Positions 1 to 64,000 of a DNA stretch of 64,000 nucleotides are shown here, one piece after another. Each line of letters opens with the position of its first letter. Position 1 is the stretch's first letter. The position numbers and the translations under genes are program-made. The stretch is from Limnohabitans lacus. Lineage in GTDB: Bacteria > Pseudomonadota > Gammaproteobacteria > Burkholderiales > Burkholderiaceae_C. The notes under the pieces are model-generated. The model saw only the letters and a program-made list of their open reading frames with translations. It did not search any database and was not told where the DNA came from. The stretch is from positions 1-64,000 of the forward strand of contig NZ_JASGBH010000012.1 in assembly GCF_030053395.1 (NCBI RefSeq), in the 5' to 3' direction.

Positions 1-70
1 GCCGGAACATGCGTCCTGCCCACAGGTGCCGACGGTGTCGGCGTTGAGACCCTGTCCCCGATCAATTCAG

Positions 71-119
71 GTGGGGGAGTTTGAGGTGGCCATAAGTGGG
101 GGAATTTGGGTGGCCATCA
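71..119. repeat. Tandem ~25-bp repeat, possible insertion-sequence end
   Basis: Two head-to-tail copies of a purine-rich unit, GTGGGGGAGTTTGAGGTGGC at 71 and GTGGGGGAATTTGGGTGGCC at 96, each followed by AT(A/C)A. Multiple short repeats of this kind are typical of the ends of IS21-family elements, and the copy stops exactly where an integrase reading frame begins (about 120). I infer that an insertion sequence lying mostly left of the window interrupted the integrase gene. No transposase is visible here, so the family is a guess. Confidence 0.4.
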
Positions 120-260
120 GGGACCTATGCCACTTTGGAGATGTTGCGCGGGGAAGTTGACATCCACACACTGTCGAAACAAATGGGCAATAGCGCGGCA
201 ATGATTGAGCGTCATTATTCCAAGTTGACGGCAACTATGGCGGCTGAGAGGTTGGCTTAA
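120..260 (+). pseudogene. C-terminal remnant of a phage-type tyrosine integrase
   Basis: An open frame from about 120 to a TAA at 258-260 encodes a short tail that is characteristic of phage/ICE integrases: a TYATLEMLRG box followed by DIHTLSKQMGNS and AAMIERHYSKL. The catalytic Tyr is in ERHYSKL; it ends TATMAAERLA. The His/Arg part of the active site and the whole N-terminal half are missing, and the frame opens directly out of the repeat at 71-119. This is a dead relic of a site-specific recombinase, consistent with an island that was once mobile. It is not the missing half of the other truncated recombinase in the island (7798-8076), which belongs to a shorter XerC-like type. Confidence 0.8.
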
Positions 261-262
261 GG

Positions 263-279
263 TGTCGTTTTACACGACA
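263..279. repeat. Island palindrome, copy a
   Basis: TGTCGTTTTACACGACA: six-base perfect arms TGTCGT/ACGACA. It begins two bases after the TAA stop of the integrase remnant and precedes the promoter region of the methyltransferase operon. Member of the dispersed 17-bp family described in the findings. Confidence 0.65.
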
Positions 280-348
280 GATCCTCGCATCTCAATCAAT
301 TCATGAAGATGTTGCAAACGGCAAATATTGCCAACATTTCATCTATGC

Positions 349-378
349 TTGTCAAAAATATCTTAAATGTGCTACATT
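349..378 (+). promoter_or_regulatory. Promoter of the methyltransferase/ATPase operon
   Basis: TTGTCA at 349-354 is a good -35 element. After 18 bases follows TACATT (373-378) preceded by TG at 370-371, i.e. an extended -10. Predicted transcription start is near 385, giving a short leader before the first gene at 413. The -10 lies inside the palindrome at 372-390, so the promoter is probably repressible. Confidence 0.55.
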
Positions 379-390
379 TGAAAAATGTAG
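372..390. promoter_or_regulatory. Palindromic operator over the -10 box
   Basis: CTACATTT-GAA-AAATGTAG, perfect 8-base arms with a 3-base spacer, covering the -10 element and predicted start point. The position is that of a repressor or controller-protein operator. No classic C-protein gene is seen; the small first gene of the operon is the nearest candidate regulator, which is only inference. Confidence 0.55.
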
Positions 391-412
391 TCACATGGAA
401 TCAGAGGGCAGC

Positions 413-664
413 ATGAAAAATTCAACTAAAACTGACGCTCAGGATCGAGACAAGGGGGCAAAGTTTGTAGAATTGGCAAACAAAAGGGTTAATAAAGCAG
501 TTAAAGACATCTCATTGATAGGCAACTTGGCTAATCGACGAAATTACACGTACAACGAAGAGCAAGCAAAAAAAATCATAAAAGCATTGCAAGCCAGCGT
601 GGATCAAGTCAAGGCTAGTTTCCTTTCAGGAATTCATGGCCAACAAGCCAACTTCGAACTCTGA
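413..664 (+). CDS. Small charged helical protein, first gene of the operon
   Basis: Encodes 83 residues if started at ATG 413, which has GAGGG about 7 bases upstream. An in-frame ATG at 395 lies only about 10 bases past the predicted transcription start and is less likely. The protein is rich in Lys, Asn and Gln and looks wholly alpha-helical, with a central KRVNKAVKDISLIGNLANRR stretch. No cysteines, signal peptide or obvious helix-turn-helix. I recall similar small proteins beside methyltransferase/ATPase operons but know of no function. Its 3' end overlaps the methyltransferase start by 29 bases, so the two are probably translated together. Possible roles are a regulator acting on the 372-390 palindrome or a small subunit of the system; neither can be shown from sequence. 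Confidence 0.7.
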   Translation: MKNSTKTDAQDRDKGAKFVELANKRVNKAVKDISLIGNLANRRNYTYNEEQAKKIIKALQASVDQVKASFLSGIHGQQANFEL

Positions 665-1679
665 GATGACAAATGAACTGAGAGCGGGCGCATTGTTCGC
701 AGGTATTGGTGGCTTCTGTGTTGGGTTTCGCGAAGCTGGCATACCCACTGAGTGGGCTGTGGAACTAGATTCCGCCGCAGTCAACACCTATGAGGCCAAC
801 ATTGGCAAAGGGAAAATTGTCCGTCACGGCGATGTACCTGCGAGCATCATCGATGTAAGCGTTGCTGGCGACAGGCTCGGACAAGTAGATGTACTTCATG
901 CAGGGTTTCCATGCCAGAGCTTCTCTGTCGCGGGTGAGCGAAAGGGCTTTAACGACCCTCGTGGCCAGTTGTTCTACCAAATCATTCGATTAATCAAAGA
1001 GTTTGGCGAGTCTAGGCCCAGTGTTTTGCTTTTAGAAAATTCACCCAATCTAAAAATTGGAGATGGTGGTAGCTGGTTTATGGAGTTGAGCTCCCAACTC
1101 AAAAAATCTGGTTATTGGTTTCGTGAGTCAAATGCTATCGAGCTTGATTCGTACGATTACACCTATACACCGCAAAAGCGAAAACGCTTGTTCATGATTG
1201 CTTTTGCAACAAATCGATTTAAGAACGGAAAGATATCAATCTCTCCCACCCCACATGCAGACGAAAAAGATCTTTCTAAGTACATTGATTTTGATGGAGA
1301 AATCGCAGATGACTCCTACTACCTAGATGAAGACAACAAATACTTTCAAATGATCACAGAGAAGGTTGATGACAGAAGGTCAATATACCAACTTAGAAAG
1401 TATCTAGTGAGAGATAAAGGGGTAAATGTATGCCCAACATTGACGGCAAATATGGGGCTTGGTGGGCATAACGTCCCGTTCATCTTTGACAAAAAGGGAT
1501 TAAGAAAGTTGACAGAATTTGAATGCCTGAAAATGCAAGGCTTCCCATTTGACTACTTCTTCCCTAGTGATGTATCTCGTCCAAAAAGATATCAGCAGGT
1601 TGGAAACTCAGTAGTTCCACCCTTGATCAACATCATTGCAAATTCAATCAAAGAAAAAATTGAAAGTGAGAGAATCTAA
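636..1679 (+). CDS. dcm-like: DNA (cytosine-5-)methyltransferase
   Basis: 347 residues, the normal size for a type II C5 methyltransferase, which transfers a methyl group from SAM to cytosine C5 in a specific DNA site. Motifs in order: motif I FAGIGGF (SAM binding, ~res 21-27); motif IV GFPCQSFSVAG with the catalytic Cys in PCQ (~res 93); motif VI as ENSPNL instead of the usual ENV; motif VIII QKRKRLF; variable target-recognition region ~res 190-270; motif X GNSVVPPLI near the end. ATG 636 has AGGA just upstream; ATG 666, right after the small gene's stop, is an alternative. No Vsr or restriction endonuclease lies next to it. The stop overlaps the next ATG as TAATG, showing translational coupling with the ATPase. 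Modification of self DNA is the likely role in this operon. Confidence 0.95.
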   Translation: MANKPTSNSEMTNELRAGALFAGIGGFCVGFREAGIPTEWAVELDSAAVNTYEANIGKGKIVRHGDVPASIIDVSVAGDRLGQVDVLHAGFPCQSFSVAGERKGFNDPRGQLFYQIIRLIKEFGESRPSVLLLENSPNLKIGDGGSWFMELSSQLKKSGYWFRESNAIELDSYDYTYTPQKRKRLFMIAFATNRFKNGKISISPTPHADEKDLSKYIDFDGEIADDSYYLDEDNKYFQMITEKVDDRRSIYQLRKYLVRDKGVNVCPTLTANMGLGGHNVPFIFDKKGLRKLTEFECLKMQGFPFDYFFPSDVSRPKRYQQVGNSVVPPLINIIANSIKEKIESERI

Positions 1680-3586
1680 TGACAACTGGATGGAATCACC
1701 CCGTAGACGATGCCGACCAATGGGACGGCTTCAACGAGCCAGGCATTGAGCATTTCTCTGGTAGTCCGATAAGGCACCTTGCGCGAGAAGTAAACCAAAA
1801 CTCGCTTGATTCACACGATGAGAGAAGTTCCAAGCCCGTGATCGTTGAGTTTAAAAAGCGCTCGATTTCAACTCAATCTATTCCATCACTCGATGAACTA
1901 CGAGAGACATTTGCTTTCTGCAACAATGCTGCCGAGAACGAAAGCGCCAAGTCGAAGTCTTTTTTCGAGACTGCACTCAAAGAGCTGAGTTCCAAGAAAA
2001 TTACAGTACTCGAGATTGCGGACTACAACACTAAGGGCATTAAAGGACCCTCTCGAAATGGATCGCCCTTTTACGCCTTCATAAAAGCCAAAGGGCAAAG
2101 CAAAAAGGCATCAGAAACAGCGACAGGGTCTTTTGGCATTGGTAAGTTCGCACCCTATGCCGTTTCAAAATTAAGGACTGTATTTGTATCAACCGTCTTC
2201 GAAGACGAAGACGGAAAATATCAGCAACTTACTCAAGGTAAGTCCATCTTAATGTCTCACGATGACAAGGCTGGGCAACGACGACAGGGGATTGGATTTT
2301 GGGGTATCAAAGAAAAGTGCCAGCCAATCGACGGCATCGATCCTAAGATTTCAGATTGGCTTCGATGCTCTTCATCCACCGCTGATTACAAAAAACATGT
2401 CGGCACTAACCTGACAATTTTGGGGTTCAATGATGAAGAAGGCTGGGAAGAAAACTTGGCTGCTTCGATTGTGGAAAACTTCTTCGGATCCATCAAGGAA
2501 GGGAAACTAGAAGTACGAATTGGTGACAAATACGCGATCACTGCCAACTCGATTGACTCAATTTTTGCCTCTTCTGATATCAAATCTGCAATTGAGGATC
2601 AAAAAAATGAACCCGAACAATTCGAGCACAGCCAAAATTATTTGGAGTGTCTGGGCGAGAGTGCCGCTGTCATTATTGAACCTAAGCAAGACCCAATACT
2701 AGGTTTATGTGAGCTCCGTATCTTTGTGGGTGATGGCATGCCCAAAAAGGTGGCCTTCTTGCGAAATGGCATGTTCATTTCAGACTCACTCAATATCCAA
2801 GGCTTGAAAAGCTTCTCCGATTTCAAAGAGTTTGTCGCAGTTTTTCAATGCAAGAGCAAAGTAGGTATTGAGCTTCTTCGTGCTATGGAACCACCAAGAC
2901 ACGATGACTTTGAACCAGAGAGACTCCCAACTAAAGATGCTCAAGACCGAGGACGCAAAGCACTAAGAGGAGTTGCTCGCTGGATACGAGAACGGCTGCA
3001 ACGCCATGCGAAAGATCCCGTATCAGAAATCACAAAGCTGGATGAACTGAAAGACTTCTTTGCAGAAGAAGGCAATTCAGGTGAAGGGAACGGATCAGAA
3101 GAAATTAACCCGTACGGTTCGATCACCATAAAAGCGAAGCCTATTCCTGTACGAATGTCGAAAGTTCAGGTTCCTGAACAAGAAGGCTCTAGTCAAGGCA
3201 CTGATGGTGAAGATGGAGAAGGTGGCGGTGGCGCAGAAGGCGCTGGCGGTGGCGACGGCCAAGGTGGCAAAGGTACCTCGAAAGGAGGAACTGGCTCTGC
3301 CACGGCGAAACCAACCGTAGGATTGTCTAATTTGCGTGCTGTAGTGACTAGCGGGACAAGTCGCCGTATATCCTTTACCCCTCTGGTGAGCGGGACTATC
3401 GAGCTTAGCTTGTTTGAAGTTGGGGCTGATAGCGATTATCTGATTGCGGCGACCGCCTGTGGCAAGGGAAATATCAAGCACGGAAAGGTTCAACTTCCCG
3501 TAACGAAGGGTGAGCGAGAGTCAGTTGACATCACTCTCAGCGAAAACTTTACAGGTGCATTGAAGGTGGCTGGTCATGAAATTTGA
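1679..3586 (+). CDS. GHKL/MORC-type ATPase of the methyltransferase operon
   Basis: 635 residues. The N-terminal half has a Bergerat ATP-binding fold: N-box REVNQNSLDSHDE (~res 37-49), a G1-like box IADYNTKGIKG (~res 114-124) and G2 box GSFGIGKFAPYAVS (~res 148-161). Proteins of this type (MutL/MORC-like ATPases linked to restriction-modification loci, described by Iyer, Abhiman and Aravind) undergo ATP-driven clamp closure on DNA. A middle transducer region follows, then an acidic Gly/Glu-rich linker (~res 505-545) and a ~85-residue C-terminal part with alternating beta-strand pattern. There is no nuclease, helicase or transmembrane segment. Start overlaps dcm by one base; the next gene overlaps its end by 11 bases. 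The Z1 helicase and AIPR genes that accompany such ATPases in Mza-type loci are absent here. Confidence 0.8.
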   Translation: MTTGWNHPVDDADQWDGFNEPGIEHFSGSPIRHLAREVNQNSLDSHDERSSKPVIVEFKKRSISTQSIPSLDELRETFAFCNNAAENESAKSKSFFETALKELSSKKITVLEIADYNTKGIKGPSRNGSPFYAFIKAKGQSKKASETATGSFGIGKFAPYAVSKLRTVFVSTVFEDEDGKYQQLTQGKSILMSHDDKAGQRRQGIGFWGIKEKCQPIDGIDPKISDWLRCSSSTADYKKHVGTNLTILGFNDEEGWEENLAASIVENFFGSIKEGKLEVRIGDKYAITANSIDSIFASSDIKSAIEDQKNEPEQFEHSQNYLECLGESAAVIIEPKQDPILGLCELRIFVGDGMPKKVAFLRNGMFISDSLNIQGLKSFSDFKEFVAVFQCKSKVGIELLRAMEPPRHDDFEPERLPTKDAQDRGRKALRGVARWIRERLQRHAKDPVSEITKLDELKDFFAEEGNSGEGNGSEEINPYGSITIKAKPIPVRMSKVQVPEQEGSSQGTDGEDGEGGGGAEGAGGGDGQGGKGTSKGGTGSATAKPTVGLSNLRAVVTSGTSRRISFTPLVSGTIELSLFEVGADSDYLIAATACGKGNIKHGKVQLPVTKGERESVDITLSENFTGALKVAGHEI

Positions 3587-4409
3587 TAGACAAAAAACTT
3601 TTCCTTACCCAGTATTGCGTCCATTCAGCGATGACTATCTCGATGTTGACTTCCAGACCAATACTGAATTCACCATCTCAGGAAACGAGATAGCACTTGA
3701 CTGCACATTTATCACCTCATCTGAGGAACTGCAAGCAGAGATTGATAAGGGTTTTGCCAAGTTTGTGTCCATAGTTTCATGTCGTGACACCTATTTTCGA
3801 AAAGTCATACAGACTGATCAGCAAGCATTCTCAGTAAAGCTCGATGCCGATTCTTTACGTGGCGAAGTTCTTGTGGACTCGTATATCGTCGCAGTCAAAG
3901 ACATTAACGGGTTTAGATCCCAGGACATCAACCCAGAGTTTGGTCAAGAAGCTTTCTTCTTTACGGCAGGACAAATTCTTGCTCAAGATGAAACAAATGC
4001 CATTTACATCGATAGAGAGTTGTTCAAACCCCTGTCTTCAGTTTTTGAGCTCGTCAAAAATGAGCAACTGTCTGGTGGCAAGTGGAAGGTTGGTGTAGAT
4101 CAGGACAACGTTCAAATCGAGGTTAGCCCTGAAATGAAAGAGTCGATTGATAACGCAAGAAACAGCAAAACCAGTCGTGCCGTTTTAATCAACTCACTGT
4201 ATTTCTCGGCGGTAACTCAAGCAATCCAAATGTTGAAGGATGTAGGCGACTTTGGTGATCTCAAGTGGGCACGTGTCATGTCCCAACAAATCCACAATAA
4301 AGGGCTAGACGTTGAATCACAAGATGCATACGTCATAGCTCAAGAGCTAATGAAGCACCCACTTAACGTATTGCGTGCAAATGTCTTCCAGGGAGAATCA
4401 AATGTCTAA
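3576..4409 (+). CDS. Predicted all-beta protein of the ATPase operon, unknown function
   Basis: 277 residues, starting at ATG 3576 inside the end of the ATPase gene. The first ~150 residues alternate short hydrophobic and polar stretches, as in beta-sandwich or immunoglobulin-like proteins, beginning with an FPYPVLRPFSDDYLDVDF segment. From ~res 190 the chain becomes helical (MLKDVGDFGDLKWARVMSQQ). No catalytic motif, Cys cluster, signal peptide or membrane span was found. Gene overlap on both sides ties it to the ATPase and to the next gene, so it is most likely a structural partner or DNA/target-binding subunit. I do not recognise the family. Confidence 0.75.
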   Translation: MKFDRQKTFPYPVLRPFSDDYLDVDFQTNTEFTISGNEIALDCTFITSSEELQAEIDKGFAKFVSIVSCRDTYFRKVIQTDQQAFSVKLDADSLRGEVLVDSYIVAVKDINGFRSQDINPEFGQEAFFFTAGQILAQDETNAIYIDRELFKPLSSVFELVKNEQLSGGKWKVGVDQDNVQIEVSPEMKESIDNARNSKTSRAVLINSLYFSAVTQAIQMLKDVGDFGDLKWARVMSQQIHNKGLDVESQDAYVIAQELMKHPLNVLRANVFQGESNV

Positions 4410-5127
4410 CCTGCAGTTGTTCCGTGCTCAAACCGTTGCCCAGCTTTTTGCAGATGTCGCAAAGAACTTGGACCTCTATCGTTCTGGAGACTTTACTGAT
4501 CTTCTTCACGATCAGTCTCACTTTCTAGACTCCTCATGCACGACGGATGAAGAGGCCTTAAAAAAAATTACTTCCACCAAAGAAAATGACAACGAGGTGG
4601 CCTGCTGTTTGCACATCCTTCAAGCCATTGGGGGTGTTAGCTCATACCTTGCACGAGACGAACGACTATGGGCACGTCTCTGCCACATCGAGCTATTGGA
4701 GTACGCCCGCACTCGCTGGCCCATTCCTGCTAACGACGAAAAAGCAGTGACGCACATCAAGAAGCATTTTTTCGCTAAAGGTGCGCGTGGGATTGAGCGA
4801 GATAATGCTGCCTCACGGCTTTGGTGGATGGCTACCATTTGCAACAAGGTTGAAGGCCTACCTTTGGATCAGGCGCTTACTGCCTTCCTACATCAATCTG
4901 ATGTACGAGCCAACATCGTTGAGCGCCCCACGACATCCCAGAATGCAACGCTACTATCTTCAGTAGTTAATAAATTGCATGAGTCGTACAACGGCGACAA
5001 GGCCCTATATGAGCGCGAAAAGTTTCGCGCAGTCATGAAGAACTTGAATTTAGAAGGTGGCGTTCGTCTTCTAGAAGTTCTTGGCAGCAAAGAACTTAAA
5101 AAACTCGTCGAGAAAGTATCTAAATGA
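4402..5127 (+). CDS. DUF6339-like protein, last gene of the operon
   Basis: 241 residues from ATG 4402, which has a strong GGGAGAA ribosome site and overlaps the previous stop by 8 bases. Mostly helical. Two blocks match my memory of the uncharacterised DUF6339 family: LWARLCHIELLEYARTRWPI (~res 86-105) and the downstream RDNAASRLWWMATI (~res 126-139). That family is repeatedly found in defence-type gene neighbourhoods with methyltransferases and GHKL ATPases; its biochemical role is unknown. No nuclease signature (PD-(D/E)XK, HNH, GIY-YIG) can be seen. A dispersed palindrome begins five bases after its stop. It could be the effector of the system by elimination, which is inference only. Confidence 0.65.
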   Translation: MSNLQLFRAQTVAQLFADVAKNLDLYRSGDFTDLLHDQSHFLDSSCTTDEEALKKITSTKENDNEVACCLHILQAIGGVSSYLARDERLWARLCHIELLEYARTRWPIPANDEKAVTHIKKHFFAKGARGIERDNAASRLWWMATICNKVEGLPLDQALTAFLHQSDVRANIVERPTTSQNATLLSSVVNKLHESYNGDKALYEREKFRAVMKNLNLEGGVRLLEVLGSKELKKLVEKVSK

Positions 5128-5131
5128 AGGA

Positions 5132-5148
5132 CGTCGTGTAACATGACA
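5132..5148. repeat. Island palindrome, copy b
   Basis: CGTCGTGTAACATGACA, two mismatches from copy c. It starts 5 bases after the stop of the operon's last gene. Together with copy c, 70 bases downstream, it forms the outer arms of a larger hairpin (5131-5219). Confidence 0.65.
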
Positions 5149-5201
5149 TTCAGTGCTCATAATCCCAGTAGGTATAAAAAACTTGCTGGGTATTGAGCCA
5201 A

Positions 5202-5218
5202 TGTCGTGTAACACGACA
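5202..5218. repeat. Island palindrome, copy c (perfect)
   Basis: TGTCGTGTAACACGACA, an exact 8-base inverted repeat around one central A; with the flanking A and T the symmetry reaches 19 bases. It ends 4 bases before the stop codon of the minus-strand DUF6876-like gene. The region 5131-5219 as a whole folds back on itself: GACATT, GCTCA and CCCAG on the left pair with CTGGG, TGAGC and AATGTC on the right, with unequal unpaired bases between. Confidence 0.75.
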
Positions 5219-5221
5219 TCT

Positions 5222-5581
5222 TCAATACTCGCTCGTCAACATGATCACCCAATCACTGCCATTCCAGCAGGCATACAGGGTGTAATGTGGGATCGGGAAA
5301 TCCGTATAAGGAATCACCTGTCTTGCCCTTACTGCACCATTGCCATCTTCCATTGTCAGCACGGCAGTTGAGCCAGTGACCACAAGCCGGACCTGCACAA
5401 ACCAGTCCGACGTGCCAAGTTCAAGCAAGTAGCTGGCTGCCGCATCCATCAGCCAAAACGCTCCTGCGCCTTCCGCAAGATATTTGGCACCATCTGTGAG
5501 CAGGCAACGGCGGTTGAGGCGGTGGTAGTGCTCTGTCCCTGTGAACAGGCATAGGCGGGAAAGGTCGTAATTTTCGTCCAT
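5222..5581 (-). CDS. DUF6876-like protein
   Basis: 119 residues, start at 5581 preceded by AAAGGACA. The blocks LFTGTEHYHR, LLTDGAKYLAEGAGAFWLMD and a C-terminal PYTDFPI...LTSEY agree with what I remember of the DUF6876 family, small cytoplasmic proteins common on plasmids, phages and integrative elements and without known function. No membrane span or metal motif. It is a free-standing unit: convergent with the methyltransferase operon, with a palindrome a few bases beyond its stop. Cargo or maintenance function of the island is the most that can be said. Confidence 0.65.
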   Translation of the reverse strand: MDENYDLSRLCLFTGTEHYHRLNRRCLLTDGAKYLAEGAGAFWLMDAAASYLLELGTSDWFVQVRLVVTGSTAVLTMEDGNGAVRARQVIPYTDFPIPHYTLYACWNGSDWVIMLTSEY

Positions 5582-5777
5582 CGTTGTGTCCTTTGTTGGT
5601 TGCTATGGACACAGTGTGTTTTCGATTGGCGATTTGGACGACCAGAGTCCGTCCACTTTGGCGGGTTTCCTGTTGCAATCCCTGTAAGCGGCGCGTGACC
5701 AGCATCAGTACCGTTCCGTTAAAGGCTGGGGCGTGCGGGGTGCTGTGCAGGGGATTTGAGCGCCGCTTGATGTGTGG

Positions 5778-5796
5778 TGTTGTGTTTGACACGACA
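5778..5796. repeat. Island palindrome, copy d
   Basis: TGTTGTGT-TTG-ACACGACA: one mismatch in the left arm and a 3-base spacer. Lies between the DUF6876-like gene and the terminator of the next minus-strand gene. Confidence 0.55.
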
Positions 5797-5835
5797 GTAG
5801 CTGCGCCCAGCAGGGCGCAGCCCCGAATTGCAGAC

Positions 5836-5864
5836 GAAAAAAAGCCCGCACGGTGACGGGCTTT
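5836..5864 (-). terminator. Terminator of the 5884-6666 gene
   Basis: Stem AAAGCCCG/CGGGCTTT with an 8-base loop; read on the minus strand it ends in a run of seven T. It sits 20 bases beyond the stop of the unknown acidic gene. Confidence 0.8.
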
Positions 5865-5883
5865 AGTTGTCGCAGGGCTGATC

Positions 5884-6666
5884 TCAGTAGTCACCTGTAC
5901 TAAGGTCAGCCCATGTTAATTCTGGGAATAGGTCTTGAAGGGTTGAGAGGTTTTCCTTGCCCCAGCTATCAGCTGATTCAAATTTAGCGATGACGCTACG
6001 GGCCTCCTCAAGTGTCATCATCTCGTCGTCAATATCAAATAATCCATCTTCATCTGGGCCTTGGGCAAGAGCTTCTTCGATAAGCTCTGGATACAGTGGA
6101 AGATGATCCCATTCACAGGCAGCAACACCAAACTCATAAAGTGAGTCAATCAATCTGGTCACAATGCCTGCGTAGTCGTGCTGAACAAACTTGCGTATAA
6201 ACTGAAGCGTAGGGGTGCCAGCATCATCTATTTGATCAGTGGAAGTGACGTCTTGCACGTTGTCGTCGTCGATTTCTACTGCTTTTTCTCCTATGGCATA
6301 GCCAAAAATCCGATTCTTTCTTCCTAGGCCAACGCACAGAATTTGCTGAGTCGCAAGGTTGATGAAAATGAGATCAGGCTTGTGGAAAGGTGCATTTTTC
6401 CCAAGGACAGACTCGAATCCAGGATATGCAGTCATCAACTGCTCAGCAACTACAGACTCATCAAGACTCGCTGAGATGATCAACAAATGACCTTCGCATG
6501 CATTGCTGGATGTAGCTTGGTATTCAGCCAGATCGTCAGCACTGCAGTAGGGAAAATTTGGGTGAGCTTCGAGCCATTGCTTGGAGTAGACGTCCACAAG
6601 TGCACCTAACTCCGTGAGTTGCTTGATGCACCCTTGCGCCGCGTGCGTTCCATCTGTGTAGGGCAT
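5884..6666 (-). CDS. Acidic protein of unknown function
   Basis: 260 residues with a strongly acidic character, especially the C-terminal third (EEALAQGPDEDGLFDIDDEM) and the middle EIDDDNVQDV. A hydrophobic block HKPDLIFINLATQQILCVGLG (~res 94-114) has a beta-alpha-beta feel but carries no motif I can name. No signal peptide, no cysteine cluster, no membrane span. It has its own terminator and lies between palindrome copies d and e, so it looks like an independent cassette. The acidic profile would suit a DNA mimic or an inhibitor, but nothing in the sequence proves it. Confidence 0.6.
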   Translation of the reverse strand: MPYTDGTHAAQGCIKQLTELGALVDVYSKQWLEAHPNFPYCSADDLAEYQATSSNACEGHLLIISASLDESVVAEQLMTAYPGFESVLGKNAPFHKPDLIFINLATQQILCVGLGRKNRIFGYAIGEKAVEIDDDNVQDVTSTDQIDDAGTPTLQFIRKFVQHDYAGIVTRLIDSLYEFGVAACEWDHLPLYPELIEEALAQGPDEDGLFDIDDEMMTLEEARSVIAKFESADSWGKENLSTLQDLFPELTWADLSTGDY

Positions 6667-6730
6667 ATTGATCCTTAAGAATTTGACTTCATTAAAATGT
6701 CCAGGATATTTATCTCACAAGCGTAACAAA

Positions 6731-6754
6731 AAAGCCTGCACATGTGCAGGCTTT
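6731..6754 (-). terminator. Terminator of the AAA+ gene
   Basis: Perfect 24-base palindrome made of AAAGCCTGCACA and its complement; the minus strand then runs into six T (6728-6733). It is 18 bases beyond the stop of the AAA+ gene. Confidence 0.85.
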
Positions 6755-6764
6755 AATGTGAATA

Positions 6765-6781
6765 TGTCGTGTTAAGTGACA
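6765..6781. repeat. Island palindrome, copy e (half-degenerate)
   Basis: TGTCGTGTTAAGTGACA; the left arm is intact and the right arm is degraded. It overlaps the stop codon (6772-6774 on the minus strand) of the AAA+ gene. Confidence 0.5.
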
Positions 6782-7482
6782 CCCGTCTGACTAGAACGTT
6801 GCTGGTGGACGGACAGCACGATGCCCACGATCGCGTTCAGAATGTCACGAGCGCTGCCGTTGCCTGTTTCGATCACTGCGAGCAACTGCTTATCGCTAAT
6901 TCCAGATATGCCTGCATCGCTCAATATGCGTTTGGCTAGCGGCAACCACCCTTCAGGTGGTGCTGAATTAAAGGGGATGCAATGGCAACGGCTACGTACC
7001 CCAACTTCAATGTCGCTGAAATTATTTGTGGTCAGGATGAATACACATCCAGGAACGTTCATCACGGATTTCAGCATTTTCATGGCCTGGTCATTCAGGT
7101 TGTCTACTTCGTCAAGCACGTAGTAGTGATGGCTTGCGCTGATGGTGTACTGACGGGCGTTGGAATCAATTTTTTCCAATAGCTTGACGCCGTTGTTGCC
7201 TTGCTGAACGCGAAGATAAAGCGTGTCTTGCTGAGCGTTGCCACCGTTACGATGAAACTCCATCGCATCAGGTAATAGCTTGGCGAGTGCACTTTTTCCA
7301 GTTCCAGGGATGCCGTAGAGCAAGATTCCACATTTGCCCTCTGGAATGGGGAAGGGGCGTGTTCCAGTTACGAGTTCCCCTATTAATGTTTTGCTGATCT
7401 CGTTTGGGAAAACGATGTCATCAACTGATTTGGGGCTGTAGGTTGCTTCAAAGTCTTTAGGGTTCCACATGGGGTAGTCCAT
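6772..7482 (-). CDS. AAA+ ATPase, clamp-loader-like
   Basis: 236 residues. Walker A GIPGTGKSALAK (~res 57-68), Walker B YYVLDEVDNL (~res 120-129), sensor 1 FILTTNN (~res 148-154) and an arginine-finger-like RSRC (~res 162-165) appear in the order and spacing of RFC/DnaX-type AAA+ proteins. A helical lid follows (LAVIETGNGSARDILNAIVG, with the sensor-2-type GNGSARD). The zinc and collar domains of replication clamp loaders are missing, so it is closer to phage or plasmid single-subunit loaders or to a motor that feeds a partner. Its start is followed upstream by the terminator of the next gene, so it is transcribed alone. No partner protein is recognisable beside it. Confidence 0.85.
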   Translation of the reverse strand: MDYPMWNPKDFEATYSPKSVDDIVFPNEISKTLIGELVTGTRPFPIPEGKCGILLYGIPGTGKSALAKLLPDAMEFHRNGGNAQQDTLYLRVQQGNNGVKLLEKIDSNARQYTISASHHYYVLDEVDNLNDQAMKMLKSVMNVPGCVFILTTNNFSDIEVGVRSRCHCIPFNSAPPEGWLPLAKRILSDAGISGISDKQLLAVIETGNGSARDILNAIVGIVLSVHQQRSSQTGVT

Positions 7483-7507
7483 TTCTTGAAAAAATTTTTA
7501 GATAAAA

Positions 7508-7533
7508 AACGGGCAGCAAATTTGCTGCCCGTT
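7508..7533 (-). terminator. Terminator of the 7539-7817 ORF
   Basis: Perfect 26-base palindrome with arms AACGGGCAGCAAA/TTTGCTGCCCGTT; the minus strand continues into six T. It directly follows the stop of the short ORF and precedes the AAA+ gene. Confidence 0.85.
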
Positions 7534-7538
7534 ATGCT

Positions 7539-7817
7539 TCAGGCATTGACTAAAGCGAATTTAGCAACTTCTGTAATGGCATCTTGTTTGACTTGTTCGT
7601 CATTAGCAGCCTGCTTTTGGGTTGCGGTTTCTTTAACCTCGCTTTTGTTGGCACTGTAGTGACATGCTAGAGCAACATTCACTGCAGAGTCGTTTTCCAC
7701 GACACTGCGAACAATGACGCTACCGTCAGATTGCCAAGTCCCAATAAGCACAACAGCTTTGCCAATGTTTCCAGCGTCGAGCTCCGTTACGCAGTGCCAT
7801 GTATGTAGCCAACTCAT
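7539..7817 (-). CDS. Short ORF starting inside a broken recombinase gene
   Basis: 92 residues. The first ~8 codons read the recombinase DNA in another frame; the rest (from ~7793) is a different sequence, ELDAGNIGKAVVLIGTWQSD, then VVRS-like VIVRSVVENDSA and a Lys/Gln/Glu-rich tail. It shares the VVEND peptide, and the DNA GTCGTGGAAAACGAC under it, with the DUF6641-like gene at 12141. It has a proper terminator. I read it as the 3' part of a gene that was joined to the truncated recombinase and may now borrow a start codon from it. Whether it is expressed is unclear. Confidence 0.45.
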   Translation of the reverse strand: MSWLHTWHCVTELDAGNIGKAVVLIGTWQSDGSVIVRSVVENDSAVNVALACHYSANKSEVKETATQKQAANDEQVKQDAITEVAKFALVNA

Positions 7818-8076
7818 CCCGTAACTTTTGAGGCAAAAACACCGTGCGTGGCTGACGTCCCTTGGTTTGCTCTGCAGTCAAGCGCACTTCTGCGCGGATG
7901 CTGCCATCTGCGTTGGTCACATCGCCTACGGACAAGCTGGCGATTTCCCCCACACGCATGCCTGACCACAAACCTGTGAGTAGCATCACGCGATTGCGGA
8001 TTGCAAAACTGCGCTGTGCGACGAATGCGAGCATGTGATCAATTTCTGCAGGAGTGAGTGTCTTGGCTTGGGACAT
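7798..8076 (-). pseudogene. N-terminal part of a XerC-like tyrosine recombinase, truncated
   Basis: From ATG 8076 the frame gives MSQAKTLTPAEIDHMLAF, then a typical core block MLLTGLWSGMRVGEIASLSV (the catalytic Arg is in GMRVGEI) and the beta hairpin TKGRQPRTVFLPQKLRDELA. After about 7798 the homology stops: the frame runs into unrelated residues and ends at 7726. The second half of the active site (HxxR, His and the Tyr nucleophile) is missing, so the enzyme cannot recombine DNA. The breakpoint coincides with the start of the short ORF 7539-7817, indicating a deletion or cassette replacement. Confidence 0.75.
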
Positions 8077-8378
8077 GATGTGGTCTCGTTTACTTAAATA
8101 ATTTCGCTCCTGTAAGTGTGTTTTCTTTGCTGTTTTTGGGCGACCTTTACCCCGTAAAACTGGCGGGGCAAAAAACCTCAATGAAATCAACGTGGTTAAG
8201 AAAAGCGTACTTTTCTTTGGCGCGAAATTGGGCTTATAAAGTCGTCGATCTGTGGGATCAAGACGACTGAAATTGGCTGCGAAGCTTTAAACAGCGCACA
8301 AGCGTTTGAGCAGTGGGCCAGCTATGCACCCCGCAATGCGGTAGAAAAAGTTGCTTGTAGCGCTGTTTTGATCCCCTA

Positions 8379-8561
8379 CTACTTGGGGCTCAGCAGTTTG
8401 GACAGCTGTTGACGTTTTTTTGCGATGGCGCTTCGTACTCGAGTTAGTTTGACCGTTGTAGCCAGCTGTTTTTCTTGTCGCTTGAGCGAGTCAACTTGGG
8501 CATCCGCAGGGGAGAGTGGCTTAAGTGGCTTGATGGTGCCGATAATTTCTTCGATCTTCAT
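8379..8561 (-). CDS. Small basic helical protein of the ICE type
   Basis: 60 residues beginning MKIEEIIGTIKPLKPLSPAD and continuing as a Lys/Arg-rich coiled-coil-like helix. Short proteins with this IKPLKPLSPA start are common near the recombination modules of proteobacterial integrative elements; function unknown. It lies 9 bases downstream of the 120-residue gene on the same strand and is probably co-transcribed with it. Confidence 0.6.
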   Translation of the reverse strand: MKIEEIIGTIKPLKPLSPADAQVDSLKRQEKQLATTVKLTRVRSAIAKKRQQLSKLLSPK

Positions 8562-8570
8562 GTCTGCCCC

Positions 8571-8933
8571 TTAACCTATCAGCACTGGTGGCGCGGAAAA
8601 CTCGAGTTCGCGCTTTGCATACGCCCTTCCAAGTGCGCCAATGACCTGCTTTCGTATGACATAACTCGCTGATGGCATGTCATTCATGCGTCGTGCGATT
8701 TCCGTGGCAATGATTTCAATAGAGCGATGCAACTCAGCTGATGGGTCTAATCGGTTTTTCTGCTCAATCACCTCAGCCAGATGGAACAGTGCATTTGTAG
8801 ACATCTCCAGTCCTTGAGCCGTAATGCTCCCAAAGTAGCCTTCACTCATGCCGCAATACCCGCTAAATTTTCTTGCTGTCATGCAAGGCATTGATGCACT
8901 GAGATGTGCATAGATTTGATTTGTGAAATTCAT
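8571..8933 (-). CDS. Small putative DNA-binding protein
   Basis: 120 residues, mostly helical. Residues ~15-40 (PCMTARKFSGYCGMSEGYFG) have the spacing of a helix-turn-helix followed by the STNALFHLAEVI helix; residues 60-100 form further helices. No enzyme motif. Upstream lies a symmetric site TTGATC-N8-GATCAA (9038-9057) that would suit autoregulation. Paired with the small basic gene downstream, it resembles the regulator/accessory pair often seen beside integrases of integrative elements. Confidence 0.55.
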   Translation of the reverse strand: MNFTNQIYAHLSASMPCMTARKFSGYCGMSEGYFGSITAQGLEMSTNALFHLAEVIEQKNRLDPSAELHRSIEIIATEIARRMNDMPSASYVIRKQVIGALGRAYAKRELEFSAPPVLIG

Positions 8934-9601
8934 TTAATACTCCTTCACTTATTTGGTTCGCTCTGCGAACCGCAGTTCTCATTGCGCTTCAGGCACAGCC
9001 TTCGCTTCATTTCAACTGCAAATTTCTTTAACTCACATTGATCCTTATATTGATCAACTTAGATACTGATATTCACTAGGAATCCATATGCCACGCCGTA
9101 AAGGCGCGGCGACATTCACTGAGGTTATTCATACTGCATATGCACAACCAGACTGAACTGGAAAAGGCAGGTTTTGCGATCATCCTTTTAGGTGCGTGTC
9201 CTTACGCTAGCAACGAACGGCCTATGCAACAGCCATTGTTCGTGCCATGTGGGGTACTCTTTCGAGCGTGGCCTCCCACTCACTTTTTCTCAAGCCTGTT
9301 TGACTTGATGACAACTGTTAAGACATTGCAAACGTTACGGCCACAAAGGGGCGGCGTTTAAAGCATCCCGCCATCACAGCGGGGTAGTGCAATGAATCAG
9401 CGCAACAAGCTACGCCTTCTTTACCGTCACACATCAGAACGGGTTTATCAGCTCAATTCAATCGGCGAGCAACCTTCATCTTGTTCGTATAAAGTATTTA
9501 TACTAACAATGCGCGCATGTTGGGTTTAGCAGGAATTTTCGGTGAAATTGATGAGCGCCAGCTATTGAATATTGAGATGAAGTGTATGAATCCGCTTGAA
9601 T
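8934..9601. other. 668-base stretch without a supported gene
   Basis: Upstream region of the small HTH-like gene with the inverted repeat at 9038-9057, then mixed sequence. Short open frames (a 73-codon one at 9140-9361, a 45-codon one at 9392, a ~30-codon one near 9519) have no recognisable family. The last, encoding MLGLAGIFGEIDERQLLNIE, could be the tail of a lost gene. I see no RNA gene, tRNA or long repeat here. Confidence 0.5.
9038..9057. promoter_or_regulatory. Inverted repeat upstream of the HTH-like gene
   Basis: TTGATC and GATCAA separated by CTTATATT. Read on the minus strand the spacer holds a TATAAG -10-like box, so the site probably overlaps the promoter of 8571-8933 about 110 bases upstream of its start. 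Confidence 0.4.
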
Positions 9602-10684
9602 TTATTTAATTGGAACTCTAAGAAAGCCACCCCAGTCAGATATCAGAGCCCCTTCGGATTCAATCATCCATCGCATCGATGTGAATTTATAACTTTTTCG
9701 AGTTGGGTCTACCCAGTCTTTATTTTCGTAAATTACTTCTGAACTTTTTCCGCATAGTTTTTGTATAAAAACGCCTTTGTACCAGACTGCTCTATTGCCC
9801 TTCTCTCCTCCAGTTCTCATGATGTACAAGCAATTATCATTTTTTGATACTATGAAATCCAATATATTGCCAGCACCAGGGACGGGGGGAATGGTTAATC
9901 CGTCGAAATATCCAAAATCATTACTGCCTTTATTTAAATAAATTGTAGTTGGTGTTTCCCACTCATGTGCGCCAGAGACAATATCAAATTTTCCATCTCC
10001 GTTCACATCTACCAATTCAATTGAAAAGGCTCTTTTTATTTGACTGTAGGTTTTTTCATATTTGAATTTTCCATCGCCAATGTTTAGATATAACTTTGGA
10101 CTATGCATTGTCCCGACAAACAGATCCGGCAGTCCATCTCCGTTAAAGTCCTCGCTTGCACCCCCGTGAAAGAAGTCAATGTCATCGTGCAAGACTTGAA
10201 AGTCATACTCGTGATTTGATTTGCTTAGTAGAATTTTCATTTTCTCGCCAGGAAATGGCATGGCATCATAACCCTGACACATAAATGCGAAGTCAATCAC
10301 GTTGTCATTGTTGAAGTCAGCGGAAATAATTTTTCTTGCATGGATGCATGTCTCTGATTTGTAATTTATTTTTACATCTGCTTTGACCCACGCTGAATCC
10401 TTCATCACATAAAAATTTACTATGCCAGGTTTCGCTTGTTGCAAAGTGTGATTGTGTGTTTGATATCCGTGCTCATTTGCAATCAGGCCATTATTGCCAT
10501 CGGCGTATTTGAAAAAAGCTCTTGCCTCCGCTAATTGTGGCGTACGCCCCCAAGAGTCGAGAGGGAATGTTTCAGAATAAAATGGTGGATGTTTGGCGTT
10601 CTGATAAGAGCTTATTCTGTCGAATGCGTGTGCAATTGGAAAAATCAACAAAAATGCCCAGGCTACAAGTATTGAATTTTTCAT
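9602..10684 (-). CDS. Secreted FG-GAP/VCBS repeat protein
   Basis: 360 residues from ATG 10684, chosen because it opens directly into a signal peptide (MKNSILVAWAFLLIFPIAHA); an upstream in-frame ATG at 10726 would add 14 residues ahead of it. The middle carries three calcium-loop repeats of the FG-GAP type: DFNNDNVIDFAF, DFNGDGLPDLFV and DVNGDGKFDIVS, each DxNxDxxxD. Such repeats build beta-propeller blades in secreted or surface proteins that bind ligands. Cysteines at about 125, 147, 294 and 325 could form disulfides. The gene is clearly AT-rich compared with the core part of the window, a sign of recent transfer, and stands alone in the island. No enzyme domain is attached. Confidence 0.75.
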   Translation of the reverse strand: MKNSILVAWAFLLIFPIAHAFDRISSYQNAKHPPFYSETFPLDSWGRTPQLAEARAFFKYADGNNGLIANEHGYQTHNHTLQQAKPGIVNFYVMKDSAWVKADVKINYKSETCIHARKIISADFNNDNVIDFAFMCQGYDAMPFPGEKMKILLSKSNHEYDFQVLHDDIDFFHGGASEDFNGDGLPDLFVGTMHSPKLYLNIGDGKFKYEKTYSQIKRAFSIELVDVNGDGKFDIVSGAHEWETPTTIYLNKGSNDFGYFDGLTIPPVPGAGNILDFIVSKNDNCLYIMRTGGEKGNRAVWYKGVFIQKLCGKSSEVIYENKDWVDPTRKSYKFTSMRWMIESEGALISDWGGFLRVPIK

Positions 10685-10851
10685 TTGGTTCTGCGGTACA
10701 AGGATGACTTTAAACTCTATAGACATGATGTTTGGTTGTCTACCTGCAATTTAGTGGGTAACGGCGTCGATTGACACTGGTAAAGGTGATGTTGCACAGA
10801 TCAATCGGCGCAGTTATTGTTCAATCGTGGATATGGGCTAGCTGTTGTAGG

Positions 10852-10868
10852 AGTCGTTTTTCACGACA
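10852..10868. repeat. Island palindrome, copy g
   Basis: AGTCGTTTTTCACGACA with GTCGT/ACGAC arms. It lies between the FG-GAP gene and the end of the hydrolase gene. Confidence 0.5.
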
Positions 10869-10955
10869 CTACATTCACCGTGCCCAGCAAATAGACGCTC
10901 AAGTCAACTGATCCGCCGCCATAGTCGCTTTAATCCTGTTGTATTGCGACACAAG

Positions 10956-11945
10956 TCAGAGCTTGGACTCAATGAATTCAAGAACGAGCCGTTGCAGTTT
11001 TTGTCTTGCATCTGCTGATGCCCCTTGAGATCGATAGAACATCCTGCCACCCGCGAGCTGCCTTGAGGATGATGAAAAATCGGCAAACATCATGCCGTGT
11101 CCACCTCCTTCAATCAACTCTAGGCGAATATCGTGCCCCTTGGCTTTTATGCCCTCATACCATTTTTGCGGAGAAGGCATTGGCTCAGTTGGGTTCGCCA
11201 AACGATTACAGGTTTGTGTAAAGCCAGCTGGAGCTAAGCGGTAATTTTCGTTGTAACTACATGGCATCCCACGCAGGTGCATCCAATCATCCTGCTGTAA
11301 GCCACCGTAGTTGTCACCTCCGCCGTAAATCAGCAACAAGGGCACTTTGATGTCATCGGGAAAGCCAATACCCGCCGATGGGCCACCTTCTGCAACGACG
11401 CCACGTACATTGGCTGCATCCACTGCACCAGCCATATTGATGGCAACAGCGGCTCCATTCGATAGTCCTTGAATGAAGATCTTGCTTGCGTCAATTTTTT
11501 CATTCTTGATGGCCCACTGGTAAGCGCCCAAGGTGGCTTTGTAGATCATCCGCTGTCGACCGCCGTTACTCATAAAATAAACCAGCAGGTCAGACTGTGG
11601 AACCAGTCCATTCATCTCGAACGCGTCGAAAATCAGCGTTGCAAATCCTTGCTGATTCATCAATTTGGCGAATTCGCGCTCGTAAGCACCTAAGCCACCA
11701 CCACCATGAGCAATGATGACCAGTGGTGGTTTATCGCCTCGTTTTTTTGCAAAAAATGAAGGGGTATCCAGTCGAACAGATTTGTGACATGGATCAAAAT
11801 CTGCCAGTGGACCAGTGACTGTCTTTACAGGTCCGCGATCAACAATTTTTGTGTTCTCAGGGTTGAAGGGACTGCAATCCGCTTGAGCCCAAGCAGTGCC
11901 CCACAGGAAAAAACTACAGAGTAAAAACGACTTGAGATATTTCAT
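10956..11945 (-). CDS. Secreted alpha/beta hydrolase (dienelactone-hydrolase-like)
   Basis: 329 residues with a signal peptide (MKYLKSFLLCSFFLWGTAWA, cleavage near AWAQA). Alpha/beta hydrolase landmarks: oxyanion strand IIAHGGGGLGAYE (~res 77-89), nucleophile elbow GLSNGA with Ser (~res 166), acid-loop LLIYGGGDNYGG (~res 215) and catalytic His in EGGGHGMM (~res 285). The Cys residues near 23, 53 and 235-255 suggest a disulfide-stabilised periplasmic enzyme acting on an ester or lactone; the substrate cannot be told. Free-standing in the island, flanked by palindrome copies g and h. Confidence 0.85.
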   Translation of the reverse strand: MKYLKSFLLCSFFLWGTAWAQADCSPFNPENTKIVDRGPVKTVTGPLADFDPCHKSVRLDTPSFFAKKRGDKPPLVIIAHGGGGLGAYEREFAKLMNQQGFATLIFDAFEMNGLVPQSDLLVYFMSNGGRQRMIYKATLGAYQWAIKNEKIDASKIFIQGLSNGAAVAINMAGAVDAANVRGVVAEGGPSAGIGFPDDIKVPLLLIYGGGDNYGGLQQDDWMHLRGMPCSYNENYRLAPAGFTQTCNRLANPTEPMPSPQKWYEGIKAKGHDIRLELIEGGGHGMMFADFSSSSRQLAGGRMFYRSQGASADARQKLQRLVLEFIESKL

Positions 11946-12018
11946 TAATTACTTTTGTTAGAAGTCTGGGGCATTTTGACGCTTATCAAGGTAAGAATCA
12001 AGGCAACTTATCCGTAGC

Positions 12019-12037
12019 CATCGTGGGTAACACGACA
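12019..12037. repeat. Island palindrome, copy h
   Basis: CATCGTGGGTAACACGACA; TCGTG/CACGA arms around GGTAA. It lies between the divergent hydrolase and DUF6641-like genes, just before the leader segment shared with 5651-5682. Confidence 0.5.
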
Positions 12038-12140
12038 CCTGTACCCATGTCCGTCCAATCTGGCGGGTTTCAGGTCGCCCAATCCCCGTGGTCGATCACA
12101 TACTTGTCTGTGCTTTATCAACAACTGAAAGGAAAAGCAC

Positions 12141-12581
12141 ATGGCAACCCTCGCATCACTCAAGCTGAGCACAGCTGTCAAACCTACACATATGCCCGCT
12201 GTCCAAGTGCGGCGCAACAAACTGGCCAAGCGCTTGTGGGAACAAGCAGAACTGGCGAAAGCACAGCAAGCAGGCACGCAGTTCACGGCAACCAAGTTCC
12301 GCACTGTCGTGGAAAACGACACTGGGCTGCGCAAGCAGGTCGAGGTCAACAAGCGGGTTAAGCAGTGGTGGTTTACTACTGACAGCGGCAAGCTCGCGCT
12401 GAGCGTACGTTACGGCGCTCGTTTGCTGGAATTGGCAAAGGGCAAGTTCGCTGTTGAACTTGCCAGCGAAAAGGAGCTTGTGCCCACTCTGGAAGTCATC
12501 AAAGAAGCAGTTTTGGCAGGGGAACTTGATACCGCTATTGACACAGCGTCAAACAAGCTTCGTGCAGGCTTTGCACGGTGA
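12141..12581 (+). CDS. DUF6641-like protein
   Basis: 146 residues from ATG 12141 with AAAGGA seven bases upstream. The order of blocks, an N-terminal MATLASLKLSTAVKPTH, a basic RRNKLAKRLWEQ helix, TKFRTVVENDTGLRKQVEVN, KRVKQWWFT and a helical C-terminus, agrees with my recollection of DUF6641, a small cytoplasmic family carried by integrative elements of beta- and gammaproteobacteria, function unknown. Inside the gene, TGTCGTGGAAAACGACA (about 12304-12320) resembles the dispersed palindrome but also encodes the conserved VVEND, so it may be coincidence. It is the last gene of the island before the tRNA fragment. Confidence 0.6.
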   Translation: MATLASLKLSTAVKPTHMPAVQVRRNKLAKRLWEQAELAKAQQAGTQFTATKFRTVVENDTGLRKQVEVNKRVKQWWFTTDSGKLALSVRYGARLLELAKGKFAVELASEKELVPTLEVIKEAVLAGELDTAIDTASNKLRAGFAR

Positions 12582-12583
12582 TG

Positions 12584-12600
12584 CGTCGTGTTAAACCACA
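12584..12600. repeat. Island palindrome, copy j (half-degenerate)
   Basis: CGTCGTGTTAAACCACA; only the left arm and centre are good. It begins three bases after the stop of the DUF6641-like gene. Confidence 0.4.
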
Positions 12601-12755
12601 CTCAAGTGGCAGCTAAATGTGGGCAAGTGAGTGCAACTTTGTGGAAAGGTACTCACTTCGTCCCAGCGTCTGCAATCGCACAAAATACGCACACCACTTT
12701 GGCCTGGCCGCTTTTGAACTTTGACTTTGCACGGTTCGCAGTTTGGAGAGGTGCG

Positions 12756-12800
12756 TTGAAAATCCGCGTGTCGATGGTTCGATTCCGTCCCAGGCCACCA
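12756..12800 (+). tRNA. 3' fragment of tRNA-Phe(GAA): island attachment site
   Basis: TTGAAAATCCGCGTGTCGAT continued by GGTTCGATTCC and ending CCAGGCCACCA is the anticodon loop (GAA at 12758-12760), variable region, T-arm, acceptor strand and encoded CCA of a betaproteobacterial tRNA-Phe. The sequence to the left does not form the matching D-arm or a proper anticodon 5' strand. This is the classical footprint of an element integrated into a tRNA 3' end: the complete tRNA should lie beyond the other end of the island, left of the window. Confidence 0.8.
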
Positions 12801-12804
12801 AATT

Positions 12805-12838
12805 AAAACCCCATTGGTTCACGCCAGTGGGGTTTTTT
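12805..12838 (+). terminator. Terminator of the original tRNA-Phe unit
   Basis: AAAACCCCATTGG pairs with CCAGTGGGGTTTT (one wobble pair), followed by further T. It stands five bases after the tRNA CCA, as expected for the chromosomal tRNA transcription unit before the island entered. Confidence 0.85.
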
Positions 12839-12850
12839 ATTGCGGCATCA

Positions 12851-13234
12851 TCATGTGGCTTCTCTACACAGCTGCACCAAGGGCGATGGGGCATCGGCAT
12901 CCACAGGGAAAAAGCCGCGCATGCCGTGCACGTAGTAGGTGCTGTAGGTTGAAAAAGCCATGCTCCATTCGGGAAAGCGGCGTTTGTCGATGGTTCGACG
13001 CATCAGCAATTCGACGCTCTGGTGTCGAGGATCGCTTTGGATGGTTTGCCACAATGGCTCGATGCGGTTGGCAGGACCTTCCAAACATTGCGTGAACTGA
13101 CCATTCACAAAAAGCAAGTGGCCTGTGATGTCCAGTGATGCGTTGCGAAGCTGGGCTTGCGTCAGCAGTTGAAAAAGCGCCTGAGCACCGAATTCTTGGG
13201 CCGGCGTGGATTGGTAAAGAATGCATTCAAGCAT
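12851..13234 (-). CDS. BLUF-domain blue-light sensor
   Basis: 127 residues, a stand-alone BLUF domain that binds FAD and senses blue light. The three signature residues occupy the classical positions: Tyr7 (CILYQST), Asn31 (LRNASLDITG) and Gln49 (GQFTQCLEGP); DPRH (res ~90) and RRFPEWSMAF with the semi-conserved Trp and Met follow. There is no attached output domain, so it must act through a partner such as a MerR-type regulator, as BluF does with BluR in E. coli. The light-linked MerR gene at 40696-41697 is a possible but distant partner. First core gene after the tRNA attachment site. Confidence 0.92.
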   Translation of the reverse strand: MLECILYQSTPAQEFGAQALFQLLTQAQLRNASLDITGHLLFVNGQFTQCLEGPANRIEPLWQTIQSDPRHQSVELLMRRTIDKRRFPEWSMAFSTYSTYYVHGMRGFFPVDADAPSPLVQLCREAT

Positions 13235-13263
13235 GCTTTAAATGATACAACGCGCCTGGTACG

Positions 13264-14187
13264 TCAGACGTCGATCAAAATACCTTCTTGCACCTGCATG
13301 GCCCCGCTGCGCTCGAGCTCTGCCAGCATCATGTCCAGCCAGGTTTTGCGGTCATGGCCCATGCCAAAGCGTTCGTGCAAGTCGCCCAAGTAGGGCACTT
13401 GAGTTGACCAAGCATCAAAGTCTGTGCGAGAAATTTGGCCCCACTCCAGCAATTTGAATTTGAGCAAAACCTTGGCGCCATAGCGGGCGTGTTTTTCGGG
13501 GGTTTTCGCAAAGCCTTCGAGCTTGCTGCGTGCCAAGGCCAGTGCGGGCGCGACCTCGGTGAAGACCGCGCCATGCCCCGGGATGATGGTGGCCGGGTTC
13601 AGGCGCTCGATCAGGTCCAAGGTTTGGGCCACTTCGTCGAAGGCATCCACACCCACCAGTTCAGGAAACACCACGCCAAAGCCGTTTTGCCAAAGCGCAT
13701 CGGCCGACATCAGCAAGCGGTGCTCGGGTGCAAACAAAATCACCGAATGCGGGTCATGTCCAGGCGCGGCATGCACCTGCCAGTCCATGTCGGCCCAGCG
13801 GTGGGTGCTGCCCGGTTGCAGCAATCCGTTGAAGTGAAAGGGCGGGCAGTTTTGCCCTGTGGGTTTGTAGCTCAGCACGTCCTCTTGCCAGCCTTGCACG
13901 GCACTGGCCAGGCCCGGTGGGATCCAAGTTTGCAGCGCAGGGTAGTGCGCTTGCAGCGCTTGGTTGCCGCCGCAATGGTCGCTGTGCAAATGGGTGTTGA
14001 CCAGCAGGTCCAGCGTGCGGCCGTTCAGCGCATGCCCTACCAAGGCCAGCGTTTGAGCCTGGTGCGTGACATAGCCGCTGTCCACCAAAGTGGCGCTGTC
14101 AGCGCCTTGCAGCAAGATGTTGTTGGCCGACAGCCAGCCACGCTCGATGACGGTGACGCCAGTGGGCAGGGCAGGCTGTGTGCTCAT
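13264..14187 (-). CDS. Metallo-beta-lactamase-fold hydrolase
   Basis: 307 residues. The metal site is plain: NTHLHSDHCGG (HxHxDH, ~res 62-70), AAPGHDPHSV (third His), MSADALW (bridging Asp) and PGHG (last His). A C-terminal helical segment of ~80 residues (ARSKLEGF to the end) resembles the extension of the glyoxalase II/SoxH-like group. It is 15 bases downstream of fadD on the same strand, so it probably hydrolyses a thioester or lactone linked to acyl-CoA metabolism; substrate unknown. Confidence 0.85.
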   Translation of the reverse strand: MSTQPALPTGVTVIERGWLSANNILLQGADSATLVDSGYVTHQAQTLALVGHALNGRTLDLLVNTHLHSDHCGGNQALQAHYPALQTWIPPGLASAVQGWQEDVLSYKPTGQNCPPFHFNGLLQPGSTHRWADMDWQVHAAPGHDPHSVILFAPEHRLLMSADALWQNGFGVVFPELVGVDAFDEVAQTLDLIERLNPATIIPGHGAVFTEVAPALALARSKLEGFAKTPEKHARYGAKVLLKFKLLEWGQISRTDFDAWSTQVPYLGDLHERFGMGHDRKTWLDMMLAELERSGAMQVQEGILIDV

Positions 14188-14202
14188 GGGAGATCGTGTG
14201 CC

Positions 14203-15894
14203 TTACTTGTTGCTGCGCAGTTCGCGGCGCAAGATCTTGCCCACGTTGGTCTTGGGCAACTCGTCGCGGAACTCGATGTACTTGGGGCGCTTGTAGCCGG
14301 TCAGGTTTTCGTGGCAAAAGCGGGCCACAGCCTCTTCGGTCAGCATAGGGTCGTTGCGCACCACAAACACCTTGATGGCCTCGCCTTGCATGGCATCGGC
14401 AATGCCCACGGCCGCGCACTCCACCACGCCGGGGCAGGTCGAGATCACGTTTTCCAGCTCGTTGGGGAAGACGTTGAAACCGCTGACGATGATCATGTCT
14501 TTCTTGCGGTCCACGATGCGGGTGTAACCGCCGTCGTCCATCACACCAATGTCGCCGGTGCGCATGAAACCATCGGCTGTGAAGGTTTTGGCGTTTTCTT
14601 CGGGCTGGTTGTAGTAACCCACCATCACGTTGGGGCCACGGATGCAGATTTCGCCCGAGCTGCCCACGGGCAAGGAGTTGCCCTCGTCGTCCTTGATGGC
14701 GATGTCGATGCTGGGCAGGGGCAGGCCGATGTTGCCGCTGAATGTTTTTTGCGTGACCGGGTTGTTGGTGCCGATGGCGCAGGTCTCGCTCATGCCCCAG
14801 CCTTCGATCATGGCGCTGCCCGTGGCCGCTTGCCAGTGGTGGGCCGTGCCCGCCGATGCGGCCATGCCGCCAGCTTGCGTCAGCTTGAGCGACGAAAAGT
14901 CGATGGTCTTGAACATCGGGTGTTGCATCAGGGCGTTGAACAAGGTGTTCACGCCAGGCAGCATGTGGAAGGGGCGCTGCTTGAGCACCTCGATGAACTT
15001 GCCGAAGTCACGCGGGTTGGGCACCAGCGTCATGTGCGAGCCCTGACGGATGGCCAGCAGGCACAGCGTCAGCGCATAGATGTGGTACAGCGGCAGCGCG
15101 GCAATGCTGTTGACTTTGCGCAGGTCGCCAATGTCGGCCAGTGCTGGCGAGAACCAGGCTTCGGCTTGCAGCATGGCGGCCACCACGTTGCGGTGCGTCA
15201 GCACAGCGCCTTTGCTCAGGCCGGTGGTGCCGCCGGTGTATTGCAAGAAGGCGATGTCGTCCAGCGATTGGTGCACAGCTTTGAAGCTCATGCCTTTGCC
15301 TTGCGCAATGGCTTTCTTGAACGTTGTGACCGTGCGCCCGCCTTCCAAGGACAGCTCGTACTCGGGCACCAGCTTGGCCAGATGACGCACTGCAAAGGTC
15401 AACCAGCGGCCATACCAAGTGCCCAGCAAATCACCAATGGAGGCGACCACCACGTGCTGGATGGCCGAGTGCTCCAGCACCTCTTGCAAGGTGGCGGCGA
15501 AGTTTTCCAAAACCACAATGGTGGTGGCGCCGGAGTCTTTGAGTTGGTGCTGCAGTTCGCGGGCGGTGTACAGCGGGTTGACGTTCACGCAGGTGTAACC
15601 GGCGCGCAATACAGCGGCCATGGTCACGGCAAATTGAGGCAGATTGGGCAGCATGATGGCCACGCGACTGCCGGGCGGCAGGCCCTTGCTTTGAAGCCAC
15701 GCGCCCAGTGCGGTGGACAGCTGGTTGAGCTCTTTGTAGCTCATCCATTGGTTCATGCAAACCGTGAAAGGGCTGTCGCCATGCTGGCGAAATGCCGTTT
15801 CCAGCAAGTCCGTCAGACTGCTGTATTGGCTGGCGTCCACTTCATGGGGGACACCTGCGGGGTAGTTCTTTTGCCAAATACGTTCCATGTGCAT
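14203..15894 (-). CDS. fadD: Long-chain acyl-CoA synthetase
   Basis: 563 residues, the usual size. It activates fatty acids to acyl-CoA with ATP through an acyl-AMP. P-loop-like motif LQYTGGTTGLSKGAVLTH (~res 212-229), the adenylate motif GWGMSETCA (~res 361), FMRTGDIGVMDDGGY with the A8 hinge RIVDRKKDMIIVSGFNVFP (~res 450-475) and the C-terminal catalytic Lys in KTNVGKILRRELR. AGGAGA lies 4 bases before ATG 15894; the second ATG at 15888 is also possible. Followed by the metallo-hydrolase gene in one unit. Confidence 0.95.
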   Translation of the reverse strand: MHMERIWQKNYPAGVPHEVDASQYSSLTDLLETAFRQHGDSPFTVCMNQWMSYKELNQLSTALGAWLQSKGLPPGSRVAIMLPNLPQFAVTMAAVLRAGYTCVNVNPLYTARELQHQLKDSGATTIVVLENFAATLQEVLEHSAIQHVVVASIGDLLGTWYGRWLTFAVRHLAKLVPEYELSLEGGRTVTTFKKAIAQGKGMSFKAVHQSLDDIAFLQYTGGTTGLSKGAVLTHRNVVAAMLQAEAWFSPALADIGDLRKVNSIAALPLYHIYALTLCLLAIRQGSHMTLVPNPRDFGKFIEVLKQRPFHMLPGVNTLFNALMQHPMFKTIDFSSLKLTQAGGMAASAGTAHHWQAATGSAMIEGWGMSETCAIGTNNPVTQKTFSGNIGLPLPSIDIAIKDDEGNSLPVGSSGEICIRGPNVMVGYYNQPEENAKTFTADGFMRTGDIGVMDDGGYTRIVDRKKDMIIVSGFNVFPNELENVISTCPGVVECAAVGIADAMQGEAIKVFVVRNDPMLTEEAVARFCHENLTGYKRPKYIEFRDELPKTNVGKILRRELRSNK

Positions 15895-16049
15895 TTCTCT
15901 CCTGTGCAGACATTGTCGTCAGCTCGCGCACGAGGTGTGATCGGGCAAGCCCTTGGTCGCCTGAAAAAAGGTCTCTCACGCGACAAATTACCGGTATTGG
16001 CAGCGGCCAGCATTTGGAGGCAAAATCAGGGAATACCCTAGGCAACACC

Positions 16050-16781
16050 ATGACCCCCGCCACAACGCCCAACCCCGGATTTTTTCGACGACTTTGGCTT
16101 CGCGTGCTTTCGGCTGTGGACTTGGTGCCGGCAGGCAGCACCCCTGCGGCTTCGCGCTGGATCCCCATCCGGGCCTTAGCGGTGCGGCACAAGCCCCGCA
16201 TCCTCAAGCACTTGCTGGCGCTGGCACCACAAGACCGCTATTTGCGCTTTGGCTACCCCGCCACCGATGAGCAAATCGAGCGCTATGTGTCGGGGCTCAA
16301 TTTCGTTCGCGATGAAATTTTTGGCGTCTTCAACCGCCGCTTGGAGATCGTGGCCATGGCCCACCTGGCCTATTCGGTCGATCCCCAATGGGCCACTTGC
16401 GCGGAATTTGGTGTTTCGGTGGACACCCGCCAGCGGGGCAGGGGCCTGGGCGCCAAATTGTTCCGCCATGCCGTCAACCACGCCCGCAACGAAGGCGTCA
16501 GCATGTTGTTTGTGCACGCCCTGAGCGAAAACGTGGCCATGCTCAAGATCGCGCGGCATGCCGGTGCGCGGGTCGAGCGCGACGGCAGCGAAAGCGAGGC
16601 CTACCTGACTGTGCCCGAGGCCACTTTAGACAGCCAAGTCAGCGGTTTGTTTCAAGACCAGATGGCCGAGATCGACTACCAGCTCAAAATGCAGGCCAAG
16701 CAGTTCCGCGAATGGTTGGCCACGGTGCAAGAGATCCGCCAGGGGGTGCGCGGCGCCCGCCACCACAGCGACCCACCCTGA
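16050..16781 (+). CDS. GNAT-family N-acetyltransferase
   Basis: 243 residues from ATG 16050; earlier in-frame ATGs lie in DNA opposite fadD and its leader. Acetyl-CoA binding motif A is RQRGRGLGAKLFRHAVNHA (~res 128-146, Q/RxxGxG/A), preceded by the beta-4 strand CAEFGVSVD and followed by beta-5 MLFVHAL. The N-terminal 60 residues include a basic RFGYPATDEQIERYV helix. Substrate unknown; could acetylate a protein or small amine. Divergent from fadD. Confidence 0.85.
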   Translation: MTPATTPNPGFFRRLWLRVLSAVDLVPAGSTPAASRWIPIRALAVRHKPRILKHLLALAPQDRYLRFGYPATDEQIERYVSGLNFVRDEIFGVFNRRLEIVAMAHLAYSVDPQWATCAEFGVSVDTRQRGRGLGAKLFRHAVNHARNEGVSMLFVHALSENVAMLKIARHAGARVERDGSESEAYLTVPEATLDSQVSGLFQDQMAEIDYQLKMQAKQFREWLATVQEIRQGVRGARHHSDPP

Positions 16782-16849
16782 GTTTTCAGCTGATGTCATA
16801 TGAATCCGCTATCCTTGTGGCTTCGCAATAACGGCATGTCCTGCATCCA

Positions 16850-17743
16850 TTGACTGTGTCAGACCCTCACCCTGCGCGCCCCGCTGAGCGCGAAGACAAG
16901 CGCAGTTTTCTGCAAAAGTTGGCCGAATTCATCCATCCCGGCCCCGATTCCGCTGACGAGTTGATTGAAACCCTGGCCGAGGCCGAGGACAACCACATCA
17001 TCAATGCCGAAAGCCGCCTGATGCTCGAAGGCGTCATCCGCATGGCCGACATGACGGCTGGCGACGTGATGGTGGCCGCGCCCCGCATGGACTTGCTGTG
17101 CATCGACGACCCGTTTGACCAGTTCCTGCACCAGGTGATCGAGACCGCGCACTCGCGCTTTCCGGTTTATGAAGGCGAGAAAGAAAACATCATTGGCATC
17201 TTGCTGGCCAAAGACCTGCTCAAGCTGCAACGCGCCCCCGAGCTGAACATCCGCGCCTTGCTGCGCCCGGCTGTCTTTGTGCCCGAGAGCAAAGGCCTGA
17301 ACGACTTGCTGCGCCAGTTCCGCGACAACCGCAACCACTTGGCCATCGTGATCGACGAGTTTGGCCGCACGGCCGGGCTCATCACCATCGAAGACGTGCT
17401 CGAGCAAATCGTGGGCGAGATCGAAGACGAGTTCGACATCGCCGATGACGACGGCGATATTTTTGGCCTGCCTGACCGCACCTTCCGCGTCAGCGGCGAC
17501 ACCTCACTCGAGCGCGTGAGCGAGGCCTTTGGCGTCAACCTGCAAGAAGCCCGCGAAGACAGCGAAGGCCCCGACTTTGACACCATCGGCGGCCTGATCG
17601 CGCACGAGATGGGCCACGTGCCCCGCCGTGGTGAAAAGCACATCCTCGCCGGTTTGCAGTTTGTCGTGTTGCACACCCGTGCAGGCGCTGTGCGCTGGTT
17701 CAAGGTCTCCCCGGTGGCCAGCGAAACCGTCACGCCTGCATGA
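16850..17743 (+). CDS. corC: CorC/HlyC-type CBS-domain protein
   Basis: 297 residues without membrane spans. Paired CBS domains (~res 65-190, including TAGDVMVAAPRMD and GLITIEDVLEQIVGEIEDEFD) precede a CorC/HlyC transporter-associated domain (~res 200-285). Members are linked to magnesium/cobalt efflux and envelope integrity. No ATG is available: start is TTG 16850 or GTG 16856, both without a strong ribosome site. Stop overlaps the lnt start as ATGA, the common corC-lnt pairing of proteobacteria. Confidence 0.9.
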   Translation: MTVSDPHPARPAEREDKRSFLQKLAEFIHPGPDSADELIETLAEAEDNHIINAESRLMLEGVIRMADMTAGDVMVAAPRMDLLCIDDPFDQFLHQVIETAHSRFPVYEGEKENIIGILLAKDLLKLQRAPELNIRALLRPAVFVPESKGLNDLLRQFRDNRNHLAIVIDEFGRTAGLITIEDVLEQIVGEIEDEFDIADDDGDIFGLPDRTFRVSGDTSLERVSEAFGVNLQEAREDSEGPDFDTIGGLIAHEMGHVPRRGEKHILAGLQFVVLHTRAGAVRWFKVSPVASETVTPA

Positions 17744-19293
17744 AGCTGCTGCACGGCCGGCCTTTGCTGTGGCCTGCATTGGCAGGCTTGGCGCAGGCCG
17801 CGTCGATCGCCCTGCCCAGCAGTGGTCAGGCGCACGGTTGGCTGCAGGTCCTGAGCCTGGCCATCCTGGCAAACGGTTTGATGCGCATCGCTTCATGGGG
17901 CGTGCCTATTGCGCTGGGGGTGCGCCGCGCTGCATGGTTCTCGGGCGTGTTTGCCACCTTCTGGTTGGGTGGCAGCTTTTGGTGGTTGTACGTCTCCATG
18001 CACGATGTGGGCGGGCTGCCTGCGCCCTTGGCGGCCTTGGCGGTGCTGGCCTTGGCATCGGCCGTGTCCTTGTTTTATGCCGCAGCGGCTGCGGCTTGGG
18101 TGGCCTTGAGTACTTCGGTCTCGCCACAGTCACGCCCCTGGTTCGGCAGCGTCTTGTTTGCCGCTGTGTGGACCTTGGCCGAACTCATGCGGGGGCAATG
18201 GTTCACCGGTTTCCCGTGGGGTGCGGGTGGTTACGCGCACGTTGACGGTGTGCTCTCGGTCTGGGCGCCTTGGGTTGGTGTTTATGGCTTGGGCTTTGTG
18301 GCCGCGCTATTGGCCATGCGGCTGGCATTGACCGGCTGGCGCCTGGCCGCCATACGGCCCTTGGCCCTCGTGGGGCTGTTGTCTTGGGCGGTGCAGGCCT
18401 GGTCGCCCGCGTTCACGGTTTCGGCCGGTTCTGGCCAGGTGGAGCTGTTGCAGGCCAACATCACCCAAAACGAAAAGTTCGATGTGCGCAGCGGCATCCG
18501 TGACGCATTGCAGTGGTACGACGAGCGCCTGCGGGCCAGCCAGCAAGCACTGGTGGTGGCCCCCGAGACGGCCATCCCCTTGCTGCGGCAGTATTTGCCA
18601 GAGGGCTATTGGCCCGGTTTGCAAAAACACTTCGCCCAGCCTGATCGCCCCTTGGCCTTGGTGGGCGTGCCGCTGGGCTCCCTGTCCGAAGGTTATGCCA
18701 ATGCCGTGGTGGCATTGGGCCCAGAGGGCCAAACCGATTACCGCTACGACAAACACCACTTGGTGCCCTTTGGCGAGTTCATCCCACCGGGCTTTGGCTG
18801 GTTTGTGCGTCAAATGCAGATCCCCTTGGGCGACTTCAGTTCGGGCCGGGCCGATCAGCCGTCGATCACTTGGCAAGGCCAGCGCTTGTCGCCCAATATT
18901 TGCTACGAAGACCTGTTTGGCGAAGAGCTGGCCGCCCGTTTCAAGGACGGGGCCAAGGCCCCCACGGTCTTGGTCAACGTGAGCAACATCGCCTGGTTTG
19001 GCAACACCCTCGCGGTGGACCAGCACCTGAACATCTCGCGCATGCGGGCCATGGAGCTGGGCCGGCCCATGCTGCGGGCCACCAACACCGGTGCGACGGC
19101 CATCATCGACCACCAAGGCCGCGTCACGCAGCAATTGCCGCGCTTTACCCGAGGCACGCTGGTGGGCTCTTACGAAGGCCGCACAGGCCTCACGCCCTAC
19201 GCCCGTTGGGCAGCCGCCTGGGGGCTCTTGCCCCTGTGGGGCCTGTGTGGGGTGATCGTCTTGATCGGGGCGGTGCGCAGACGGCTGGCCTGA
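17740..19293 (+). CDS. lnt: Apolipoprotein N-acyltransferase
   Basis: 517 residues, inner-membrane enzyme that adds the third acyl chain to lipoproteins. N-terminal ~190 residues hold several hydrophobic spans; the C-terminal carbon-nitrogen hydrolase domain has the catalytic triad: Glu in VVAPETAIPLL (~res 279), Lys in YDKHHLVPFGE (~res 338) and Cys in PNICYEDLFGEE (~res 388). A final hydrophobic segment anchors the C-terminus. Coupled to corC through the ATGA overlap. Confidence 0.96.
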   Translation: MKLLHGRPLLWPALAGLAQAASIALPSSGQAHGWLQVLSLAILANGLMRIASWGVPIALGVRRAAWFSGVFATFWLGGSFWWLYVSMHDVGGLPAPLAALAVLALASAVSLFYAAAAAAWVALSTSVSPQSRPWFGSVLFAAVWTLAELMRGQWFTGFPWGAGGYAHVDGVLSVWAPWVGVYGLGFVAALLAMRLALTGWRLAAIRPLALVGLLSWAVQAWSPAFTVSAGSGQVELLQANITQNEKFDVRSGIRDALQWYDERLRASQQALVVAPETAIPLLRQYLPEGYWPGLQKHFAQPDRPLALVGVPLGSLSEGYANAVVALGPEGQTDYRYDKHHLVPFGEFIPPGFGWFVRQMQIPLGDFSSGRADQPSITWQGQRLSPNICYEDLFGEELAARFKDGAKAPTVLVNVSNIAWFGNTLAVDQHLNISRMRAMELGRPMLRATNTGATAIIDHQGRVTQQLPRFTRGTLVGSYEGRTGLTPYARWAAAWGLLPLWGLCGVIVLIGAVRRRLA

Positions 19294-19389
19294 CGGGTTT
19301 TTCACCTGCAAAGACCGTAAAATCAAGGGTTTGCGCAAAGCTTGCGCCCATCTCACTTTGGCCAGCTCGCTGCTGGCCACGCTTCGGCC

Positions 19390-20295
19390 ATGTTGACCTT
19401 CCAGCAAATCATTTTGAAATTGCAGCAGTACTGGGACGCCCAGGGCTGCGCCTTGCTTCAGCCCTACGACATGGAAGTGGGCGCGGGCACCAGCCACACC
19501 GCCACGTTTTTGCGCGCCATTGGCCCCGAGCCTTGGAAGGCCGCTTACGTGCAGCCCAGCCGCCGCCCCAAAGATGGCCGTTATGGCGAGAACCCCAACC
19601 GCCTGCAGCACTACTACCAGTTTCAGGTGGTCTTGAAGCCCGCGCCCAGCAACATCCTGGAGCTGTATTTGGGCTCCCTCGAAGCGCTGGGTTTTGATCT
19701 GAAAAAGAACGACATCCGCTTCGTCGAAGACGACTGGGAAAACCCTACACTGGGTGCTTGGGGCCTGGGCTGGGAAGTCTGGCTCAACGGCATGGAAGTC
19801 ACGCAGTTCACCTACTTTCAGCAAGTGGGCGGCATCGACTGCAAGCCGATCACCGGTGAGATCACCTACGGCCTGGAGCGCCTGGCCATGTACCTGCAAG
19901 GCGTGGACAACGTCTACAACCTGCAATGGACCGACGGCTTGACCTACGGCGACGTGTACAAACAAAACGAAGTCGAGCAATCGACCTATAACTTCGAGCA
20001 CAGCGATGCCGAGTTTTTGTTCACCGCCTTTGGTGCGCACGAAAAGCAAGCGCAGCACCTCATGGGCGCACAGCTGGCATTGCCCGCGTACGAGCAAGTG
20101 CTCAAGGCCGCGCACACCTTCAACCTGCTGGACGCGCGTGGCGCGATCAGCGTGACCGAGCGCGCCGCCTACATCGGCCGCATCCGCAATCTGGCCCGCA
20201 GCGTTGCGCAGAGCTATTACGAGAGCCGCGAACGTCTGGACTTCCCGATGGCCCCGCGTGAATGGGTGGCTCAGATGCCCAAGAAAGCCGCGTGA
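19390..20295 (+). CDS. glyQ: Glycyl-tRNA synthetase alpha subunit
   Basis: 301 residues from ATG 19390 ([20 protein letters not shown]), matching the family length; in-frame codons further upstream lie in the intergenic gap. Class II landmarks: [13 protein letters not shown], the motif-2 region [20 protein letters not shown] and motif-3-like [19 protein letters not shown]. Forms the alpha2beta2 enzyme with the next gene, which starts 11 bases after its stop. Confidence 0.97.
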
Positions 20296-20306
20296 GGGAG
20301 AACGAC

Positions 20307-22496
20307 ATGACGACACAAAATTTGCTGGTGGAATTGTTTGTGGAAGAGCTGCCGCCCAAGGCGCTCAACAAATTGGGCGCGGCCTTCGCGGGTGTGCTGG
20401 CCGAACAACTCAAGGCCCAGGGCCTGGCCTCTGCCGATGCGGTGGTGACTGCTTTTGCCTCGCCCCGCCGCTTGGCCGCCCATGTGACCGGCGTGCTGGC
20501 GCAGGCCGCTGACAAAGCGGTGCAACAAAAGCTGATGCCCGTGACGGTGGGCCTGGACGCGGCGGGCAATGCGACCCCCGCCTTGCTGAAAAAACTGCAA
20601 GCCTTGGGCGCCGACGTGAGCGATCCGGCTGCGGCCGTGGCCGCTTTGAAGCGTGCGCCCGACGGCAAGGCCGAAGCCCTGTTTTACGACAGCGTGGTCA
20701 AGGGCGCGACCTTGGCTGCGGGCCTGCAAAAGGCGCTCGATGAAGCCTTGGCCAAACTGCCGATTCCCAAAGTGATGCAGTACCAGCTGGAGACCGATTG
20801 CGAGTTGCCGGGCTGGAGCAGCGTGAACTTTGTGCGCCCCGCGCACAGCCTGATCGCTTTGCACGGCAGTGCCGTGGTGCCTGTCAAGGCCCTGGGCCTG
20901 ACTGCTGGAAACAGCACCCAAGGCCACCGCTTTGAAGCCAAAGTCTCGCCCGTGGTGTTGCAACATGCCGACCAATACGCCGAGACCTTGAAGAACGATG
21001 GCTCTGTGATTGCCAGCTTCGCCGAGCGCCGCGCTGAGATCGTGCGCCAGCTCCAAGCCGCCGCCGCCAAAGTGGGCAACGGCGCTCGTCCGATCGAAGA
21101 CGAGGCCTTGCTCGACGAAGTGACCGCACTGGTTGAGCGCCCCAATGTGCTGACCTGCCAGTTCGAGACCGAGTTCTTGGATGTGCCGCAAGAGTGCCTG
21201 ATTCTGACGATGAAGGCCAACCAGAAATACTTCCCGCTGATCGATGCCTCAGGCAAGCTGACGAACCGTTTCTTGGTGGTGAGCAACATCACCCCCGACG
21301 ACGCGTCGTTGGTGATCGGTGGCAACGAGCGCGTGGTGCGCCCGCGTCTGGCCGATGCCAAATTCTTCTTTGACCAAGACCGCAAAAAGACGCTCGAATC
21401 CCGCGTCGAAGGCTTGTCCAAAGTGGTCTACCACAACAAGCTGGGCACACAAGGCGAGCGCATGGCACGTGTCTGCGCCATCGCCCGTGCCATTGGTCAG
21501 CAAGTGGGTGGCGATGCGCTGGCGGCGCAAGCCGAGCAGGCCGCACGCTTGGCCAAGACCGATTTGCTGACCGACATGGTCGGCGAGTTCCCTGAGCTGC
21601 AAGGCATCATGGGCGGCTACTATGCCCGCCACGATGGCTTGAGCCCAGAGGTGGCCGAGGCGATTGAAGACCACTACAAGCCCCGCTTTGCCGGTGACGA
21701 GTTGCCCCGCAACAACGTCGGCTTGGTGGTGGCGCTGGCCGACAAATTGGAAACCCTGGTCGGCATGTTCGGCATCGGCAATGTGCCCACCGGCGACAAA
21801 GATCCGTTCGCGCTGCGCCGCCACGCGCTGGGGGTGATCCGCATGCTGCTTGAACGCTTGCCGGAGCAAGATATTCAAACTTTGCTGCGCACAGCATTTG
21901 GTAGTTTTGAGCATGCAGCACACTCGACAGAACTTGCTGATCGTGCAGCCGTTGCAGGCTCGGTGACTGCCTTTAATCTGGAAACGCCAGAGCTGGTCGC
22001 CAACTTCGTCTACGACCGCTTGTCGGGCAGTCTGCGCGAGCAAGGCTTCAGCGCCCAAGAGGTCGATGCCGTCATGGCCTTGCGTCCCGCCCGTTTGGGT
22101 CAGGTCAGCCAGTTCCTGTCGGCCGTGCGCGCCTTTGCGGCCTTGCCCGAGAGCCCCGCATTGGCGGCCGCCAACAAGCGCATCGGCAACATCTTGAAGA
22201 AAGCTGGTGAGGTGGACGCCCACGTCAACCCCGCGCTGCTGCAAGAAGACGCCGAGAAAAACCTGCACGCCGTGATGCAAAAGCTGTTGCCCGAATCCGA
22301 GGCGCAGTTCAAAGCCGGTGACTACACCGCCAGCTTGCAAACCCTCGCCGCGCTGCGCGCGCCGGTGGATGCTTTCTTTGACGACGTGATGGTCAATGCC
22401 GAAGAAATGGACCTGCGCCTGAACCGCCAAGGCCTGCTCAAAAGCCTGCACGTGGCGATGAACCGCGTGGCCGACTTGTCGCGTCTGGCCGCTTGA
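20307..22496 (+). CDS. glyS: Glycyl-tRNA synthetase beta subunit
   Basis: 729 residues from ATG 20307, with GGGAGAA at the right distance. Starts MTTQNLLVELFVEELPPKAL, the conserved beta-subunit N-terminus; contains the HD-like core (ARLAKTDLLTDMVGEFPELQG, then YYARHDG) and a C-terminal anticodon-binding helical region (VDAFFDDVMVNAEEMDLR). Partner of glyQ. Confidence 0.97.
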   Translation: MTTQNLLVELFVEELPPKALNKLGAAFAGVLAEQLKAQGLASADAVVTAFASPRRLAAHVTGVLAQAADKAVQQKLMPVTVGLDAAGNATPALLKKLQALGADVSDPAAAVAALKRAPDGKAEALFYDSVVKGATLAAGLQKALDEALAKLPIPKVMQYQLETDCELPGWSSVNFVRPAHSLIALHGSAVVPVKALGLTAGNSTQGHRFEAKVSPVVLQHADQYAETLKNDGSVIASFAERRAEIVRQLQAAAAKVGNGARPIEDEALLDEVTALVERPNVLTCQFETEFLDVPQECLILTMKANQKYFPLIDASGKLTNRFLVVSNITPDDASLVIGGNERVVRPRLADAKFFFDQDRKKTLESRVEGLSKVVYHNKLGTQGERMARVCAIARAIGQQVGGDALAAQAEQAARLAKTDLLTDMVGEFPELQGIMGGYYARHDGLSPEVAEAIEDHYKPRFAGDELPRNNVGLVVALADKLETLVGMFGIGNVPTGDKDPFALRRHALGVIRMLLERLPEQDIQTLLRTAFGSFEHAAHSTELADRAAVAGSVTAFNLETPELVANFVYDRLSGSLREQGFSAQEVDAVMALRPARLGQVSQFLSAVRAFAALPESPALAAANKRIGNILKKAGEVDAHVNPALLQEDAEKNLHAVMQKLLPESEAQFKAGDYTASLQTLAALRAPVDAFFDDVMVNAEEMDLRLNRQGLLKSLHVAMNRVADLSRLAA

Positions 22497-22503
22497 TCGC
22501 CCC

Positions 22504-23073
22504 ATGAACACCCACATGAAGCTCGTCGTTTTGGACCGGGATGGCACCATCAACCGGGCGAGCGAAGAGTTCGTCAAGTCGCCCGAGGAATGGCAGCCGC
22601 TGCCCGGCTCGCTCGAGGCGATCAGCCGGCTCAACCATGCGGGCTTTCATGTGGTGTTGGCCACCAACCAGTCGGGTTTGGGGCGCGGCCTGTTTGACAT
22701 GGCCGCACTGAACGCTGTGCATGCCCACATGCTCAAGACATTGGCCGCCGCCGGTGGGCGCATCGATGCGATTTTCTATTGCCCCCATGCGCCCGACGAA
22801 GGCTGCAGCTGCCGCAAACCTGCACCGGGTTTGCTGCACCAAATTCAAGAGCGTTACGGCATCGACCTCAAGGGCGTGCCCTATGTGGGCGACAGCCTGC
22901 GCGACATGGAGGCAGCACACGCGGCAGGCTGCGCGCCGCACTTGGTGCTGACCGGCCGCCATCCCGATGTTCAGGGGCAGGCCTTGCCCGCAACCTTCCC
23001 GGCGGGCACCCAGGTGCACGCCGATCTGGCCGCCTTTGTCGATCACCTGCTGGGTGAAACGTCTTCCAATTGA
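22504..23073 (+). CDS. gmhB: D-glycero-D-manno-heptose 1,7-bisphosphate phosphatase
   Basis: 189 residues, HAD superfamily. Motif I VVLDRDGTIN (nucleophile Asp), motif II LATNQSG, the zinc-binding loop CPHAPDEGCSCRKPAPG (~res 94-110) typical of GmhB, and motif IV VGDSLRDMEAA. It makes heptose-1-phosphate for the lipopolysaccharide core. ATG 22504 or 22516 can serve as start. It sits between glyS and plsC, a standard betaproteobacterial order. Confidence 0.94.
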   Translation: MNTHMKLVVLDRDGTINRASEEFVKSPEEWQPLPGSLEAISRLNHAGFHVVLATNQSGLGRGLFDMAALNAVHAHMLKTLAAAGGRIDAIFYCPHAPDEGCSCRKPAPGLLHQIQERYGIDLKGVPYVGDSLRDMEAAHAAGCAPHLVLTGRHPDVQGQALPATFPAGTQVHADLAAFVDHLLGETSSN

Positions 23074-23081
23074 GTGCCCCC

Positions 23082-23825
23082 ATGAATTTCATCCGCGCTG
23101 TAATCCACATGCTCTGGATGGCCATCACGGTCATTCCTTGGGCGCTGTTTGTGGTGGTGGTTTCTTACTTCGTCAGCAGCACACGCCTGTATTGGATTTG
23201 CGCCGCTTGGCTGCGTTTGGCGGTGAACAGTGGCACCCGAATTTTGGGCATCCAAAACCGCATCCAGGGCATGGACAACCTGCCCCAAGGCGCGAAAGAT
23301 CCGGCAGTCTTGCTGGTCAAGCACCAGTCGACTTGGGAGACCTTTGTGATGCCGGTGATCATGCCGCACCCGCTGGCCTATGTGTTCAAAAAAGAGCTGC
23401 TGAGCGTGCCGTTTTTCGGTTGGGCCATGGGCCGTCTGGACATGATCCACATCGACCGCAAGCAGCGCTCTCGCGCTTTTGCCAAGGTGGTGCAGCAAGG
23501 CCGCCGCCTCATGCAAGAGGGCGTGTGGGTCATCATGTTTCCTGAAGGCACGCGCATCCCGCGCGGCCAAAAAGGCGAGTACAAAACCGGCGGCGCCCGC
23601 TTGGCCATCGCGGCCGGCGTGCCGGTGATCCCGATCGCGGTGACCTCGGCGCGTTGCTGGCCGACCAAGGCCTTCGTCAAAAAGCCCGGCGTGGTGGACA
23701 TCTCGATTGGCCAAGCCATCCCCAGCGTGGGGCGCGACGCCGACGAGTTGATGCGCGAAGTCGAAAACTGGATCGAAGCCGAAATGCACCGGCTCGACCC
23801 CGAGGCTTACCCCGCCTCCAACTGA
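23082..23825 (+). CDS. plsC: 1-acyl-sn-glycerol-3-phosphate acyltransferase
   Basis: 247 residues from ATG 23082. An N-terminal membrane segment (AVIHMLWMAITVIPWALFVV) anchors it. Acyltransferase motifs: KHQSTWET (the HX4D block, here HX4E, as in many Burkholderiales copies), a GRLDMIHIDR block, FPEGTRIPRG and the final PVIPIAVTS strand. Makes phosphatidic acid in phospholipid synthesis. Starts 8 bases after the gmhB stop. Confidence 0.93.
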   Translation: MNFIRAVIHMLWMAITVIPWALFVVVVSYFVSSTRLYWICAAWLRLAVNSGTRILGIQNRIQGMDNLPQGAKDPAVLLVKHQSTWETFVMPVIMPHPLAYVFKKELLSVPFFGWAMGRLDMIHIDRKQRSRAFAKVVQQGRRLMQEGVWVIMFPEGTRIPRGQKGEYKTGGARLAIAAGVPVIPIAVTSARCWPTKAFVKKPGVVDISIGQAIPSVGRDADELMREVENWIEAEMHRLDPEAYPASN

Positions 23826-23843
23826 CCGAAGACGGGGCGAAGC

Positions 23844-24773
23844 ATGCGCGCGCCACTGCAGTTTGTGCTGGACTTTTTCACCGGAGGCGATCCGGTGCTG
23901 CCTGCGCCGCACAAAGCGGCACCCACCGACCTTGCCGGTGCTGTGGCCAACCTGCCGCCATCGGCCGAGCCCCGGGCCGCACCCCAAGCCAAACCCCCAT
24001 CTGATTTGACGCCGCCGCAGGCTTTGCCCGAGCCCTCGGGCTTTAGCCACCCCGCCGCCAACCGCCATGCCGTCTTGCATGGCATGACCGTGTCGTTTTT
24101 GTTCGAGCGCTCGCGCCGCCGCACCATCGGCTTCATGGTCGGTGCCGAAGGGCTGGTGGTGCGTGCGCCCAGCTGGGTCACTTTGCGCGAGGTGGACGCG
24201 GCCGTGCAAGAAAAAGGCGCCTGGATCGTCGCCAAGCTGCAGCAAACCCGGCAGCGCCAGACCGAGCAATTTCAGCAAGCCATCGAATGGACACATGGGG
24301 CGCACGTGCCCTTTTTGGGCGGCACGGTGCAGCTGTGCGTGCTCGAGCGCGGCACCCCGCAAGCCGCAGCCGCAGACGTGCAGCGTTTGCCTGTGAGTGT
24401 GCCGCCTGGCGCTTCGGCCACGCAGGTGCGCGAGGTGGCCGAGGCCTGGCTCAAAAAGCAAGCCCGCACCTTGTTTGAGCAGCGTTTGCAGCACTTCGCG
24501 CCCTTGCTGGGGGTGCAGTGGCGCAAGCTCAGTCTGTCGAGCGCCAGCACCCGCTGGGGCAGCGCACGCAGCGACGGGCACATTCGCCTGAACTGGCGGC
24601 TCATCCATCTGCCGGTCAGCCAGATCGATTACGTGGTGGTGCACGAGCTGGCCCACCTGCGCGAGATGAACCACAGCCCCCGCTTTTGGGAGACGGTGGG
24701 CGAAGTGATGCCCGACTACGCGCAGCGGCGCAAGGCCCTCAAAGAATCCCCGGTGGGGCTGGCTCAGGACTGA
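23844..24773 (+). CDS. YgjP/SprT-like zinc metallopeptidase
   Basis: 309 residues. The C-terminal half is the YgjP-type domain: RWGSARSDGHIRLNWRLIHLP, then VVVHELAHLREMNHSPRFWE with HELAH and the third His ligand (~res 267-282). The first ~75 residues are an Ala/Pro-rich extension without family resemblance. Function of the family is poorly known; presumed cytoplasmic protease. Its last 10 bases overlap the convergent metallo-hydrolase gene. Confidence 0.88.
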   Translation: MRAPLQFVLDFFTGGDPVLPAPHKAAPTDLAGAVANLPPSAEPRAAPQAKPPSDLTPPQALPEPSGFSHPAANRHAVLHGMTVSFLFERSRRRTIGFMVGAEGLVVRAPSWVTLREVDAAVQEKGAWIVAKLQQTRQRQTEQFQQAIEWTHGAHVPFLGGTVQLCVLERGTPQAAAADVQRLPVSVPPGASATQVREVAEAWLKKQARTLFEQRLQHFAPLLGVQWRKLSLSSASTRWGSARSDGHIRLNWRLIHLPVSQIDYVVVHELAHLREMNHSPRFWETVGEVMPDYAQRRKALKESPVGLAQD

Positions 24774-25852
24774 GCAGTTTTGAAGCGGTAAACGCCGTCG
24801 GCTTGCAGCTCGCGTTGCAATTGCCCACTCAGCCACAGCATGTGCAGGTGCGCCACCGACTCGCCCATGGCAAAGGTCATTTGGTGCACATTCAATGGGC
24901 GCTTGAACAGCACGGGCAACGCGTCGTGGGCCGACAAGGCTTGCGCGGTGCAGGCCTGCAGCAGCTCGCTCAGGCGTTCGTCGTGGTGAGCACGCAGCTG
25001 CGCAATGCGCAGCGCCGCACCCCTGAAAGGTCGGCCATGCGAAGGCAGCACCAAGGTGCTGTCGGGCAGGTCCTGCATTTTTGTCAGCGAGTCCAAAAAC
25101 AACTGCAAGGCATTGCCCTGCGGCTCTTGCGCGTACACGCTCACATTGGTCGAGATCGAGGGCAGCAACATGTCGCCACTGATCAAGATGCCTCGCTCGG
25201 CGCAGTGCAAAGCCATGTGCTCGGGCGAGTGGCCAAAGCCACTGATGCAGCGCCAGTCCTGGCCGCGAATGCGCACCGTGTGGTCCGCCATCAAGCGCAC
25301 ATAAGCGGCTGGCACCTGCGGCACCATGCTGGGGTAATAGCCCACGCGGGCCTTGATCTGGGCCAGGTCATCGGTTTTGTTCCAGCCGTGGGCGGCATAG
25401 AACTTCACGGTCGGCTCGCCCCCGAAATTGGACACGCCCGACTGCGCCATCACCGCCGATTGGTATTCGCTGGTGCTCATCCACAAGGGGGCTTGCCAGC
25501 GCTCACACAGCCAGTGGGCCAGGCCCATGTGGTCGGGGTGCATGTGGGTCGCGATCACGCGCAAGATGGGCAAGCCTTGCAAGTGCGTGGCTTCGATGTT
25601 CAGCCAGGCCTCGCGCGTGGCGGGGTTGTCGATGCCGCAATCCACCACGGTCCAGCCTTCTTGCTCGGCGCCGGCCTGACTGGGGTGCGGCAAGCGGTCA
25701 CGCAGCAGCCACAGGTTGATGTGGTCCAGCGCAAAGGGCAGGCCCATGCGCAGCCACAGCACGCCCGGGGCGACCTCGATCACGCTGCCAGTCTCGGGCA
25801 GCTGGTCGCCAAACGGGTAGTCCAGCGTGGAAGAGGGGGCGGAGTTGGACAT
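24764..25852 (-). CDS. Metallo-beta-lactamase-fold hydrolase (acyl-CoA-linked context)
   Basis: 362 residues from ATG 25852; in-frame codons further upstream overlap the LiuR operator. Metal motif IATHMHPDHMGLAHW (HxHxDH, ~res 99-113), GFGHSPEHMALH, ISGDMLLPSI and PSHGRPF follow in order. A ~90-residue helical C-terminus with a winged-helix look (LHMLWLSGQLQREL) is the LACTB2/BLACT-like arrangement. It is divergent from the LiuR gene across a LiuR-type palindrome, so it is probably controlled with the branched-chain acyl-CoA genes; thioester hydrolysis is plausible. Confidence 0.85.
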   Translation of the reverse strand: MSNSAPSSTLDYPFGDQLPETGSVIEVAPGVLWLRMGLPFALDHINLWLLRDRLPHPSQAGAEQEGWTVVDCGIDNPATREAWLNIEATHLQGLPILRVIATHMHPDHMGLAHWLCERWQAPLWMSTSEYQSAVMAQSGVSNFGGEPTVKFYAAHGWNKTDDLAQIKARVGYYPSMVPQVPAAYVRLMADHTVRIRGQDWRCISGFGHSPEHMALHCAERGILISGDMLLPSISTNVSVYAQEPQGNALQLFLDSLTKMQDLPDSTLVLPSHGRPFRGAALRIAQLRAHHDERLSELLQACTAQALSAHDALPVLFKRPLNVHQMTFAMGESVAHLHMLWLSGQLQRELQADGVYRFKTAQS

Positions 25853-25884
25853 GCAGGCAGTGGTTTGGGTTAGCATTCGCTCAA

Positions 25885-25905
25885 TTGACGTTACGTTAAC
25901 GTCAA
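25885..25905. promoter_or_regulatory. LiuR-type operator 1
   Basis: TTGACGTTA-CGT-TAACGTCAA: nine-base perfect arms around CGT, between the divergent metallo-hydrolase and LiuR genes. It is nearly the same as operator 2 at 26388-26411, and both match the MerR-family LiuR sites known upstream of leucine/isovalerate genes in proteobacteria. Confidence 0.8.
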
Positions 25906-25975
25906 ACGTGAAAAGCATTCTAGGTGGGCGCCCCTTCGCGGACCTGTCCCCAGTGCGCAAAGTCGGAGTACCCCC

Positions 25976-26380
25976 ATGGCCAGCACCTACACGATCAGCG
26001 ACCTCGCTCAGGAATTTGACCTGACCACGCGGGCGATCCGTTTTTACGAAGACATGGGTTTGCTCGAGCCTGAGCGCTCCGGGCCGGGGGGGCGCAACCG
26101 GGTGTATTCGTCACGTGACCGCACGCGCCTCAAACTCACGTTGCGGGCCAAGCGCCTGGGCCTGTCGCTCACCGAGGCCAAAGACCTGATCGACATGTAC
26201 GACAGCCCGCGCGACACCGTGCCGCAGCTGAAAAAGTTTTTGGTCGTGCTGGCCGAACACCGCCAGCAACTCGAATCGCAGCTGGCCGATCTGGAGGCCA
26301 CGCTGGACGAGGTGAAAACCCACGAAAAAGAAACCAAAACCCTGCTGACCAAGGCCTCCAAAATGGCCTCGGGCGGGTAA
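25976..26380 (+). CDS. liuR: MerR-family regulator of branched-chain acyl-CoA catabolism
   Basis: 134 residues. N-terminal winged HTH: TYTISDLAQEFDLTTRAIRFYEDMGLL (~res 4-30) with RVYSSRDRTRLKLTLRAKRLG (~res 42-62), then a dimerising coiled coil to the end. No metal-binding cysteines, as in LiuR. Flanked by two copies of the TTGACGTTnACG palindrome, one on each side, implying autoregulation and control of the downstream thioesterase and isovaleryl-CoA dehydrogenase and of the divergent hydrolase. Confidence 0.88.
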   Translation: MASTYTISDLAQEFDLTTRAIRFYEDMGLLEPERSGPGGRNRVYSSRDRTRLKLTLRAKRLGLSLTEAKDLIDMYDSPRDTVPQLKKFLVVLAEHRQQLESQLADLEATLDEVKTHEKETKTLLTKASKMASGG

Positions 26381-26387
26381 AACCCTG

Positions 26388-26411
26388 ATTGACGTTTACG
26401 TAAACGTCAAT
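26388..26411. promoter_or_regulatory. LiuR-type operator 2
   Basis: A perfect 24-base palindrome with arms ATTGACGTTTAC/GTAAACGTCAAT, starting 8 bases after the liuR stop and 39 bases before the thioesterase start. It is positioned as the operator-promoter of the thioesterase/isovaleryl-CoA dehydrogenase unit. Confidence 0.85.
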
Positions 26412-26449
26412 TACAGTCAGGGCTTCTGAAGTTTCACCATCCCACAGCT

Positions 26450-26884
26450 GTGACCCCTCCTGTTTCTGCCCGCGAACGCGTTGCCCGCAGCCTGGCCCGC
26501 CAAGGCCTGATGCAACATTTGGGCGTGCGCTTGTTGTCCGCCAGCGAAGGCCATGTCGAGTTGGCCATCCCCTACAGCGACAAGACCACGCAGCAGCAAG
26601 GCGGCTTTCACGGTGGCGCCATCGGCGCACTGGCCGACATCGCCGGTGGCTATGCGGCTTTGACGGTCATGCCCGAAGGCATGGAAGTCGTGACGGTGGA
26701 ATACAAGATCAATTTTCTGGCCAGCCACCAAGGCGGCGAAATCCGCGCCATCGGCAAGGTGATCAAGGCCGGCCGCCGCGTGGTGGTCACCTCTGCCGAG
26801 GTCGTGCACATCGATGCCGACGGCAAAAGCTCACCATGCGCGGTGATGCAACAAACACTGGCCCCCGTGCCGCAAACCTATTGA
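26450..26884 (+). CDS. Hotdog-fold thioesterase (PaaI-like)
   Basis: 144 residues starting at GTG 26450. The PaaI/YigI-type signature is [25 protein letters not shown] (~res 45-69, with catalytic acid GGAIGALAD) and [22 protein letters not shown]. It hydrolyses acyl-CoA thioesters in the cytoplasm. Directly downstream of the LiuR operator and 19 bases upstream of isovaleryl-CoA dehydrogenase, so it may clear stalled branched-chain acyl-CoAs. Confidence 0.88.
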
Positions 26885-26903
26885 GAACCTCTGGAGACTC
26901 CCC

Positions 26904-28085
26904 ATGAACAACCTGCCCGGCCTGAATTTCCAACTCGGTGAAGACATCGACGCCCTGCGCGACGCGGTGCGTGACTTCGCCCAAGCCGAAATCGCCCCCC
27001 GCGCCGCCGAGATCGACCGCAACGACCAGTTCCCCATGGACCTGTGGCGCAAGATGGGCGATCTGGGCGTGCTGGGCATCACCGTGGGCGAGGAATACGG
27101 CGGCGCCAACATGGGTTACTTGGCCCACATGGTGGCCATGGAAGAAATCTCGCGTGCCAGCGCTTCGGTGGGCCTGTCTTATGGCGCCCACTCCAACCTG
27201 TGCGTCAACCAGATCAAGCGCAATGGCAATGAAGCCCAGCGCGCCAAATACCTGCCCAAGCTGATCAGTGGCGAGCACGTCGGCGCCCTGGCCATGTCCG
27301 AACCCGGTGCAGGCTCGGACGTGTTGAGCATGAAGCTCAAGGCCGAGGACAAAGGCGGCTACTACCTGCTCAACGGCAACAAGATGTGGATCACCAACGG
27401 CCCCGACGCCGACACGCTGGTGGTTTATGCCAAGAGCGAGCCCGAGCTGGGCGCCCGTGGCGTGACGGCCTTTTTGATCGAAAAGGGCATGAAGGGCTTT
27501 TCCATCGCGCAAAAGCTCGACAAGCTGGGCATGCGTGGCAGCCACACTGGCGAGCTGGTGTTCGAGAACGTGGAAGTGCCGGCCGAAAACATCTTGGGCG
27601 GCCTCAACAACGGCGCCAAGGTGCTGATGAGCGGCCTGGACTACGAACGCGCCGTGCTGACCGGTGGCCCGCTGGGCATCATGCAGGCGGTCATGGACAA
27701 CGTGATCCCCTACATCCACGACCGCAAGCAGTTTGGCCAGAGCATTGGCGAGTTCCAGCTGATCCAGGGCAAAGTGGCCGACATGTACACCGTGTTGCAA
27801 GCCGGTCGCAGTTTTGCCTACACCGTGGCCAAGAACCTGGACCTGCTGGGCGCCGAGCATGTGCGCCAAGTGCGCAAGGACTGCGCTTCTGTGATTTTGT
27901 GGACCGCCGAAAAAGCCACCTGGATGGCGGGCGAAGGCGTGCAGATTTTTGGCGGCAACGGCTACATCAACGAATACCCGCTGGGCCGCTTGTGGCGCGA
28001 TGCCAAGTTGTACGAAATCGGCGCGGGCACCTCCGAGATTCGCCGCATGTTGATCGGCCGCGAGTTGTTCGCCGAGACTTGCTGA
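26904..28085 (+). CDS. liuA: Isovaleryl-CoA dehydrogenase
   Basis: 393 residues. FAD enzyme oxidising isovaleryl-CoA to 3-methylcrotonyl-CoA in leucine breakdown. Acyl-CoA dehydrogenase signatures [14 protein letters not shown] and [35 protein letters not shown] are present. Two points specify isovaleryl-CoA dehydrogenase: the catalytic Glu sits in the [20 protein letters not shown] block (~res 248), and the position of the usual catalytic Glu near the C-terminus is Gly (IGAGTSE). Under the LiuR operator at 26388. Confidence 0.95.
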
Positions 28086-28131
28086 AATCCGCTGGTAACC
28101 CACGTCTTTGCTGCACTGCGACAATCGACGC

Positions 28132-28800
28132 ATGAGCGAATCACTACAGCACCTTTTTGACAACAACCGCGCTTGGGCGCAAAGCATGGTCCGGCAGGAC
28201 CCTGCTTACTTTTCGCGCCTGGCCAGCCAGCAAAACCCCAAGTACTTGTGGATCGGCTGTTCTGACAGCCGCGTGCCCGCCAACCAGATCACCGGCTTGG
28301 ACCCGGGCGAAGTGTTTGTGCACCGCAACGTGGCCAACCTGGTGGTGCATTCCGATCTGAACGCCTTGTCGGTCATTCAGTACGCGGTCGATGCCCTCAA
28401 GGTCGAGCACATCATGGTGGTGGGCCATTACGGCTGCGGTGGTGTGTTGGCCGCCGCACGCGGCATGCGCGTGGGCCTGGCCGACAATTGGCTGCGCCAT
28501 GTGCAAGACGTGCATTTGCGCCATCGCCAGCGCCTGAACCATCTCGCGCAAGCCGAACTGGAAACCGCCCTGTGCGAGATGAACGTCATCGAGCAAGTGG
28601 GCAACGTCGCGCTGTCCAACGTCATGCAAGACGCCTGGAGCCGGGGCCAAAAGGTCACCGTGCACGGCTGGATTTATGGCCTGGACAACGGCCTGGTCAA
28701 AGACCTCGGTGTGAGCATGAGCCACGCCGGTGAAGTGGTCGATGTGTTCCGCAACGCTTTCAAACGCTACCCCCGTGGTGGCATGCTGCCTGCCGCGTGA
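28132..28800 (+). CDS. can: Beta-class carbonic anhydrase
   Basis: 222 residues from ATG 28132. Zinc ligands are Cys in IGCSDSR (~res 42), His and Cys in GHYGCGG (~res 98-101); the Asp-Arg dyad is in CSDSR. Interconverts CO2 and bicarbonate, supplying bicarbonate for biotin-dependent carboxylases such as the 3-methylcrotonyl-CoA carboxylase encoded at 45886-50470. Follows liuA by 46 bases. Confidence 0.95.
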   Translation: MSESLQHLFDNNRAWAQSMVRQDPAYFSRLASQQNPKYLWIGCSDSRVPANQITGLDPGEVFVHRNVANLVVHSDLNALSVIQYAVDALKVEHIMVVGHYGCGGVLAAARGMRVGLADNWLRHVQDVHLRHRQRLNHLAQAELETALCEMNVIEQVGNVALSNVMQDAWSRGQKVTVHGWIYGLDNGLVKDLGVSMSHAGEVVDVFRNAFKRYPRGGMLPAA

Positions 28801-28844
28801 CCCTGTCGGGTGGCGTGGTGATTTTTTACTGATTGGAGAAAACC

Positions 28845-30026
28845 ATGTCCGACCCCATCGTCATCGTCAGCGCTGCCCGCACCCCCATGGGCAGCTTTCA
28901 AAGCGACTTCGCCAGCCTGTCTGCACACGACCTGGGTGGCGCCGCCATCAAGGCCGCAGTTGACCGTGCAGGCATCAGCCCAGAACTGGTCACCGAAGTG
29001 CTGTTTGGCAACTGCCTGATGGCCGGTCAAGGCCAAGCGCCTGCTCGCCAAGCGGCATTCAAAGGCGGCTTGCCCAAGAGCGCGGGTGCGGTGACCTTGT
29101 CCAAGATGTGCGGCTCGGGCATGCGTGCCGCGATGTTCGCGCACGACATGTTGGTGGCTGGCACGCACGACGTGCTGGTGGCCGGTGGCATGGAGAGCAT
29201 GACCAACGCGCCTTACCTCATGCTCAAGGGCCGCAGCGGCTACCGCATGGGCCACGACCGCATCTTTGACCACATGATGCTCGACGGCCTGGAAGACGCT
29301 TACGAACCCGGCCGCAGCATGGGCACCTTTGGCGAAGACTGCGCGGCCAAATACAGCTTCACCCGCGCTGAGCAAGACCACTTTGCCACCACCAGCGTGC
29401 AGCGCGCGAAGGCCGCCACCGAGTCGGGCGCCTTTGCCGCCGAGATCACCCCCGTTGCGGTGAAAGACCGCAGCGGCGAGCGCGTGGTGTCCATCGACGA
29501 AGGTCCCGGCAAAGTCAAGCTCGACAAAATCACATCGCTCAAGCCCGCCTTCAAGAAAGACGGCACCATCACCGCCGCCAGCAGCTCGTCCATCAACGAT
29601 GGCGCAGCAGCCTTGGTCATGATGCGTGAGAGCACCGCCGCCAAGTTGGGCTGCAAGCCTCTGGCCCGCATCGTGAGCCACGCCACCCACGCGCAAGAGC
29701 CCGAGTGGTTTGCCACCGCCCCCGTGGGCGCGACGCAAAAAGCCTTGGCCAAAGCCGGCTGGAAAGTTGAAGACGTTGATCTGTGGGAAGTCAACGAAGC
29801 CTTTGCCGTGGTGCCCATGGCGCTCATGAAAGAGCTGAACGTGCCGCACGACAAGGTCAACGTGAACGGCGGCGCTTGCGCATTGGGTCACCCCATCGGC
29901 GCATCGGGCGCCCGCATCATGGTCACCCTGATCCATGCGCTCAAAGCCCGTGGCCTCAAGAAGGGCTTGGCCACGCTGTGCATCGGCGGCGGCGAAGGCA
30001 CGGCGGTGGCGCTGGAATTGGTTTGA
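28845..30026 (+). CDS. Acetyl-CoA C-acetyltransferase (thiolase)
   Basis: 393 residues from ATG 28845 with TTGGAGAAAA just upstream. Active-site nucleophile Cys in LSKMCGSGMRA (~res 89), His in GGACALGHPIGASGAR (~res 348) and second Cys in LCIGGGEGTA (~res 378). Condenses or cleaves acetoacetyl-CoA; in this neighbourhood it probably handles the acetoacetate produced by HMG-CoA lyase. Biosynthetic versus degradative role cannot be decided. Ends just before a REP-like hairpin. Confidence 0.93.
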   Translation: MSDPIVIVSAARTPMGSFQSDFASLSAHDLGGAAIKAAVDRAGISPELVTEVLFGNCLMAGQGQAPARQAAFKGGLPKSAGAVTLSKMCGSGMRAAMFAHDMLVAGTHDVLVAGGMESMTNAPYLMLKGRSGYRMGHDRIFDHMMLDGLEDAYEPGRSMGTFGEDCAAKYSFTRAEQDHFATTSVQRAKAATESGAFAAEITPVAVKDRSGERVVSIDEGPGKVKLDKITSLKPAFKKDGTITAASSSSINDGAAALVMMRESTAAKLGCKPLARIVSHATHAQEPEWFATAPVGATQKALAKAGWKVEDVDLWEVNEAFAVVPMALMKELNVPHDKVNVNGGACALGHPIGASGARIMVTLIHALKARGLKKGLATLCIGGGEGTAVALELV

Positions 30027-30034
30027 TGGTTTTC

Positions 30035-30106
30035 TTGTAGGAGTCTGCCCTGCAGGCGATGGGTGGTTTATCCGATACCCATCGCCTGCAGGGCTGGCTC
30101 CTACAA
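30035..30106. repeat. REP-like hairpin A
   Basis: Thirty-base arms starting TTGTAGGAGTCTGCCCTGCA and ending ...CTCCTACAA, 28 of 30 positions paired, 12-base loop. It fills the gap between the thiolase and the short-chain dehydrogenase and may end transcription of the former. Same family as the hairpins at 48299, 50488 and 63635. Confidence 0.85.
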
Positions 30107-30118
30107 AAACAAGCCAAC

Positions 30119-30796
30119 ATGAACACCGTCCTCCTCATCGGCGCCTCACGCGGCATCGGCCACGAACTGGCCCGTCAGTACCTTGCAGACGGCTGGCGCG
30201 TGATCGCCACGGCCCGCTCTGACGAAGGGCTTTCGAGCCTCAAGGCGCTCGGCGCGCAAACCCTGCGTCTCGATGTGGCCAACCCGGCCAGCAACTCGGG
30301 CCTGTCTTGGCAACTCGACGGTGAAAAAATCGACCTGGCCATCTACGTCGCGGGCGCGATGGACCGCGCCAGTGCCAGCACGCCGCCCACCCGCGACAGC
30401 TTTGATGCCGTGATGCACACCAATGTGATGGGTGCGATGCAGGTCATCCCCCAGATCGTGCCCATGGTGCAAGAGGCGCAAGGCGTGATCGCCTGCATCA
30501 GCTCCATCATGGGCAGCATGCAAGAGACCACCAGCGGCCATGCTGCGCTTTACCGCGTGAGCAAGGCCGCGCTCAACATGGTGGTGCGTTGCACGCAGGC
30601 CGAGCAGCCGGGCATCACCGTGTTGGCCATCCACCCCGGCTGGGTGCAGACCGACATGGGCGGTGCACAAGCGCCCCTCACGCCTGAGCAAAGCGCGAGC
30701 AGCTTGCGGCAGACCTTGAACCATATTCTTGAACAACGCGACCCGAAACACCGAGGCGCATTTTTGAACCACCACGGCCAGCCGCTGCCGTGGTGA
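30119..30796 (+). CDS. Short-chain dehydrogenase/reductase
   Basis: 225 residues from ATG 30119. NAD(P) motif LIGASRGIGHELARQY (~res 5-20), a catalytic Ser in ACISSIMGSM and YRVSK (Tyr-x-x-x-Lys, ~res 145-149), then HPGWVQTDMGG. Closest in layout to the CsgA/YciK-like small SDRs that lack a clear substrate. Its start follows the REP-like hairpin by 12 bases, without a good ribosome site. Confidence 0.88.
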   Translation: MNTVLLIGASRGIGHELARQYLADGWRVIATARSDEGLSSLKALGAQTLRLDVANPASNSGLSWQLDGEKIDLAIYVAGAMDRASASTPPTRDSFDAVMHTNVMGAMQVIPQIVPMVQEAQGVIACISSIMGSMQETTSGHAALYRVSKAALNMVVRCTQAEQPGITVLAIHPGWVQTDMGGAQAPLTPEQSASSLRQTLNHILEQRDPKHRGAFLNHHGQPLPW

Positions 30797-30816
30797 GCCG
30801 ATAAAGAAAGACCGAC

Positions 30817-31944
30817 ATGCTGTTGACCTCCGACCAGGAAATGATCCGCGACGCCGTGCGCGACTTTGCACAACGCGAGCTGTGGCCCCATGCCGCCGAG
30901 TGGGATAAAAAACACCACTTCCCCAAAGACGTGCACAAGGGTCTGGCCGAATTGGGCGCTTATGGCATCTGCGTGCCCGAAGAGCTGGGCGGCGCAGGTC
31001 TTGACTATGTGACGCTGGCGCTGGTGCTCGAAGAGATCGCGGCCGGTGACGGCGGCACCAGCACCGTCATCAGTGTGACCAATTGTCCCGTGAACGCCAT
31101 CTTGATGAAGTTTGGCAACGCGCAGCAAAAGAAGCAGTGGCTCGAACCTCTGGCGCGCGGCGACATGCTGGGCGCGTTTTGCCTGACCGAGCCGCATGTG
31201 GGCAGCGATGCGTCGTCTTTGCGCACGACGGCGGTGAAAGACGGCGACAGCTACGTCATCAATGGCGTCAAGCAGTTCATCACCAGTGGCAAGAATGGTG
31301 ATGTGGCCATCGTCATCGCCGTCACCGACAAGGGCGCAGGCAAAAAAGGCATGAGCGCCTTTCTGGTGCCCACCAATGCCCCAGGCTATGTGGTGGCGCG
31401 TCTGGAAGACAAGCTCGGCCAACACAGCAGCGACACCGCACAGATCAACTTTGACAACTGCCGCATCCCGGCTGAAAACCTGATTGGCAAAGAAGGCGAA
31501 GGCTATGGCATTGCCCTGGGCGGCTTGGAAGGCGGGCGCATCGGCATCGCCGCGCAAAGCCTGGGCATGGCCCGCAGCGCACTTGATGTGGCGATTGACT
31601 ACGCCAAGCAGCGCGAGAGCTTCGGCACCGCCATCTTCAACCACCAGGCCGTGGGTTTTCGCTTGGCCGACTGCGCCACGCAACTCGAAGCCGCACGCCA
31701 GCTGATCTGGCATGCGGCCAGCCTGCGTGACGCGGGCCGTCCTTGCCTGAAAGAAGCCGCCATGGCCAAACTGTTCGCCAGCGAAGTGGCCGAAAAGGTT
31801 TGCTCCGCTGCCATCCAGACCCTGGGCGGCTACGGTTATGTGAGCGACTTCCCGGTCGAGCGCATCTACCGCGACGTGCGCGTGTGCCAGATCTACGAAG
31901 GCACCAGCGACGTGCAAAAAATCATCATCCAGCGCGCGCTGTAA
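30817..31944 (+). CDS. Acyl-CoA dehydrogenase (short/branched-chain type)
   Basis: 375 residues. FAD-dependent. Signatures AFCLTEPHVGSDASSL (~res 124-139) and TLGGYGYVSDFPVERIYRDVRVCQIYEGTSDVQ, with the catalytic Glu in YEGTSD (~res 361). That placement differs from the isovaleryl-CoA dehydrogenase at 26904 and fits short/branched-chain or glutaryl-like substrates. Starts 20 bases after the SDR gene; a rhodanese gene follows after 12 bases, so the three are likely one operon. Confidence 0.92.
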   Translation: MLLTSDQEMIRDAVRDFAQRELWPHAAEWDKKHHFPKDVHKGLAELGAYGICVPEELGGAGLDYVTLALVLEEIAAGDGGTSTVISVTNCPVNAILMKFGNAQQKKQWLEPLARGDMLGAFCLTEPHVGSDASSLRTTAVKDGDSYVINGVKQFITSGKNGDVAIVIAVTDKGAGKKGMSAFLVPTNAPGYVVARLEDKLGQHSSDTAQINFDNCRIPAENLIGKEGEGYGIALGGLEGGRIGIAAQSLGMARSALDVAIDYAKQRESFGTAIFNHQAVGFRLADCATQLEAARQLIWHAASLRDAGRPCLKEAAMAKLFASEVAEKVCSAAIQTLGGYGYVSDFPVERIYRDVRVCQIYEGTSDVQKIIIQRAL

Positions 31945-31956
31945 GAGGAGCCCAGC

Positions 31957-32388
31957 ATGCCCATCACCAAAGGTTTTCAGGCGCTTGTGAACGAGGCCAT
32001 GGCCCAGGTCACGACCTACAGCGTGGACCAAGTCCGTGCCCGCTTGGCCGAGCCGAATGTGCAGATCGTGGACATCCGCGATGTGCGCGAATTGGAGCGC
32101 GAAGGCACAGTGCCCGGCGCCTTGCTCGCGCCGCGCGGCATGCTCGAATTCTGGGTGGACCCGGCGTCTCCGTACTTCAAGCCGGTGTTTGCCGACGAAA
32201 GCAAAGAGTTCATCTTGTTTTGCGGCGCGGGCTGGCGCAGTGCGCTGGCCACCCAAACCTTGCAAGACATGGGCATGACCAATGTCGCCCACATCGACGG
32301 CGGTTACGCCGCCTGGAAAAAAGCCCACGCGCCGATGGTCACGCTCGAGCAGCACAAGGCCGAGAGCGCTTCGCGCAAAGGCGCTTGA
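31957..32388 (+). CDS. Rhodanese-domain protein
   Basis: 143 residues, one rhodanese domain. DIRDVRELEREGTVPGALLAPRG (~res 36-58) and the active-site loop LFCGAGWRSALA with catalytic Cys (~res 88) are typical; final DGGYAAWKKAHAPM. Transfers sulfur from a donor to an acceptor in the cytoplasm; the acceptor is unknown. Confidence 0.9.
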   Translation: MPITKGFQALVNEAMAQVTTYSVDQVRARLAEPNVQIVDIRDVRELEREGTVPGALLAPRGMLEFWVDPASPYFKPVFADESKEFILFCGAGWRSALATQTLQDMGMTNVAHIDGGYAAWKKAHAPMVTLEQHKAESASRKGA

Positions 32389-32400
32389 TGTCTGATCCCC

Positions 32401-32470
32401 GTAGGTCGGCGGCTTCAGCCCCGACAAGCTGAACCACCCAAATTCGTCGGGTCTGAAGCCGCCGACCTAC
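32401..32470. repeat. Hairpin repeat E (second type)
   Basis: Arms GTAGGTCGGCGGCTTCAGCC(CCGAC) at 32401-32425 and the complement at 32446-32470, 24 of 25 paired. Sequence unrelated to the TGTAGGAGC hairpins. Between the rhodanese and YchJ-like genes; may act as a terminator. Confidence 0.8.
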
Positions 32471-32503
32471 AGCTCAGCCTGAAATTAACGACGAATCCAG
32501 CCC

Positions 32504-32896
32504 ATGAATTTGACACCCTGTCCCTGTGGTCGCACGAACCCCAAAGGCCAAGTACTGAGCTTGGAGGCTTGCTGCGGCCCCTACCACGCAGGCCAAGCCG
32601 CGCCCGATGCCGAAAGCCTGATGCGCTCACGCTACAGCGCCTTTGTGCGAGGCGATGTGCCGTATCTGCTGGCCACTTGGCACGGCAGCCAGCGGCCCGC
32701 CACGCTCGAACTGGAAGCGGGTGCGAAATGGCTGGGTCTTGAGATCAAACAACACCGCATCACAGGTGAGCACACCGCTGAGGTGGAATTCGTCGCCCGC
32801 TTTCGTGTGGGCGGCAAGGCCATCCGTCAGCACGAGCGCAGCCGCTTCGTGCGGGAAGAGGGCCGCTGGTATTACGTCGATGGCGACGTGCTCTGA
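32504..32896 (+). CDS. ychJ: YchJ-like SEC-C/NTF2-fold protein
   Basis: 130 residues. N-terminal zinc motif [24 protein letters not shown] (CxC..CC) followed by [22 protein letters not shown] and a C-terminal NTF2-like sheet ending [17 protein letters not shown]0225 family, function unknown. Its 3' end overlaps the convergent VOC gene by 25 bases. Confidence 0.88.
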
Positions 32897-33288
32897 GCGG
32901 GCACTTCGTACAGCTCCAGCGGCAGCCCGTCTGGGTCTGCAAAAAACACAAAGCGCTGGCCGGTGTATTCGTCGGTGCGAATGGTTTCAACGGCGATACC
33001 ATGTGATGCCAGATGCGCCTGCCATGCGTCCACATCGTTGACCGCAAACGCCAAATGCCGCAGGCCCTGTGCTTCGGGGTAGCTGGGCCTGGCTGGCGCG
33101 CCTTTGAAAGAGAACAATTCCACCTGTCCACCATCGGGAAGCGCCAGGTCCAGCTTCCAGGAGTCTCGTGCCTGGCGGTAGTTCTCCGCCAGCATCTTCA
33201 GACCCAACACCTCGGTGTAAAAGCGCTTGGAGCGCGCATAGTCCGAGCAAATGATGGCGGCGTGGTGGATGCGAAGCAGAGGCGTCAT
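32872..33288 (-). CDS. VOC-family protein (YaeR/GloA2-like)
   Basis: 138 residues, two beta-alpha-beta-beta-beta modules. Metal ligands as in the glyoxalase fold: His in RIHHAAII, Glu in QVELFSF, His in LRHLAFAV and Glu in PLELYEV. Groups with the small YaeR-like glyoxalases of uncertain substrate. Convergent overlap with the ychJ-like gene. Confidence 0.85.
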
Positions 33289-33348
33289 GGGCTGGTCAAC
33301 AAGTCAGCCCCGTAGTGTGCCTGCAAGCGCAGCCCTTATGATCCCCGC

Positions 33349-33996
33349 ATGACATTCCAAGCCATTTTGTTTGACTGCGACGGCGTGCTGGTGGACAGCG
33401 AAGCCATCACCTGCGGCGTGCTGCGCGACATGTTTGAAGAGCAAGGCTGGCGCATGACCCTGGCCGAGTGCATGCAGCGCTTTGTGGGCCACACCGTCAA
33501 AAGCCAGCGCGTGACCATCGAGGCGAACACCGGCCAGCCGCTCACCGATGAATGGTTGCAGCAGTTTTTTGAGCGCCGCAATGTGCGCTTGCAAGAAAGC
33601 ATCACCGCCATCGAAGGCGTGCACGAAGCGGTGGCGCATTTGCATGACCATTGCCAGGGCCGCATCGCGGTGGCTTCGGGCGCTGACCGTTTCAAGGTCG
33701 AGATGATGCTCAAGCAGGTGGGCCTGCATGATTTTTTTGAAGGCCGCATTTTCAGCGGCCACGAGATGCCGCGCAGCAAGCCGCACCCCGATGTGTATCT
33801 GGCCGCTGCCGCGCATTTGCAAGTGGACCCGGCACACTGCCTGGTGGTCGAAGACACCACAGTGGGCATCACGGCGGGTGTGGCCGCTGGCGCCACGGTG
33901 TGGGCTTATGCCGCGCCACCAGCGCCGCACGAGCCACTGCTGCAAGCCGGTGCTGCGCGGGTGTTCACGGGCATGCACGCGCTGCGTTTGTCCTGA
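33349..33996 (+). CDS. HAD-superfamily phosphatase (subfamily IA)
   Basis: 215 residues. Motif I LFDCDGVLVDSE, motif II VASGADR, motif III KPHPDVY and motif IV VVEDTTVGI; a four-helix cap after motif I. Layout is that of YieH/beta-phosphoglucomutase-like enzymes acting on small phosphorylated metabolites. No operon partner. Confidence 0.9.
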   Translation: MTFQAILFDCDGVLVDSEAITCGVLRDMFEEQGWRMTLAECMQRFVGHTVKSQRVTIEANTGQPLTDEWLQQFFERRNVRLQESITAIEGVHEAVAHLHDHCQGRIAVASGADRFKVEMMLKQVGLHDFFEGRIFSGHEMPRSKPHPDVYLAAAAHLQVDPAHCLVVEDTTVGITAGVAAGATVWAYAAPPAPHEPLLQAGAARVFTGMHALRLS

Positions 33997-34028
33997 AGGT
34001 CTGACGCTGGTCATGCCAGCGTACATGC

Positions 34029-34072
34029 CCGCTCAATGGCCGCTCAATGGCCGCTCAATGGCCGCTCAATGG
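34029..34072. repeat. Four tandem copies of an 11-bp unit
   Basis: CCGCTCAATGG repeated exactly four times with no gap, 8 bases before the stop of the LysR gene and 33 bases after the HAD gene. A simple slipped-strand tract, likely variable in copy number between strains. Confidence 0.95.
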
Positions 34073-34080
34073 CCGAGTGC

Positions 34081-34983
34081 TCAGCCCTTGGCCCAGCGCT
34101 GGGCTTCTTGCATCAAGTGGCTGCGAAAAACCGCCGCAATCGGCGAAATCTGCCGGGCCTTGGGATAGACCAAGTGCCATTGCGAGGGGATCGGTGTGCC
34201 GCTCACGGGCAGCAGACACAGGTCTTTGCTGAGCTCGGTTTTTTTCAGGGCGTGTCTGGAAATCACGGCCACGCCCAAGTGGCCCGCCACCGCTTCTTTG
34301 ATGGCTTCGTTGCTGCCCAGTTCCAGCCTTGAATCGGGCTCAAAACCTTGTGACTCGAAAAACCGATCGGTCGCCAGGCGTGTGCCCGAGCCGCGTTCGC
34401 GCAACAAAAACCGCTCGCCTTTCAGCGCACCCAGCGTCAGCCGCTTGCGCGCAGCCAAGGGGTGTCCATGCGGGGCGATCAGCAGCAAAGGGTTGTCCAG
34501 AAATACTTGGTCTTCCAGTTCCATGTCGGCAGGGGGTGTGCTCATCACGTACAGGTCATCGCGGTTGTCGCGCAGACGCTGCACCACCCCATCGCGGTTG
34601 AGCACTTCGAGTGAGATGTCGATGTGCGGATGGCTTTCGCAAAAGCGGCCCAGCAAGCGCGGCACGAAGTACTTGGCGGTGCTCACCACCGCCACACGCA
34701 GACGGCCTTGCGTCAGGCCTTGCATGGCGTGGATGTTTTGCTCAAAGCGCTCCCACTCGTCCACGATCTGGCGCGCCGTCTGGGCGAGCTTTTGCCCAGC
34801 ATCGGTCAGGTACAGCTTGCGCCCGATGATGTCGTACAGCGGCATGCCCACCGACTCGGTGATCTCGCGCAGCTGCATCGATGCGGTCGGTTGCGTCACG
34901 TGCAGTGCGCGTGCGGCGGCGCTGACACTGCCGGTTTCCGCCGTGGCCAGAAACAGGCGCAATTGACGGAAAGTGATGTTCAT
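34081..34983 (-). CDS. LysR-type regulator, CbbR/CmpR-like
   Basis: 300 residues. N-terminal HTH FRQLRLFLATAETGSVSAAARALHVTQPTASMQLREI, then the effector domain starting GRLRVAVVSTAKYFVPRLLG and HPHIDISLEVLNRDGVVQRL, features of the CbbR/CmpR branch that governs carbon fixation and bicarbonate uptake. It is divergent from the SbtA-type transporter with 95 bases between, an AT-rich gap suitable for T-N11-A LysR boxes. I infer that it controls that transporter. Confidence 0.9.
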   Translation of the reverse strand: MNITFRQLRLFLATAETGSVSAAARALHVTQPTASMQLREITESVGMPLYDIIGRKLYLTDAGQKLAQTARQIVDEWERFEQNIHAMQGLTQGRLRVAVVSTAKYFVPRLLGRFCESHPHIDISLEVLNRDGVVQRLRDNRDDLYVMSTPPADMELEDQVFLDNPLLLIAPHGHPLAARKRLTLGALKGERFLLRERGSGTRLATDRFFESQGFEPDSRLELGSNEAIKEAVAGHLGVAVISRHALKKTELSKDLCLLPVSGTPIPSQWHLVYPKARQISPIAAVFRSHLMQEAQRWAKG

Positions 34984-35078
34984 AGATTTTTACTGATGTA
35001 TATGTATTTAAAAATCGATTTTACTTGATGAATTTATTTGACCAAAATCGCAGGCAAAACCAAACATGAGAATGTCCG

Positions 35079-36065
35079 ATGCCTGCCCTTGTTGACCCCG
35101 CGATTTTGTTTTTTGTGTTCGGCGTGTTCGCCGGACTGGTCAAATCCAATCTGGAAATCCCACCGGCCATTTCCCGTTTTCTCTCGCTCTACCTGCTCAT
35201 GGCCTTGGGCCTCAAAGGGGGCTTTGCCTTGGCCCAATCGGGCCTGACGGCCCAGGTCGCCATCGGCTTGAGTCTGGCGGTGGGCTTGGCCATGGCCGTG
35301 CCCTGGGTGAGCTACACCGTGCTGCGCCGGTTCTTGGGTGGCTTTGATGCCGCTGCCTTGGCCGCCACTTATGGCTCGGTCAGTGCCGTGACTTTCATCA
35401 CGGCCATGAACCATTTGGAAAGCCATGGCCTGAGCTACGGCGGGCACATGGCTGCAGCCATGGCCTTGATGGAGTCGCCGGCCATCATCTTTGCGGTGCT
35501 CATGGCCAACCGCTTGCGCAAGCAGACCGAACTCGCAGGCGTGGCGCACGGCAAGCCCGCCACTAGCCACGTGTCGATGGGCAAGATCTTGCATGAATCG
35601 TTCACCGATGGCGCGCAGTTGCTGCTTTTGGGCGCGATGCTGATCGGCATGTTCAGCGGGGAGTCGGGACGTGCCGCCATGCAACCTTTTTCAGTGGACT
35701 TGTTCAAAGGCATGCTGGCCTTTTTCTTGCTCGACATGGGCCTGATGGCCGCGCGCAATCTGCCGGGCTTGCGTGGGCAGTCGGTGTGGTTGGTGGCCTA
35801 TGGCCTGTTGGCCCCCTTGTGCCACGCAGCGGTGGCCCTGGGTTTGTGCTGGCTGCTGGCGGTGCCGGTGGGCGATGCGGTGCTTTTGATGGTACTGGCC
35901 GCCAGTGCCTCCTACATCGCGGTGCCCGCCGTGCTGCGCTACGCCATCCCCGAGGCCAACCCGTCCTTGTATGTGGGCTTGTCCTTGGGGCTGACGTTCC
36001 CCTTCAACATTTTGTTGGGGATCGCGTTGTACACGCGCCTCGCTGCTTGGGCATTGGGCGCTTGA
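35079..36065 (+). CDS. sbtA-like: SbtA-type sodium-dependent bicarbonate transporter
   Basis: 328 residues, about ten hydrophobic spans. Matches the SbtA/DUF897 layout: VDPAILFFVFGVFAGLVKSNLEIPP at the start, YGSVSAVTFITA and MAALMESPAIIFA-like AAMALMESPAIIFAVLMA (~res 125-143), and a second inverted half with GLTFPFNILLGIALY at the end. Would import bicarbonate at the inner membrane. Divergent CbbR-like regulator supports the assignment. Confidence 0.85.
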   Translation: MPALVDPAILFFVFGVFAGLVKSNLEIPPAISRFLSLYLLMALGLKGGFALAQSGLTAQVAIGLSLAVGLAMAVPWVSYTVLRRFLGGFDAAALAATYGSVSAVTFITAMNHLESHGLSYGGHMAAAMALMESPAIIFAVLMANRLRKQTELAGVAHGKPATSHVSMGKILHESFTDGAQLLLLGAMLIGMFSGESGRAAMQPFSVDLFKGMLAFFLLDMGLMAARNLPGLRGQSVWLVAYGLLAPLCHAAVALGLCWLLAVPVGDAVLLMVLAASASYIAVPAVLRYAIPEANPSLYVGLSLGLTFPFNILLGIALYTRLAAWALGA

Positions 36066-36097
36066 GTCGGCAGGCCCTGCGTGCGCGCCGGGGTGGC

Positions 36098-36907
36098 TCA
36101 AAAACGGTAGTTGGCAAACAGGCCGTAGCTGGCCTGATTCTTCTTGTCCACCGTGGGGCTGCCTGCTGCATCGCCTTGCAGCTGGGTCAGGCCCAGCTTG
36201 GCCGATAGGCTCCATTCACGGGTGAGTTGGTAGTCGGCCCCGGCGGACAGGCGCAGTGCGCTCAAGCCCGCACCGGCTTTGTAGGCGGCATAGCCGGTGT
36301 TGGCGCTTTGTGTGTCGCTCACGCCGTAATAGGTGCTGGCGTAGCGGCTGTCCACCCACGTTAATCCTGGGCCGACGCTCAAAGACAAGCGGTCGGTGGG
36401 GCGGATGCGGTACATCACATCCAACATGGCCCGTGTGCCCTGCGCGTGTCCGCCCACATCGCTGACGATGCTGGCGTTTGCTGCCCAGGCGCCCTCGGTG
36501 TAACTGCCCGTGAGGGTGCCCAAGGTGGTTTGCTCGATCGTGCCGAGTTGAGAAAAGTTGTTGTTCTCGTTGCCCTTGCGCGGGTTGCCCAAGCTGGTGC
36601 CTACGCCCACGCCCAAACGCCATGGGCCGTCTTGCATCAAGGTGTAGCTCACACCCACGGGCACACCGGCGCCGGGCAAGGCGCCGATCTGCCATCGGCC
36701 ATGACTGGCGCTGAAGGTGGGCATGGCGCCCACGCGTGTTTCGCTGCTGCCCGGGTATTTGGGTTGCGAGATGAGGCCCATGCCGACACTGAATCGCCAG
36801 GCTTCTTCATCCACAGCTTGCGCGTGTGCAGCCACTGTCAAACCGATGCAACTGATGGCCAGCAAGAGCTTGGCGTGTGTGAGGGTGGGGGGTGTGGGTG
36901 ATGGCAT
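36098..36907 (-). CDS. MipA/OmpV-family outer membrane protein
   Basis: 269 residues from ATG 36907, chosen because it begins just before the signal peptide (LLLAISCIGLTVAAHAQA). The mature chain is an amphipathic beta-barrel ending NYRF, with RFSVGMGLISQPKYPGSSETRVGAMP near the start as in MipA/OmpV proteins, which scaffold murein-synthesising enzymes or act as porins. Convergent with the SbtA gene. Confidence 0.88.
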   Translation of the reverse strand: MPSPTPPTLTHAKLLLAISCIGLTVAAHAQAVDEEAWRFSVGMGLISQPKYPGSSETRVGAMPTFSASHGRWQIGALPGAGVPVGVSYTLMQDGPWRLGVGVGTSLGNPRKGNENNNFSQLGTIEQTTLGTLTGSYTEGAWAANASIVSDVGGHAQGTRAMLDVMYRIRPTDRLSLSVGPGLTWVDSRYASTYYGVSDTQSANTGYAAYKAGAGLSALRLSAGADYQLTREWSLSAKLGLTQLQGDAAGSPTVDKKNQASYGLFANYRF

Positions 36908-37079
36908 GGAACCTCTGGGTGTTGTGTCGCCGCAAGACAGTTGCAGTGATCGACGGCGATTGTGTTTGACCCAAGTCAAGGCCTTGTACGGCTTGTGTAA
37001 AGTTGGATGATGCAAGCGTGAACCCTGCTGCTGGGTGCAGCCACCGGCATCGATCTGTCTGCCAGATTTCCTCGATGGG

Positions 37080-38627
37080 TCAAGCGTTGTCGCGGTGTGC
37101 TTTGGCCTGCAGCTGCACAGCCTGCCGAGCTTCTTCGGTCCAGCGCGACAAGTTTTTCAGCTGCATCCCCATTCGCGGGTTGGTCTTGAGCAGCGTCTCG
37201 TGGCGCATCAAAAAATCCCAATACAGCGTGGTGTACGGGCAAGCCTTGGGGCCTGTGGATTGCGCGGGGTCATAGCGACAACCTTGGCAGTGGTTGCTCA
37301 TGCGCTGGATGTATTTGCCCGTGGCCACATAGGGCTTGCTGGCCATCAGCCCGCCATCGCCAAACTGCGACATGCCCAGGGTGTTGGGCAGTTCCACCCA
37401 TTCCACCGCGTCCACATAGACGCTCAAAAACCAGCTGTGCATGTGTTGCGGGTGCACGCCCCGCATCAGGCCGTAAAGCCCCAGCACCATCAGCCGCTGG
37501 ATGTGGTGGGCATAGCCCAGGCGCAGGGTTTGCTGCAGGGCGTCGCGCAGGCAGGCCATGTCGGTCTCGCCGGTCCAGAAGAAGGCTGGCAAATCTTCTT
37601 GTGCGTCCAAAGCGTTGCGCGTCAGGTAGTTGGGCATCTGCGTCCAGTACATGCCGCGCACGTATTCGCGCCAACCCAGGATCTGCCGCACAAAACCTTC
37701 CACCGCCGCCAGGGGCGCTTGGCCATGGGCCCAGGCTTGCTCGGCCGCTTGCACGACCTCTTGCGCTGAGAGCAGTTTCAGGTTCAAACACGCCGACAAC
37801 ATCGAGTGGTAAAGCCACGGCTCGCCCGCCCACATGGCGTCTTCGTACTGCCCGAAAAGCGGCAGCCGGTGGGTGATGAAGTCGTCCAGGGCTTGCAGTG
37901 CTTGGGCGCGTGTCACGGGCCAGGCAAAGTCTTGCAGTTGCCCAGGTGCATCGGGCAAGGCCCGCGTCACCAGATCGATCACCGCTTGCGTGGTTTCGTC
38001 GGGCGCAAAGCGCTGGGGTGCGGGCAGGTTTTGCGGGCCTTGTTTGCCAAAAGATGCGCGGTTGTCCGCGTCGTAATTCCACTGACCGCCCACGGGCTTG
38101 CCGCCGTCCATTAGCACGCCAAAGCGCTGGCGTTGCTCGCGGTACCAATACTCCATGCGCAGTTGTTTGCGGCCTTTGGCGTGCGCCGCAAAGTCGCGCA
38201 CCGTGGTGAAAAAACTCAGGTCATCGCGCATCGCCAAGGGCTTGCCCTGCACCTTGGCGGTGGCCTGCAGAGCCTGCAGCACGCGCCAGTCGCCCGGCGC
38301 GGCCATGCACAGGGCCTCGGGCTGCCAATGGGCGATGGCCCGGGCCAACTCACCTGCCAGCGTGCCGGTGTTGTGCGGGTCGTCCAGCTCGGTGTAATGC
38401 ACGGGCCAGCCTTGCGCTCGCAGGGCTTGCGCAAAGTGACGCATGGCACTCAAAAACAAAGCGGTGCGCTGCTTGGCTGAGGGCACATGGGTGGACTCTT
38501 CCATCACCTCGGCCATCCAGACCACGTCACGCAGTGGATCAAAGTCTTGCAGCGCACTGGCGTTCAGGTCCAGCTGATCGCCCAGTACCAGAACCAGGTG
38601 GCGTATCGGCGGGGTGGGGTGTTGCAT
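37080..38627 (-). CDS. FeS-containing cryptochrome/photolyase-related protein (CryB-like)
   Basis: 515 residues from ATG 38627, one base after the TGA of the upstream photolyase gene. N-terminal HLVLVLGDQLDLNASAL is characteristic of the photolyase-related (PF04244) group. FAD-binding C-terminal region includes GWREYVRGMYWTQMP and FWTGETDMACLRDALQQTLRLGYAHHIQRLM. Four cysteines, LSACLN and NHCQGCRYDP...KACPYT, match the 4Fe-4S cluster ligands of CryB/PhrB-type (6-4) photolyases. Role: light-driven repair of (6-4) photoproducts or blue-light sensing. Confidence 0.92.
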   Translation of the reverse strand: MQHPTPPIRHLVLVLGDQLDLNASALQDFDPLRDVVWMAEVMEESTHVPSAKQRTALFLSAMRHFAQALRAQGWPVHYTELDDPHNTGTLAGELARAIAHWQPEALCMAAPGDWRVLQALQATAKVQGKPLAMRDDLSFFTTVRDFAAHAKGRKQLRMEYWYREQRQRFGVLMDGGKPVGGQWNYDADNRASFGKQGPQNLPAPQRFAPDETTQAVIDLVTRALPDAPGQLQDFAWPVTRAQALQALDDFITHRLPLFGQYEDAMWAGEPWLYHSMLSACLNLKLLSAQEVVQAAEQAWAHGQAPLAAVEGFVRQILGWREYVRGMYWTQMPNYLTRNALDAQEDLPAFFWTGETDMACLRDALQQTLRLGYAHHIQRLMVLGLYGLMRGVHPQHMHSWFLSVYVDAVEWVELPNTLGMSQFGDGGLMASKPYVATGKYIQRMSNHCQGCRYDPAQSTGPKACPYTTLYWDFLMRHETLLKTNPRMGMQLKNLSRWTEEARQAVQLQAKAHRDNA

Positions 38628-38628
38628 C

Positions 38629-40155
38629 TCAAAAGTCCAGTGTGGTTTGCGCCTTGGGCGCGGTGGGTGGTCGGCGTTTTCGGGTGCCCTCTGGGCGTTT
38701 GCGTGAAGCGTGCTTGTCGACCACCGCTTGTTTGGCTTGGCGCACCGGCGCGGTGTTGCGCCGTGCATGCAATTGCGCCTTGGCGCTGCGTGTGGCCTCG
38801 GCCAGGTCCACCACGGGCAAGGGCCAATCGCGGCCCACCGTCACGCCGCACTGCGCCTGCACCGAAGGCGGCATTTTCCAAGGCTCGAACAGCCAGGTGT
38901 CGGGCACTCGGCGCAGCACCGGCAGCCAGCGCCGCACAAACACGCCTTGCGGGTCTTGGTCTTGCGCTTGTTTGATCGGGTTGTACACCCGTGTGGTGTT
39001 GATGCCGGTGGTGCCCGACTGCATCTGCATCTGGCTCCAGTGGATGCCCGGTTCGTAATCCACAAATTGCCTGGCCAGCCAGTGGCCCACTTCGCGCCAG
39101 TGCAGCCACAGCGGATACGCGGCCACCGACACCAGCATGGCGCGCATCCTGAAGTTGAGCCAGCCGGTGTGTTGCAGCATGGTCACGCAGGCATCGACCA
39201 GCGGCCAGCCTGTGGTGGCGGTGCGCAGGCGTTCAAAGTGTTCTGCGTTCCAGTCGTTTTCGCGCAGGCCGTCGTAGCCTCGGTGCATGTTGCGGTGCTC
39301 GATGGCGGGTTCGCTTTCGAGCTTTTGCATGAAATGGCAGTGCCAATGCAGCCGGCTCATGAAGGCGTTCAGCCCCTTGCGCGTCCATGCGTCAGTGCTG
39401 GGTGCGCGCAAGGTTTGCTCGGTGGCTTGCACCACCTCGCGCAGGCTCAGGCAGCCCCAGCTCAAATAGGGCGAGAGCCGAGAGCAAGCCGTTTCGGCGC
39501 TCAGGGGCGAGGAAATCCCGCCTCGGTACTGGCTGCTGCGATCTTGCAAAAAGCTGTGCAGTGTGCGCAAGCCTTCGCTGCGCCCACCGGTTTGGCGCTC
39601 AGGAGCTTGGTCTGTGGGCAGACCCCAGGCCTGCCATTCAGGAAAGGCTTGTGGCGCCCAAGGCCACTGGGCGCTTTGCAGGGCGGGTGTGGGCACTGGC
39701 GGCGCGGCCATCAGCTGCTGCCAGTGATCGCTCCACACGTCGCGGCTGGGCAGGCGGCGGACCACGCCGTGTTGGCGCTGCTCTTGCCACACCACGCCCC
39801 GTGCTTGGCACCACTGCGCCACCGCCAGGTCACGCTGGTAGGTCAGGCCGTTGCCGGTTTCTTGGTGCGAGTGCAAATGGCTGAAGGCCTGCTGCTGGTG
39901 AAGTTGTTCCAGCACCTCGGTCACTTCACCGGTCAGCACATGCAGCACTTGGCCGCAGGCCTTGAGCTGGCGGTACAGGTCACGCAGGCATTCGCGCACA
40001 AAGTCGAACTGCCTTTGCGAGGCATCGGGCGCCGACCAATACGAGGGCTCGATGATGTAGAGGCACAGCACCGGCCCCTGTGCGGCCGCTTGCGCCAAAG
40101 CGGCGTGGTCATGCACGCGCAAATCTCGTTTGAACCAAACCAGTTGAGTGCCCAT
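38629..40155 (-). CDS. Cryptochrome/DNA photolyase family protein
   Basis: 508 residues. Antenna domain starts QLVWFKRDLRVHDHAALAQA; the FAD domain has LSPYLSWGCLSLREVVQ, GWPLVDACVTMLQHTGWLNFRMRAMLVS (~res 330-357) and the closing DYEPGIHWSQMQMQSGTTG. The last ~70 residues are a basic Lys/Arg-rich tail ending TTLDF. A flavoprotein for blue-light DNA repair or sensing. Second gene of the minus-strand photobiology operon; coupled to the FeS photolyase gene by TGAGATG. Confidence 0.93.
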   Translation of the reverse strand: MGTQLVWFKRDLRVHDHAALAQAAAQGPVLCLYIIEPSYWSAPDASQRQFDFVRECLRDLYRQLKACGQVLHVLTGEVTEVLEQLHQQQAFSHLHSHQETGNGLTYQRDLAVAQWCQARGVVWQEQRQHGVVRRLPSRDVWSDHWQQLMAAPPVPTPALQSAQWPWAPQAFPEWQAWGLPTDQAPERQTGGRSEGLRTLHSFLQDRSSQYRGGISSPLSAETACSRLSPYLSWGCLSLREVVQATEQTLRAPSTDAWTRKGLNAFMSRLHWHCHFMQKLESEPAIEHRNMHRGYDGLRENDWNAEHFERLRTATTGWPLVDACVTMLQHTGWLNFRMRAMLVSVAAYPLWLHWREVGHWLARQFVDYEPGIHWSQMQMQSGTTGINTTRVYNPIKQAQDQDPQGVFVRRWLPVLRRVPDTWLFEPWKMPPSVQAQCGVTVGRDWPLPVVDLAEATRSAKAQLHARRNTAPVRQAKQAVVDKHASRKRPEGTRKRRPPTAPKAQTTLDF

Positions 40156-40170
40156 GGTGGGTGCTGCCCT

Positions 40171-40680
40171 TCAATGCACCAGCTGCGGCTCAAAGCAAGC
40201 CAGCAGCGCCGGTGGCGCCGTGGGCACTTGTTGCGCCAGATAGCGGCGGATCAAAGGCGCAGCACGCCAAGGGTGGGTCTGGCCACTCCAGATGCCTTGC
40301 GGCTCGATCTGCACAAGCCCTGCCACATCGCGCAACAGCACCACCGAGGGCAGCAGCGCGTCAAACTGCGCCTCCACCAAAACCCATGGGCCTGAACGCC
40401 ACGCTGCCTGAAAGCGGGCCGAGTTGGACGCGGGTGGGCTGTAGGCCCGCACCGCAGCCAAGGCCTGCGCGTGCAAGGCGTCTTGTGCGTTCAGTTTTTG
40501 CACCACTGCACAGTCGCGCTGCAGCCGATTGGCGGTGTCGGACACCCAGCCTTGCACATCCACCGCACGCCCGTCGATGGCCAGCAAGTGGCCGTTGTCT
40601 GTGGGCATCCACTGCAAATGGCTCAGGCCCACCCCCAGCGCCGTGAGGGCGAGGGCAGTCAGGGCAACATGGCGTTTCAT
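40171..40680 (-). CDS. Hypothetical exported or membrane-anchored protein
   Basis: 169 residues. One N-terminal hydrophobic segment (VALTALALTALGVGLSHL) acts as signal or anchor; no lipobox. The remainder is a mixed fold with a Gly/Trp-rich AWRSGPWVLVEAQFD region and two cysteines. No family recognised. It is 15 bases from both the MerR gene upstream and the photolyase gene downstream, so it belongs to the light-linked operon. Confidence 0.7.
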   Translation of the reverse strand: MKRHVALTALALTALGVGLSHLQWMPTDNGHLLAIDGRAVDVQGWVSDTANRLQRDCAVVQKLNAQDALHAQALAAVRAYSPPASNSARFQAAWRSGPWVLVEAQFDALLPSVVLLRDVAGLVQIEPQGIWSGQTHPWRAAPLIRRYLAQQVPTAPPALLACFEPQLVH

Positions 40681-40695
40681 GGCAAGCGATGGCCG

Positions 40696-41697
40696 TCAAG
40701 ACGACTGCGCGCCCCAAGATGGGATTTGCGGCAGCGTGATGTTCTCGTGCTGGGCCACCATCTCCAAGGCTTTTTCAAACAGGGCGCGGGCTGAGCCCGA
40801 GACCGAACTCAGGTAGGCGTGCAAATGGGCGTCTTCGGCGCTTTTGTTCAGGCACTCTTGGCTGTATTGCTCAAAGCTCGCCAGTTGCGAGATCAGCTCG
40901 GCCACGTGCCGTGGGCATTCGCACAGCACCTGGTTGGGGCTGTTGGCCACCTGCTGCAAAGTGGCGTCGCTGTATTTGCGCGGGGGCACCAGGCCGCTGC
41001 GCTGCACATCGCTGGCTTCTGCCGTGTGGTCCAGCCACAAAACGGAATTGATCAACTCGCCCAGCTCGGCATTCGAGATCGGCTCTCTGCGCACCTTGAT
41101 GCCGGCCATTTTCAGGCCCGCAATCACCGGCTCTTGGCCAAAGTTGTAGAGCACGATGGCCTGCTGAAAGGGGTGGGCATGCACCAGACGCTGGATGTCG
41201 TTGCCCGCCAGCACGTGCAAGGAGTTGACCCGCACCACCAAGACCTGCGGGCGCGAGGACATGGGGGCTTTGGCCGCTTCGTCCAGGTCTTCCAAGATCT
41301 CGGTGATCTGGATCGGCTTGTCGCTCAAGCCCAGCCCCAGTTGGCCAGAGGCCATGCGCGCGGCCATGCCCACCCCCACCACCGCCACGGTGATGGCGGA
41401 CTGCGGCGCGGCGGCAGGGCGGCTGCGTTGGCCCGTGTTGCGCTGCTGGTGCAGCAGTTCATTGAGCTGGGTGGCGGGCAGCTTGGCCAGGGTGCTGATG
41501 CTGTGACCGCTGTCGGTCAGCTGCCGGATCAAGGACGCCCGCAGCGCGTCTTCGTCCGAGTACAGCCGGTGGCGACCCTCTGATTTGGCGGGGGTGAACG
41601 CGCCGTGCCGCACCTCCCAAACCCGCAGGGTGGACACAGGCACGCCACTGAGGGCCGAGATGGCACCGATGCGGTGGTTGGCGATGGCTTGGCTCAT
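40696..41697 (-). CDS. MerR-family regulator with a degenerate cobalamin-domain-like region
   Basis: 333 residues. N-terminal MerR HTH: HRIGAISALSGVPVSTLRVWEVRHGAF with RHRLYSDEDALRASLIRQL. Residues ~100-210 look like a Rossmann-type B12-binding domain (ITVAVVGVGMAARMAS, VLVVRVNSLHV, AIVLYNFG) but lack the His of the DxHxxG motif. The C-terminal ~90 residues hold a CECPRHVAELISQLASFEQYS block found in a group of betaproteobacterial light-type MerR proteins. Leads the photolyase operon and faces the Rrf2 gene across a pair of direct repeats, its likely operators. Signal could be light through a partner such as BLUF. Confidence 0.82.
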   Translation of the reverse strand: MSQAIANHRIGAISALSGVPVSTLRVWEVRHGAFTPAKSEGRHRLYSDEDALRASLIRQLTDSGHSISTLAKLPATQLNELLHQQRNTGQRSRPAAAPQSAITVAVVGVGMAARMASGQLGLGLSDKPIQITEILEDLDEAAKAPMSSRPQVLVVRVNSLHVLAGNDIQRLVHAHPFQQAIVLYNFGQEPVIAGLKMAGIKVRREPISNAELGELINSVLWLDHTAEASDVQRSGLVPPRKYSDATLQQVANSPNQVLCECPRHVAELISQLASFEQYSQECLNKSAEDAHLHAYLSSVSGSARALFEKALEMVAQHENITLPQIPSWGAQSS

Positions 41698-41708
41698 GGT
41701 TGGGTATT

Positions 41709-41763
41709 TTGAGTAGATATTGAGTTGGATTTTATGAATAAATTAAAAATTGAGTAGATATTG
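41709..41763. promoter_or_regulatory. Two direct repeats between MerR and Rrf2 genes
   Basis: TTGAGTAGATATTG at 41709-41722 and again at 41750-41763, 41 bases apart (close to four helical turns), in the AT-rich gap between the divergent MerR and Rrf2 genes. Best explained as a regulator site acting on both promoters, most simply the MerR protein. Confidence 0.65.
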
Positions 41764-41804
41764 GGGTGATGGGTGATAGATTCGCGTCAACTTGAGGAGG
41801 TTCC

Positions 41805-42341
41805 ATGTTGAGCAAAAAAGTTTTTCACGCCGTCAATGCCTTGGTGGTCATGGCCTGTCTGCCTGCGGGCAACACCATCACCACCGCCGAGTTGGCCAGC
41901 CAAGTGGGCTTGTCGGTGTCCTATGTGGAAAGCCTGCTCAAAGCGCTGCGCGAGCATGGTTTTGTGCGTGCGACACGCGGCCCCGGTGGCGGTTATGACC
42001 TGGCCATGTCGGCCCAGCGCATGAGCGTGTGGTCGGTGGTGGACGCGCTGGACCCTTACCCCCAGACGCCAGCGCTCGAAGGCGATGCGCAAATCGATCT
42101 GGAACAAGCCCTGGGTCAGTCGATCGAGCGCGAGCTGAAAGCTTTCCTGAGCAACACCTTCATCGCAGACTACGCCAACGAAGACAGCGCCTTGTCACTG
42201 CCCCGCAAGGCCAAGGTCTGGGACTTTGGCTTCAAGCCCATGGTGCAGCCTTGGCGGCCAGAGGCCCCCAACTCGGTGTTCCAGTTGTCGCAATTCGTGG
42301 TCAAGCCCGTGGCCAAACCGGCAGCGGCCTGGCGCGTTTGA
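41805..42341 (+). CDS. Rrf2-family transcriptional regulator
   Basis: 178 residues from ATG 41805, with GAGGAGG about 6 bases upstream. Rrf2 HTH: HAVNALVVMACLP, ITTAELASQVGLSVSYVESLLKALREHGFVRATRGPGGGYDLA. The three cluster-binding cysteines of IscR/NsrR are absent (only one Cys, near residue 18), so it cannot hold the usual Fe-S cluster and must sense something else. Followed 10 bases later by DUF2256. Confidence 0.87.
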   Translation: MLSKKVFHAVNALVVMACLPAGNTITTAELASQVGLSVSYVESLLKALREHGFVRATRGPGGGYDLAMSAQRMSVWSVVDALDPYPQTPALEGDAQIDLEQALGQSIERELKAFLSNTFIADYANEDSALSLPRKAKVWDFGFKPMVQPWRPEAPNSVFQLSQFVVKPVAKPAAAWRV

Positions 42342-42351
42342 AGGCTCGCGC

Positions 42352-42528
42352 ATGGCCGCAAGCTTCAAGGGCAACAAAGTGCAATTGCCCAGCAAAACCT
42401 GCCAGCAATGCCAGCGGGCCATGACTTGGCGCAAGGCCTGGGCCAAGAACTGGGACGAGGTCAAATACTGCTCTGACGCCTGCCGCAGCGCCGCCAAGCG
42501 CCCAGCGGCGCTGCGGGCCAAGGCCTGA
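42352..42528 (+). CDS. DUF2256 zinc-ribbon protein
   Basis: 58 residues from ATG 42352. KTCQQCQRAMTWRKAWAKNWDEVKYCSDACR is the DUF2256 signature with two CxxC/CxxxC pairs. The family is habitually found next to photolyase/cryptochrome genes, which supports the photobiology reading of this cluster. Function unknown. Confidence 0.9.
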   Translation: MAASFKGNKVQLPSKTCQQCQRAMTWRKAWAKNWDEVKYCSDACRSAAKRPAALRAKA

Positions 42529-42546
42529 CCTGCTTGGCCATGAAAA

Positions 42547-42566
42547 AAGGGCGCCGAAGCGCCCTT
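42547..42566. terminator. Bidirectional terminator
   Basis: AAGGGCGC-CGAA-GCGCCCTT with A-run on the left and T-run on the right, between the convergent DUF2256 and actP genes. Confidence 0.85.
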
Positions 42567-42592
42567 GGTTTTTTTCAGCGTGGGCTGAAAAA

Positions 42593-44320
42593 TCAGTGGT
42601 CCGATGCGGCGGCAGCGCCGTAGCCGGTTTCGGAGCGCACTTGTTGGGCCGGGAAGGCTGCGCGTTCTTTTTTGGCTTGCTCGCTCTTGTCGAGGACCGA
42701 GAACAGCCAGATGCCCACAAAGCCAATGGTCATCGAGAACAAGGCTGGCGAGCTGTACTGGAACCAGGCCGAGCCCTTGGGGTTGCCCAAGGTCACTTCC
42801 CACACCGCAGGCGACACCACGGTCAGGCCCACGGAAGAGATCAAGCCCAAGAAGCCGCCCACGACCGCGCCGCGTGTGGTGCAGTCTTTCCACAGCACCG
42901 ACAAGAACAGCACCGGGAAGTTGGCCGAAGCCGCGATCGCAAAAGCCAGCGACACCATGAAGGCGATGTTCTGCTTTTCAAACGCGATGCCCAGACCCAC
43001 TGCAATCACACCCAAAGCCAAGGTGGTGATGCGCGAGACACGCAACTCAGACGCGCTGTCGGCATTGCCTTTCTTGAACACGGTCGAGTACAGGTCGTGC
43101 GAGACGGCCGATGCCCCCGACAGCGTCAGGCCCGCCACCACCGCCAAAATGGTGGCAAACGCCACGGCCGAGATGAAGCCGTAGAACACATCGCCACCCA
43201 CCGTCTTGGCCACCAGCACGGCTGCCATGTTGGCGGTGCCCGCGCCGCCTTTGATCACGCCCTTGGCGGTGTCGGCCAACTCGGGGTTGGTCAGCACCAG
43301 GGTGATCGCGCCGAAGCCGATGATGAAGATCAAGATGAAGAAGTAGCCCACCCAAGTGGTCGCCCAGAACACCGACTTGCGGGCTTCCTTGGCATCAGGC
43401 ACCGTGAAAAAGCGCATCAGCACGTGGGGCAAACCGGCGGTACCGAACATCAGCGCCATGCCAAACGAAATGGCCGAGATTGGGTCCTTGATGAAACCAC
43501 CGGGGCCCATGATCGAAAGACCAGCTTTGGCCGCTTCTTCGGGGGTCTTGCCACCGGCTTCAGCGATGGCAGATTTAACAGCCACGCCTTTGGCAAACAG
43601 CGCTTCAGGGCTGAAGCCAAACTGCGCCAACACCATGATGGCCATGAAGGTGCCGCCGCACAGCAGCAAGCAAGCCTTGATGATCTGCACCCAGGTGGTG
43701 GCGGTCATGCCGCCAAACAGCACGTACACCATCATCAGCGCACCGACGATGACCACTGCCATCCAGTACTCCAGGCCAAACAGCAGCTTGATGAGTTGAC
43801 CAGCACCGACCATTTGGGCGATCAGGTAGAACGCGACCACGACCAAAGTGCCCGAAGCGGCAAACGCGCGGATGGGCGCTTGCTTGAAGCGGTAACCGGC
43901 CACGTCGGCAAAGGTGAACTTGCCCAGGTTGCGCAGGCGCTCGGCCAGCAAGAAGGTGATCACAGGCCAACCGACCAAAAAGCCGATGGAGTAGATCAGG
44001 CCGTCATAGCCCGAAGCCATCACCGCTGCCGAAATGCCCAGGAAAGACGCGGCCGACATGTAGTCGCCCGCAATCGCCAAGCCGTTTTGGAAACCGGTGA
44101 TGCCGCCACCGGCGGTGTAAAAGTCTGCAGCTGATTTGGTTTTGGCCGCTGCCCATTTGGTGATCCACAGCGTGCCGACCACAAAGGTGCCGAACATCAC
44201 AATGGCGGTCCAGTTGGTGGACTGTTTGGCCGCGTCGCCAATGTCCGCGCCCGCAGCCAGAGCGGCATTGCCCGCGATCAGGGCCAAAGCGCCCAGGAAA
44301 AATTGCATCTCCTTGTTCAT
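42593..44320 (-). CDS. actP: Cation/acetate symporter
   Basis: 575 residues, sodium:solute symporter family with about 13 spans. The block [32 protein letters not shown] (~res 67-98) is the ActP signature; GFGAITLV and [11 protein letters not shown] follow. Imports acetate and other short carboxylates at the inner membrane. Start overlaps the end of the DUF485 gene by 4 bases, the normal yjcH-actP arrangement. Confidence 0.95.
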
Positions 44321-44625
44321 TTGGTGGCGTCCTTCAAAATGGCTTGCGTCAGCGCGTCATAGCGCTTGTTGGCGCGGTTGACATAGATGCCGGTGATCAC
44401 GATGGTGAACACAATCACGCCCATGCCGAGCGGAATGCCAATCGTGGTCACGCCAGTGCCCAAGGGCTGTGCGAGAAAAGGTTTGTTGAAGGCGATCAGT
44501 GCGATGAAGCCGTAGTACACGACCAGGGTCAACACAGTCAGGAGCCAGCCAAAAGTATTGCGCTGCTTGCGCAGCTGTGCGTACTTTGGGTGACTTTGGA
44601 TCTTGGCGATCACGGGGTCAATCAT
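44317..44625 (-). CDS. yjcH: DUF485 membrane protein (YjcH-like)
   Basis: 102 residues from ATG 44625 (an in-frame ATG at 44649 is less likely). Two hydrophobic spans, [19 protein letters not shown] and [17 protein letters not shown], with the conserved NKRYDAL tail. Small partner of ActP, overlapping its start by 4 bases. Confidence 0.92.
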
Positions 44626-44773
44626 TGTTATGTCCTGCTTAAAAAACAAAAAAGGCAGACACCCAAGTCACCCGATTTTTCAATCTGAGTGATTTGTATG
44701 TCTGCCTGCTGGCTAATGTCGCAGAGGGGACTGACCTTCGGCTTACTCCAAGGGTTTTTGCTCTTGATTTACG

Positions 44774-45787
44774 TCAAGAAATTTGTCGAAAAGCATCGGG
44801 TGCATGGCCCGTCCAGCCCTTGAAGGCCCGCATGAAACTCTTTTCGTTGTGAAACCCCACCTCGGCGGCGATCTGTTTGAGGGGTTTGGACGTGCGCAGC
44901 AGCAACTCACGGGCGCGTTGCTGGCGCACGCTGTCTTTGAGGGCTTGCAAGTTGGCGCCTTCTTCTTTGAGCTGCCGGTGCAGCGTGCGGGGCGACAGGT
45001 TGAGCCAAGCGGCCAGGTCGTCGGCGTTTCGACTGTGCTGGGGGTGTTCGGCCAGGGTCTGACGCACTTTTTCGACCAGCAAGCGGTCGCGCCGGTAGGG
45101 GCGCACGGTCAGCAGCAGGGCGCGTTGCAGCATGCGCTGCAGCGCGGCTTCGTCACGGCGCAGGGGCAGCTGCAGGTAACCCGCGTCAAAGCTCAGGCGG
45201 CTGTGCGGCGCATGAAAGTGGCTGGGCCCGTCAAACAACACTTGGTAACTCTCCACATGCGGCGGCGGGGCAAAGTGCAAGTGGGTGGCGGCCAGCGGAA
45301 TGCGCGAGTCGGTCAACCAGCAGGCCACGCCCAGCGCATTGCGCAAGACCGACACGGTGCAAAACTCGCGCAGCCCTTTCAGGTCGTGCTGTTCATGCAG
45401 CTCGATGTGCGCCAAACCTTCGGACTGCGTGAGCACCAAGGCAATGTCGTCCGTCAGCAGGTTGTGGTGGCGGCACCAACGCGAGAGCGCCACGCCCAAG
45501 GTGGGCGCGGTCAGCGATGCGCGCACCAACATGCCGTAACTGCCCCAAGGCAGCCGGCGGCGAAACCAGCCCAGCGCTTCGTCGTCCAGCTCGCGCATGG
45601 CGGCCTCGCTCATCCACTCCATCTGCAACGCCGTCACGCGGGCATCGCTTTGCTGCAAAGTTTTTGGCGCAATTTGTGCCTTTTTCAAGGCTCCAGAGGG
45701 GTCCATGCCGCGCAAGTCGTAGGCTTGCACCATGGCCTTGATGAAGGCGATGGGGGTCTCTGCGCGCGAGGAGAGGGTGGTGGCCAT
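44774..45787 (-). CDS. AraC-family transcriptional regulator
   Basis: 337 residues. N-terminal ~200 residues are the arabinose-binding-like domain of the PF12625 type ([19 protein letters not shown]). The C-terminal double HTH is [24 protein letters not shown] and [27 protein letters not shown]. Divergent from liuB with ~100 bases between, so it may regulate the carboxylase cluster; no LiuR palindrome is seen there. Confidence 0.9.
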
Positions 45788-45885
45788 ATGGTGCGTATTT
45801 TGGCAGGATTTGCAACCTGCTTGGCATCCGCCAGCGCAGGCGGCCCCTTATGCTGGCGGCTACAAGCGAATCCACTGGAAACACC

Positions 45886-47493
45886 ATGACCGTTTTGCAA
45901 ACCCAACTCAATGCCCGATCGGCCGAATTCGTGGCCAACGCCGCCGCCATGCAGGCCGTGGTCGATGACCTGCGTGCCCACCTGGAGCGCGTGGCCCAAG
46001 GCGGCGGCGAAGCCGCCCGCGCCAAGCACACCGCCCGAGGCAAGCTGCTGCCGCGAGACCGTGTGCAAATGCTGCTCGACCCCGGCACACCATTCCTCGA
46101 AGTCGCGCCACTGGCTGCGCTGGGCATGTACAACAACGATGCGCCCAGCTCGGGCGTGATCGTGGGCATCGGCCGCGTGGCTGGTGTGGACTGCATGATC
46201 GTCTGCAACGACGCCACAGTGAAGGGCGGCACCTACTACCCCATGACCGTCAAAAAGCATTTGCGCGCGCAAGAGATCGCGCAGCAAAACCGCTTGCCTT
46301 GCATTTACTTAGTTGACTCGGGCGGTGCCAACCTGCCCAACCAGGACGAGGTCTTCCCCGACCGCGACCACTTTGGCCGCATCTTCTTCAACCAAGCCAA
46401 TATGAGCGCCCAAGGCATCGCGCAGATCGCCGTGGTCATGGGCTCGTGCACAGCCGGTGGCGCCTATGTGCCCGCCATGAGCGACGAGACCATCATCGTC
46501 AAGAACCAGGGCACCATCTTTTTGGGCGGCCCACCGCTGGTCAAAGCCGCCACCGGCGAGGTGGTCAGTGCCGAAGATTTGGGCGGCGGCGACGTGCACA
46601 CCCGCCTGTCGGGCGTGGCCGACCATTTGGCTCAAAACGATGTGCATGCCTTGTCTTTGGCGCGTCAGGCGGTCAAAAACCTGAACGCCCAAAAGGCGCC
46701 CAACATCGCCACACACGCGCCCGTGCCGCCCAAATACGAGGCCAAAGAGCTCTACGGTGTGATCCCGACCGACACCCGCAAGCCTTTTGATGTGCGCGAG
46801 ATCATCGCCCGCATCGTGGATGGCTCGGAGTTTGATGAATTCAAATCGCGCTTTGGCACCACCTTGGTCTGCGGCTTTGCCCGCATCGAAGGCATGCCGG
46901 TGGGCATCATCGCCAACAACGGCATCTTGTTCAGCGAGTCGGCCTTGAAGGGCGCGCACTTCATCGAGCTGTGCTGCCAGCGCAAGATCCCGCTGGTCTT
47001 TTTGCAAAACATCACCGGCTTCATGGTCGGGCGCAAATACGAAAACGAAGGCATCGCCCGCAACGGCGCCAAGATGGTCACCGCCGTGGCCACCGCCGCT
47101 GTGCCCAAGTTCACCATCATCATTGGCGGCAGCTTTGGCGCGGGCAACTACGGCATGTGCGGCCGCGCCTACAGCCCCCGCTTTTTGTGGATGTGGCCCA
47201 ACGCCCGCATCTCCGTCATGGGCGGCGAGCAGGCCGCCAGCGTCTTGGCCACCGTCAAGCGTGACGGCATCGAAGCCAAAGGCGGCCAGTGGAGCGCCGA
47301 CGAAGAAGCCGCCTTCAAGGCCCCCATCAAAGAACAGTATGAGGTGCAGGGCCACCCCTACTACGCCACCGCCCGCCTGTGGGACGACGGCGTGATCGAC
47401 CCCGCCGACACCCGCCGCGTGCTGGCGCTGGGCTTGAGTGCATCACTGAATGCACCGATCCCTGAGACGAAGTTCGGCCTGTTCCGCATGTAA
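45886..47493 (+). CDS. liuB: 3-Methylcrotonyl-CoA carboxylase beta subunit
   Basis: 535 residues from ATG 45886. Carboxyltransferase subunit: [54 protein letters not shown] and [25 protein letters not shown] (acyl-CoA and carboxybiotin pockets) are the MCC-beta forms. Carboxylates 3-methylcrotonyl-CoA to 3-methylglutaconyl-CoA with the alpha subunit at 48386. Heads the liuB-liuC-liuD row. Confidence 0.96.
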
Positions 47494-47503
47494 GGAGTTC
47501 ACC

Positions 47504-48286
47504 ATGTACCAAACCCTCGAAATCGAACGCAGCAACCGCGTCGCCACCGTGTGGATGAACCGCCCCGATGTGCACAACGCCTTTGACGAAACCCTGATCG
47601 CTGAGCTGACCGCTGCTTGCGAAGCGCTGGACCAAGATGCCAGCGTGCGTGTGGTCGTGTTGGCCGGGCGCGGCAAGAGCTTTTCGGCCGGTGCTGATCT
47701 GAACTGGATGAAACGCGCCGCACAAAACGGCGTGGAAGACAACTTGCGTGACGCCCGCGCACTGGCCCGCATGCTGCGCGTGTTGGCCGAAATGAAAAAG
47801 CCCACCATTGCCCGCGTGCAAGGCGCTGCGCTGGGCGGCGGCACGGGCCTCACCGCCGCGTGTGACATCGCCGTGGCGTCGACCAAGGCGGTGTTTGCCA
47901 CGTCCGAGGTCAAGTTCGGCATCATCCCCGCCGCCATCAGCCCTTATGTGGTGCGGGCCATCGGTGCGCGCCAAAGCTACCGTTACTTCCAATCGGCCGA
48001 GCGCATCGATGCTGTGCGAGCGCGTGAGCTGGGCCTGGTGCACGAAGCGGTCGAGCCCGAGCAGCTGGACGCCAAGGTCCAAGAGATTGTGGACGCACTG
48101 ATCCAGGGCGGGCCGCTATCGCAAGCTGCCGCCAAAGACCTGATCCGCGCCGTGGACAACCAACCGATCAACGACGCCGTGGTGGAAGACACCGCACAGC
48201 GCATCGCCGGTTTGCGTGCCACCCCTGAAGCGCAAGACGGCCTCTCGGCCTTTCTGGACAAGCGTCAGCCCGGTTGGCTGGCTTGA
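47504..48286 (+). CDS. liuC: Methylglutaconyl-CoA hydratase (enoyl-CoA hydratase family)
   Basis: 260 residues from ATG 47504 with AAGGAG 7 bases upstream. Crotonase fold: oxyanion-hole blocks GRGKSFSAGADLNWMKR (~res 60-76) and GAALGGGTGLTAACDIAVAS (~res 107-126). Hydrates 3-methylglutaconyl-CoA to HMG-CoA. Position between the two carboxylase genes identifies it as LiuC. Confidence 0.92.
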   Translation: MYQTLEIERSNRVATVWMNRPDVHNAFDETLIAELTAACEALDQDASVRVVVLAGRGKSFSAGADLNWMKRAAQNGVEDNLRDARALARMLRVLAEMKKPTIARVQGAALGGGTGLTAACDIAVASTKAVFATSEVKFGIIPAAISPYVVRAIGARQSYRYFQSAERIDAVRARELGLVHEAVEPEQLDAKVQEIVDALIQGGPLSQAAAKDLIRAVDNQPINDAVVEDTAQRIAGLRATPEAQDGLSAFLDKRQPGWLA

Positions 48287-48298
48287 CCCAGTTTCTCT

Positions 48299-48365
48299 AT
48301 GTGGGAGCTTGCCTTGCAAGCGATCTGCATCTGGCGCCCATCGCGAGCAGGGCTCGCTCCTACAG
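48299..48365. repeat. REP-like hairpin B
   Basis: Imperfect arms ATGTGGGAGCTTGCCTTGCA(AGCGATC) and (GCGCCCATCGC)GAGCAGGGCTCGCTCCTACA between liuC and liuD; same family as hairpin A. Confidence 0.8.
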
Positions 48366-48385
48366 AACACTGAATGAGGTTTTCG

Positions 48386-50470
48386 ATGTTTAAAAAAATC
48401 TTGATCGCCAACCGTGGCGAAATCGCTTGCCGCGTCGCGGCCACTGCCCGCCGCATGGGCATCCAAACCGTGGCGGTGTATTCCGACGCTGACGCCAGCG
48501 CCAAGCATGTGCAAGCCTGCGACGAAGCGGTGCATGTGGGCGGCTCAGCCCCCAAAGACAGCTACCTGCGTTGGGAGCGTATTTTGCAAGCCGCCAAGGA
48601 CACCGGCGCAGAGGCGGTGCACCCCGGTTACGGCTTTTTGAGCGAGAACGAAGACTTTGCCAAAGCCTGTGCTGCGGCCGGTTTGGTGTTCATCGGTCCA
48701 CCTGCCTCGGCCATTTTGGCGATGGGCCTCAAGGCAGAGTCCAAGCGATTGATGGAGTCGGCCGGTGTGCCGCTGGTGCCCGGCTACCACGGGGCTGATC
48801 AAGACCCCGCGCTGCTGCAGCGCGAGGCCGACCGCATCGGCTACCCCGCCCTCATCAAAGCCAGCGCCGGTGGCGGTGGCAAGGGCATGCGCGTGGTTGA
48901 GAAGTCTGAAGACTTCGCCGCAGCGCTCGCGAGTTGCAAGCGCGAAGCCATCAACAGCTTTGGCAGCGATGCGGTGCTGATCGAAAAGTACGTGCAGCGC
49001 CCACGCCACATCGAGATCCAGGTGTTTGGCGACACGCAGGGCAACTGTGTGTATTTGTTCGAGCGCGACTGCTCGGTGCAGCGCCGTCACCAAAAGGTGC
49101 TCGAAGAAGCCCCGGCCCCCGGCATGACCGAAGCCCTGCGTGCGCAGATGGGCGCAGCCGCTGTGGCCGCAGCCAAAGCCGTGAACTACGTGGGCGCGGG
49201 CACGGTGGAATTCATCGTCGAGCAGGTCGGCGCTTACGGACTGGCCGGAGCCGATGAAGGTTTCACCGCCGGGCCGCCCCAAGGCGAAACAGCCCCCTCG
49301 GGGGGCAGCGAACCACACGCAGAGGGGAGCGTGGGGGCACGATTTTTCTTCATGGAAATGAACACCCGCTTGCAGGTGGAGCACCCGGTGACCGAAGCGA
49401 TCACGGGCCTCGATTTGGTGGAGTGGCAACTGCGCGTGGCCAGTGGCGAGCCGCTGCCGCTGCAGCAAAGCGAGATCCGCATGACGGGCCACGCCATCGA
49501 AGCGCGCATCTGCGCCGAGAACCCCGACAACAACTTCTTGCCCGCGACCGGCTCCTTGCAGGTCTACCGCAAGCCACAAGCGGCCAGCTTTGAACGGAGC
49601 ACGATCCGCATCGACGACGGCGTCCGTGAAGGCGACACCATCAGCCCGTTTTACGACTCCATGGTGGCCAAGCTCATCGTGCATGGCGACACGCGTGAGC
49701 AGGCCTTGGCACGACTGGACACCGCATTGGCGCAGACCCAGATCGTGGGCCTGAACACCAATGTGCAGTTTCTGCGCCATGTGGTGCGATGCCACGCTTT
49801 TGCCACGGCCCAACTCGATACCGCACTCATCCAGCGCGAGAGCGCCGTGCTGTTCAAGCAAGACCACGTGGGCCTGCAAGCCGCTGCAGCGGCGGTGATC
49901 GCCGATGCTTTGCAGGCCGAAGCCGCCGCCCAAGGCGCAGACCCCTTCAGCCGCCGTGACGGCTGGCAGTCGCACGGCACCACGCGCCGGCGCTTCGAGC
50001 TCGAATACGACGGCCAGCCCGTGCGTTCGGTGCTGACTTACGGCCCGCAGCTGCGCTTGCAAGTGGGCGAGGGCGCTGAATCCGTTTTGGAGTTCACGCC
50101 CCAGGGCGATGGCCTGTGGGTGCAGTTCAACGGCCAGCGCATCCACAGCACGGTGCACGCGCAAGGTGAGGTGCGCCATGTGTTCGCCCCGCAAGGCGCA
50201 AGCCGCATCCATCTGCTCGACCCGCTGGCCCATGCCGGTGAGGCCGCGCAAGAAGGCGGCCGCCTGACAGCGCCCATGCCCGGCAAGGTGGTGTCGTTCG
50301 CCGTCAAGGCGGGCGACAAGGTCAAAGCCGGTCAAGCCTTGGCGGTGATGGAGGCCATGAAGATGGAGCACACCATCAGCGCCCCGAAAGATGGCACCGT
50401 GGCCGAGTTGCTCTACGCCCCAGGCGACCAAGTGACCGAAGGCGCCGAACTGCTCAAACTGGCCGCGTGA
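48386..50470 (+). CDS. liuD: 3-Methylcrotonyl-CoA carboxylase alpha subunit (biotin carboxylase and carrier)
   Basis: 694 residues from ATG 48386, which follows TGAGG; the ATG at 48374 is less likely. Biotin-carboxylase part: KILIANRGEIACRV, ATP-grasp loop ASAGGGGKGMRVV (~res 155-167), RHQKVLEEAPAPG, MEMNTRLQVEHPVTEAITG. C-terminal biotinyl domain with AVMEAMKMEHT. About 35 residues (~280-315; AGADEGFTAGPPQGETAPSG...) are inserted between VEFIVEQ and FFFMEMNTR and are encoded by a GC-rich hairpin repeat (49270-49341) in frame. The protein is correspondingly longer than usual. Works with LiuB. Confidence 0.95.
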   Translation: MFKKILIANRGEIACRVAATARRMGIQTVAVYSDADASAKHVQACDEAVHVGGSAPKDSYLRWERILQAAKDTGAEAVHPGYGFLSENEDFAKACAAAGLVFIGPPASAILAMGLKAESKRLMESAGVPLVPGYHGADQDPALLQREADRIGYPALIKASAGGGGKGMRVVEKSEDFAAALASCKREAINSFGSDAVLIEKYVQRPRHIEIQVFGDTQGNCVYLFERDCSVQRRHQKVLEEAPAPGMTEALRAQMGAAAVAAAKAVNYVGAGTVEFIVEQVGAYGLAGADEGFTAGPPQGETAPSGGSEPHAEGSVGARFFFMEMNTRLQVEHPVTEAITGLDLVEWQLRVASGEPLPLQQSEIRMTGHAIEARICAENPDNNFLPATGSLQVYRKPQAASFERSTIRIDDGVREGDTISPFYDSMVAKLIVHGDTREQALARLDTALAQTQIVGLNTNVQFLRHVVRCHAFATAQLDTALIQRESAVLFKQDHVGLQAAAAAVIADALQAEAAAQGADPFSRRDGWQSHGTTRRRFELEYDGQPVRSVLTYGPQLRLQVGEGAESVLEFTPQGDGLWVQFNGQRIHSTVHAQGEVRHVFAPQGASRIHLLDPLAHAGEAAQEGGRLTAPMPGKVVSFAVKAGDKVKAGQALAVMEAMKMEHTISAPKDGTVAELLYAPGDQVTEGAELLKLAA
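49270..49341. repeat. GC-rich repeat inserted in frame in liuD
   Basis: Core palindrome CCCCCTCGGGGGG at 49293-49305, flanked by CGCCCCAAGGCGAAACAG and CACACGCAGAGGGGAGCGTG. It resembles a repeat that I associate with Comamonadaceae intergenic regions. Here it codes for PPQGETAPSGGSEPHAEG. Confidence 0.7.
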
Positions 50471-50487
50471 GCTCCCACCTCGCCAAC

Positions 50488-50541
50488 TGATCGCCAGCAG
50501 GGCTGGCTCCCACGTGTAGGAGCTTGCCCTGCAAGCGATCA
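50488..50541. repeat. REP-like hairpin C (inverted order)
   Basis: TGATCGCCAGCAGGGCTGGC(TCCCAC) immediately followed by GTGTAGGAGCTTGCCCTGCA(AGCGATCA). The same arms as hairpin A but in the opposite order, between liuD and ghrA. Confidence 0.85.
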
Positions 50542-50597
50542 GTCGCCGGCCAACGCATGCGACATCCCGGTCATGGCCTTGCTGACAAAATCCACCC

Positions 50598-51518
50598 ATG
50601 AACATCACCATCTGTTTTGCCGGCCTGCCGCCTGAGTCCTGGGTTCAGGCTGTGCAACACGCTTTCCCCAGCGCAACGGTGTCGGCCTGGACGCCGGGCG
50701 CAGCGCCCGCCGACCATGCCATCGTTTGGGCGCCGTCCCAGCAGTTCATCGACGAGCAGACTGGCTTGCAAACCCTGTTCAACATCGGCGCGGGTGTGGA
50801 CGCCTTGCTCCAGCTCAAGCTGCCGCCAAGCCTCAAAGTGGTGCGCCTGGACGACGCGGGCATGTCGGTGCAGATGGCCGAATTCGTTTGTCACGCGGTC
50901 ATTCGCCACTTTCGCGAGTTCGACGGCTACGACGCCGACACCCAAGCGGGAAAATGGTCCTACCGCAAGCCGCGCAGCCGCGCTGACTTTGCGGTCGGCG
51001 TCATGGGCCTTGGCGTGTTGGGCGAGCGTGTGGCCAAAGCCCTGCAGCTGTTCGAGTTTCCCGTCAACGGCTACAGCCGCAGCGCCAAAGACCTGCCCGG
51101 CATCCGCTGCTTCAGCGGGGCGCAGGGCTTGTCCGAATTCCTGGCCTCCACGCGGGTGCTGGTCAACCTGATGCCCCTCACGCCCGAGACCGAAAATATC
51201 CTGAACCAGACCACCTTGTCGCAGTTGCAAAAAGGCGGCTATGTCATCAACGTGGCACGCGGCAAACATTTGGTCGAAGAGGACCTGATCCATCTGATTG
51301 ACAGTGGCCACCTGGCTGGGGCCACCCTGGATGTGTTCCGCACCGAGCCCTTGCCGGCCGTTCACCCTTTTTGGCAACACCCAAAGATCACCGTCACCCC
51401 GCACACCTCTGCCCGCACGCTGCGCGAAGAAAGCATCGCGCAAATCGTCGGCAAAATCCAAGCCTTGCAGCGCGGGGAGCCGATCAACGGCGTGGTCGAT
51501 CCTCAGCGCGGTTATTGA
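50598..51518 (+). CDS. ghrA: Glyoxylate/hydroxypyruvate reductase A
   Basis: 306 residues, D-2-hydroxyacid dehydrogenase family. NAD(P) motif VGVMGLGVLGERVAKALQ (~res 133-150), catalytic Arg in INVARGKHLVEEDL, Glu in LDVFRTEPLP and His in ITVTPHTSA. The missing long N-terminal helix and the overall length fit GhrA. Reduces glyoxylate or hydroxypyruvate. Stands between the two liu groups and precedes liuE by 9 bases. Confidence 0.9.
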   Translation: MNITICFAGLPPESWVQAVQHAFPSATVSAWTPGAAPADHAIVWAPSQQFIDEQTGLQTLFNIGAGVDALLQLKLPPSLKVVRLDDAGMSVQMAEFVCHAVIRHFREFDGYDADTQAGKWSYRKPRSRADFAVGVMGLGVLGERVAKALQLFEFPVNGYSRSAKDLPGIRCFSGAQGLSEFLASTRVLVNLMPLTPETENILNQTTLSQLQKGGYVINVARGKHLVEEDLIHLIDSGHLAGATLDVFRTEPLPAVHPFWQHPKITVTPHTSARTLREESIAQIVGKIQALQRGEPINGVVDPQRGY

Positions 51519-51527
51519 AAGCACACC

Positions 51528-52436
51528 ATGACACTTCCTTCACGCGTTCAACTCATCGATGTCGGCCCCCGCGACGGCTTGCAAAACGAAAAGCAGCCCG
51601 TGCCCGCTGCGGTCAAGATCGAGCTGGTGCACCGCCTGCAAGCTGCAGGCCTGACCGAGATCGAAGTCACCAGTTTTGTGTCCCCCAAATGGGTGCCACA
51701 AATGGCCGACAACGCCGAGGTCATGAACGGCATCCAGCGCCAGGCAAGCGTGCGCTACTCGGTGCTCACGCCCAATGCGCAAGGCTTTGAAGCCGCCAGC
51801 AAAACACGGCCCGACGAGATCGTGGTGTTTGGCGCCGCCAGCGAAGCCTTCAGCCACAAAAACATCAACTGCTCGATCGCCGAAAGCATCGAGCGCTTTG
51901 CCCCCGTGGTGCAGGCCGCATTGGCGGCGGGTATCGCGGTGCGCGGTGCCATGAGCTGCACCGTGGCCTGCCCCTACGAGGGCGAGGTCGCCCCCGAGCG
52001 CGTGGCCTATCTGGCGGGCCTGATGAAGCAGATCGGCGTGCAGCGCGTGGACGTGGCCGACACCATCGGTGCAGGCACGCCGCTCAAGGTGCAAAAAGCC
52101 ATCGAGGCCACCTTGCCGTATTTCGATGTGGACCACATCTGCGGGCATTTTCATGACACCTATGGCCAAGCCTTGGCCAACACCCTGGCCGCGCTGCAAA
52201 TGGGCGTGTGGAACTTCCAGTCTTCCGTCGCAGGCCTTGGGGGCTGCCCTTACGCCAAAGGTGCCACGGGCAATGTGTCCACCGAAGACGTGGTCTACAT
52301 GCTGCACGGCATGGGCATCGAGACGGGCATCGATCTGGACAAGCTGGTCGACGCGGGCGCGTTCATCAGCGGTTTTCTGGGCCGCCAGCCCAACTCCAAC
52401 GTGGCCAAAGCCATCCTCAACAAACGCTTGGGCTGA
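51528..52436 (+). CDS. liuE: Hydroxymethylglutaryl-CoA lyase
   Basis: 302 residues, the normal size. DRE-TIM barrel: VQLIDVGPRDGLQNEKQ (catalytic Arg-Asp), DTIGAGTP, GHFHDTYGQALAN (metal-binding His pair) and the signature SVAGLGGCPYAKGATGNVSTED with catalytic Cys (~res 236). Splits HMG-CoA to acetyl-CoA and acetoacetate, the last step of leucine breakdown; the thiolase at 28845 can use the product. Confidence 0.96.
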   Translation: MTLPSRVQLIDVGPRDGLQNEKQPVPAAVKIELVHRLQAAGLTEIEVTSFVSPKWVPQMADNAEVMNGIQRQASVRYSVLTPNAQGFEAASKTRPDEIVVFGAASEAFSHKNINCSIAESIERFAPVVQAALAAGIAVRGAMSCTVACPYEGEVAPERVAYLAGLMKQIGVQRVDVADTIGAGTPLKVQKAIEATLPYFDVDHICGHFHDTYGQALANTLAALQMGVWNFQSSVAGLGGCPYAKGATGNVSTEDVVYMLHGMGIETGIDLDKLVDAGAFISGFLGRQPNSNVAKAILNKRLG

Positions 52437-52439
52437 ACC

Positions 52440-52952
52440 ATGTGCGGCGCTGAACTCCATGCCCTGCCCGAAGGCGTTCAACGCGTGGCCAGGGCTTTGC
52501 AAGATGCCAACCACCCGCACACGCCGCTCATGCTGGATGGCGCCGCCCGCACCGCCCAAGAGGCCGCCGACGGCCTGGGCGTGCAGCTGGGACAGATCGC
52601 CAAGAGCGTGATCTTCAAGCGCAAGCAAGACGGCGTGGCCGTGCTGGTGGTCACCTCGGGCGACCGCCGGGTGGACGAGAAAAAGGTCTCGGCCTTGGTC
52701 GGCAAAATCGGCCGCGCCGATGCCGACTTTGTCAAAGCGCACACCGGCTTCACCATCGGTGGCGTCTCGCCCGTGGCGCACCTGTTCCCGCCCGTCACGC
52801 TGCTCGACCAAGACCTGTGGCGCTTTGACGAGATCTGGGCCGCAGCGGGCCATCCGCACGCGGTCTTTCGCTTGTTGCCTGAAGACCTGAAACCCCTGAC
52901 CGGCGCAGACGTGGCCGATGTGGTGCAATCGGCACCCGAGGTCGCCCCATGA
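52440..52952 (+). CDS. YbaK/EbsC-type aminoacyl-tRNA deacylase
   Basis: 170 residues. YbaK fold: AADGLGVQLGQIAKSVIFKRKQDGVAVLVVTSGDRRVDEKKV (~res 43-84, with the conserved Lys in AKSVIF) and GFTIGGVSPVAHL (the GxxxPxG-like loop). Free-standing editing enzyme that removes wrong amino acids from tRNA; it is closer to the ProX/YbaK-like group than to ProRS insertion domains. Starts 3 bases after liuE and overlaps the DUF1289 gene by ATGA. Confidence 0.88.
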   Translation: MCGAELHALPEGVQRVARALQDANHPHTPLMLDGAARTAQEAADGLGVQLGQIAKSVIFKRKQDGVAVLVVTSGDRRVDEKKVSALVGKIGRADADFVKAHTGFTIGGVSPVAHLFPPVTLLDQDLWRFDEIWAAAGHPHAVFRLLPEDLKPLTGADVADVVQSAPEVAP

Positions 52953-53206
52953 ACAAGCATTACTGGAAAAAACTCAGCACCCTGGCCCAGCAAGTGTTGG
53001 CCCAGCCCACACCGCCTGCGCCCAACTCGGTGCCATCGCCTTGCGTGTCGCTGTGCCTGATGCACCCCAGCGGCGGCTGGTGCGAAGGCTGCCTGCGCAC
53101 GCTGCCCGAAATCGGCGGCTGGAGCCGCGCCACCGACGCCGAAAAGCTCGCCGTCTGGCAAGCCATTCCGCAGCGCCTGCGCGAGCAACAAGCCAGCGAC
53201 CTCTGA
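52949..53206 (+). CDS. DUF1289 protein
   Basis: 85 residues. SPCVSLCLMHPSGGWCEGCLRTLPEIGGWS is the DUF1289 signature with four cysteines, suggesting metal binding. The tail KLAVWQAIPQRL is also typical. Overlaps the YbaK gene by 4 bases. Function unknown. Confidence 0.92.
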   Translation: MNKHYWKKLSTLAQQVLAQPTPPAPNSVPSPCVSLCLMHPSGGWCEGCLRTLPEIGGWSRATDAEKLAVWQAIPQRLREQQASDL

Positions 53207-53241
53207 GTCCCATCATTGACACCCCAGGCCAAGGCCCGACC

Positions 53242-53883
53242 ATGAAAACCATCCACTTCTATCTGGACTTCATTTCGCCTTACGCTTGGTTGGCTTTTGA
53301 CGCCTTGCCTCAAGCGCTGGAGGGCATCAGCCACCGCGTGGTGTTCAAGCCGGTGGTGTTTGGCGCCATGCTCAAGCACCACGGCCAGTTGGGCCCGGCC
53401 GAGATCCCGTCCAAGCGCGACTGGACTTACCGCCAAGTGCAGTGGCAAGCCCGCGCCCAAGGCACCCCCTTGCAGCTGCCCGCCAGCCACCCCTTCAATT
53501 CCCTCGCTTTGCTGCGCTTGGCCACCGCGTGCGACGCAGACGGCACGCCCAACCGCTTTGTGTGCGACAAAATCTTCCGCCATGTGTGGTGCAGCGGCCT
53601 AGAGGCAGCCGATGCCGAGCGCCTGGCGGCCTTGAACGCCGACCTGAAACCCACTGGTGATGTGGCCAGCGACACCGTCAAGCAACAACTCAAAGCCCAC
53701 ACCGAAGAAGCCATTGCGCTGAACCTGTTTGGCGTGCCCAGCATGGTGGTCGACGGTCAGGTGTTTTGGGGCAACGACGCACTGCCCATGCTGCGCGCGT
53801 ATTTGCAAGGCGATGCTTGGTTCCAGTCGCCCGACTGGACCGGTGTGGCCCAGCTGCCCGTGGGCGTGCAGCGCAAGCCCTGA
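53242..53883 (+). CDS. 2-Hydroxychromene-2-carboxylate isomerase-like (DsbA superfamily)
   Basis: 213 residues from ATG 53242. Starts IHFYLDFISPYAWLAFDAL, the kappa-class GST/HCCA isomerase signature with the active Ser-Pro in place of CxxC, and ends with FGVPSMVVDGQVFWGNDAL. Glutathione-dependent isomerisation of an aromatic ring-cleavage product in some pathways; no aromatic degradation genes are near, so its natural substrate is open. Confidence 0.88.
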   Translation: MKTIHFYLDFISPYAWLAFDALPQALEGISHRVVFKPVVFGAMLKHHGQLGPAEIPSKRDWTYRQVQWQARAQGTPLQLPASHPFNSLALLRLATACDADGTPNRFVCDKIFRHVWCSGLEAADAERLAALNADLKPTGDVASDTVKQQLKAHTEEAIALNLFGVPSMVVDGQVFWGNDALPMLRAYLQGDAWFQSPDWTGVAQLPVGVQRKP

Positions 53884-53948
53884 GGCTTGTTTGATCTGGT
53901 GCAAGCTTTGCATCAGCCCGCCCTGTCATCATGGCCACAGAGACTCCC

Positions 53949-54707
53949 ATGAGACTGGCCCTGATCTCCGACATCCACGCCAACCGGCAAGCCTTGCAGG
54001 CCTGCTTGGCGCACGCACGCCAGCAAGGTGTTGACCAATTCGCTTTTTTGGGCGACTTGGTGGGTTATGGCGGCGAGCCTGTGGCGGTGCTGGACACCGT
54101 GATGGCATTGGCCGCGCAAGGTGCGTGGGTGCTGCAGGGCAACCACGACGCCATGGCGCTGAACCCGCCCGCCGCCCAAGGTGGCGAAGCGACGCAGGGC
54201 AGCCAAGGCGCGGAATGGACGCACGCCCAACTGGGCGCCGAGCATCAGGCGTTTTTGGCCGCATTGCCCTTGACGATCCAGCGCGAGGCCTTGCTGCTGG
54301 TACACGCCAGCGCCGATCAACCCGCGACTTGGCGCTATGTGGACAGCGAACGTGCCGCTGGCCATTGTCTGGATGCCGCGCAGGCCCAGGGCGCCGCGCA
54401 TGTGCTGGTGGGGCATGTGCACCACCAGACCTTGTATTACCAAGGTGCGGGCCGATTGTTGATGAGGTTTGAACCTAAGCCGGGGCTGGCCGTGCCCATG
54501 TCACCGCACCGCCCACTGGTGGCTTGTGTCGGCTCGTGCGGTCAACCGCGTGACGGGGACCCGCGTGCCATGTACACCGTCTATGACCTGGGTGCGCGCA
54601 AGATCACTTTTTACCGCGTGCCCTACAACCACACCGAAGCGGCGGCGGCGATTCGCCAGGCCGGCATGCCGGAATTTTTTGCACAGCGACTGGAGCGTGG
54701 CCGTTGA
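53949..54707 (+). CDS. Metallophosphoesterase
   Basis: 252 residues from ATG 53949. Calcineurin-like motifs in order: LISDIHANRQALQ (DxH), FLGDLVGYGG (GD), LQGNHDA (GNHD), LLVHAS and VGHVHHQTLYY (GHxH). Similar to the YfcE/bacterial PrpE type that can dephosphorylate proteins or nucleotides. Its stop overlaps the kinase start (TTGA), so kinase and phosphatase are made together and may be opposing enzymes. Confidence 0.9.
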   Translation: MRLALISDIHANRQALQACLAHARQQGVDQFAFLGDLVGYGGEPVAVLDTVMALAAQGAWVLQGNHDAMALNPPAAQGGEATQGSQGAEWTHAQLGAEHQAFLAALPLTIQREALLLVHASADQPATWRYVDSERAAGHCLDAAQAQGAAHVLVGHVHHQTLYYQGAGRLLMRFEPKPGLAVPMSPHRPLVACVGSCGQPRDGDPRAMYTVYDLGARKITFYRVPYNHTEAAAAIRQAGMPEFFAQRLERGR

Positions 54708-56149
54708 AACTGCTGAACCCCGGACACGAGATCGACGGCTTTGAGATTGAGGCCTGCATGCACGCGGGCGGCATGGCCCATGTGTACAAAGTGGTTTATG
54801 CACCGGCGGCCGATGGCAGCCGCCGTGCCAGCGAGTTCCCCATGGCCATGAAGATTCCGCGCATGACCGCGGGCGATGGCGCAGAAAACATCGTCAGCTT
54901 TGAAATCGAGCTGCAAATTCTGTCCGAGCTCAAGGGCACGCATGTGCCGCGCTTTGTGGCGGCGGGCGATTTGTCGCGCGTGCCTTATCTGGTCATGGAA
55001 TATGTCGAAGGCCAGACTTTGCAGCATTGGTTGGATGGGCCCCAGCCCTTGGCTGTGCAGGACATCGCCGCATTGGGCGCGGCCATGGCACGTGCGGCGC
55101 ACAGCCTGCACCAGCAAAACGTGTGTCACCTCGATCTGAAACCGGCCAATGTCTTGATCCGCTCCGATGGCAGCGCGGTCATGCTGGACTATGGCTTGTC
55201 CTGCCACGCCCACTACCCCGACTTGCTGGCCGAGGAACTGCGCAAAGCGGTCGGCTCACCGGTCTGGATTTCGCCCGAGCAGGTGGTGGGGGTGAGGGGC
55301 GATCCGCGCAGCGACATCTTTGCCATGGGGGTCATGTTGTACGAGTTGGCCACCGGTGAGCTGCCCTTTGGCGAGCCCGCCACCCCAGGCGGTTTGCGCC
55401 AGCGTTTGTGGATGGACCCGGTGCCGCCCAGGCGTCACCGGGCCGACCTGCCTGAATGGCTGCAAGAGGTGATCTTGCGCTGCCTGGAGCCCGTGGCCGA
55501 CCAACGCTACCCCTCGGCCTCGCATCTGGCCTTTGATTTGATGCACCCGGACCAGGTCAAAGTCACCGCGCGAGGCCGCAAGACAGAAGGCACCGGGTTC
55601 TGGGTCCACTTCAAGCGTTGGCTGCGTGCGGCCGGCATGGCCTACCAGCCCAGTCCGGTGCCGGTGCAGCAGATCGAGCAGGTGCCCATCATCATGGTGG
55701 CGGTGCCGCACCACGATGTGAGCGATGCCACCTTGTATTCGTTGCGCGAGGCCGTGGCCCGTTCGCTGGGCATCCGGCCCGGGGCGCGGCTGGCTTGTGT
55801 GACGGTGATCTCACCCGGCCAGACCAGCAGCACCGAGGCTGAAAAAGGCGAAACGCAGGTCCACCGCTGGCACCTGAGCCGCTTGCAGCAATGGGCCCAG
55901 CCACTGGACTTGAACGACCACCAGACCTCGTTCCATGTGCTGGAGTCGGGCGATGTGGCCGGCGCCTTGCTGGCCTATGCCGCTGGCAATCAGGTGAACA
56001 TGATCATCATGGGGGCCGCCACCCACGGCTTGCAGGTGCAGCGCTTTGTGGCCACTGTGCCGATCAAGGTGGCGATGGATGCGGCGTGCACGGTGATCTT
56101 GGTCAAGCAAAGCCTGCCCTTCGACCATCTGGCCGCCGTGGCGGCTTGA
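54704..56149 (+). CDS. Ser/Thr protein kinase fused to a universal-stress-protein domain
   Basis: 481 residues, starting at TTG 54704 within the phosphatase stop. Kinase domain (~res 9-280): Gly-rich loop AGGMAHVYK, ATP Lys in MAMKIPR (~res 50), catalytic loop CHLDLKPANVLI (~res 143-154), DYG in place of DFG, and SPEQ in place of APE. After a basic linker a USP-like domain (~res 325-470) begins IIMVAVPHHDVSD and ends NMIIMGAATHG...VPIKVAMDAACTVILVK. No transmembrane segment, unlike most PknB-like kinases, so it is cytoplasmic. The USP part probably senses nucleotide or stress. Confidence 0.9.
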   Translation: MKLLNPGHEIDGFEIEACMHAGGMAHVYKVVYAPAADGSRRASEFPMAMKIPRMTAGDGAENIVSFEIELQILSELKGTHVPRFVAAGDLSRVPYLVMEYVEGQTLQHWLDGPQPLAVQDIAALGAAMARAAHSLHQQNVCHLDLKPANVLIRSDGSAVMLDYGLSCHAHYPDLLAEELRKAVGSPVWISPEQVVGVRGDPRSDIFAMGVMLYELATGELPFGEPATPGGLRQRLWMDPVPPRRHRADLPEWLQEVILRCLEPVADQRYPSASHLAFDLMHPDQVKVTARGRKTEGTGFWVHFKRWLRAAGMAYQPSPVPVQQIEQVPIIMVAVPHHDVSDATLYSLREAVARSLGIRPGARLACVTVISPGQTSSTEAEKGETQVHRWHLSRLQQWAQPLDLNDHQTSFHVLESGDVAGALLAYAAGNQVNMIIMGAATHGLQVQRFVATVPIKVAMDAACTVILVKQSLPFDHLAAVAA

Positions 56150-56155
56150 GCGGCG

Positions 56156-56419
56156 TCAGTCTGCAGATGCGTCTTCCAGCTGCGCCAGTTCTTTTTCCCA
56201 GCGGTTGATCAAAACCGCGTTGACGATGGTCAACACCAAGAACGTCAGCACACTGCCTTGGGCGGCCATCCAAAAATTGAATGTCCAGTGAAAGAACGTG
56301 AAGTTCAGATCGTTGGCAAATGGCACCCAGGCAAAACTCACCAATGCCCAAATCGCCAGCAAGATCCAGGTCGTGTGGCGGATTCTTTGGCGCAGAACAG
56401 GGGCTCTGGATGGTTTCAC
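56156..56419 (-). CDS. DUF4212 small symporter subunit, orphan
   Basis: 87 residues, two spans (TWILLAIWALVSFAWVPFA and FWMAAQGSVLTFLVLTIVNAVLI) and the conserved NFxFxHWTFNFWMAAQGS-type core. In the family this small protein normally precedes a sodium:solute symporter; here no large subunit lies beside it. The actP gene is 12 kb away. Confidence 0.8.
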   Translation of the reverse strand: MKPSRAPVLRQRIRHTTWILLAIWALVSFAWVPFANDLNFTFFHWTFNFWMAAQGSVLTFLVLTIVNAVLINRWEKELAQLEDASAD

Positions 56420-56643
56420 GTCGAAATGACCTCAATGACATCAGGGATTCGGGCCATTATCGGCCGAAATTCGCCTAGGGATTACCCGTGAAAAACGGCC
56501 TTATTTCATGATGCGGCAAGAAAACAAAGGGTTTCCACTTGAGTTGTAAGTGTCTGTTGGCAGCCCGTCAGAAGATGGAAAGTGGGCACTCCAAGAATCA
56601 CCCCAAGTTTCCGTGTCGGAGACTCTTTTTTGGAGACAGCTTT

Positions 56644-58404
56644 ATGGCTACAACTGCACCCCGCCCGATGTCGGCGGAAGAGAAGAAGGTGATTTTTGCC
56701 TCTTCTCTGGGTACCGTTTTCGAATGGTATGACTTCTACCTGTACGGCTCTTTGGCCGCCATCATTGCCAAGCAATTCTTCAGCGGTCTGGACGAAGGCT
56801 CTGCTTTCATCTTCGCGCTGTTGGCTTTTGCAGCCGGCTTCATCGTGCGTCCTTTCGGCGCGCTGGTGTTTGGCCGTTTGGGCGACATGATCGGTCGCAA
56901 GTACACCTTCTTGGTGACCATCTTGTTGATGGGCGCATCGACCTTCATCGTGGGCATCTTGCCCAACTACGCCAGCATTGGCGTGGCCGCTCCCGTCATC
57001 CTGATCTGCCTGCGCTTGCTGCAAGGTTTGGCTTTGGGTGGCGAGTACGGTGGTGCTGCCACTTATGTGGCTGAACACGCTCCCATGGGCAAGCGCGGTG
57101 CCTACACCGCCTGGATCCAGACCACAGCCACGCTGGGCCTGTTCCTGTCCTTGATGGTGATTTTGGGTACACGTACCGCCATCGGTGAAGAAGCCTTCGC
57201 TGACTGGGGCTGGCGCGTGCCGTTCATCGTCTCGATCATCATGTTGATCATCTCGGTCTACATCCGTTTGAGCATGAACGAGTCGCCTGCTTTCGTGAAA
57301 ATGAAAGCCGAAGGCAAGACTTCCAAAGCCCCTCTGACCGAAGCTTTCGGCCAGTGGAAAAACCTCAAGATCGTGATCTTGGCCTTGGTCGGTTTGACCG
57401 CTGGTCAAGCCGTGGTCTGGTACTCCGGTCAGTTCTACGCTTTGTTCTTCTTGACCCAAGCGTTGAAAGTGGACGGCGCCACCGCCAACATCATGGTCGC
57501 GATTTCGCTGATCATCGGCACACCGTTCTTTATCGTCTTCGGTTCGCTGTCTGACAAGATTGGCCGCAAGCCGATCATCTTGGCCGGTTGCTTGTTGGCT
57601 GCTGTGACTTACTTCCCCGTGTTCAAGGCATTGACCAAGGCTGCTAACCCAGACCTGGCCGCTGCTCAGGAAAAAGCCCAAGTGGTTGTGATCGCGGATC
57701 CAGCCGAGTGCTCGTTCCAGTTCAACCCCACAGGCACCAAGAAGTTCACATCGTCTTGCGACATCGCCAAGCAACGTTTGGCTGGCGCTTCGGTGAGCTA
57801 CTCCAACGAAGTGGCTGCTGCCGGTACCCCCGCCATCATCAAAGTGGGCGAGACCACCGTGCAAGTCAAGTACTCTGCTGACGACGTGGCTGCTGCCAAG
57901 GCCAAGGCCGAGGAAAAGCTGGCTGCTCTGAACGCGGCTGAACCCAAGGATGCCAAGGCCATCGAAGCTGCCACCAAGTCTGTCAAGGACCTGGGCAACG
58001 AGAAGACCGCTGGTGCAACCTTGTTGGCTTCCAACCTGGGTGCTGCTCTGAAAGCCGCTGGCTATCCTGCCAAGGCTGACATGGCCAAGTTCGACAAGAC
58101 CACGGTCATCATGATCCTGACTTACCTGGTGATCTTGGTGACCATGGTGTACGGTCCTATCGCCGCCATGTTGGTCGAGATGTTCCCCACCCGCATCCGT
58201 TACACCTCGATGTCCTTGCCTTACCACATCGGTAACGGCTGGTTCGGTGGCCTGTTGCCCACGACCGCTTTCGCGATCGTGGCCCAGACCGGTAACATGT
58301 ACAACGGTCTGTGGTACCCCATCATCATCGCCGGCGCAACCGTCGTGATCGGTGGCTTGTTCATCAAGGAAACCAAAGACGTGGACATCTACGCTGAAGA
58401 CTGA
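56644..58404 (+). CDS. MFS transporter of the metabolite:H+ symporter (MHS) family with a long loop
   Basis: 586 residues from ATG 56644 (TTGGAGA upstream). MHS signatures: VFEWYDFYLYGSLAA at the start, RPFGALVFGRLGDMIGRKYTF (loop 2-3), GLALGGEYGGAATYVAEHAP and LSDKIGRKPIILAG. Between spans 9 and 10 lies a ~145-residue loop (~res 335-484), periplasmic by topology, rich in Ala/Lys/Glu with two cysteines. Codon choice is shifted to ggt/gct/cgt-type codons compared with neighbours, suggesting high expression. Substrate (carboxylate or betaine-like) not determinable. Confidence 0.9.
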   Translation: MATTAPRPMSAEEKKVIFASSLGTVFEWYDFYLYGSLAAIIAKQFFSGLDEGSAFIFALLAFAAGFIVRPFGALVFGRLGDMIGRKYTFLVTILLMGASTFIVGILPNYASIGVAAPVILICLRLLQGLALGGEYGGAATYVAEHAPMGKRGAYTAWIQTTATLGLFLSLMVILGTRTAIGEEAFADWGWRVPFIVSIIMLIISVYIRLSMNESPAFVKMKAEGKTSKAPLTEAFGQWKNLKIVILALVGLTAGQAVVWYSGQFYALFFLTQALKVDGATANIMVAISLIIGTPFFIVFGSLSDKIGRKPIILAGCLLAAVTYFPVFKALTKAANPDLAAAQEKAQVVVIADPAECSFQFNPTGTKKFTSSCDIAKQRLAGASVSYSNEVAAAGTPAIIKVGETTVQVKYSADDVAAAKAKAEEKLAALNAAEPKDAKAIEAATKSVKDLGNEKTAGATLLASNLGAALKAAGYPAKADMAKFDKTTVIMILTYLVILVTMVYGPIAAMLVEMFPTRIRYTSMSLPYHIGNGWFGGLLPTTAFAIVAQTGNMYNGLWYPIIIAGATVVIGGLFIKETKDVDIYAED

Positions 58405-58448
58405 TCTTCACTTGTAAGCAACCCGGGGGGACTCGGGTGCTACATTCA

Positions 58449-58477
58449 GGGCCTTCCCTCTGTGGAGGGCCTTTTTC
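58449..58477 (+). terminator. Terminator of the MHS transporter gene
   Basis: GGGCC and CCCTC pair with GAGGGCC around TGTG, followed by five T, 45 bases after the transporter stop. Confidence 0.75.
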
Positions 58478-58494
58478 ATTATTGGAGATGAACT

Positions 58495-58689
58495 ATGTGG
58501 AAAATTGCTGTGGGTTTCGCCGTGTTTGCGGCCATCGCCCTGTATGTGATCGGTAAAGGCGGCGACAGCCTGGACATGAGTGGCGAAAAGCACGGCGCTG
58601 ACGCTGTGCACAGCGAGCCAGCCAAAGCCGAAGCATCGGCTCCTGCTGCTGCACCCGCACCCGCACCAGCCGCCAGCGCTGCCAAGTAA
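58495..58689 (+). CDS. Small membrane-anchored Ala/Pro-rich protein
   Basis: 64 residues. ATG 58495 follows TTGGAGATGAACT. One N-terminal span (IAVGFAVFAAIALYVIG), then a polar region and a repetitive tail APAAAPAPAPAASAAK. No family recognised. The tail would be periplasmic or extend along the envelope. Free-standing, with a good ribosome site and its own terminator. Confidence 0.65.
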   Translation: MWKIAVGFAVFAAIALYVIGKGGDSLDMSGEKHGADAVHSEPAKAEASAPAAAPAPAPAASAAK

Positions 58690-58736
58690 GCGCCATGGAG
58701 CGCCATTGAACGCCCCATTCGTGGGGTGTTGAATTG

Positions 58737-58763
58737 AAAGCCACGCATTCGCGTGGCTTTTTT
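58737..58763 (+). terminator. Terminator before uvrA
   Basis: AAAGCCACGC-ATTC-GCGTGGCTTT followed by T-run; a second smaller hairpin (CCCCA/TGGGG with TTCG-type loop) is just upstream at about 58713-58726. Confidence 0.88.
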
Positions 58764-58847
58764 CTTGGCCAGGCCGTCCGCCACTGGGGACGATGGGTTT
58801 CTCATACGGCCCTAGAATGTTTGGCCTTCACCCCTTAAAGCCAGCCC

Positions 58848-61800
58848 ATGTCCCAAGGTCTCATCCGCATCCGTGGCGCCCGCCAGCACAACCTCAAGAA
58901 CATCGACCTCGACATCCGCACCGGCGAGTTGACGGTGGTCACCGGCCCCAGCGGTTCGGGCAAATCGAGCCTGGTGTTTGACACGCTGTACGCAGAAGGC
59001 CAGCGGCGCTATGTAGAGACCTTCAGTGCTTACGCCCGCCAGTTTCTTGACCGGATGGACAAGCCCGCGGTGGACAAGGTCGAGGGCGTGCCGCCGGCCA
59101 TTGCGATCGACCAGACCAACCCGGTGCGCAGTTCGCGCTCCACCGTGGGCACCATGACCGAGTTGAACGATCACCTCAAACTCTCGTTTGCGCGCTTGGG
59201 GCAGTTGTTTGACAAAGAGACGGCGCAGCCTGTGCGCCACGACACGCCTGAAACCATCTACGCAGAGCTGGCGCAGCGCGCCGTCCAAGCGCAAGACCCG
59301 CGTCTGTACCTGACCTTTCCGGTCGAGTTGCCCGCGAACACCAGCGCTGAGCAAGTGGAGCAATGGCTGTCGGCCAGCGGCTTCACCAAAGTGCAGGCCG
59401 AACGCGAAGTGGCCACACCCACCGGCCCGCGCAAGGTGCTGGACGTGGTGGCCGACCGTTTCCGATTGGGCGCTGCCGAAAAAATCCGCGTGATCGAGGC
59501 GATTGAAGTGGCGCTCAAGCGCGGCAGCGGGCGACTGAATGTGTATGTGGAGGGCGAATCGGGCGCTGAGCTGTGGCGCTTTTCCACCGGCTTGCACTGC
59601 CCCGACAGCGACCTGCGCTACACCGACCCGATCCCGTCGATGTTTTCGTTCAACTCGGCCGTGGGCGCCTGCGAGACCTGCCGGGGCTTTGGCCGTGTGA
59701 TCGGTGTGGACTACGGTCTGGTCATCCCCAATGACAAACTCACTTTGCGCGCTGGGGCCATCAAGACCATCCAAACCCCCGCTTGGAAAGAGTGCCAGGA
59801 CGATCTGATGCGCCATGCCGAAACCGAAGGCATTCCGCGTGACACGGCTTGGGCGCAGTTGTCTGAGGAACACAAGCATTGGGTCATCCACGGCTCGCCT
59901 TTGTGGAAAGGCAAGTGGAACCAGCAGTGGTACGGCATCAAGCGTTTCTTTGAATACCTGGAGAGCAAGGCCTACAAGATGCACATCCGCGTGCTCTTGT
60001 CCAAGTACCGCAGCTACACCGAATGCCCCACCTGCAGCGGTGCGCGCCTGAAGACCGAAAGCCTTCTGTGGCGCATGGGGTCTGCGGAGGATGCCAACGC
60101 CGTGCTGCCCCCCGCCCAGCGCTTCATGCCGGCGGGGGTGAAGTGGACCCGCGCCCAGCTCGAAGCCCTGCCGGGCCTGAGCCTGCACGACATGATGATC
60201 ATGCCGATCGACCAGCTGCGCCGCTTCTTTGACCGCATGAGCGCCACCGCCGTGGCCGAGGCTTCACAAGACGCCGAAGCCCAAGCCCTCAAATTGCTGC
60301 TTGAAGAAATCACCACCCGCCTCAAATACCTGTGCGATGTGGGCATTGGCTACCTCACCCTTGACCGCCAAAGCCGCACGCTCAGCGGCGGTGAAGTGCA
60401 GCGCATCAACCTGACCACTGCCTTGGGCACCAGCCTGGTGAACACCTTGTTTGTGCTGGACGAACCCAGCATCGGCCTGCACCCGCGCGACATGAACCGC
60501 ATCACCCAGGCCATGCACCGGCTGCGCGATGCGGGCAACACCTTGGTGGTGGTCGAGCACGACCCGGCCGTGATGCTGGCCGCTGACCGCATGATCGACA
60601 TGGGCCCGGGGCCCGGCGAGCGCGGCGGCCAGATCGTGTTTGACGGCAGCACCGCCGACCTGCGCAACGCCGACACACTGACGGGCGCCTATCTTGGCGG
60701 GCGTAAGCAAGTGGGCCTGGGCTTTAAGCGCATGGTGAGCGACAGCACGCCGCGATTGATTTTGGAAGGCGCACGCGAGCACAACCTGCAAAACATCAGC
60801 GTGGACTTTCCGCTGCAGCGCCTGGTCACCATCACCGGTGTCAGTGGTTCGGGCAAGTCGAGTTTGATCCAGGATGTGCTGGCCCCCGCGCTGATGCGCC
60901 ACTTTGGCAAAGCCACCGAAACGCCCGGCGCACACGACCGTCTGCTGGGCGCTGACCACCTGAGCGATGTGGTGTTCGTGGACCAATCGCCGATTGGCAA
61001 GACGGCGCGATCCAACCCGGTTAGCTATGTGGGCGCGTGGGACGCGATCCGTGAGATTTTTGCCACCGCACCCGAGTCGCGTCAGCGCGGCTACACCGCC
61101 AGCAAGTTCAGCTTCAACAGCGGCGATGGCCGCTGCCCCACCTGCGGCGGCTCGGGCTTTGAGCACGTCGAGATGCAGTTCCTCAGTGACGTGTATTTGC
61201 GTTGCCCCGACTGCAATGGCCAACGCTATCGCCCTGAAATCCTCGAGATCAAAATCGAACGCCAAGCCCTGGGCGGCCAGCCGCGCATGCTCAATGTGGC
61301 GGATATCCTGGACCTGACGGTGAGCGAAGCGGCGGCCTTGTTCGCGCAAGACCGTGACGTGATCCGCGCCCTGCAACCCATTGTGGATGTGGGCCTCGAA
61401 TACGTTCGCCTGGGCCAACCCGTGCCCACGCTCTCGGGCGGCGAGGCGCAGCGCCTCAAGCTCGCAGGCTTTTTGGCCGAAGCCGCCAAAAGCGCGGCCA
61501 AGAGCCGTCAGAGCCTGGCGCGCAAAGGCACGCTGTTCTTGTTTGACGAGCCCACCACCGGCCTGCACTTTGACGACATCGCCAAGCTCATGCGGGCTTT
61601 GCGCAAACTGCTCGAAGCGGGCCACTCGCTCATCGTCATCGAGCACAACCTCGATGTGATCCGCGCCAGCGATTGGCTGATCGACCTGGGCCCCGAAGGC
61701 GGCTATGCCGGTGGCCTGATCGTGGCCCAAGGCACACCCGAAGACGTGCGCCAACACGCGACATCCCACACCGGCTTGGCGCTGCGTGAATACGCCGAGT

Positions 61801-64000
61801 CCATGGGTGAAGTGGGGGTGGTCAGGGAAAAAGGCGTGGGCGATTGGGGGCTCGAGACTGGGCTGACACCGGGCGCCTCAGAAGTCGCTTCGCGCCACAC
61901 ATCGGCACCCGATGCCAGCCCAGCCTCGCGCGGGGCCCGTCAAGCACAAGGCCCGAACGCCATCCAAATCGTCAACGCCAAAGAACACAACCTCAAAAAC
62001 CTCAGCGTCAACATCCCGCGCGGAAAGTTCAATGTGGTCACCGGCGTCAGCGGTTCCGGCAAATCCACGCTCGCGTTCGACATCCTGTTCAACGAAGGCC
62101 AACGCCGTTATCTGGAGAGCCTCAACGCCTACGCCCGCTCCATCGTGCAGCCCGCCGGTCGCCCTGAAGTCGATGCGGTCTATGGCATCCCGCCCACGGT
62201 GGCGATCGAGCAGCGCCTCTCGCGCGGCGGCCGCAAATCCACCGTCGGCACCACCACCGAGGTCTGGCACTTCTTGCGGCTCTTGTACGTCAAGTTGGGC
62301 ATCCAGCACTGTGTGCACGACGATACGCCGGTGCAGCCGCAAACGCCCGACAGCATCGCCGCGCAGCTGATGACCCAGTTCAAGGGCCAACACATTGGTC
62401 TGCTGGCGCCCCTGGTGGTCAACCGCAAAGGCGTTTACACCGAGCTGGCCGACTGGGCGCGTCCACGCGGCTACACCCACTTGCGGGTGGACGGTGAGTT
62501 TTTGCCCACCACGGGTTTTCCGCGCATCGACCGTTTCAAAGAGCACAACATCGAGTTGCCCGTGGCCAGCCTGGATGTGCTGCCTGCGCAAGAGTCGGCG
62601 CTGCGCAAAGCGCTGAACACCGCGCTGGAGCACGGCAAGGGCGTGATGCATGTGCTGAGCGACTTGGATGGTTTGCGCGAAGCCCTGTTCAACGGCGAGT
62701 CTGCGGCCCGCATTGGCCAGCACCGGGTGTTTTCGACCTTGCGTGCCTGCCCGGCGTGTGACACGTCTTATGCCGAACTCGATCCACGTTTGTTCTCGTA
62801 CAACAGCAAACACGGCTGGTGCCCCGATTGCGTGGGCACGGGCGTCAAGCTCAGCAAAGACGAGCGCCAAGTGTTTGACGACTCGGTGCGTGACGACAAA
62901 GACAAAGGCCGCGAGCAAACCTTTGCCGAGCCTGAGATCGAAGACCTGGCCGATGTGGCCTGCCCCAGTTGTTCGGGCACGCGCCTGAACGCCACCGCCC
63001 GTGCGGTGCGCCTGGCCTCGGCCACAGGGCAAGCTTGGCGCATCACGGACATCGCCAGCTTGTCGGTCAGCGATGTGCGGCTGTGGGTCGAGCAATTGCA
63101 ACTCGTGGGCCGCGATGCCGACATCGCCCGCGATCTGGTGCCCGAGATCAAGAGCCGTTTGGAGTTTTTGGAAGAAGTGGGTTTGGGCTACCTCACGCTC
63201 GACCGCGGTGCACCGACTTTGTCAGGTGGCGAGGCGCAGCGCATCCGCCTGGCCGCGCAGTTGGGCAGCAACTTGCAGGGCGTTTGCTACGTGCTCGACG
63301 AGCCCACTATTGGCTTGCACGCTCGCGACAACCAGATCCTGCTGAATGCCCTGCACAAGCTGGGCGACAAAGGCAACACCCTGGTGGTAGTGGAGCACGA
63401 CGAAGACACCATCCGCCGCGCTGACCACATCATCGACATTGGCCCCAGCGCCGGCAAACGCGGTGGCCGTTTGGTGGCCGAAGGCTCGGTGGCCGACATC
63501 ACCGCTGCAACCGATTCGCAGACCGGTCGCTACCTGCTGCATGCGATGAAGCACCCTTTGCAAGCCCGCCGCACCGTGCATGCCGCTGTAGCCGCCAGCT
63601 CTGCTGTCGAGAAAGTGCTCGCTCTGGGTGGCGCATCGCTTGCAGGGCAAGCTCCTACCCCGGCTCGGACCTCGGTAGGCGCCAGCCCTGCTGGCGATTT
63701 GACCTGGCTCACCCTGACCGGCGCCAAGCTCCACAACCTGCGCCAAGTCGATGTGCAAGTGCCCCTCAAGCGCCTGGTCGCCGTCACGGGTGTGAGTGGC
63801 TCGGGCAAATCCACCCTGGCCCGCGATGTCTTGCTGGCCAATGTGCAGGCGCTGGTCAGCCAACGCTCGACATTTGCCGGTCGCACCGCACAAGACGGGG
63901 GGCAGCGCGTGGCCTTGTTTGCTTGTGCCGATGTGCAGGGATTTGAGACCATCGACCGGGTGCTCGAAGTGGACCAAACGCCGATTGGCAAAACACCGCG
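58848..64000 (+). CDS. uvrA: Double-length excinuclease ABC subunit A, 3' end outside the window
   Basis: Open in one frame from ATG 58848 to the window edge, at least 1717 residues. Two UvrA units are fused in tandem. Unit 1: Walker A GPSGSGKSS (~res 34) and GVSGSGKSS (~res 664), signature LSGGEVQR and LSGGEAQR, zinc-type CPTCSG and CPTCGGSG. Unit 2: GVSGSGKST (~res 1066) and again (~res 1648), LSGGEAQR, CPDCVGTG and CPSCSGTR. A ~65-residue low-complexity linker joins them (~res 985-1045). Such two-unit UvrA proteins of ~2000 residues occur in Burkholderiales. Damage recognition in nucleotide excision repair. A REP-like repeat is embedded in frame at 63635-63698. Confidence 0.93.
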   Translation, partial: MSQGLIRIRGARQHNLKNIDLDIRTGELTVVTGPSGSGKSSLVFDTLYAEGQRRYVETFSAYARQFLDRMDKPAVDKVEGVPPAIAIDQTNPVRSSRSTVGTMTELNDHLKLSFARLGQLFDKETAQPVRHDTPETIYAELAQRAVQAQDPRLYLTFPVELPANTSAEQVEQWLSASGFTKVQAEREVATPTGPRKVLDVVADRFRLGAAEKIRVIEAIEVALKRGSGRLNVYVEGESGAELWRFSTGLHCPDSDLRYTDPIPSMFSFNSAVGACETCRGFGRVIGVDYGLVIPNDKLTLRAGAIKTIQTPAWKECQDDLMRHAETEGIPRDTAWAQLSEEHKHWVIHGSPLWKGKWNQQWYGIKRFFEYLESKAYKMHIRVLLSKYRSYTECPTCSGARLKTESLLWRMGSAEDANAVLPPAQRFMPAGVKWTRAQLEALPGLSLHDMMIMPIDQLRRFFDRMSATAVAEASQDAEAQALKLLLEEITTRLKYLCDVGIGYLTLDRQSRTLSGGEVQRINLTTALGTSLVNTLFVLDEPSIGLHPRDMNRITQAMHRLRDAGNTLVVVEHDPAVMLAADRMIDMGPGPGERGGQIVFDGSTADLRNADTLTGAYLGGRKQVGLGFKRMVSDSTPRLILEGAREHNLQNISVDFPLQRLVTITGVSGSGKSSLIQDVLAPALMRHFGKATETPGAHDRLLGADHLSDVVFVDQSPIGKTARSNPVSYVGAWDAIREIFATAPESRQRGYTASKFSFNSGDGRCPTCGGSGFEHVEMQFLSDVYLRCPDCNGQRYRPEILEIKIERQALGGQPRMLNVADILDLTVSEAAALFAQDRDVIRALQPIVDVGLEYVRLGQPVPTLSGGEAQRLKLAGFLAEAAKSAAKSRQSLARKGTLFLFDEPTTGLHFDDIAKLMRALRKLLEAGHSLIVIEHNLDVIRASDWLIDLGPEGGYAGGLIVAQGTPEDVRQHATSHTGLALREYAESMGEVGVVREKGVGDWGLETGLTPGASEVASRHTSAPDASPASRGARQAQGPNAIQIVNAKEHNLKNLSVNIPRGKFNVVTGVSGSGKSTLAFDILFNEGQRRYLESLNAYARSIVQPAGRPEVDAVYGIPPTVAIEQRLSRGGRKSTVGTTTEVWHFLRLLYVKLGIQHCVHDDTPVQPQTPDSIAAQLMTQFKGQHIGLLAPLVVNRKGVYTELADWARPRGYTHLRVDGEFLPTTGFPRIDRFKEHNIELPVASLDVLPAQESALRKALNTALEHGKGVMHVLSDLDGLREALFNGESAARIGQHRVFSTLRACPACDTSYAELDPRLFSYNSKHGWCPDCVGTGVKLSKDERQVFDDSVRDDKDKGREQTFAEPEIEDLADVACPSCSGTRLNATARAVRLASATGQAWRITDIASLSVSDVRLWVEQLQLVGRDADIARDLVPEIKSRLEFLEEVGLGYLTLDRGAPTLSGGEAQRIRLAAQLGSNLQGVCYVLDEPTIGLHARDNQILLNALHKLGDKGNTLVVVEHDEDTIRRADHIIDIGPSAGKRGGRLVAEGSVADITAATDSQTGRYLLHAMKHPLQARRTVHAAVAASSAVEKVLALGGASLAGQAPTPARTSVGASPAGDLTWLTLTGAKLHNLRQVDVQVPLKRLVAVTGVSGSGKSTLARDVLLANVQALVSQRSTFAGRTAQDGGQRVALFACADVQGFETIDRVLEVDQTPIGKTP
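63635..63698. repeat. REP-like hairpin D inside uvrA
   Basis: ATCGCTTGCAGGGCAAGCTC(CTACC) and (GGTAGGC)GCCAGCCCTGCTGGCGAT; same arms and order as hairpin C. It lies in the coding frame of uvrA around residues 1596-1617, adding a Gly/Ala/Pro-rich segment (ASLAGQAPTPARTSVGASPA) just before the last ATPase domain. Confidence 0.85.

Follow-up and report, generated by a model that had tools for sequence, protein, structure and literature searches.

REP and REPIN elements, known together with the RAYT transposases, are short palindromic dispersed repeats that occur singly or in arrays. The Beta-proteobacterial Repeat Element (BRE) was described by Hot et al. (2011, BMC Genomics 12:207, PMC3110155); in the sections of that paper drawn upon here it measures 75-91 bp, has a GC content of 63.7-78.9% in Bordetella, occurs in tandem, extends to Polaromonas, Delftia, Acidovorax and others, and has one copy that is transcribed in Bordetella as the sRNA bprJ. 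BREs are mostly intergenic, the occurrence of some of them wholly inside coding sequences being noted in one sentence that gives neither frames nor protein names nor recurrence, and BRE locus 3 in Bordetella consists of a pair of copies beside lexA (PMC3110155). In-frame palindromic repeats in conserved proteins are best known from the obligate intracellular Rickettsia, whose RPE, 105-146 bp long, is described in the parts of the reports used here as lying in frame in conserved protein genes, with a guanylate kinase that carries it staying active (PMC2229807, PMC3733652). Small mobile elements of enterobacteria and Neisseria are also covered there as forming in-frame fusions to conserved proteins (PMC2229807, same part). 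In the literature searched for the present repeat inside proteins, PMC3110155 was the sole relevant paper; the accessible part of PMC4666352 names none of the bacteria considered here, and PMC2755013 was set aside as an account of the repeat, the palindromic repeats in its accessible part being CRISPR.

A coding insert in LiuD of Limnohabitans lacus

The window analysed here, a stretch of 64,000 nucleotides from Limnohabitans lacus, contains a liuD gene whose product is a full-length MCC alpha with the conserved motifs of the family. Its best sequence match in the PDB is the P. aeruginosa MCC alpha 3u9s (E 1.2e-186), and the best structural match to its model is the human MCC. The gene adjoins other genes of the leucine pathway, with full-length family matches to HMG-CoA lyase (above the cut-off), a carboxyltransferase family (below the curated cut-off) and enoyl-CoA hydratases (below the cut-offs). 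The reading frame is open right through the insert region and conserved family columns are present on either side of it, which bears out the claims of the first-pass annotation that the motifs are intact and that a pair of strands in the ATP-grasp domain is interrupted, in frame, by a GC-rich repeat. The palindrome to which it drew attention, CCCCCTCGGGGGG, is found at 49293-49305. Its estimate of about 35 extra residues holds as to the presence of an insert and fails as to size, since 39 residues replace 10 and the net gain is 29.

Features of the window liuD gene and of the repeat copy within it
Feature	Positions	Strand	Description	Basis or state
liuD	48386..50470	+	3-methylcrotonyl-CoA carboxylase alpha (biotin-containing) subunit	694 aa, intact frame
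Insert in LiuD	49226..49342	+	39 residues (281-319) replacing TAYDQPESMK of most other Limnohabitans LiuD	LiuD alignments
Left part of insert	49226..49259	+	34 nt (VGAYGLAGADEG), hairpin sequence, unmatched by other repeat copies of the genome	
Dispersed-repeat copy (BRE-like element)	49260..49338	+	79 nt, open in 5/6 frames	
Hairpin 1	49260..49290	+	arms GTTTCACC (49260-49267) and GGCGAAAC (49283-49290); arms covary between copies	
Hairpin 2	49292..49306	+	GCCCCC-TC-GGGGGGC, contains the palindrome of the first-pass annotation; hardly varies between copies	
Hairpin 3 region	49311..49338	+	AACCACACGC...GCGTGGGGGC; one-sided changes only between copies	

Between GTVEFI and MNTRLQVEHP the window protein reads VEQ-VGAYGLAGADEGFTAGPPQGETAPSGGSEPHAEGSVGAR-FFFME. 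A search for relatives gave a match in 42 of 60 genomes, and 30 LiuD loci were fetched. The spacer between GTVEFI and MNTR in these comprises 18 residues in 20 congeners (mostly VEQTAYDQPESMKFFFME), 20 residues in six congeners and 11 in two genomes of other families, so that 28 of the 30 loci fall between 11 and 20; the window (L017) has 47 residues and one congener (G002, L018) has 39. The altered stretch is 39 residues long as against 10 in 20 of 28 congeneric loci, most congeners thus having the short form and the window the long one. Among 80 named GTDB loci, 78 have a spacer of 10-19 residues and two have one of 47: L055, from a Hydrogenophaga MAG, and L053, from a Burkholderiales MAG. 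With 78 of 80 loci free of it, the insert is not an ancestral feature of all betaproteobacterial LiuD proteins. Native loops at this hairpin range from 10 to 20 residues, a variation which suggests that the turn tolerates changes in length.

About 26 of the inserted residues derive from the repeat, and the 12 that precede them represent hairpin sequence. The version in L018 is without 24 nt of the element, in frame and between GGGG runs, the left half of hairpin 3 being included in the missing part; slippage may account for this loss. In two pairs of closely placed LiuD genes from Rhodoferax-like bacteria (L056 and L079, L071 and L078) the hairpin types differ, PGGYEHPEQMK versus KPDGSMQ, as may be expected if this short segment were often exchanged.

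Copies of another, REP-like family, in which GAGCTTGCCNTGCAAGCGATC is accompanied by an inverted partner, lie on either side of liuD, at 48300-48365 and 50481-50548, and this family is seen again near the end of the window at 63634-63654 (3 matches observed, 0.03 expected). The same genome has one Y1 transposase match (G000:C23:48959), which may be associated with this second family.

The repeat family and its copies in other coding frames

The 13-mer palindrome gives a single match in the search allowing two or fewer mismatches, with 2.49 expected by chance, and was accordingly discarded as a signal in its own right. A 131-base query around the insert, by contrast with this short word, finds 11 places in the genome, the 79-nt element occurring at 10 places besides liuD (E 2.0e-23 to 5.4e-5), namely two tandem pairs and six singles. 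Inspection of reading frames places most of these copies at gene ends or starts. The liuD copy alone is clearly internal, in an assignment that covers all copies but those of L015 and L016, of which the L016 one is partial. In L009 (2975-3764, contig C3 of the same genome), a single open frame runs from an upstream ATG through a copy of the repeat into the body of an ABC protein (LolD-like as judged by eye), which the repeat might extend at its N-terminus.

In an alignment of 44 copies (the window copy and 43 of two other genomes) the element measures about 80 nt and has the consensus CGnTCCGCCGCCGGGCCGCCCCAAGGCGGAACAGCCCCCTCGGGGGGCAGCGAACCACACGCAGTGGGGAGCGTGGGGGC, which folds into three hairpins with five helices. 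The outer stem of the first hairpin (helix 1) is the sole helix that changes on both sides together: compensatory cells number 57 here and 16.3 on average in shuffles, with none of 500 shuffles as high and slid registers yielding 4-12. Coarser measures are less striking, both-side-changed pairs numbering 6 versus 4.4 (36/500 shuffles) and further pair types 17 versus 15.4 (98/500). No strong single-strand DNA fold was found for the window copy (z -0.99, 35 of 200 shuffles being equally stable). Rfam gave no match at the gathering score in 12 sources, the insert itself producing sub-threshold hits only.

The element is unusually free of stops: all six frames are open in 51 of 95 copies as compared with 93 of 872 random 80-mers from the same regions. 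In the liuD frame it translates to a Gly/Pro/Ser/Ala-rich peptide (FTAGPPQGETAPSGGSEPHAEGSVGA), which is probably disordered, and a search with this peptide finds the element in 41 of 120 genomes of the bacterial family (E<=0.01). The element occupies at least 43, at least 40 and at least 51 places in three genomes. The 95 copies of two of the genomes studied, G172 and G113 (51 and 44 respectively), make up 81 sites, including 7 tandem arrays with a spacing of 80-84 nt. One array in G172 has five copies at an exact spacing of 81 nt (L188, C1:2692255-2692649) and another has four copies spaced by 80-83 nt (L175, C1:1484757-1485074).

The phyletic pattern and context of the repeat agree with those of BRE. 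It is present in 12 of 15 Bordetella-group genomes and in 16 of 21 further Burkholderiales genomes reached via the named loci, with 4 matches in Burkholderia anthina; it was not found in the Massilia, Cupriavidus, Herbaspirillum, Lampropedia and Limnohabitans sp. 15K genomes searched among those 21. It occurs in several to tens of copies in Bordetella and Comamonadaceae, and both its length (79 nt) and the few bases between its tandem copies fall within the description of BRE. In a Bordetella-group genome, a tandem pair occupies 1501-1656 of L259 and stops 17 bp short of the 3' end of lexA (1673-2401, minus strand; NCBIfam lexA equivalog, E 4.3e-69), which is the context of BRE locus 3. On the basis of description, taxa and lexA context, the inserted repeat is very probably BRE.

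A codon model trained on the same regions was used to classify the 81 sites in G172 and G113. Twelve of them (8 and 4, respectively) have coding sequence on both sides in one and the same open frame, within conserved genes; 48 are coding on both sides in different frames, 13 are in the same frame with a stop, and 8 are coding on one side only. The 13 same-frame sites with a stop were left out as internal, the repeat lying in the first few codons or the frame having 36 codons or fewer. Two of the twelve hosts are Mpl proteins, one in each genus, with the element at the same position; the others are FdhD, CobQ, UvrA, an MsbA-like ABC transporter, an acyl-CoA dehydrogenase, a protein in which the element lies in the linker between a monooxygenase-like and an OYE-like domain, kynureninase, XdhA, MoeA and a biotin-carboxylase paralog. 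Family matches span the repeat or flank it on both sides in 11 of the 12; in FdhD two stretches match, of which the left one is displayed among the matches listed. The element is read forward at eight of these sites and in reverse at four. Six of ten frames taken from the loci found with the LiuD-frame peptide have matches spanning the repeat, namely MoeA (two genera), RecJ, acetoacetate-CoA ligase, a CoA-transferase and Mpl, the last being the G172 Mpl again; L153 and L156, for which the matches listed lie to one side of the repeat, and L159 and L163, in which the repeat lies upstream of the domain, were not counted. In one and the same loop of MoeA the element reads forward in two genomes (G073, G109) and in reverse in a third (G172), and hence at least two events must have occurred there.

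Recurrence at the biotin-carboxylase hairpin and the origin of the window allele

A 63-residue query covering the window hairpin recovers the repeat in frame, in all cases in the hairpin of a biotin carboxylase, in 15 of 299 genomes of the family representing 13 of 141 genera (E<=1e-12), a query that favours the liuD frame and orientation. A search in one reverse frame, run with no positive control, found no reverse-orientation copies at this hairpin in the 299 genomes. In a tree of 98 proteins built without the hairpin, five of the sequences that carry the insert stand apart as a paralog (100, starred, on a long branch), and therefore at least two insertions at this loop are independent. Mapping of the insert on this tree entails 11 changes, at least six of them forced by starred branches, with gains, losses and transfers counted alike. 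In L132 (G060) the stretch that precedes the repeat in the LiuD hairpin, AGSVGAEVS, looks like the end of another copy and may be what is left of a tandem pair once inserted in this coding gene. The repeat family, the paralog and the recurrence across genera had all escaped the first-pass annotation.

The distribution of the insert conflicts with the gene tree. The two Limnohabitans versions, L017 of the window and L018, belong to two different clades of the genus, and their union is rejected (p-AU 2e-53), as is a clade of L017, L018, L055, L128 and L129 (3e-53); these tests used a quick tree and groups named after the first tree had been seen. In all five the left part, between VEQ and the element, has the same length of 34 nt and the same reading. 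At the protein level the 12 left residues of the window resemble those of L018, L055 and L128 better than do any of 5000 shuffles, with 3 of 5000 as high for L129, while their similarity to the native TAYDQPESMK is at chance level (2248 of 5000). At the DNA level the left part is 79.4% identical to that of L018, 67.6% to L128, 64.7% to L055 and 61.8% to L129, and 70.6% identical to the native hairpin of the congener L021, all of these values except that for L129 exceeding 2000 shuffles. The element itself is closest to copies of G113 and G172 that lie outside LiuD, with L055 ranking tenth and the best copy from the genome of the window in 26th place among 122. The 60 bp that flank the insert on each side are 95% identical to L021.

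These observations suggest that the window allele probably shares its origin with the alleles of other genera, and short-tract exchange is the likelier source of the shared allele as compared with fresh insertion. The competing scenario, in which G000 and G002 each acquired the element by a separate insertion into the native Limnohabitans liuD hairpin, alleles not being exchanged, draws on the likeness of the left 34 nt to the native hairpin of L021, on the Limnohabitans-like character of the gene to within 60 bp on both sides, and on insertions in other lineages with unrelated left flanks (L053, L137, L133 and L140). The common length and reading of the left part in five loci, and the fact that its protein similarity extends beyond the shuffles for L018, L055 and L128 but not for the native loop, run counter to this scenario, which we regard as the less likely of the two, though it deserves serious attention. 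Exchange of alleles between genera is weakly supported by the data.

Effect on the protein, mobility and comparison with known repeats

An AlphaFold2 model of LiuD based on 59 sequences has a mean pLDDT of 87.7 and a pTM of 0.85. Residues 286-317 fall below a pLDDT of 50, and the strands on both sides, 270-279 and 320-326, are formed, so that the fold is predicted to be intact with the insert as a disordered loop. The first-pass proposal of a tolerated surface hairpin is in keeping with this model, and its mild interpretation is on the whole mostly right and partly supported. The strands bordering the insert presumably hold catalytic residues, as in the E. coli biotin carboxylase. The enzyme is likely to retain activity in view of its open frame, its conserved columns and the occurrence of the insert in many genera, and the effect of the insert would then be near-neutral.

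The way in which the element moves was approached through its flanks and through candidate transposases. Target duplications show no clear excess over shuffles at the 69 measurable of 81 sites: flank-shared words of at least 6 bases occur at four sites versus 2.1 expected, one of them with 8 bases versus 0.1. These near-shuffled numbers led us to reject a MITE with target-site duplication, and no target motif was found at the repeat sites. A Y1/RAYT transposase was rejected as the mover across 18 genomes, as Y1 genes (PF01797), present in 16 of them, are unrelated in their occurrence to copy number; G387 has none and 59 repeat matches, and five genomes have one or two and no repeat. In the face of neither a duplication excess, nor a motif, nor a link to Y1, the case for mobility of the element is indirect. 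A design in which the length is a multiple of three was also rejected: in a set of 72 of 95 copies with measurable length, the 62 outside the in-frame loci split 21, 16 and 25 across the length classes. This lack of bias suggests that the in-frame copies are survivors of selection.

Taken together, we assign a probability of roughly 0.8 to the reading that the insert is a dispersed palindromic repeat, very probably BRE, which was made coding at the turn of a β-hairpin in the biotin-carboxylase domain. An element of some 80 nt, with three possible hairpins and for the most part five or six open frames, would have left a copy at this turn; because the element read in the liuD frame is probably a disordered stretch, a frame-keeping insertion would add a floppy loop and leave the fold undisturbed. 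Copies that break genes would be lost, in-frame ones in tolerant loops would survive, and the Limnohabitans copy would have arrived as an allele common to other genera through short-tract exchange.

Other explanations fit the data less well. The insert might be a selected functional part, either as a protein loop with a role in regulation or assembly or as an RNA hairpin that affects the translation or processing of the liu mRNA, and the retention of hairpin 1 by compensatory changes across copies, as well as the transcription of a BRE copy as bprJ in Bordetella (PMC3110155), could be taken to favour this. We consider it improbable, given that L018 is without 24 nt of the insert, including the left half of hairpin 3, that most LiuDs have no insert at all, and that covariation drawn from 44 copies, only 8 of them in frame, has little bearing on protein-coding copies. 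Still less probable is a LiuD that is disabled or turning into a pseudogene: a net insertion of 29 residues between two strands that we take to carry catalytic residues might suggest as much, but the 694-codon open frame with its conserved family columns, the full-length family matches of the neighbouring genes, the fold predicted to be intact and the in-frame insert alleles in 13 genera all oppose it. Although repeats can confuse assemblies, an artefact of assembly or binning has a negligible likelihood, as L018, L055 and L128, all from other genomes, have similar insert alleles joined at the same point.

Beyond the window allele, one may see BRE as a mobile element that inserts into the proteins of a large bacterial family, most of whose members are free-living. 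It would repeatedly enter the same surface loops of conserved enzymes and add a ready-made disordered peptide, and the alleles with enlarged loops would then pass between genera by short recombination. The same-loop cases behind this view are the biotin-carboxylase hairpin (two paralogs), the MoeA loop (both orientations) and the Mpl site (two genera); it is a tentative view that we hold at less than even odds, and, if true, the evolution of loops would be partly driven by a DNA parasite. The bacteria concerned are GC-rich Burkholderiales of ordinary genome size (2.4 to 7 million bases among those searched), and the enzymes are easily assayed. As empty, shortened and full alleles exist in related species, whether the insert is neutral, harmful or useful is directly testable.

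The repeat itself (BRE) was already known, as were, from one sentence, its copies within coding sequences; what is new relative to the literature searched is the in-frame position in named conserved proteins, the recurrence at individual loops and the possible exchange of insert alleles. BRE and the present repeat have in common the GC-rich, dispersed and tandem character, the taxa and the pair beside lexA, and they differ in the in-frame positions, proteins and recurrence reported here as against the single sentence of the 2011 account. REP and REPIN elements are set apart from the present repeat by its length of about 80 nt, its three hairpins and its copy number, unrelated to Y1 transposase. 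The enterobacterial and Neisseria elements are other families, most of which, in the part of PMC2229807 used here, have terminal inverted repeats and target duplications, in contrast to the present repeat with its lack of a flanking-duplication excess. By analogy, the present repeat acts like the palindromic elements of Rickettsia: compared by description, and as far as the consulted parts of those reports go, it resembles RPE in lying in frame within conserved protein genes, and it differs in being about 80 nt long, in belonging to GC-rich Burkholderiales and in recurring at the same loop in two paralogs.
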